DNA of 23,938 nucleotides from a virus. The position numbers and the translations under genes were made by a program. The notes beneath the pieces are model-generated. The model did no database searches. It saw only the letters and a list, made by a program, of their open reading frames with translations, and was not told the origin of the DNA. Positions 1 to 23,938 of the stretch are shown piece by piece (positions within the stretch are counted from its first letter, which is position 1; each line of letters begins with the position of its first letter). The DNA lies in IMG/VR virus record IMGVR_UViG_3300020156_000076, positions 1-23,938 of that record; one strand, 5' to 3'.

Positions 1-238
1 TGAGGAATTAATGAAAGTCGCAGGATACCTAGAGGGAGACAATCGAGACCCGGCTGTTAAACTTATTGAATACTTAGAACTGGAACTTACAGATGAAGAA
101 ATAATTGAACGAATGACATTCAAAGTAGATAATATGATACTCTCCGAAGATGAAGTCAGGGAATTCATTGCATTCGTAAGAGCAAAACGATTCATGAAGA
201 AACAAGCGGCTTCTGTTTCAGGACCTGAAGAGCTTTAA
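1..238 (+). CDS. C-terminal part of an HTH (XRE-type) phage regulator, cut by the window start
   Basis: The frame is open from the first bases, so the gene may begin upstream of the window. The first in-frame ATG is at 11, with a GAGGA only four bases before it, a poor spacing. About 75 residues follow, acidic and helical, with a tail resembling LSEDEVREFIAFVRAKR. From memory of the family, many Bacillales XRE-type phage repressors end in a similar 'D-x-L-(S/T)-x-(E/D)-E-hydrophobic...R-x-x-R' segment after the DNA-binding domain. No HTH is visible in the part we have. The family call is therefore inference; a free-standing 75-aa protein is the alternative. Confidence 0.5.
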   Translation, partial: EELMKVAGYLEGDNRDPAVKLIEYLELELTDEEIIERMTFKVDNMILSEDEVREFIAFVRAKRFMKKQAASVSGPEEL

Positions 239-356
239 CATGAACAGGATTGATAGTAATAGCCTTTTTACATTCCAAATATTTTATGGATTCATTAACT
301 GTTATTCCTAATTTAATCAAAGTCTCAGCACTTATATATAACACATCTTGTTCCAT
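192..356 (-). CDS. Possible 54-aa protein of unknown function
   Basis: On the minus strand an ATG at 356 is preceded by AAGGGCGGTG, about six bases away, a good ribosome site. The product begins MEQDVLYISAETLIKLGI and is helical and soluble, with one Cys. It overlaps the 3' end of the upstream + strand gene tail-to-tail by 47 bases. The frame is open further upstream to 479 (95 codons), but that start has no ribosome site. I do not recognise the family. The good ribosome site is the main argument for it; the overlap and lack of a clear promoter argue against. Confidence 0.35.
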   Translation of the reverse strand: MEQDVLYISAETLIKLGITVNESIKYLECKKAITINPVHVKALQVLKQKPLVSS

Positions 357-429
357 AGATGCACCGCCCTTGTAAGAAGTGTAATACAAGTATATAACCC
401 CATAAACAGGAACGCTAGTTCTCTTTAAG

Positions 430-476
430 TTGACGTTATTGACATCGTTTGACAAATTAAGGGAAACACATGTTCG
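430..476. promoter_or_regulatory. Direct TTGAC repeats and a one-mismatch LexA-like box upstream of the HTH gene
   Basis: TTGAC occurs at 430, 439 and 449, spaced by 9 and 10 bases. About 10 bases further on, AAAC-ACAT-GTTC (464-475) matches the Gram-positive LexA consensus GAAC-N4-GTTC except for the first base, and its centre fits the RNRY preference. The region precedes the HTH gene at 516 and may hold its control elements. No -35/-10 pair with good spacing could be assigned with confidence. Confidence 0.3.
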
Positions 477-515
477 CATATTAAGTAAAAAAAATATGTT
501 GAGGGGAATTTGACG

Positions 516-749
516 ATGGACCCAGTTCCGGTCAAATGCCTAGTCCCCCAACACCTCCGTAGAATAAAGAAGAATCAACGTTGGCTCGCCAAGCAGGTCG
601 GCGAGACCGAATCGCAAGTTTCAAACTACGTCAATATGGTGCGACTCTTGGGTATTACCAAGGCCAAAAAGTGGGCGACTGTTTTGGGTGTCACCATAGA
701 CGATCTTTATCTCTGGAAATTTGTTGAGGGACAGGCGGCGGAAGAGTAA
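516..749 (+). CDS. Cro/C1-type helix-turn-helix DNA-binding protein, 77 aa
   Basis: A small single-domain XRE-family regulator. The segment RWLAKQVGETESQVSNYVN (about residues 22-40) is a clear helix-turn-helix, with the usual Q/S recognition positions. The following helices (LGITKAKKWATVLGVTIDDLY) complete the five-helix fold. Start ATG 516 is chosen because GAGGGG at 501-506 lies 9 bases upstream; the TTG at 510 would be too close. At this length it has no sensor or oligomerisation domain, so a Cro-like or accessory regulator is more likely than a full repressor. It sits in the regulatory arm on the same strand as the integrase. A degenerate LexA-like box lies about 40 bases upstream. Confidence 0.8.
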   Translation: MDPVPVKCLVPQHLRRIKKNQRWLAKQVGETESQVSNYVNMVRLLGITKAKKWATVLGVTIDDLYLWKFVEGQAAEE

Positions 750-1084
750 GACTCTTCTGACCGGAAATTAAGTATAACAGTTGTCAAAGTAGCCCATCAA
801 ATTTTTTTATTTTATTCTCCCAAAGAGAAAATATGTTTGATGAAACATTATGTAAGTGTTTCCAATATACCACGCAATGACAGGTTCGAACAGTAGTTTT
901 CTGACAATTCTTTCGATTTGGGAAATATTACCCTGTTTCAATGTCGAAAAGACAGTGTAGGCGATAAACAAACCATTTCTTTTGGATTATATATAGACAA
1001 GTATTACCTGTTTGTGGATTAATAGGAATTGACAGAAATCGAGCAAATACCCGATCCGATCGGGAATTTTGAAGGTGATATGTA
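750..1084. other. 335-base AT-rich intergenic stretch with an inverted repeat near its end
   Basis: No convincing gene is seen here; the short open frames lack ribosome sites. It contains a palindromic GGTTCGAACA around 883-892 and a perfect inverted repeat CCCGAT-CCG-ATCGGG at 1050-1064. The latter lies about seven bases before the AAGGTGAT ribosome site of the next gene and could be an operator or a small 5' hairpin. A TTGACA at 1029-1034 has no matching -10 at normal spacing. Confidence 0.4.
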
Positions 1085-1561
1085 GTGATTATGACCATAA
1101 TTGTGGGAGTAATCCTTGGGTTGTACATAACATACCCATTGAAGAAAGTCGTAAGGTACTTTTTGGGCAAAATTGAGATGCCTCCAAAATCATTGGCACT
1201 CTTGACATTCATCACTTGCCTGCTCATTCTAGTACCATCATCTGTGCTTATATATGGGGTCACAATGCAATGTTTATACATGCTAATTGGGCTTATCATC
1301 TCGCAATTACATTGGTTATTCTTGGATTTCGAGAGCTTACAGGCAGATTCTAAAATTATTGCTAGATTTAATAGCAAAACGTTTCGGTCAACTTTCGGAG
1401 TGTTCCTTGCCATATCACTTTTTATCGTTACAATGAGTCTGTTTACATCATTTGACCCTTATTACATAACACCACTTGCTATAACTGTTTTTTATATGAT
1501 TTTTGTTTACAGAAGACCTAAACCAAAGAATGTAATAAAGAATCATGAAATTCGCCCCTAA
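1085..1561 (+). CDS. Small integral membrane protein, 158 aa
   Basis: A hydrophobic protein with about four predicted membrane helices (roughly residues 2-18, 38-58, 62-80 and two closely spaced C-terminal segments between 102 and 142). A basic tail (RRPKPKNVIKNHE) probably stays in the cytoplasm. The start is GTG 1085, preceded by GAAGGTGAT with good spacing; ATG 1091 is the alternative. The family is not recognised. Membrane proteins placed in the lysogeny arm of phages between regulator and integrase are often expressed from the prophage, for example in superinfection exclusion, but nothing here proves that. Its stop codon overlaps a short GC hairpin plus T-run. Confidence 0.65.
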   Translation: MIMTIIVGVILGLYITYPLKKVVRYFLGKIEMPPKSLALLTFITCLLILVPSSVLIYGVTMQCLYMLIGLIISQLHWLFLDFESLQADSKIIARFNSKTFRSTFGVFLAISLFIVTMSLFTSFDPYYITPLAITVFYMIFVYRRPKPKNVIKNHEIRP

Positions 1562-1574
1562 CCGGGCTTTTTTC
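1554..1574 (+). terminator. Weak intrinsic terminator after the membrane-protein gene
   Basis: GCCC (1554-1557), a six-base loop and GGGC (1564-1567) are followed by TTTTTTC. The stem is only four GC pairs and overlaps the stop codon, so partial readthrough into the zinc-ribbon and integrase genes is likely. Confidence 0.5.
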
Positions 1575-1588
1575 ATTAAGGAGTCACT

Positions 1589-1792
1589 ATGTACTTATGG
1601 TGCTCACGCTGCTGCTACGCCACACACAGGGACCGATGGAGGTTTGACCTCGGAAAGTACGGGACGTGCCCTAAATGTGGTTCCAGCAGCCGGAGAAATG
1701 CAGTAGAATGGGAATACGTCGCTAAGGTGAATGGGTACTCCCCTGAACCGATGGACAATCAACCTTATTCCATCCAACCGGAATTATTCTAG
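1589..1792 (+). CDS. Zinc-ribbon protein, 67 aa
   Basis: A short protein with CSRCC at residues 5-9 and CPKC at 27-30, a typical four-cysteine zinc-ribbon arrangement, plus basic and aromatic residues between them. AAGGAG lies seven bases before the ATG. It ends ten bases before the integrase start, so the two are probably cotranscribed. Proteins like this in phage integration modules may bind DNA or a partner protein. The exact role is unknown and no family could be named. Confidence 0.7.
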   Translation: MYLWCSRCCYATHRDRWRFDLGKYGTCPKCGSSSRRNAVEWEYVAKVNGYSPEPMDNQPYSIQPELF

Positions 1793-1802
1793 GGGGAACG
1801 AC

Positions 1803-3251
1803 ATGCGCCCAGCTTTATACGTTAGGGTATCGACAGAGGAACAGGCGGTAAAGGGTAATTCCCTATACGAGCAAGAAGAACGCGGCATAGCCTATTGTAA
1901 GGCCATGGGATGGCGTCAACCGGTTATCTATATCGATGACGGGTATTCGGCGAAGGATATACACCGGCCTGAACTAACCAGATTGTTAGAGTCTGTCCAG
2001 AATAAAGAACATGATACCGTAATCACGACGAAGTTGGACCGGCTATCACGTCGCCTTCTGGACATTCTGAAGCTAGTCGATTACTTCGAAAAAAACTCCT
2101 GCTCGTATGCCTCCATATCCGAATCATTTGATACGTCCACGTCTGCCGGCAAGTTGTCCCTTCAAGTTCTCGGAGCTGTCGCGGAATTTGAAAGGGAACG
2201 GATCCGGGAGCGCGTTCGGGATAATCTCATGTCGCTGGCGAGACAAGGGAAACTGATATCGAAAGCGTCTTATGGATACAACGTCGTTGACGGACAACTC
2301 GAGATTAACCTGGAAGAATCATTGGTCGTAAAAAACATATTCAAGTGGACGCTTGAAGGTACTGGACCCCTCAACATCGCCGGTCGACTGAATCAAATGG
2401 GCATTAAGTCGAAGAACGGTAAGACGTGGGAGGAAAAAACCGTCCGCCGTTTGCTGGAATCCGAAACGTATATCGGGCAGTTCGTCTATAACCGGAAATA
2501 CCGTAAAGGAACCGTCGAGGTTGTAAGGCCGCGGGATGAGTGGATCATTGCGGAAGATCACCATGAACCGATTATCGATAGGACCACTTATGATAAGGTT
2601 CAAGAAATACTGTCCGCAAGAAAGTACGTACAGCGTCAGAACTATAACAATGAACGGTACTTGCTCACTGGATTGGTACGTTGCGAACATTGCGGTAATA
2701 AAATGAACGGTAGAGAGGTCAGTCGTCCGACTAATAAAACGAAGAAATTCGATTACCATTACCAATGTTCGGGATACGGTAAAAAAGCTATTTGCTTTTT
2801 TCATTTCATTGACCGTGGTGATTTAGAGTTCGAAGTGATTCGGCAAATCAAATTATTGGCAAGTTCTCGACCGCGCAAGATGAACATAATTATTTCGAAA
2901 GCGACGCCAAAGCTTTCCGAAATCCAACTACTCGAATCCAAACTAACAAAGCTCGATGCCCGGATGCAGAAACAATTGGAGTTATACGAAGACGGGGATT
3001 TATCGAAGGATGACTTTCGTCGTGCCCGCGATCGGATAGAGAAGGAACGTAAAGAAATCCAAGATACCATCGACGAATTAAAACGGATCGAATCGCAATC
3101 CGAGGTTGCTGCAGCACAGGAAAAAGCAAGGAACTTGCTCGAGGATATAGAATCCGGCGATAGGCTTAAAATGAAACAGGCGATTGCCAGCATTATAGAA
3201 AGCATCACCGTCAAGGATGGATCAGGAGTCAGTATTGTTTTCAGGCGCTAA
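1803..3251 (+). CDS. int: Large serine recombinase (phage integrase), 482 aa
   Basis: Catalyses site-specific integration, and excision with a directionality factor, by double-strand cleavage through a phosphoserine link. The N-terminal resolvase domain (1-150) has RPALYVRVS with catalytic Ser10 and the KLDRLSRR motif (77-84). A recombinase domain follows (about 155-275, GPLNIAGRLNQMG, TVRRLLESETYIGQ). A zinc-ribbon domain has C294-x2-C297 and C322/C331 (LVRCEHCGNKMNGRE). A long coiled coil (372-450) is typical of large serine integrases. The start is ATG 1803, with AGGGGG nine bases upstream; the frame extends back to 1731 but there overlaps the previous gene without a ribosome site. The length is normal for the family. 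An inverted repeat follows the stop codon directly. Confidence 0.95.
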   Translation: MRPALYVRVSTEEQAVKGNSLYEQEERGIAYCKAMGWRQPVIYIDDGYSAKDIHRPELTRLLESVQNKEHDTVITTKLDRLSRRLLDILKLVDYFEKNSCSYASISESFDTSTSAGKLSLQVLGAVAEFERERIRERVRDNLMSLARQGKLISKASYGYNVVDGQLEINLEESLVVKNIFKWTLEGTGPLNIAGRLNQMGIKSKNGKTWEEKTVRRLLESETYIGQFVYNRKYRKGTVEVVRPRDEWIIAEDHHEPIIDRTTYDKVQEILSARKYVQRQNYNNERYLLTGLVRCEHCGNKMNGREVSRPTNKTKKFDYHYQCSGYGKKAICFFHFIDRGDLEFEVIRQIKLLASSRPRKMNIIISKATPKLSEIQLLESKLTKLDARMQKQLELYEDGDLSKDDFRRARDRIEKERKEIQDTIDELKRIESQSEVAAAQEKARNLLEDIESGDRLKMKQAIASIIESITVKDGSGVSIVFRR

Positions 3252-3256
3252 TTTTT

Positions 3257-3300
3257 ATCTCCAGCCGGATGTTTAGGGATGATAACGTCCGGCTGGAGAT
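3257..3300. repeat. 17-bp-arm inverted repeat after the integrase (attP candidate or terminator-like hairpin)
   Basis: Left arm 3257-3273 and right arm 3284-3300 are complementary in 16 of 17 positions, with one G-T pair, around a 10-base centre; the outer 13 bp (ATCTCCAGCCGGA) are perfect. There is no T-run on either side in either direction, which is unusual for an intrinsic terminator. Serine integrases recognise roughly 50-bp imperfect inverted repeats that usually lie next to int, so attP is a reasonable reading. A terminator of the integrase transcript remains possible. Confidence 0.45.
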
Positions 3301-3319
3301 GTAAATTACAAATCAGATA

Positions 3320-3328
3320 TGGTATAAT
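3320..3328 (+). promoter_or_regulatory. Extended -10 promoter candidate (TGGTATAAT)
   Basis: TG-G-TATAAT is a consensus extended -10 on the + strand; no good -35 is visible. Transcription would start near 3335 and meet the hairpin at 3410-3427 after about 95 bases, with no supported reading frame between. A short RNA is therefore possible. Alternatively the site is fortuitous. Confidence 0.3.
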
Positions 3329-3403
3329 AAAGACAGAACGAACAACGGCCCGTCTCATGCGCTTTAACGGTCACGCTATGTCGTGGTTTAGTATGAGAGG
3401 GGT

Positions 3404-3431
3404 AAAAAAAGCGCCTTCGCGGGCGCTCTTT
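3404..3431 (-). terminator. Bidirectional intrinsic terminator between int and yolD
   Basis: AGCGCC (3410-3415), loop TTCGCG and GGCGCT (3422-3427) form the stem. Reading the minus strand it is followed by TTTTTT (3404-3409), terminating yolD just after its stop. Reading the + strand it is followed by CTTTTC, which could also stop transcription from the integrase side. Confidence 0.75.
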
Positions 3432-3746
3432 TCATTCCACTCCAATTACCTCGTCAATCTTCACGATTTCCTGACCGACCACGATAATTCGCTTCCTCAT
3501 ATCGATCAACTGTACAACTCCCCGTGCCGGATTCCGTTCCCATCTCTCCACGGTAACCGAAGTCTGCTCCTCCTTCGACTCGTACAGTTTCCGGCTCATG
3601 TCCTCGATCTCCTGTTCGTCCAGCGTCGGGCGTTCCTGCGGATCGCGTTTGAACCATTCCTTGTGCTGGATGATCGTTTTGACGTGTTCCGGCAGCATCA
3701 TGCGGGAGGATTCCCATATGCCGTTTCCTTCGAGCTTTTTACCCAT
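3432..3746 (-). CDS. yolD: YolD-like protein, 104 aa
   Basis: The N-terminus GNGIWESSRMMLPEH (residues 7-21) is the hallmark of the YolD-like family. A C-terminal small beta region (VVQLIDMRKRIIVVGQEIVKIDEVIGVE) fits the rest of the family. YolD proteins in Bacillales phages and chromosomes are usually encoded beside a Y-family DNA polymerase of the UvrX/YqjW type and belong to the DNA-damage response. Here no polymerase gene is adjacent. GGAGGTG precedes the ATG at a good distance. It has its own promoter with a LexA box and its own terminator, so it is a one-gene SOS unit between the integrase and the lysis genes. Confidence 0.88.
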   Translation of the reverse strand: MGKKLEGNGIWESSRMMLPEHVKTIIQHKEWFKRDPQERPTLDEQEIEDMSRKLYESKEEQTSVTVERWERNPARGVVQLIDMRKRIIVVGQEIVKIDEVIGVE

Positions 3747-3762
3747 GTCACACCTCCAATTA

Positions 3763-3782
3763 GAACGTATGTTCTTATTATA
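3763..3782 (-). promoter_or_regulatory. LexA-controlled promoter of yolD
   Basis: GAAC-GTAT-GTTC at 3763-3774 is an exact match to the Gram-positive LexA consensus, including the RNRY centre. Minus-strand -10 TATAAT lies at 3777-3782, with a weak T-rich -35 around 3802-3807. The box covers the expected transcription start, so bound LexA would block initiation. The -35 lies inside the T-run of the amidase terminator. Confidence 0.85.
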
Positions 3783-3800
3783 CTCGAAAATGGAGGGATT

Positions 3801-3836
3801 AAAACAAAAAAATCCCCACTCGGTTAAAGTGGGGGA
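3801..3836 (-). terminator. Intrinsic terminator at the end of the late/lysis operon
   Basis: Read on the minus strand: CCCCACT, a 7-base loop and AGTGGGG (plus-strand 3814-3834), then ATTTTTTTGTTTT. It directly follows the amidase gene and closes the late block. Confidence 0.85.
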
Positions 3837-3840
3837 AGGG

Positions 3841-4593
3841 TTATCCAGCGCTTTTCATTTCGTTCACTTTTTCTTCGGCCGAAAGGAGTTTTTCACGAGC
3901 CCATATCCTTAGCCCTTCATCTACAGGTTTTCCATATTGGTCTTTTCCTTGCGCTAGGTTATACAACCATAGCATATAAGTTGCAATTGAGTATGCTCTT
4001 TCGTTTCGCCCCGAATCACTTTCTTTATAGGAAAGTTGGTTCTTGACGTTTTCGACAGCCTCACGAAACTTCGTCATGCTATATCCGGGGCATAGCGTCG
4101 CCACGTAGTAATTATGGCCGTTTGTCTTGTGATAAGCCGGAAGGAACTGGCGCAGAGTCAGTTCCAAACCGATCATTGCCCGGAGGTTCTCGTCGGAAAG
4201 CTCATCGGCCTCTCTACCTTCGTGCGGAGCATAGCACCCCTCTACGGCGCAATGGACCGTTTGATAGTTGTTTGAACGTATCCCGTAGGTGAATGTCAGG
4301 ATGTCATTTCCTTGATATATCTGGCCTTTCTTAATGTAGAAGTGATACGGAAATCCGCCTTCGCCCGCTCTTATGTGATTGTTGGCATGCGTTTCTGGCG
4401 ACACGTCATCTTCAACGAATTCCGCCGTATGGTGCCATCCTATGTCTGTTAAGGCGTTGATGTCTCTCGGCTTGTTCAGGGCGTCCCATCCGGCCTTACC
4501 GCGCTTTGGAAGACTGTCTGTAATGTCGATAATTTGCGGAATCTTCAATTCATCGATTAGATTGGAAGGTACTTGTATACCCCGAGTCTGCAT
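3841..4593 (-). CDS. N-acetylmuramoyl-L-alanine amidase (endolysin), 250 aa
   Basis: Cleaves the amide bond between muramic acid and the peptide stem of peptidoglycan to release virions. The Amidase_2/PGRP fold (about 25-185) shows the zinc ligands: WHHTA (His54 or 55), His160 and Cys168 in HNYYVATLCPG, with the His-x7-Cys spacing of T7 lysozyme. The C-terminal 60 residues (about 190-250) are helical and charged and may bind the wall; no known binding repeat is evident. No signal peptide is seen, so export needs the holin. Its ATG at 4593 follows GAAGGTGA and lies 44 bases inside the holin-like gene, suggesting translational coupling. Confidence 0.9.
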   Translation of the reverse strand: MQTRGIQVPSNLIDELKIPQIIDITDSLPKRGKAGWDALNKPRDINALTDIGWHHTAEFVEDDVSPETHANNHIRAGEGGFPYHFYIKKGQIYQGNDILTFTYGIRSNNYQTVHCAVEGCYAPHEGREADELSDENLRAMIGLELTLRQFLPAYHKTNGHNYYVATLCPGYSMTKFREAVENVKNQLSYKESDSGRNERAYSIATYMLWLYNLAQGKDQYGKPVDEGLRIWAREKLLSAEEKVNEMKSAG

Positions 4594-4768
4594 CTTTGTT
4601 CACCTTCTTCCCGTCCACGTAAGCCTCCCCGAAAATAAAGGACATTACGATGCCCGCAAATGCCATGACGGTATTGGTATCCAATCCGAGCTCCAATCCG
4701 TCATTGGCCAGCACCAATATGGCCGATACGACACTCATCCAGAACTTACGACTCTTAAGCTTATTCAT
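4550..4768 (-). CDS. Phage holin-like membrane protein, 72 aa (internal start)
   Basis: Begins MNKLKSRKFWMSVVSAILV, with two predicted membrane helices (about 9-25 and 33-50), then GEAYVDGKK and a polar tail. This layout is common in small phage holins of Bacillales. GGAAGGAAG sits three to four bases before the ATG at 4768. It is in the same frame as the longer open frame starting at 5140, so it could also be made as the C-terminal part of that product. Its 3' end overlaps the amidase start. The expected role is to let the amidase cross the membrane at the time of lysis. Confidence 0.7.
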   Translation of the reverse strand: MNKLKSRKFWMSVVSAILVLANDGLELGLDTNTVMAFAGIVMSFIFGEAYVDGKKVNKDADSGYTSTFQSNR

Positions 4769-5140
4769 GTGCTTCCTTCCTTTCGATATAAGGTAAATGA
4801 TGTACCTGACGACACCACGGACAACTGATTTGACCACCGAGGAAGACGTAAAACCAATTCTTCTTGTCGATACTTTGCCGGTTGTACCATTCGAGCTTGC
4901 ACTTTGCCATACGATCCCCTCTCTCTCGAGCAGCGCGTCTATCTTGGATTCGATACGCTGCTGATTCTGGACGTACTGCCGGATATCGGAGTCATCGGCA
5001 AAGAGCCACGGAATGAGCTTCCGTAGCTGCGCCTTTACCTTGCGTTGCTTCAATAGCGCGAATATGGCCGTTCCTAGCGCCGTTAAGCTCCAACCATGTC
5101 TCCATACGGCATTGAGCGATTCGATGATCCAGTCGTACAT
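4550..5140 (-). CDS. Holin/XhlA-like protein; open frame continues into the holin gene (196 aa long form)
   Basis: The first 75 residues look like a real phage lysis protein: a membrane segment (about 15-31, SLTALGTAIFALL), a basic stretch, then a coiled-coil-like end (IRQYVQNQQRIESKIDALLERE). This is reminiscent of XhlA/BhlA-type accessory holins. After residue 76 the sequence becomes low-complexity Ser/Thr/Val/Arg and overlaps the 49-aa gene in another frame. It then runs without a stop into the 72-aa holin (residue 125 on). Either a 196-aa fused protein is made, with the short holin from an internal start, or the linker is an accidental open frame. GGAGG precedes the ATG by four bases. Confidence 0.55.
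   Translation of the reverse strand: MYDWIIESLNAVWRHGWSLTALGTAIFALLKQRKVKAQLRKLIPWLFADDSDIRQYVQNQQRIESKIDALLEREGIVWQSASSNGTTGKVSTRRIGFTSSSVVKSVVRGVVRYIIYLISKGRKHMNKLKSRKFWMSVVSAILVLANDGLELGLDTNTVMAFAGIVMSFIFGEAYVDGKKVNKDADSGYTSTFQSNR
4761..4910 (-). CDS. 49-aa CxxC protein nested in the lysis region
   Basis: ATG 4910 follows AGGGGAT at a good distance. The product is rich in aromatic residues, with Cys4 and CPWC (residues 30-33) and a neighbouring HH, suggesting a small metal- or disulfide-linked fold. It lies in a different frame from the longer 5140-4550 frame. Its stop overlaps the holin ATG by eight bases (ATGAATAA), as expected for coupled genes. In this stretch its composition looks more protein-like than the Ser/Thr/Val-rich alternative frame. 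The function is unknown. Confidence 0.55.
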   Translation of the reverse strand: MAKCKLEWYNRQSIDKKNWFYVFLGGQISCPWCRQVHHLPYIERKEAHE

Positions 5141-5286
5141 ACGTCCTCCAACGGGGGGATGATCTGCTCATAGGTATACCGGTCAGCCGTTTCCTTGTCG
5201 TACAATTCGCACATGGTCCGGTAAAATTCGCTTTGATCGGCTGGCTTATCCATGACACAACACCATGGGACAATCATATGGATCAT
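5083..5286 (-). CDS. Small conserved-looking phage protein, 67 aa, unknown function
   Basis: ATG 5286 follows GGAGGTGAACCT with ideal spacing. It is the first gene after the terminator that follows the 1359-aa ejection protein. The middle (DKPADQSEFYRTMCELYDKETADRYTYEQIIPP) looks like a soluble helical protein. Its last 19 codons overlap the start of the next lysis gene in another frame. The family is not recognised. By position it probably belongs to the lysis cassette or to a late accessory function. Confidence 0.55.
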   Translation of the reverse strand: MIHMIVPWCCVMDKPADQSEFYRTMCELYDKETADRYTYEQIIPPLEDVCTTGSSNRSMPYGDMVGA

Positions 5287-5300
5287 AGGTTCACCTCCAA

Positions 5301-5324
5301 TAGAAAAGACGCCCGGAGGCGTCT
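5301..5324 (-). terminator. Intrinsic terminator between the ejection genes and the lysis cassette
   Basis: AGACGCC (5307-5313), loop CGGA and GGCGTCT (5318-5324) form a 7-bp perfect stem; on the minus strand it is followed by TTTTCTATT. The next gene's ribosome site begins only a few bases further on. Confidence 0.75.
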
Positions 5325-5325
5325 A

Positions 5326-8300
5326 TTATCGATTCGGGAATTTAAAGCCACTTTCAACCAGCTTGCTATTGACGTCTGCGTAGATGTCGTTAATCTCCGC
5401 TTGAATGGACCGCAATTGCTGGGATTTATCTTTGGATTTCAACTCACGATTTCCGGTAATTTGGCGTTTCTGCTCGTTCAGAGTGGACAAGCGTTTCGTT
5501 ACCGAACTATTCGCTTGCGAGTTGATCACCCGTTCCATTTGCTCATTGTACCAAGACGGTAACGGGTCGCCGTTGTCCTTATTGTCGTTTTTGGCCTTCG
5601 TATATTTTTCCTTCGCCGTGTAAAAGTCATCGGACAGCGTATTCGTAAATACCGGGTCGGATATGAAATTTTTTAGCAGCGTATTCCGTGCCGTTCCCCC
5701 ACCCACTGGAGAGTTCAACGGAAGCAGGAGTCTCGCCGGGTCGCCTCCGTAAGCTCTCAACAGGTAATCGACCTTCAACGGGGACATTCCGATTTTTTTA
5801 CCAACCCACTTAGATATTTCGCTCGTCCGTTCGTCAAACTGATTTTTTGCAGATACATCTTCAAGTCGCTTCGGTACGATTGGAGCGCCGGTAAAACTCT
5901 TGTTCCCCGTTATAGCCACGAATGGAGCTGCGACAGTGGAATTGATAGTTCCCAATATGCTTTGCTCAGGCCCGCCGCCTTGTGTGGCCCCTTGAAGTGC
6001 TCCAGATACGAGCGGAGGCGTAAAGGCGTTCACTATGGCGTCCAACGTGCCTTTGTAGGCTTGTGGATCACCTTTGACCACATCATTCAGCACATCTGTC
6101 ATAAATGATCCAAACGCTTCATATTCAGGCGGCATAGGCATCTTGATGAACGTAGCATCTGCATTTTTTCCAACAAAAACATTCCGATATCTCTCACGGG
6201 CCGGGAGTTTTTGATAATCCGGGTCGTCATTAAATTGGGCGTATTCATACAGTTTTGGGCCTATAACCAACGTGCCTACGCCGGCCAACGTTTTGACCGG
6301 ATTTTTATAGAATGATTTCAATACCCGATACAGACCTTGAACGGCAGCATTCGAGTAAGGCACTAATGCTTCGGTTTGTTGATAGAACGAACCTTTACGT
6401 GAAAAGTTTGTCGTCGATTCCCTAGCCGCATTGATGGCTTTTCGGACGTTCTCAGGAGTACGTTCCTTGCCCGCCATAGCTCGTCGGAAAGCCGCCATAC
6501 GGTTTGCGTTCTCCGTTATATCGGCTACCTTCTCAAGCCCCTTAAATGGAGCTTTGAGCGTCGATAATGCGCCTTTTGCGATACCGGCAGGAGATAACGG
6601 CGCTTCTTTACGGAGATTGAATACTGCCCGATTAACTGGGCGATCCCCACGCAAAAGAGCCGAATATTCTCCGCCCGCTCGACGGAATTCCTCGGCAAGA
6701 TTTTTCAGTCCAGGTATCCGCAAAACATCTGCAAACGAACTAATCATGGCATGAGGCAAATCGACTGCAATATGTTTAATGGCATTAGGCGACTGGATTG
6801 CGGCCTGTATCGTGTCAGCGGTTAGGTTTTTAACCGCAAACATAGGAGCTAAAAGACCGGTTGCACCGCGTTTTGTTGCATTGGAGAGCATTTGTAGCGC
6901 GCCGAACACGATCCCGGCTTGATCCGATCCCATGCCTAATAGGGCTTTTACGGCTTCCGGATTATGGACCTTGACATATACAGGACGACCGTTCACCATA
7001 GCCCGAACAATGTTTTCATCGCCTGTTTTCGCTGTCTGGAACAGAGATTTAAAATCATTATTCAGTTGTTCCAAGAATTCTTCGGAACCACCTTCGCGCA
7101 AAGCGTCGTCCAAACTGCGGTAACTTGTTGACGGCTTCTTGACGATCTCTACAATACCGCGCATTCCTTCGGGGTCCTTCTGGATCGCCTTGACGATCTC
7201 CTGCATTGTCCGGTTGCGCAGTTCTGCGTTCTTCCAAGCATAAGCCTGTTCAATGGCCGATCGCACCGGGCTGACAATCTTACGTGTCGAACCGGTAGGC
7301 GATACCTCATTAATAGGAGCCCGCTGGCCGGAAAATGCCGAACCACCACTCCCCCATTTAGGGCGTGCCAACTTCTCGCTTAAGTCGAATTGTCGGCGCA
7401 TCGCTGCGTAATTTGGGTTTGCTTCTCGCATTGCATCCCGGGCTTCTTTCGTAATCAACCCTTCACGTACACCGGAATCAAGCAGATTCGTATTGAATTC
7501 ATCCCACATTTGCCCGGCCTTCTGCAATCCGGGGTATCTCGCTTCAAGCTTTGCTACAGCTTCAGCGGCCTTCTCGGGCGTCATTTTGAGCGCCTCATCA
7601 TACACACGTTCACCGCGCTTCATGCGGGTTATGCCATGACGCAACACGAGATAATCATCGAATTTCTTACCGAGGCCGCGGACTTCTTTCATGACATCAT
7701 TCAAGCTCGATCCGATCACATTCCCCTGATTGTCGACGAACTTATCACGAACGATCGTATTTGCGAGATTGTTCGACCTTGCCGCGTCCTGAGCCGTATC
7801 ATACGTCTCTCGATTGATCGTTTTGAGTGGTGAGAGAAAGTCCACGACATTCTGATACGTTGCGCGTCCAGCTTGTTTGGTCTTCTCCACTATGCCGTCA
7901 ACATTGTTCTTTAGCGGATTTTTCACGATCTGCTGTTCCGTTGTCACAATCCTATTGCTTTTCTTCGATCCGAATGGCGTGATGCCGACATTCTGTTCCC
8001 CGAAGAGGCGAGAAAACCAATCTTGCTTTGCCGGTTCATCTGCTGCATTCGTAAGAGGTTTACGGACTTCTGGCAACGACTCCGGATATACCCCGTATGC
8101 ACGGTTTGTGGCGTCCTCTGCGACGCGTTGCTTGATGCTAGGCGTCTTCCCTTCCAACAGATTCGGTAGGTTGAAACCACGCTCTTTCGCGGCTTTGACA
8201 GCTTCATCGTAGACGGTTGTGGTACTCCGGAGTTCCTCGGCCATTTCCTGCAATCCCTCGTATGGCACCTTGCGTACTTCGTTCAACGAGATGTCCGCGC

Positions 8301-9405
8301 CTTGGCGTTTCAACCCCTGCTGTACGTATTTCGCCAGCTCGTTCGGATTCTCCAGCGGCGGCGTTAGGCGTTGCTCTACGATCGGCTTGATTTGTTCCAT
8401 AACCCGATTCAGCGTAACCTCGTTACTAGCCGGGGTAAGACGATTAGGTATGCTGGCCGACTGGAATAATCCTTCAACGACTTCCTCCTGTGGCGTCTTA
8501 CCTTTCTCCGTGACATTCTTGAGGATCGGACCAAGATAACGTTCGATAGCGCTATTAGCAACTTGTTTTGCTGCTGCGCCAAGAGCCGGTCCGCCAGCGC
8601 CTATACCGACTCCCAATGCTCCACCTATAGCACCTTCTGTGGCGGCTTCTCGCAAGTCTCCGCTGCCTGTGCCGAGTGATTGACCGAAACCCAAAGGAAC
8701 GCCAGACAACGCTTCTGTAGTGGCTTCACGTGCTACCTTTCCGCCTACTCCGGTACCTGCTCGCGTTAGGAATCGATCGGCTACATTCCCGGCAGCGCGA
8801 TACAAGTTTCCGGCGTTCGGCCCAAGTGGTCCGCTTCCTCCCATGGGTAGGAAGGAAGCAGCCACGGCGCCCAACGCCTTCTCCGCGCCTTGTGCCGGTT
8901 CTTGTCCGGTGCGCTGTAAAAAATCTTGCCGAGCGCTTGAACCTGGTACATTCTCGACATAGCCACTTTCCGACCGGCGAATAGATGGCGCTGTCGGCGT
9001 AGCAAACTCTGCGATAACTTCGGATGGTCTGCCAACGATGTCAATCGCTTCTTGGGCAACCTTGCTCGGAGGAGCCGCCTTAAATAGTCCAACCGTGTTT
9101 TGTACCATTCGTTCTAAGAAGTTCGGTTTCTCTGGAATGGAGGCTGCATCTTGAACAAGTGGTGATTCCCTAACGTCAAGTGACGGAGCTTTTCCAGTTT
9201 TCATAGCATTGAGTAAAGCACTTGTATCGGTATTGGTTGTAGGTTCTACAGGAGCGACTTCTGGTGTTGATGAAAGTCCAAGTTCTCGCTTCCGTTTTTC
9301 AACGAAACTATTTGAAGTTGACTTTGTTTGGGGCTGTTGCGGCTGTGCTGTACCGGTTGTTATACCCAGATCTCTGCGTCTGCGCTCTGCGAACGATTCC
9401 GCCAT
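5326..9405 (-). CDS. Giant ejection/internal virion protein with polyvalent-protein (LPD38-like) region, 1359 aa
   Basis: Probably packaged in the head and ejected into the cell with DNA. It has two copies of a short basic motif at its N-terminus (SFAERRRRDLG at 4-14, SFVEKRKRELG at 33-43) and a Pro/Thr-rich linker. A Gly/Ala-rich hydrophobic stretch (about 255-285) suits membrane insertion. A long helical middle (about 505-700) follows. A segment at about 850-925 (FAVKNLTADTIQAAIQSP, then FRRAGGEYSALLRGD) resembles the LPD38 domain of phage polyvalent proteins, known from memory of that family. It lies three bases downstream of the 399-aa gene, after a G-rich ribosome site. The position matches P22 genes 20/16. 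Domain names need a profile search. Confidence 0.7.
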   Translation of the reverse strand: MAESFAERRRRDLGITTGTAQPQQPQTKSTSNSFVEKRKRELGLSSTPEVAPVEPTTNTDTSALLNAMKTGKAPSLDVRESPLVQDAASIPEKPNFLERMVQNTVGLFKAAPPSKVAQEAIDIVGRPSEVIAEFATPTAPSIRRSESGYVENVPGSSARQDFLQRTGQEPAQGAEKALGAVAASFLPMGGSGPLGPNAGNLYRAAGNVADRFLTRAGTGVGGKVAREATTEALSGVPLGFGQSLGTGSGDLREAATEGAIGGALGVGIGAGGPALGAAAKQVANSAIERYLGPILKNVTEKGKTPQEEVVEGLFQSASIPNRLTPASNEVTLNRVMEQIKPIVEQRLTPPLENPNELAKYVQQGLKRQGADISLNEVRKVPYEGLQEMAEELRSTTTVYDEAVKAAKERGFNLPNLLEGKTPSIKQRVAEDATNRAYGVYPESLPEVRKPLTNAADEPAKQDWFSRLFGEQNVGITPFGSKKSNRIVTTEQQIVKNPLKNNVDGIVEKTKQAGRATYQNVVDFLSPLKTINRETYDTAQDAARSNNLANTIVRDKFVDNQGNVIGSSLNDVMKEVRGLGKKFDDYLVLRHGITRMKRGERVYDEALKMTPEKAAEAVAKLEARYPGLQKAGQMWDEFNTNLLDSGVREGLITKEARDAMREANPNYAAMRRQFDLSEKLARPKWGSGGSAFSGQRAPINEVSPTGSTRKIVSPVRSAIEQAYAWKNAELRNRTMQEIVKAIQKDPEGMRGIVEIVKKPSTSYRSLDDALREGGSEEFLEQLNNDFKSLFQTAKTGDENIVRAMVNGRPVYVKVHNPEAVKALLGMGSDQAGIVFGALQMLSNATKRGATGLLAPMFAVKNLTADTIQAAIQSPNAIKHIAVDLPHAMISSFADVLRIPGLKNLAEEFRRAGGEYSALLRGDRPVNRAVFNLRKEAPLSPAGIAKGALSTLKAPFKGLEKVADITENANRMAAFRRAMAGKERTPENVRKAINAARESTTNFSRKGSFYQQTEALVPYSNAAVQGLYRVLKSFYKNPVKTLAGVGTLVIGPKLYEYAQFNDDPDYQKLPARERYRNVFVGKNADATFIKMPMPPEYEAFGSFMTDVLNDVVKGDPQAYKGTLDAIVNAFTPPLVSGALQGATQGGGPEQSILGTINSTVAAPFVAITGNKSFTGAPIVPKRLEDVSAKNQFDERTSEISKWVGKKIGMSPLKVDYLLRAYGGDPARLLLPLNSPVGGGTARNTLLKNFISDPVFTNTLSDDFYTAKEKYTKAKNDNKDNGDPLPSWYNEQMERVINSQANSSVTKRLSTLNEQKRQITGNRELKSKDKSQQLRSIQAEINDIYADVNSKLVESGFKFPNR

Positions 9406-9408
9406 ACA

Positions 9409-10608
9409 TTAGCCCCCCCATTTAAGTCCGTGTGTCGCATACAACTTCCTGTATTCATCCTCCGATAAATCATATGAAAGGATTGCTGCCTCCACTTGGT
9501 CGGGATTAAGCAGCATACCATCCTTGTATCTTGCTACGTCATTCGCATATTTTGAAATATCTTGAATAGTTATAGGTTTTGGCCCCGGTATTTCCTTCGG
9601 TTTATTCGCTTGTTCCCGATCAAGCTGCAATCTCGAAGCTGAGATATTAGCCTGTTTCTCCGAAGTGGATGCATTACGTTGAGATACCCCAAGCATGCCC
9701 ATTTGATAAGCTGCATCGTTTATTTCTTTTTGTGCATTTAGTGTTGGTGTACCAGCTGGCACCCCTATGAGTTGTGCCAATTCTGGAAGAACATTGCCGA
9801 CTTTGTCGGACGCGTCGACTAGTTCTTTAAAATACTGCCGCTGTTCGGTTTGTGCTTTTACAGTCGGGCGACCGGATACTTGTTCGAACAACGCCTCACC
9901 GGATTCCTTTGGAAGTACTCCGACACCGAATTGTTCGGATAGATCCGCGGCGTTTTTGATGTTGGTTGCCCGTGCATCCGATTCGCGTTTCAAACCATCA
10001 CTGTACAGACTGTAATAGTCGCCGGCCACACCTTTCAGTGCATTGGCATAGTCGCCCTCGCGTTTATAGTTCGCATCATCCACTTTCATGCTGATGTCGA
10101 TATCATCGAGATACTTCCGGTAATCATCTGCCATGACTTGCGGGATGAATTTCGCATTAAAGTCTGATACGGCTTGTTGCCCGATCTGATTCGCAACGCC
10201 TTCTGAGTAGGAGCTTTTGCCTTGCCCCATCGCCCGAAGTCGGGCCAATGTGTTCCCTTGTTGCGTTGCCGCTGCTTGCTGTGTGGCTTGCAATCCGGTT
10301 TGATATCCCGGATTGCTGTATAATTTCGAGGCATCAAACTGGTACGGTTGCGGCTTCTCGATCGGCTTCGGTTTTTGCATAACGTTATTAGCGTACTGAT
10401 CATATACGGTGCCAGCACGATAGTTGTTATAGGCTTTTTCAAGATTTGATCTTGTGTTGTACGTCGATCCGTCTGCATCTGGTGCAGCGCTGTCGAAGTA
10501 TTTGCCTTTGACGTAAATTGAGCCGTTATCGTATGTGACATCTTCATCTTTTAACCCTTTTTCACCCGTAAGGTACTTCCGGTATCCGTATTTGTCGGCT
10601 GTTGCCAT
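9409..10608 (-). CDS. Putative ejection/internal virion protein, 399 aa
   Basis: A polar, Gln/Ala/Tyr-rich helical protein with no membrane anchor. The N-terminal part (YGYRKYLTGEKGLKDEDV, then a short KGKYFDSAAP segment) precedes a long helical region (about 100-330; GYQTGLQATQQAAATQQGN, IGQQAVSDFNAKFIPQVMADDY). Composition and place, between fibre-type genes and the giant ejection protein, fit a podoviral internal or ejection protein. No homology could be tested. AAGGGGTGAT precedes the ATG. A strong terminator ends only 25 bases before the start codon, so expression seems to need readthrough or antitermination. Confidence 0.6.
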   Translation of the reverse strand: MATADKYGYRKYLTGEKGLKDEDVTYDNGSIYVKGKYFDSAAPDADGSTYNTRSNLEKAYNNYRAGTVYDQYANNVMQKPKPIEKPQPYQFDASKLYSNPGYQTGLQATQQAAATQQGNTLARLRAMGQGKSSYSEGVANQIGQQAVSDFNAKFIPQVMADDYRKYLDDIDISMKVDDANYKREGDYANALKGVAGDYYSLYSDGLKRESDARATNIKNAADLSEQFGVGVLPKESGEALFEQVSGRPTVKAQTEQRQYFKELVDASDKVGNVLPELAQLIGVPAGTPTLNAQKEINDAAYQMGMLGVSQRNASTSEKQANISASRLQLDREQANKPKEIPGPKPITIQDISKYANDVARYKDGMLLNPDQVEAAILSYDLSEDEYRKLYATHGLKWGG

Positions 10609-10633
10609 GGTATCACCCCTTGTTTGAGTGCAT

Positions 10634-10659
10634 GAAAAAAAGCCACTCGAACGAGTGAC
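10634..10659 (-). terminator. Strong intrinsic terminator just before the 399-aa ejection gene
   Basis: On the minus strand GTCACTC-GTTC-GAGTGGC forms a 7-bp stem with one T-G pair, followed by TTTTTTT (plus-strand 10636-10641 region and flank). It would stop transcripts of the stalk-protein unit or of the antisense RNA. It leaves no space for a new promoter before 10608. Confidence 0.8.
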
Positions 10660-10663
10660 CTTG

Positions 10664-10672
10664 TGGTATTAT
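10664..10672 (+). promoter_or_regulatory. Extended -10 promoter of the type I toxin
   Basis: TG-G-TATTAT on the + strand; the -35 region is poor, which extended -10 promoters tolerate. Transcription would start near 10679, about 50 bases before the toxin ATG. Confidence 0.55.
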
Positions 10673-10700
10673 ATGGATTGTACAACTGAACTTGGGCGGT

Positions 10701-10727
10701 TGCGTTCCTCCAGAAAGGGGGAATGCA
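10701..10727 (+). promoter_or_regulatory. Hairpin sequestering the toxin ribosome-binding site
   Basis: TGCGTTCCTCC (10701-10711), loop AGAAA and GGGGGAATGCA (10717-10727) pair over 11 bp with two G-U pairs. The GGGGG Shine-Dalgarno lies in the 3' arm, directly before ATG 10729. Such sequestration is typical of type I toxin mRNAs and keeps translation low. Confidence 0.75.
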
Positions 10728-10728
10728 T

Positions 10729-10806
10729 ATGACATTTTCGACGGCAGAAGTTATCGCGTTAGGCATGTTCTTGCTTGCGCTGTTGACTTACCTGAAACGA
10801 AAATAA
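10729..10806 (+). CDS. Holin-like type I toxin (TxpA/Hol_Tox-like), 25 aa
   Basis: A 25-residue peptide, MTFSTAEVIALGMFLLALLT followed by YLKRK: a short polar N-terminus, one membrane helix and a basic end. This is the architecture of the 'putative holin-like toxin' family of Firmicutes (related in style to TxpA and BsrG). It is the only + strand gene within the late block. A G-rich ribosome site (10717-10723) is buried in an 11-bp hairpin. An extended -10 lies upstream, and a terminator at 10887-10923 would give an mRNA of about 245 bases. A convergent antisense RNA is predicted over its 3' part. If made, the peptide should damage the host membrane. Confidence 0.78.
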   Translation: MTFSTAEVIALGMFLLALLTYLKRK

Positions 10807-10932
10807 CCCGCCCAGGTTAGAGCCAGAGGTCGGGTTATTCCTTGCTAGAGCCATTAAGCAGGAGGATCCCGCCCAAGTGTTGTGCAGGGAGTCGGCGGCA
10901 ACCGGCTCCTGTTTCTATTTTTATGATACTTC
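10795..10932 (-). ncRNA. Predicted antisense antitoxin RNA
   Basis: Two overlapping minus-strand promoters can be read: TTGAAG-N16-TATAAA (plus-strand 10939-10966) and TTGCGG-N17-TATCAT (10923-10951). Transcription would run opposite the toxin 3' region. It would end at AATAACCCG...CGGGTTATT (10802-10839, 9-bp perfect stem), followed on the minus strand by TTCGTTT. The RNA would overlap the toxin stop codon and 3' UTR by about 120 bases, the usual geometry of Bacillus type I systems. The 5' and 3' ends are estimates. Confidence 0.55.
10887..10923 (+). terminator. Intrinsic terminator of the toxin mRNA
   Basis: GGAGTCGG (10888-10895), loop CGGCAA and CCGGCTCC (10902-10909) form an 8-bp stem with one T-G pair, followed by TGTTTCTATTTTT on the + strand. 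Confidence 0.7.
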
Positions 10933-10972
10933 AATACTTTTATACCCGCAATTGATGTATCTTCAACTTTTT

Positions 10973-11016
10973 TGTAAAAAATACCCTTTCTGTTAAAATG
11001 AAAGTTGCAGAGGGGT
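10973..11016 (-). terminator. Possible terminator after the stalk-protein unit
   Basis: On the minus strand, ACCC-c-TCTG pairs with CAGA-aa-GGGT around a 15-base loop and is followed by ATTTTTT. An alternative smaller CTTTC/GAAAG stem is also possible. The hairpin is imperfect, so termination may be partial. Confidence 0.4.
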
Positions 11017-11018
11017 CG

Positions 11019-11195
11019 TCAGTTTACCACACTTTCAGCCCAAGCAAAAATCTTTCCCAGTATCGGCACTTTATCGCCAATGAAATCGTAAATGGATTCA
11101 ATTTCTGACAATAAAAAAGAACCAACAAATAGAATGGCTACGACACCTAACAAGTTCAAAAAAATCAGAATCCCATTTTTAAACTTAAATTTCAT
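11019..11195 (-). CDS. Small membrane protein coupled to the stalk protein, 58 aa
   Basis: Begins MKFKFKNGILIFLNLLGVV; one membrane helix (about 9-29) after a basic N-terminus, then an acidic amphipathic tail ending AWAESVVN. Its ATG overlaps the TGA of the upstream stalk-protein gene by one base (TGATG), strong evidence of translational coupling, which compensates for a weak ribosome site (GAAG). Pairing with an exported protein suggests that both act at the envelope. No family is recognised. Confidence 0.65.
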   Translation of the reverse strand: MKFKFKNGILIFLNLLGVVAILFVGSFLLSEIESIYDFIGDKVPILGKIFAWAESVVN

Positions 11196-11776
11196 CACTT
11201 CAACAACTCAGCCTTCTGCTTCTCCAGATCGGCTATTTTGGCTTTTAGTTCGCTTATTTCACTTTGGTATTTAGCTTTTCCTTGTTCCAACTTGGTGATT
11301 TTGTCAGTATATTGTTGTTCTTGATAGTTTGATTTATTTTTTATGGTATCATCAATAAATCCTTGCTGCACTTGTATCAAATATTCCCGATCTTTTATGT
11401 CAGACAGATACTGAGCGATTGACTTATCAATTTGTGAAACTTCAACTGTTTGCATGGCACCACCTCCAGAATTCTTATTTATTGGCACCGCTGAATCTTG
11501 TTTAGCAATAGTAACGTCCTTCAATTCTACTGTTTGTGTATATTCGTTCCAATTGACCTCAACTCCAGTAATTTTGGCTACATCACGTAAGCGTAGGTAT
11601 GTGCTTCCATCTACTATTACCGGAGGATTTTCGAGTTCAACTTTATTACCATTCAAGGTTATCGGCAATCCTTTTCGCACATAAGCTTCAATCTTTTCCA
11701 GACCATCATCAGCGTATACAGAAATTGCTGTCGCCATTAATACACCAGCCAAGAAACTTGCCACTACCTTTTTCAT
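11195..11776 (-). CDS. Secreted stalk-domain (copper amine oxidase N-terminal-like) protein, 193 aa; moron
   Basis: A signal peptide (residues 1-22, MKKVVASFLAGVLMATAISV with a cut near YA-DD) directs export. Residues 37-88 (ITLNGNKVELENPPVIVDGSTYLRLRDVAKITGVEVNWN) form the 'copper amine oxidase N-terminal/stalk' domain that is frequent in Paenibacillus surface proteins. A coiled coil fills 155-193. The ATG at 11776 is preferred because GGGTGTGAT precedes it; the upstream ATG 11791 has no ribosome site. It has its own extended -10 promoter and is not a virion gene, so it looks like a lysogenic-conversion cargo gene placed between fibre and ejection genes. Confidence 0.8.
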   Translation of the reverse strand: MKKVVASFLAGVLMATAISVYADDGLEKIEAYVRKGLPITLNGNKVELENPPVIVDGSTYLRLRDVAKITGVEVNWNEYTQTVELKDVTIAKQDSAVPINKNSGGGAMQTVEVSQIDKSIAQYLSDIKDREYLIQVQQGFIDDTIKNKSNYQEQQYTDKITKLEQGKAKYQSEISELKAKIADLEKQKAELLK

Positions 11777-11805
11777 TATTATCACACCCATCTAGTTTTA
11801 GGAAG

Positions 11806-11814
11806 ATTATACCA
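11806..11814 (-). promoter_or_regulatory. Extended -10 promoter of the stalk-protein unit
   Basis: On the minus strand TG-G-TATAAT lies about 30 bases before the ATG; the -35 is weak. It lets this unit be expressed independently of late transcription. Confidence 0.65.
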
Positions 11815-11841
11815 TCAAAACTAAAGGCGCGAAAATAGTCT

Positions 11842-12651
11842 TTATATCGAGTACCCTTCTATAACTCCGTTATCTACGTGTATCGTCGCTCCAGGAGGAA
11901 TTGAACCGGTGAAACCCGCGAATATAGGGGCTTTGTTATTCAATGCTGTTTGCAAAGTCTGTCCGTCACCATTGCTATACATTTTATCCCAATCCTGAAA
12001 TCGAACTAGACCATCGGCAAAAAGTTTTAAATCAGCACCTGACTGGAGGTATATATTACCGAATCCAAATACGGTATTAATAACAAATTCCGTTGCACTG
12101 TTACCAATTTGGGCCGATACATCTCCATTGTCGATACGGAACCCCGGGTTTCCAGAGATAACAGCAAGTAATTTAACAAAGTTAGTTGCCGAATAGTACG
12201 CTCCAATCAATTCTCCTGTATCAGAAAATTCAATTCTAGGGAATATACCCGCAGCAGCAGTCTGAATAAGCGCCCCTGTAATCGTCCCACCTTCGATGTC
12301 GGTCGCCGTAATCTTTCCTTCAAATTCGCCGTCTGTGGCGTACATCTTGCCGTTTTGCTGCACTCGAAACGGAGCTGCTGTTTTGTCGGCGTTGCCTGCC
12401 CAAAACCGGATAGCCGTGGCCGTGGCAGCGTCAGCTCCGGACATCCCGACAATACCGCTTTTATGCTTTAACTCTGTTTGGCTGACATTGTACCCAGCGA
12501 TTTCACGCATATTTTCGGAGCTTATCCGGCCCTCAAGGAAATTTTGCAATTCCTCTTGAATAATCGCCAACATATTGGCCAAGTAGTGTACGTATTCGTC
12601 AGTAGTTCTATTCCCCTTCGGTTCGATTTGTGGTATATCGACTTTCCCCAT
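11842..12651 (-). CDS. Tail fibre/needle-like protein, 269 aa
   Basis: The N-terminal 60 residues are helical (EYVHYLANMLAIIQEELQNFLEGRI) and could trimerise or dock to the tail. From about residue 75 the sequence is Gly/Thr/Ala-rich beta (RFWAGNADKTAAPFRVQQNG, then GEFEGKITATDIEGGTITG), the style of trimeric phage fibres. The end (GFTGSIPPGATIHVDNGVIEGYSI) is a short beta tip. Place and length correspond to the needle/fibre slot of P22-like phages. It begins five bases after a run of nine G that serves as its ribosome site. The function is inferred from composition and context. Confidence 0.6.
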   Translation of the reverse strand: MGKVDIPQIEPKGNRTTDEYVHYLANMLAIIQEELQNFLEGRISSENMREIAGYNVSQTELKHKSGIVGMSGADAATATAIRFWAGNADKTAAPFRVQQNGKMYATDGEFEGKITATDIEGGTITGALIQTAAAGIFPRIEFSDTGELIGAYYSATNFVKLLAVISGNPGFRIDNGDVSAQIGNSATEFVINTVFGFGNIYLQSGADLKLFADGLVRFQDWDKMYSNGDGQTLQTALNNKAPIFAGFTGSIPPGATIHVDNGVIEGYSI

Positions 12652-12664
12652 CGTATCCCCCCCC

Positions 12665-14179
12665 CTATCTCAACGGTAGCGTATCGCTTTCCCATGCAAT
12701 TTCATGCAAGGTATACGGTCCGCTGCCGACGACTTTGTACCGTAGCTGTTTCGCATTGGCTACCTTGGTTGATGCTACGTAAATCGGCTTACGAATGATG
12801 TCACTTGACGCGGTGATGCTTCCGACTTCCTCCCACGGTTCGTCCTCAGATTTGTTCAGATAGACGGTTAACGAGCTGCCAGTCGGCAAATCTACGGTCA
12901 GCCACATACGAGGCCATCGGATAACTTGAGACATCGACGGTGCTGTGAACCATTTCGAGATGAGTTCGGATGCTATAGACGTTCCGTTATCGCTTGTACC
13001 GCCCATTTTGAGCACTCTGCCGAGCGCATCGCCGATGTAGAAGTCATTCCCCAACCGGACAAAATGAAGCGCCTGAATGTCCTCCCAGACGTTCCAAGCG
13101 CGTACCGTTTTGTCGTATTCGATAATCGTGTCCGGTGCTGTCGAACTGCTGATCGGGATTGCAAAATACAGATTCTTGCCATCGGATCCGACCGCAGATT
13201 GATTCCTAGCCGCGGCGTTCGAATTGTCGGCGTAATACTGGACCACTTCCGAATACGATTTATCCGGCGATACTCCACCGCCATAACTGTAAAATCCTTT
13301 CGAATTGAAAAGGTGCATCGTTCCATCAATGGTCACGGATGATTTGTTGTTTACGATCCCGAGTGTTTGCGACACGGATTGATCGTTGAAATCGGATGGT
13401 ACACCTCCGAGCAGTTTCCGAATAGAGTTGGGGAAACTAATGGTCAGTTTAGCCAATTCCCCGAATAACCCGTTAATGGTCTCGCCAGAAGGAGATTCGA
13501 TTTCCTTTCCGAAGGCTAACGAGTCGTTGAGGGTTCCCGGCGTCCAATCCTCGGCATTATCTAGGGCACTTGCACGGATTTCCTTGTCCCCGTTCATGCT
13601 CACCCATAGCCGATTTTGAAACGTGGTGATATACTTCGCGTTAGCCGGCGCGTTCAACACGTTTTGGACTGTTGACCCATCATAGCGTTGAACCGCATCG
13701 ACTCCATTCGCCATGATGAGGTTAATGCCCGTGTATGCGCCTTGGAAATTTGTGAAATACGCTTCAGCCGTCGTTGATAGTCCGCTTTTAATTGTTGTCC
13801 ATGCGCTTCCGTCCCATTTGCGCCAGGTACCATCATTGAACACAGCATGCAGCTCCGTATCCTTCCAAACGCCAAGCCCGAGCACCTTGGTTCCTACGGT
13901 TGCACCAATCTGTGCATACCCCGGCCTCACGGTCAAAGCCGGGTATTTGCTACTGGTCAGATTCTTCATATCCGCGGCAAATATGTCGCCAATAGAAAAA
14001 GCGTCAAGCTTGTTGACGCCTCGGAATTCTTTGATCGTATATGGTGGTTGACTATCATTCGTCATCCCCCAATTTGTTCGCGTTACTTCCGGGCTTTTCC
14101 GTTTGGCCGGCTCTTTTTCCTCCGATGGGACCCATGGTATACGTTTGGGTGGTATGATCTTTCGTACCATTTCAATCAC
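12665..14179 (-). CDS. Tail nozzle/hub protein (P22 gp10-like), 504 aa
   Basis: After a basic Pro-rich N-terminus, the protein is a long series of beta blades (LGLGVWKDTELHAVFNDGTWRKWDG, KYITTFQNRLWVSMN, GTMHLFNSKGFYSY, NLYFAIPI, GNDFYIGDALGRVL) consistent with a propeller. An AEDWTPG-type motif is shared by many podoviral 'stabilisation/nozzle' proteins. It should form the tail tube below the adaptor. The frame starts with GTG 14179 overlapping the previous stop (GTGATTGA); ATG 14170 with GGGTGAT upstream is an equally good start. It ends at a G9 tract preceding the fibre gene. Confidence 0.68.
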   Translation of the reverse strand: MIEMVRKIIPPKRIPWVPSEEKEPAKRKSPEVTRTNWGMTNDSQPPYTIKEFRGVNKLDAFSIGDIFAADMKNLTSSKYPALTVRPGYAQIGATVGTKVLGLGVWKDTELHAVFNDGTWRKWDGSAWTTIKSGLSTTAEAYFTNFQGAYTGINLIMANGVDAVQRYDGSTVQNVLNAPANAKYITTFQNRLWVSMNGDKEIRASALDNAEDWTPGTLNDSLAFGKEIESPSGETINGLFGELAKLTISFPNSIRKLLGGVPSDFNDQSVSQTLGIVNNKSSVTIDGTMHLFNSKGFYSYGGGVSPDKSYSEVVQYYADNSNAAARNQSAVGSDGKNLYFAIPISSSTAPDTIIEYDKTVRAWNVWEDIQALHFVRLGNDFYIGDALGRVLKMGGTSDNGTSIASELISKWFTAPSMSQVIRWPRMWLTVDLPTGSSLTVYLNKSEDEPWEEVGSITASSDIIRKPIYVASTKVANAKQLRYKVVGSGPYTLHEIAWESDTLPLR

Positions 14180-14735
14180 CCAACTTCGAATAGTTTTGGG
14201 CGGCTGCGGTCAATGCTGCCCTGTATTCATTACCGTAGTTGTTAGACTTGCCGGTGTCGTTGTTGGCATTGGCGATCTTTTCGCAAAGCCCTAGGACATA
14301 GATCCAGTGGTACTCTGCCGGCGCATCCGGATTCGCGGTTAGAATGCTGGAGACATAAGTAGACGTTGCTATACGGTAGTACCTGACGATTGCCCGAAGA
14401 CCCGAGGCATACGGAGCCGGTGTGAATGTTATATTGTGGTCGGATTCGTTGAAGGTGAAATAATTTTGCGCCGGCTTCACATCTTCGTAATTCAGAGATA
14501 GATAATTAATCAGACCAACGCGCGCCTTATCAATACTGTTATCTCTCACATCGTCGGGCAAAACGTAGCTTGCTTGAGATGCCACAGTCGTAAATACCGA
14601 CGATTGCGGAATCTTCACGATCTCGAAAAATTCTTGGTTCACCTTGTTGAGCCATGGTATTTTATCGGCTGCTTGATAAGCGTTGGGTACTAACAGATCC
14701 GCCTCATCTATGATTTGTTGCAGCGTAAGAGCCAT
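14172..14735 (-). CDS. Second head-tail adaptor/connector-like protein, 187 aa
   Basis: A mostly helical protein with the same layout as the 193-aa adaptor upstream: TLQQII at the start, LNKVNQEFFEIVKIP around 28-42, a beta segment with Y-x-LP-D, a short strand with IVRYYRI, and a C-terminal helix pair ending in NEYRAAL. This is the pattern of podoviral gp4-type adaptors, which extend the portal. AGGAG precedes the ATG. It lies directly before the nozzle gene with an 8-base overlap, so it is probably the lower adaptor. Confidence 0.6.
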   Translation of the reverse strand: MALTLQQIIDEADLLVPNAYQAADKIPWLNKVNQEFFEIVKIPQSSVFTTVASQASYVLPDDVRDNSIDKARVGLINYLSLNYEDVKPAQNYFTFNESDHNITFTPAPYASGLRAIVRYYRIATSTYVSSILTANPDAPAEYHWIYVLGLCEKIANANNDTGKSNNYGNEYRAALTAAAQNYSKLGD

Positions 14736-14753
14736 TGTATTCTCCTTTCATGG

Positions 14754-17129
14754 TTATTGGGCAACTGCACTGAGTTTGGCGCCCAACAAATTGATACTTC
14801 CGGCGTTGCTGTGTATGGTTTTCAAAGTGATTTCGTCTCCGACATCGCAGTACATGCATATTGAGCAATTTAGGTCATTCCACGTATCCAGTACAATTTT
14901 ATCGGTTACACGCACACCATCAACATAGAGATTTAGCATCGCGTTCCCACCCGACACATTGTCGTATCTGGCCGTTGCTGTGACGACATACATCCCGGCT
15001 TTTTGAATCACAATGCGGTTCGGATTTCCGGAGTCAAACATGTTGTAATTATCGAAGACCTCCGAAAAACTGAGTTGTGTCTCTACTCCCGTTGCTACTG
15101 ATAGAGTCGAGGAATAGGCCACTTCAACCGCTGGAATGGTGGGCAAAGGTACGTCCATCCCGTTCATCAGACCGAACAGTGACGGTAGATACGTTACGGC
15201 ATGACCCAAGCCTGTAGGGTGGTGGATTCCATCGCCGCTTGACGTTGTATCTGTATATGGCAGTTCCCCGATTAAATCCGCCTGCGAGTACATGGGTCTG
15301 TCGAACAGAGAATCCTCAAACGATATAGACAGGTTTTCTAGAATCGGACATGCACCGGATGAACCGAGATAAACTTGCCCATCATGCATAATGTGATAAG
15401 TTTTGAATACCTGTATAACTGTTCCATTTATAGAGAGTGTGTGTTTGTTTCCAACGGATTCGATGGTCAAGTTGTATTTGGTTCCGGTGTTGATTATCCC
15501 CGCCGAAACATCAGAAAGAGTGACATTACCCGCCGCTGTCATACTCCACAGTTTTATGCTCGAATCGCTTGCTCCGTTTGTGGTGGATGGCGAAATCGTC
15601 CATAACAGATATCCAAGATCCGTGTCTTTACGATATCCCACCCAAAGAACGCCATCGGCGCCGTTAACTTGCGGTGTGAAATCAAGTTCAATGGTGCCCT
15701 CGTAATAATTCCGCGCACGTGTGATAAACTTGTTCGTACTGTTCGGAGTGAGGATATTCGAAGCCAGAGAGAAATTAGCCTTATCGCCTGTCCAGTCGGA
15801 AGAACTATAGCCCTCCCAGTTGAATTCGGCATCCGACTTCCTCAAAACATCGTCCGTTCCGTCTCTGAGGAGCAGATAAAGCCGGTTTGCGTCAGCCAGG
15901 GCGAAATTGTTGCTTTTTGCGTATTGTCTTGTGGTTCTGGCCACGGCCTGCGTAACCTCTTGACTTTGGTCAAATCCGGGCAATTCCTGCTGCACCGCTG
16001 CGATATCGGTTGTCGGCAGGATGGTGGACACCAAGCAAACCGAAGGTACTTTTGTCCATGTGTTCACGAATGTTTTCATTGTATCTAAGTTAGTGGCAAA
16101 GTAATTATCCAGCCCATAAGCGAATGCTTTAGACCCATTGGAGTCATTCATCCCAAAGGCGACGATAACCAAATCAGGTGCATAATCTTGCACATATGTC
16201 CGCCATACCTTATTCGGATCAGTCACCCATGGCCGTGGTCGATCCGAATAGTTCGCGTAGGTTGGATTAACTGCATCAGCCAACGTTCTGCCGGATAGTG
16301 AGTAATTTTGGTATTCGATGGTTACGTTTGGATACTTATCTCTTAAAGCACGAATAAACCGCTCGGCATAGGCGTCCCGAGTGTCGGTTTGGTCGTCTCC
16401 TTCGGTGATGGAGTCACCCCAGAATGCTATCTTAATGCTTCCCTTCGACAGTGCTGTTCTCGCCACGGTCAAGGCATCCGCCGAGGTATCCGCGCCACTT
16501 TCAGTTACTGCATTATTGTACAATGCTGACGTTCGTCGCATCGCTTTGTCTTGGATTTCAGTCTGCAACGCAATAATGTTATCCGCGTTACCTTTCACGG
16601 TTTCCGTTGTTCGGCCTGCGCCGGCCAAATCTGCAAGATCATTCTGAAGCTCAGTTATCTCCGGGTACATATACCCCGACTTAAGACGAAATCCGCCAAC
16701 ATCACCGCGCCGGTCTGTGATGGCGCTGACGTTTTTATTTACGTCCGTCGTGACCTCGGCGATCGGCAAATACGATCCACTCGGATGTGACGTTTCAAAA
16801 CTGTACTCGCCGCCGGTTTTATAGTCTAAATAATATGTTGCACTCGCAACGGTCGTGGTAAAGCTTATCGCTTCATGACGGGTGACATCATTGTCCAGCG
16901 CAGCTACAAGTTCCGTTGCGTTGATTCTATTGTTATACGTCACATCTTTGGTAACCACTCCGCCAGATACAACGTAATCTTCAAGAAAATAGCCGACATC
17001 GACGAGTTTTTTAAGCTTATTATAGTCGTCGTAGACCGTTTGTGTTTGTTGTGCAATGTTTTCGGATGCACTCACCATGTTCACCCCGATCAGAGTAAAA
17101 ATACATAAAATGACGAACAGTTTTTTCAT
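14754..17129 (-). CDS. Signal-peptide-bearing SGNH/GDSL hydrolase with inserted lectin-like domain and C1q-like tail, 791 aa
   Basis: N-terminus MKKLFVILCIFTLIGVNMVS is a signal peptide (cut near SA-SE). A linker with a heptad stretch (155-195) precedes an SGNH hydrolase domain. It shows GDS at 238-240 (catalytic Ser240), Gly280 in SLSGRT, GMND (326-329, Asn328) and, after a long insert, DGIHH with Asp633 and His636. Residues about 435-605 between these blocks form a beta-rich LamG/concanavalin-like insert. Residues 665-791 form a C1q/TNF-like jelly roll. Deacetylation of a surface glycan is the likely reaction. GAAGGGGCG precedes the ATG, which overlaps the previous stop by four bases. A signal peptide is odd for a virion protein; a cell-surface conversion factor is the alternative. 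Confidence 0.75.
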   Translation of the reverse strand: MKKLFVILCIFTLIGVNMVSASENIAQQTQTVYDDYNKLKKLVDVGYFLEDYVVSGGVVTKDVTYNNRINATELVAALDNDVTRHEAISFTTTVASATYYLDYKTGGEYSFETSHPSGSYLPIAEVTTDVNKNVSAITDRRGDVGGFRLKSGYMYPEITELQNDLADLAGAGRTTETVKGNADNIIALQTEIQDKAMRRTSALYNNAVTESGADTSADALTVARTALSKGSIKIAFWGDSITEGDDQTDTRDAYAERFIRALRDKYPNVTIEYQNYSLSGRTLADAVNPTYANYSDRPRPWVTDPNKVWRTYVQDYAPDLVIVAFGMNDSNGSKAFAYGLDNYFATNLDTMKTFVNTWTKVPSVCLVSTILPTTDIAAVQQELPGFDQSQEVTQAVARTTRQYAKSNNFALADANRLYLLLRDGTDDVLRKSDAEFNWEGYSSSDWTGDKANFSLASNILTPNSTNKFITRARNYYEGTIELDFTPQVNGADGVLWVGYRKDTDLGYLLWTISPSTTNGASDSSIKLWSMTAAGNVTLSDVSAGIINTGTKYNLTIESVGNKHTLSINGTVIQVFKTYHIMHDGQVYLGSSGACPILENLSISFEDSLFDRPMYSQADLIGELPYTDTTSSGDGIHHPTGLGHAVTYLPSLFGLMNGMDVPLPTIPAVEVAYSSTLSVATGVETQLSFSEVFDNYNMFDSGNPNRIVIQKAGMYVVTATARYDNVSGGNAMLNLYVDGVRVTDKIVLDTWNDLNCSICMYCDVGDEITLKTIHSNAGSINLLGAKLSAVAQ

Positions 17130-17707
17130 TTCGCGCCCCTTCCCACATCGTACACATCTAGTATTCGATGCGGTCTTGCTTGCTTGGAACGGTAGTATTG
17201 TCGTTCCAGTTCACTGATTTGCGAAGTGAAATATCTGACTTGCCCATCTTTCCCTTCAATTTCTGCCAAGTCCCGGCACACGTAATTGACCAACAGCATA
17301 TGCCATGCTTTATCCATTTCTGGGGTATCTGTTGGCCCGCTCAAAGTCGCAGGTTCCTTGTAATGGATAACCTTTAGGCCCTCCGTTACGTCTTCATCAG
17401 GCGTAGGGTAGATGATTACTGCCGATCCATCCATCACGTAATAATAGCGGTCCTGGGCGGTATACTTGATATTTTGGTTTGGGTAGTCCGCGCCGTCTGC
17501 TACAACCGAAACGATTCCATCGGCCGAAAAGTCAATCGGATAAGCCGGCTCCCCGGCAAGAAGGTCAAACGTCGCAACAGTAGGCAGCTTGAACATCGTG
17601 CGGAACAATCGCTGCTGTATATCGTTAATCATCGTAATGACGTAAGATTCACCGTAACTATGTGGATATTTCATAGAGATCATGTTTATAATCTCCCCAA
17701 GGGTCAC
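17126..17707 (-). CDS. Head-tail adaptor/connector-like protein, 193 aa
   Basis: Starts MTLGEIINMISMKYPHSYG, followed by a helix (VITMINDIQQRLFRTMFKLP) and a beta core (AYPIDFSADGIVSVV), then a strand (LKVIHYKEPATL) and C-terminal helices (AWHMLLVNYVCRDLAEIEG). This is the usual arrangement of podoviral/siphoviral adaptors that bind below the portal. The start is GTG 17707, seven bases after AAGGAGGTG. A strong terminator lies immediately upstream. It overlaps the SGNH gene by ATGA. Confidence 0.68.
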   Translation of the reverse strand: MTLGEIINMISMKYPHSYGESYVITMINDIQQRLFRTMFKLPTVATFDLLAGEPAYPIDFSADGIVSVVADGADYPNQNIKYTAQDRYYYVMDGSAVIIYPTPDEDVTEGLKVIHYKEPATLSGPTDTPEMDKAWHMLLVNYVCRDLAEIEGKDGQVRYFTSQISELERQYYRSKQARPHRILDVYDVGRGAK

Positions 17708-17726
17708 TGCCTAGCACCTCCTTATA

Positions 17727-17761
17727 CAAAAAAAGTAGGCGAAGCCTAAGCCCCGCCTACT
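17727..17761 (-). terminator. Strong intrinsic terminator between head and tail genes
   Basis: AGTAGGCG (17734-17741) and CGCCTACT (17754-17761) pair over 8 bp; on the minus strand seven T follow at once. Only about 20 bases separate it from the adaptor start codon, so no promoter fits after it. It probably lowers tail-gene expression relative to capsid, or is overcome by antitermination. Confidence 0.85.
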
Positions 17762-17773
17762 ATGGTTGGTAGA

Positions 17774-17911
17774 CTATTCGTCCTTTGCGGTTGTCTTGCC
17801 TTCGATCTGCACGAGTCCTTGTTTTTCAAAGGCCGCCGCTTGAATCTCGTCACGAGCGATCAACACTTTTCCGTTCTTTGCCTTAAACTTGATTTCTTTT
17901 TTCTCTGCCAT
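17774..17911 (-). CDS. Small head-associated protein, 45 aa
   Basis: ATG 17911 follows AAGGAGGGG at ideal spacing; the open frame extends back into the capsid gene but the capsid frame is the real one there. The product (MAEKKEIKFKAKNGKVLIAR...) is highly charged with a short beta hairpin. It directly follows the major capsid gene by 14 bases and precedes a strong terminator, so it is produced with the capsid. Similar small genes after phage coat genes are often head-completion, decoration or chaperone-like proteins; the role here is unknown. Confidence 0.7.
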   Translation of the reverse strand: MAEKKEIKFKAKNGKVLIARDEIQAAAFEKQGLVQIEGKTTAKDE

Positions 17912-17925
17912 AGTTTGACCCCTCC

Positions 17926-18756
17926 TTATGCCGTTACGTGAACATACAATGCGTCCACCTTGTTGCTGAGAACGAACGCGTCGTAGATCGTCCGGCCCTC
18001 TACCAACCAACCGTTGATACCCGGAGGGTTGTCGTGCGTCTTATAGTCCTCGAGTTTTTTCGGGGATACCGTAGCAATCGGATGACAGAGCATGAACGCC
18101 GTGTTTGCCGGGAGGTAGACGGAAGGGACTTTGATGATTCGAACGTTGTCTACCCTACCTACATCACCGCTATTCGCCATTTTTTGTCCCGTCTCGCTCT
18201 GTTTTACGAAGTTGTTGTCGAGTTTGAGGAAGTTGTAGTAAGCCGGCGTAACGAACGCGAGACGTCCACCCTGCGGAACCTTGTCTTCGTCCAGGGATTC
18301 CGTGCCCTCAAGAAACGAGCTGTAAGCGTTGGTTGCCGTGATCGGCACCGCCCCAGAGGTTTTGCCGTTTGCTACTGCGGCAGCGGACATAGCCGCAAGT
18401 CGGTACGTGTCGATTTCCGGCACGATTACCTCGTCCACCTGACGAGCAAGAGCTTTACCGGCCTCCATGACCATCTGCGTCTCCATATGGTTGCCGCGGT
18501 CGATCGTGAATGTGAATGCACGGTCACGCGTGAGGGTCATCGTTTGAACGGTGTTCTGCAGCTCCGTCGCCGTGCCGTAACGGGCCAAACCGGTCCTCGT
18601 GTAGTTGCCCATCGCTACTGTCGGGATAGAATACACGTGAACCGCGTTGACGCCAGTCCAATCGTATTCGTTGTTTACCGCGACTTCCGTGAGGGATTTG
18701 AGCTTAAACCGCTCGTCTACCTTCGAGCTATATTTCGATGCCAAGTTCACTGCCAT
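17926..18756 (-). CDS. Major capsid (coat) protein, 276 aa
   Basis: Begins MAVNLASKYSSKVDERFKLK, a common start of phage coat proteins of this kind. It has a typical segment LARQVDEVIVPEIDTYRLAAM (about 103-123), a middle GGRLAFVTPAYYNFLKLD, and ends with a beta region (IYDAFVLSNKVDALYVHV) as in HK97-fold coats. The adjacent scaffold gene and small downstream gene support the call. AGGAGG lies seven bases before the ATG. It should assemble the icosahedral shell around the scaffold. Confidence 0.85.
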   Translation of the reverse strand: MAVNLASKYSSKVDERFKLKSLTEVAVNNEYDWTGVNAVHVYSIPTVAMGNYTRTGLARYGTATELQNTVQTMTLTRDRAFTFTIDRGNHMETQMVMEAGKALARQVDEVIVPEIDTYRLAAMSAAAVANGKTSGAVPITATNAYSSFLEGTESLDEDKVPQGGRLAFVTPAYYNFLKLDNNFVKQSETGQKMANSGDVGRVDNVRIIKVPSVYLPANTAFMLCHPIATVSPKKLEDYKTHDNPPGINGWLVEGRTIYDAFVLSNKVDALYVHVTA

Positions 18757-18768
18757 TTGTTATTCCTC

Positions 18769-19578
18769 CTAGTAATGGATTGAATCGAAACCTTTCAAGA
18801 ACGGGTCTTCCGACTCTGCGGCCTTAGAACCGCCAGCCGTTACGCTGCCTACTGGCGCTTTCCGTGTATTGGCTTGATTCTGTTTGGCGATCTTGAGTTG
18901 ATTGCGTAGTTCCTTGCTATGGTGCTTCATATAGGCGCTAAGGGGCGTTTGCCCCTTTCCGATTGCTTCCTCTACCTCTGCGGGAAGTGAGTCCTTTTTC
19001 GGATCGAAAGCACGCTCGTTAACTTCCTCGAAGTAGGCAAAGAATTCATTCCACGTTGTTTGTACCTTTGATTCTTCTTCCTTCGCCGCCTTTTCACGCT
19101 GGCGCTCTTCCCGGTCCCGTCGACTCTCCAGCAGTTCCTGAATCACTTCGGGCGGTAGATCGCGGTCCTTATACTGTTCAATCAGTTTTTGTTCGGCTAA
19201 TGCTTGCTTGTATTCGGATTCGGTTTGAATAGGCTTGCCGTTCCAGGTCATGCCCATTTCTGCAATGACCGAATCCTTGGCTTGCTGGGCTGCTTCTGCT
19301 CTCGCTCGTTCGATGGCTCGTTCGTAGTTCATGCCCTTCTGAGCGAGTTGTGCAGCCTCATCAAGATCGATTTCCCGTTCCTCATGGTTGAACTTGATCT
19401 TGACCTTTTGCGGCTGCGTAACGGGTTCTTGTGGCTCTGTCGGCTCGTCTGCCGGTTTGGTATCCTCTGCAGATGGCTCTTCGAATCCTTCGAACTCCGG
19501 CTCTTGCGTATCTACCGTTGGTTCCTCGGCTGGTGTGGCCTCTTGGAAATCGTCTGGCAGAATCATTTCGTCTTCCAT
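18769..19578 (-). CDS. Capsid scaffolding protein, 269 aa
   Basis: An acidic, Pro/Glu-rich N-terminus (1-55) is followed by a long charged helical centre (about 70-190, including ERAIERARAEAAQQAKDSV and ESRRDREERQREKAAKEEE) and a Lys-rich C-terminal end near 240-269. This is the composition and gene place of podoviral scaffold proteins, whose basic C-terminus contacts the coat. GAGGAGG precedes the ATG. There is no protease motif, so it is probably recycled or released rather than self-cleaving. Confidence 0.82.
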   Translation of the reverse strand: MEDEMILPDDFQEATPAEEPTVDTQEPEFEGFEEPSAEDTKPADEPTEPQEPVTQPQKVKIKFNHEEREIDLDEAAQLAQKGMNYERAIERARAEAAQQAKDSVIAEMGMTWNGKPIQTESEYKQALAEQKLIEQYKDRDLPPEVIQELLESRRDREERQREKAAKEEESKVQTTWNEFFAYFEEVNERAFDPKKDSLPAEVEEAIGKGQTPLSAYMKHHSKELRNQLKIAKQNQANTRKAPVGSVTAGGSKAAESEDPFLKGFDSIHY

Positions 19579-19648
19579 GTAAACCTCCTCGCGGTATGGT
19601 AGCCGCGGCCTAGTTTATTGCCATGCGACAGGGCAAAATTAAAGAGCG

Positions 19649-21433
19649 CTATGCCGATCGCGGCTGCGCTCCGTTTTTCAACATCATTTCCATTTCGATC
19701 TGTGTTTTAGCATCTGCCAGTGATTTGTCTTTCGTGGCTTGCGCTTGGGCCTGCATCATCCGTTGTTGGACTTGCGAGATAAGCTCATCCTTTTGCGGGA
19801 TGTACTCGTCTGGCACGCGCTCAAGGTACTGCACGATGTCGATATGACCTTGCGCAAGCATGTTGTCCAACGTCTGATTCGCGGCGATCTGTGACCAGTA
19901 GGACGATTCTCCGACGTCGGCTTTTACGTCCAGCCACATATTTTTGAAGACGCTGAAATCAAACATTTCCGTAACCTTCTGTGTCACCTTCTCAGTGACG
20001 ACATTCCCCATTGGATCAATAGCGGCCTGCCCAAACTGGTCCATTTTGGGAGTCTCTACCTCTTTTTCTCGAACAATCGGACGCATACCATAGTACGTAC
20101 CCATCATATCGAACAGGATATGCCCAATGTCCTCGACCCACTCGTACAGGTTCGCCTTCGGGTTCTCCAAGGGAATTGCAGATGACTTTTGAACCGCGAT
20201 AATAGCAGACGTGTTCTTAGGGTCGATCTCGCCGAGTGCCGCATCAGATGCACCGAGCATTTCTTTCGTGTACTGCATGACCATCTCGATGACCTGGACT
20301 ATTTGAGTGGACATCTGGCTAGGCTCCAGGTACGAAGCGATGTTTTTGAGATTCGTTTCGAACCCAACTCCAGTTACCGGAATTGCATCACCAACGGCAT
20401 TGTCCCAAATTGCAATCGCATCGGCGTTATACACAGCCTTTGGGAACGCCGTCATCATTAAGTGATACATGACCATCGCAAACATGCGGTTGATGAAGAT
20501 TTGGTTCGGCAGTATGCCGGTCGCCAACGCCCTGCCGTGGTATTGGTTCTTTTGCTTTTCCCAATTGCCCCACGCGATCGGGTATCGGCTCAGCCCAGTA
20601 TCGATGTCCTTGTAGATGTATGCCCCTCTCACGCTCTTGGATGCTGTGATCGTTGTCTTCGTCTCGGTAATCGGCAACCTTGTCAAAGGGTCGATCCCTT
20701 CAACCTGCTCCGTTTTCTTGCGGTAAATGATGATGTACAGGGCTTTCCCGGCCTCGATATCGGAAGCTTCGACCTCGATTTGAGCGGCTTCTCCAGCCTG
20801 ATAAAAGTATTCCTTATCTGGTTGGATACCCTCGATATCTTCCTCAGCTTCGTGGTATCTCTTGGCCTCAGCGCGTAAGTTCTCGATTGTATCGCGTCCG
20901 GATAATCCGATATATGGCTGCGGATCGGTCATGGAGTTGTTGGCATTGCCGAAGAATACGTTCGTGCCATCTACTAGCTCCATACAAATCTCGCCTTGGA
21001 CACCCGGAGCGTAATTGTACGGTCGTTTTGTCGTGTCGAAATAGAAATGCGCGCAATAATCACCGGTTGTCGCTCCATCAAACAGCGCGTCACGCGTCTT
21101 AAACTCCATCTTGAACTTATCGAACAGCATCGCCGTTTGCTGATTAGCCACATCTGCCGCGTCAATCTCTTGAGTCGGAGTGTTGTCCGCAAGCATCAAC
21201 GGTGAATACTGTATCTTCGCCATGCCCGTTGTGAGCGAGGCGACAAAGAACGTAATCACACGCTTGATGATGTTGAACACCGGCTTCGGCATTTCGCTGT
21301 CGGGAAGGTTTCGCCACTGGTTACCCGCGAAGAAGTCCAGGTTCGCATTAACCGTGTCGTAATAGTTCGGTTCGATCCGGTTGTTGTACTGCTTCCCAGC
21401 CTCGTACAAGTCCCAATCTTTCGTGTTCTGCAA
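19649..21433 (-). CDS. Portal protein, 594 aa
   Basis: Forms the dodecameric DNA channel at the capsid vertex. Sequence blocks typical of podoviral portals are visible: NANLDFFAGNQWRNLP (about 29-44), FNIIKRVITFFVASLTT (53-69) and a middle with AWGNWEKQKNQYHGRALA. The IDPKNTSAIIAVQKSSAIP block follows, then a C-terminal helical region rich in Gln/Ala/Lys (about 545-585). The length is between siphoviral and P22 portals. The start is TTG, placed directly after the TAA of the 68-aa gene, with AAGGTGA five bases upstream. Confidence 0.88.
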   Translation of the reverse strand: MQNTKDWDLYEAGKQYNNRIEPNYYDTVNANLDFFAGNQWRNLPDSEMPKPVFNIIKRVITFFVASLTTGMAKIQYSPLMLADNTPTQEIDAADVANQQTAMLFDKFKMEFKTRDALFDGATTGDYCAHFYFDTTKRPYNYAPGVQGEICMELVDGTNVFFGNANNSMTDPQPYIGLSGRDTIENLRAEAKRYHEAEEDIEGIQPDKEYFYQAGEAAQIEVEASDIEAGKALYIIIYRKKTEQVEGIDPLTRLPITETKTTITASKSVRGAYIYKDIDTGLSRYPIAWGNWEKQKNQYHGRALATGILPNQIFINRMFAMVMYHLMMTAFPKAVYNADAIAIWDNAVGDAIPVTGVGFETNLKNIASYLEPSQMSTQIVQVIEMVMQYTKEMLGASDAALGEIDPKNTSAIIAVQKSSAIPLENPKANLYEWVEDIGHILFDMMGTYYGMRPIVREKEVETPKMDQFGQAAIDPMGNVVTEKVTQKVTEMFDFSVFKNMWLDVKADVGESSYWSQIAANQTLDNMLAQGHIDIVQYLERVPDEYIPQKDELISQVQQRMMQAQAQATKDKSLADAKTQIEMEMMLKNGAQPRSA

Positions 21434-21640
21434 TTATGTCACCTTCTTTCCGCTGACCGCCTTTGTTACGTCATAGCTCATAAGCTGCTCGAAGCCCTGA
21501 CGTAGCTGTTTGGCCCGATGTGCCTCTTGCTCGTCTATTTCCCTTGGTACGGTCTTACGTGACCGCTGACCGGCTTTATAAGCCCCGTACAGGCAAACAA
21601 AAAAGGCCACTGTTGCCAGCGCCCCGATTAGAAATTCCAT
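21434..21640 (-). CDS. Small membrane protein between terminase and portal, 68 aa
   Basis: One N-terminal membrane helix (residues 3-23, FLIGALATVAFFVCLYGAYK) is followed by a basic/acidic helical tail. AAGGTGGTGAG precedes the ATG. It is packed four bases after terL and zero bases before the portal start (TAATTG), so it is clearly part of the late operon. The family is unknown. A membrane anchor in this slot could aid membrane-associated assembly or be an accessory lysis or exclusion function. Confidence 0.7.
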   Translation of the reverse strand: MEFLIGALATVAFFVCLYGAYKAGQRSRKTVPREIDEQEAHRAKQLRQGFEQLMSYDVTKAVSGKKVT

Positions 21641-21644
21641 ATGC

Positions 21645-22988
21645 TCACCACCTTGTATATGCTGCCGTATTCGGCCGGCCGCCCGTCATGGCCTTCACAA
21701 CCTTCTGGTGCTTCTCCTGCGGCGTTGGATTGTCCGGGTCGCTCTCGTGCTTCTTACGCTCCTTGAACTGCATCGCCTCGTCGTTCATTCCGTACCGTAC
21801 TGCATCTATACTGTGATTGTTCTTGTCGGGGTAACCGGCTTTGAAATTCCCGTTGGCGTCCTTCTCAAGCTCGTATGTGAGGAATTCGCGCGCCGTTTCC
21901 GGACAGCGCTGGTCGTCTATGATTATGGCCTCTAAATCCTGCAGGAACTTGATTCCATACTCGATTGAGTCCGGCCCCTTCTTTACCGACCGTATCCTTC
22001 TGCCGTATTGCCGGAGTTCATGATTCGACTTTGGTTCCGCTGAATCCGCTATGATTTGCTCGTTGTTCTTGTTCTCCTTCTCGATCTCTTGGTTCAGCAT
22101 GTAATTGCTCATGCCCACCTTGTAGATTTCGAAGAAGATATACAACCGTTTGTACTTACGATCGTAATGCATGACGTTGTATGATACAGGATCAATTGCA
22201 TAACCGTAGTCAAGGCCGCGCTTGATGTTGTAAAAGTCCTCGATTTCCTCATTGCTGATCTTGCGAATCTGTACGTTGTCGAATACTTCCCCGCCTGTTC
22301 CTGTGACCGATCCCAAGTATTCATGCTCGTATGATGTCGGCTTAGTTACCTTCAGATGCTCAGCCTCTACGATGAATTGCTCCCCGAGCCACTCCCTCGG
22401 CACCGTCAGGTAGTTACTGTGATGCGTCATACGGTCAGCCCTTGTTAACTTCACTTCGGTATTAACCCAGTTGTTCGCACTCTTCGGCGGGTTGTACGAG
22501 TAGAATACAGTGAACTTTGGACCACCGCGCATGAGAGACTGATTGATCATCCGGATCTCTTCCATGCCGGTAAACTCGTCTACTTCCTCATACCACAGAT
22601 ATTTGCAATAGCCGCGGTGAAACTTGATCGACTTGATCTTCTTTGGCTTATCCGCGCCCCGGAATATGATTTTCTGTCCGGTCGGTATGTAGGTCAGCGT
22701 TAATGGGCTGACGCTGGTATGCCAAAATTGGCTGACGCCTAATGCTTGCTCAATTGCCCACTGGAACTGTTCATACACCGAATCTTTCAGCGTATCCTTT
22801 ACCTTCCGTAGTGCCACGCAGTTTGCATCGGGATCTTTCATCATACCGAGCACGATCTCGATAGCGACGAACGATGACTTCGTACTGCCCCGGCCACCAC
22901 CTAACCAGTAATGAGTATGTCCGCCGCGCTTGACGTCCCTGTGAACCTCATGGAACGATGGTGCAATGCATGTTGATAGTCTCGTCAT
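21645..22988 (-). CDS. terL: Terminase large subunit (PBSX/XtmB type), 447 aa
   Basis: The packaging motor ATPase plus nuclease. Walker A is LGGGRGSTKSS (29-39), Walker B YLWYEEVDEF (130-139, acidic pair 134-135), and a coupling motif is FYSYNPP (162-168). The C-terminal RNase H-like nuclease has Asp260 in GLDYGYAIDP, Asp315 in ADSAEPKS and Asp395 in NHSIDAVRY. The length is normal. It overlaps terS by four bases (ATGA). Confidence 0.95.
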   Translation of the reverse strand: MTRLSTCIAPSFHEVHRDVKRGGHTHYWLGGGRGSTKSSFVAIEIVLGMMKDPDANCVALRKVKDTLKDSVYEQFQWAIEQALGVSQFWHTSVSPLTLTYIPTGQKIIFRGADKPKKIKSIKFHRGYCKYLWYEEVDEFTGMEEIRMINQSLMRGGPKFTVFYSYNPPKSANNWVNTEVKLTRADRMTHHSNYLTVPREWLGEQFIVEAEHLKVTKPTSYEHEYLGSVTGTGGEVFDNVQIRKISNEEIEDFYNIKRGLDYGYAIDPVSYNVMHYDRKYKRLYIFFEIYKVGMSNYMLNQEIEKENKNNEQIIADSAEPKSNHELRQYGRRIRSVKKGPDSIEYGIKFLQDLEAIIIDDQRCPETAREFLTYELEKDANGNFKAGYPDKNNHSIDAVRYGMNDEAMQFKERKKHESDPDNPTPQEKHQKVVKAMTGGRPNTAAYTRW

Positions 22989-23413
22989 ATATCATCGACC
23001 ACCTGAACTCCGACTGTTCCGCCAAGGTTCAAGTTGTCAGTAAATAGCCTGTATCGTTTGCCGAGTAGTTCAGCAGCGCCCTTCCTTACTTGAACCGCAG
23101 GGACGTTGTCTACAAGTTCCTGCATCCCATTCCCGACCAATAGCGGCACTCGCTCAATCACCTCACCGCGCATGACGCTAGTCAGGAATTCAAGTACTTC
23201 GTCTTGGCTGGCGATTCGTTCATTATCCTTTTCGGCTATTGCCGCCTCTATATACGCGTGAACCTTAGGGTTTCTTAGGAGTTTATGGCCTTCGACTCCT
23301 GCAGCATTATCACTGTGTACCGAATAGCCTGCGCGCTTGTATGAATCTGTGGCGTTCCCTGACTCGATAAAAAAGTCAGCAAATCGTTTCTGTTTTTCGG
23401 TCAGTTCTGCCAT
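22985..23413 (-). CDS. terS: Terminase small subunit, 142 aa
   Basis: Recognises phage DNA and feeds it to TerL. The N-terminus (MAELTEKQKRFADFFIESGNATDSYKRAGY...) is the standard terminase_2/XtmA-type DNA-binding region with a helix-turn-helix; LLRNPKVHAYI and a central helical oligomerisation part follow. ATG 23413 is used because AGGTGG lies nine bases upstream; the GTG at 23419 would be too close. It overlaps terL by ATGA. Confidence 0.92.
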   Translation of the reverse strand: MAELTEKQKRFADFFIESGNATDSYKRAGYSVHSDNAAGVEGHKLLRNPKVHAYIEAAIAEKDNERIASQDEVLEFLTSVMRGEVIERVPLLVGNGMQELVDNVPAVQVRKGAAELLGKRYRLFTDNLNLGGTVGVQVVDDI

Positions 23414-23464
23414 ATCCACTCACCACCTGTTCGTTATACAGAATGTTTCCCCTGTGGTTATTCC

Positions 23465-23623
23465 TCACTTTTGTTCTTCACTACGAACATTTTCATCACC
23501 AAACGCCCGTTTGATCTGCTCTATCCGTTCTTCCGGATTTTCAACCTCGCCTCGGTCAATCCGTTGCTGGAGCTTCGCTAATGCTATTTGCATGGACCTT
23601 AGCCGGTATTTGTCGTTTTTCAT
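23465..23623 (-). CDS. First late gene: small charged protein, 52 aa
   Basis: ATG 23623 follows TAGGAGA with good spacing. The product is a highly charged helical peptide (MKNDKYRLRSMQIALAKLQQ, then RIDRGEVENPEERIEQIKR). It precedes terS on the same strand by about 50 bases and directly follows a terminator. Similar short coiled-coil proteins occur just before small terminase genes; the role is unknown. Its start codon lies about 13 bases from the terminator T-run. Confidence 0.6.
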   Translation of the reverse strand: MKNDKYRLRSMQIALAKLQQRIDRGEVENPEERIEQIKRAFGDENVRSEEQK

Positions 23624-23635
23624 CAGTTCTCCTAA

Positions 23636-23666
23636 TCAAAAAGAGCGAATACGATGTACGCTCTAT
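23636..23666 (-). terminator. Intrinsic terminator at the head of the late operon
   Basis: On the minus strand AGAGCG and CGCTCT, with an inner GTA/TAC extension, close a hairpin followed by TTTTGATT. The ribosome site of the 52-aa gene comes right after it. It would block leader transcription unless antiterminated. Confidence 0.65.
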
Positions 23667-23701
23667 AGCGTAGTTACGTATCGCTCTCTCTTGGGTACGC
23701 C

Positions 23702-23711
23702 GGGAGCTCCC
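23702..23711. repeat. Perfect palindrome GGGAGCTCCC
   Basis: A 10-base perfect palindrome between the extended -10 candidate and the leader terminator; a possible protein-binding site in the leader. Confidence 0.35.
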
Positions 23712-23733
23712 CGATCAACTTCCCCATGATCTA

Positions 23734-23742
23734 ATATTAGCA
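23734..23742 (-). promoter_or_regulatory. Extended -10 late-promoter candidate
   Basis: On the minus strand TG-C-TAATAT, with only a weak T-rich -35. A transcript would start near 23727, giving a leader of about 65 bases up to the terminator, as in lambda pR'-tR'. Confidence 0.4.
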
Positions 23743-23843
23743 TAGGTAAGGTGGGAAAAAAGTGTGAAAAAAGCGTAATTATCGGCCCCCGGACTCCGTC
23801 CTGAGTAATTCGGTCGAATCGAAGAAAAACTTTTAAAACCCTC

Positions 23844-23900
23844 TTGAATGTCGTACATGCGACATGGTATATTATATCCATCAAGACGTACATACGACAA
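23844..23900. promoter_or_regulatory. Overlapping opposed promoters with two operators (switch region)
   Basis: The + strand promoter is TTGAAT (23844-23849)-N18-TATATT (23868-23873). The minus strand promoter is TTGTCG (23895-23900)-N18-TATAAT (23871-23876). They share their -10 core. Operator 1, ATGTCG-TACATG-CGACAT (23848-23865), sits in the + spacer. Operator 2, AGACGTACATACGACAA (23884-23900), matches it at 13 of 17 positions and lies in the minus -35/spacer. The two are 35 bases apart. The regulator that binds them is probably encoded just outside the window. Confidence 0.6.
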
Positions 23901-23938
23901 ACCCAACAAGCCGGATACGCCGGATGAGGTTGAAAGGA
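23901..23938 (+). other. Leader and ribosome site of a gene beyond the window
   Basis: Downstream of the + promoter is a GCCGGAT direct repeat (two copies with two bases between them), then GAGGTTGAAAGGA at the window end. This is the ribosome site of a + strand gene whose start lies outside. Confidence 0.4.

Follow-up and report, generated by a model that had tools for sequence, protein, structure and literature searches.

Among the late genes of a 23,938-bp viral record, the whole of which we analysed and refer to as the window, is one that most likely encodes a virion spike that deacetylates a surface polymer of its host; on the basis of homology and predicted fold, we put the probability of this reading at about 85%. 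The gene (positions 14754-17129, minus strand) is a single unbroken open reading frame of 791 amino acids. We propose that its product is the tailspike, or receptor-binding protein, of a temperate phage, probably with a short tail, whose host is of Paenibacillaceae type. Residues from about 18 to 193 would attach the spike to the virion, where we infer it to be present. The SGNH domain and the jelly-roll carbohydrate-binding domain inserted into it would bind and O-deacetylate an acetylated host surface polymer during adsorption, an activity and a substrate that we likewise infer; the tip that contacts the receptor is probably the C-terminal beta domain. The signal-peptide-like N-terminus of this protein is, as judged from sequence comparison, a real anomaly, apparently a lineage-specific extension on an otherwise ordinary spike. 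The features are listed in the table.

Features of the spike gene and its surroundings in the window, and genes that directly follow the spike in related loci (locus named with the position)
Feature	Position	Strand	Remarks
Long-form ORF	14754..17129	-	791 aa; signal-peptide-like start, then spike anchor, SGNH esterase interrupted by a jelly roll, and a beta domain at the C-terminus
Upstream neighbour, SU10_adaptor-type head-tail connector protein	17126..17707	-	Stop overlaps Met1 (ATGA)
Downstream neighbour, second SU10_adaptor-type protein	14172..14735	-	
Shine-Dalgarno region of Met1 (GGAAGGGGC)	17135..17143	-	-13.0 kcal/mol; position conserved in L004, L011, L149
Signal-peptide-like extension, residues 1-17 (MKKLFVILCIFTLIGVN)	17079..17129	-	Absent from all relatives examined
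Shine-Dalgarno-like sequence before Met18 (TCGGGGTG)	17082..17089	-	-11.6 kcal/mol
Putative short form from Met18, 774 aa	14754..17078	-	Start position of homologous spikes
Putative virion-anchor module, residues 18-193	16551..17078	-	Common to other spikes of the slot
SGNH core part 1, residues 217-429	15843..16481	-	Holds Ser240, Gly280, Asn328
CBM66-like / concanavalin-like jelly-roll insert, residues 430-607	15309..15842	-	From model; 3keto-disac_hyd match in homologue L132
SGNH block V, residues 608-660	15150..15308	-	Invariant His637 (GIHHP; homologues GINHP or GVNHP)
C-terminal beta domain, residues 665-791	14754..15137	-	C1q-like unproven; probable receptor-binding tip
Acyl_transf_3 gene after spike	L004 5702-6862		
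Acyl_transf_3 gene after spike	L105 6827-7942		
Acyl_transf_3 gene after spike	L118 6133-7185		
Wzy_C gene after spike	L031 13788-15092		
Wzy_C gene after spike	L151 8553-9599	-	
Wzy_C gene after spike	L108 6573-7871	-	Strand opposite to spike
DUF6270 gene after spike	L109 6350-7045		
Hexapeptide transferase gene after spike	L117 6514-7203		
Polytopic protein after spike	L130 4172-5437	-	Unproven; Wzy_C match insignificant (E 0.54)

The minus strand of the window carries the late genes, beginning with those for TerS, a Terminase_3-type TerL, a P22-like portal, a scaffold and the major capsid protein, continuing with an SU10-type adaptor, the spike gene, a second SU10-type adaptor and a 504-aa virion protein, and ending with further late genes and a lysis module. 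Pfam matches place the spike gene exactly between two SU10_adaptor genes, and thus inside the head-tail connector operon, as an earlier note on this DNA had described. A serine recombinase is encoded on the plus strand and the phage is therefore probably temperate, and its gene content suggests that it is probably short-tailed. The named relatives, for example Paenibacillus prosopidis, together with genus and family searches around P. prosopidis, point to a Paenibacillaceae-type, Paenibacillus-like host. A megablast search of the window against phage records returned no match, nor did a search of P0001 against five genomes, and no close relatives of the whole 791-aa protein were found in viral contigs.

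To collect related loci, we used profiles of the capsid, the anchor, the 504-aa protein and the SGNH domain against viral contigs and bacterial genomes, and defined the spike slot as the position that follows the first adaptor, precedes the second adaptor or the 504-aa protein, or does both; since homology guided the choice of loci, the set includes some close kin. The slot held a spike-like protein in all 25 relatives examined. Several of these proteins have beta-helix or pectate-lyase-like domains in Pfam and the others were judged spike-like from sequence; the slot protein of L149 matches tail-spike and pre-neck-appendage PHROGs. Residues 18-193 of the window protein are common to ten other slot spikes (L011, L020, L022, L117, L118, L130, L131, L149, L150 and L151), at 41-55% identity, and a search of the anchor alignment against genome contigs found no relatives there. 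L149, L011, L022, L117, L118 and other slot spikes thus resemble the window spike in anchor and position, and L149 and L011 also in the ATGA overlap with the adaptor gene, but they carry other C-terminal domains, beta-helical where matched, and begin at or close to the residue that corresponds to Met18.

C-terminal to the anchor, the protein matches Lipase_GDSL_2 in Pfam (E 3e-12, residues 236-426), and the motifs, together with this match, bear out the assignment of Ser240, Gly280 and Asn328 to SGNH blocks. The catalytic serine lies in the GDS of block I (G238-D239-S240), which is invariant in homologues, Asn328 in the GMND of block III (326-329) is kept in all eight aligned homologues and Gly280 of block II in seven of the eight. 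A block V can also be assigned, although the pair Asp633/His636 proposed for it needs correction: it is His637 that is invariant, whereas His636 aligns with Asn in all eight SGNH homologues. At Asp633, seven of the eight have Asn and the remaining one a gap; L123, which was aligned separately, has Glu at this position. The canonical Asp-x-x-His of block V would require an Asp three residues ahead of His637, which is absent, as it is from gp66 of Pectobacterium phages Possum and Horatius, a member of an active family. The catalytic centre is therefore likely to be a Ser-His dyad or to use another acid.

We built an AlphaFold2 model on 14 sequences from the window and the related loci (mean pLDDT 67.5). 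It comprises an N-terminal beta module, a helix at 182-211, an SGNH domain in two pieces, a jelly roll at 430-607 between these pieces and a C-terminal beta domain predicted with low confidence. The SGNH core (200-661 minus the insert) matched the acetyl-mannan esterase CEX (6hfz; Z 18.8, 209 residues aligned, rmsd 2.7) and the insert matched CBM66 (4azz; Z 17.8). Insert and core are therefore predicted to be separate folds, in agreement with the earlier note, which had placed a beta insert between blocks III and V and proposed structure prediction as a check. Its C1q-like tail had only a weak PHROG match (E 2e-4) and a pLDDT of about 35-60 in the model. The two best viral matches in Foldseek were an SGNH protein of E. 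coli phage anhysbys and the Possum tail spike, and a PDB sequence search with the single protein found no match.

The same split SGNH cassette occurs in other phages. An SGNH domain with insert and GxNHP, and with no signal, fills the same slot in L126/L129/L133, L127, L138 and L139, which are Paenibacillaceae prophages and isolate phages, and the cassette is also carried by proteins from the tail regions of other phages, siphophages among them (L123/L128, L132, L142, L143, Kayfunavirus, Possum/Horatius and anhysbys). The spikes of L126/L133, L127, L138 and L139 share with the window spike the slot before the second adaptor and the cassette, but differ from it in their N-terminal anchors and in lacking a signal peptide. 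The domain order that had looked new is therefore a known, recurring spike architecture, found four times in this very slot. Possum/Horatius gp66, a Cbunavirus tail fibre, has a homologous SGNH domain (GDSI...GMND...GGNGINHP) with a beta insert between blocks III and V and, like the proposed window spike, is an enzymatic receptor-binding protein, but it has a different N-terminal attachment domain, no signal peptide and a Gram-negative host. Possum gp66 removes O-acetyl groups from the host O-polysaccharide (PMC9569702). Temperate Klebsiella phages often have SGNH receptor-binding proteins, and two such proteins from Klebsiella prophages are active esterases (PMC13123978). The SGNH tailspike deacetylase gp63.1 of E. 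coli phage G7C belongs to the same functional class according to the literature. SGNH deacetylase spikes are already recognised as a class that is common among temperate phages, to which this enzyme adds a new member.

Sequence comparison and predicted fold establish the slot, the anchor homology, the SGNH core, the insert and the conserved Ser240, Asn328 and His637. As the anchor is common to slot spikes and the split SGNH cassette to phage tail proteins, the protein is most likely a virion tailspike deacetylase. The earlier note had weighed a secreted or surface-bound glycan deacetylase against a role in the virion; fold and homology with Possum gp66 support the deacetylase well, and the homology of both anchor and cassette favours the virion. 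Speaking against a virion spike, such a protein needs no Sec signal, and if all molecules started at Met1 and were exported ahead of assembly, virions would obtain few spikes.

The N-terminus follows the Sec-signal pattern MKK-LFVILCIFTLIGV-NMVSA followed by S, with a charged n-region, a 13-residue hydrophobic core and small residues at -3 and -1, and cleavage is predicted between VSA and SEN, after residue 21. Its best 11-residue hydropathy is 3.32, compared with at most 1.87 in 22 other slot spikes. By composition it is thus signal-peptide-like, as had been read from the sequence, with export itself putative. A signal-like N-terminus is absent from all 25 other slot spikes (those of L149-L151 were read by eye), which accords with the expectation that receptor-binding proteins normally lack one. 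An open, signal-peptide-like stretch of 48 nt arose in 5e-4 of shuffles and in fewer than 1e-4 of random sequences at the GC content of the window. We judged the rarity of the extension on IMG/VR, GTDB samples and phage records. Among the loci compared, only chance-level short matches to its 51 nt were found. A literature search for tail spikes bearing signal peptides found none, and a broader one found gp38 reported without a signal peptide and a signal peptide reported for an endolysin instead.

In the relatives, the start codon of the spike gene overlaps or closely follows the adaptor stop. L004, L011 and L149 have, like the window, an ATGA overlap at the start and a Shine-Dalgarno region in the same place before it. 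From Met18, the window protein reads MVSASENIAQQ, and relatives begin MSQATEQIASQ, MKQAAEQIAGQ or MRQASEQIANQ. The strength of the Shine-Dalgarno-like sequence before Met18 is equalled by only 2.4% of the internal in-frame start codons of late genes. Predicted accessibility did not clearly separate Met1 from Met18. Because Met1 keeps the conserved start signals and Met18 has a Shine-Dalgarno-like site of its own, both starts are plausible.

The two starts could serve two products, a Sec-exported esterase from Met1 that strips receptors from the infected or lysing cell and the virion spike from Met18, which after signal cleavage would differ by only four residues. Removal of acetyl groups from receptors would limit superinfection and re-adsorption of progeny; phage receptor modification prevents both in BTP1 (PMC4413052). 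Such a dual product would add to the virion-spike reading rather than replace it, and our confidence in the one overlaps with that in the other. It is consistent with the conserved start signals of Met1, with the strong site at Met18, where homologues start, and with a signal-peptide-like character that is unlikely by chance, whereas the extension is found in one sequence only and the Met18 site is predicted to be modestly accessible (0.27-0.31), although several starts elsewhere in the operon do not score higher. The search for a minus-strand promoter ahead of the gene gave nothing above chance, which argues against expression in the lysogen and makes the suggested remodelling of the lysogen's receptors a weak proposal. 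On balance we regard two products as plausible but somewhat short of an even chance. A tentative possibility that we also take seriously is that only the Met18 product, or a poorly exported Met1 product, matters, in which case the extension would have no effect or hardly be translated, and what looks like a signal peptide would be an illusion of the start site. Homologues that share the anchor indeed have their start at the position of Met18 or close to it, and Met18 has its strong Shine-Dalgarno-like sequence, but this account leaves Met1 with conserved, stronger start signals and an adaptor overlap, and 17 codons that resemble a signal peptide far beyond chance.

A secreted or surface esterase with no role in the virion, the main option of the earlier note, is improbable: the signal-peptide-like N-terminus and a second exported-looking protein encoded in the late operon (11195-11791) would fit it, but the protein keeps a complete virion-anchor module and is the sole spike-like gene product of a slot that holds a spike in all relatives. 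Least probable is a sequencing or assembly artefact at the N-terminus. The extension comes from a single viral record, but the insertion is of exactly 17 codons, in frame, with the flanking conserved sequence intact and a coherent signal-peptide pattern.

The dual-product reading gains interest from genes found in related loci. The gene directly after it is, or may be, a surface-polymer modifier in nine of the 25 relatives, a tally of these loci rather than a rate; in the window only 18 bp follow the spike, with no modifier gene. O-acetylation by Sf6 confers superinfection immunity (PMC9558356). The viral record L134 encodes an SGNH tailspike (7275-9641, plus strand) and a separate, exported-looking SGNH esterase of the same family with a lipoprotein-like signal (11110-11979, minus strand), which lies beside an integrase-like ORF and is 27% identical to the SGNH domain of the L134 spike (E 1e-20); no relatives of this esterase were found elsewhere. 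The adjoining modifier genes of the nine relatives and the L134 esterase make Sec routing of the window enzyme attractive, though not proven. With its spike and, in these nine relatives, an adjoining surface-polymer gene, the slot resembles a compact cassette for spike and receptor modification, carried by phages of Gram-positive bacteria. The 17-residue extension offers a simple and decisive test of whether a phage spike can double as an exported receptor-destroying enzyme. If it does, one gene with two start codons would supply both the tailspike of the virion and the same deacetylase in Sec-exported form, and the spike enzyme would itself clear receptors from the producing cell, a task for which related phages may use separate acyltransferase, polymerase or lipoprotein-esterase genes next to the spike.

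Other features of the late region were also seen. A strong terminator-like hairpin (12 pairs and a T-run; 17734-17761, minus strand) separates the capsid gene from that of the first adaptor. A 1359-aa protein with an LPD38 domain (E 3e-35; 5326-9405, minus strand) is probably an ejected internal virion protein. The second exported-looking protein, on the minus strand, has a signal peptide and a Cu_amine_oxidN1 domain; it is conserved in the late operon of L011, L022, L128, L129, L131, L149, L150 and L151, and a protein of this type is also found near a siphophage tail module.
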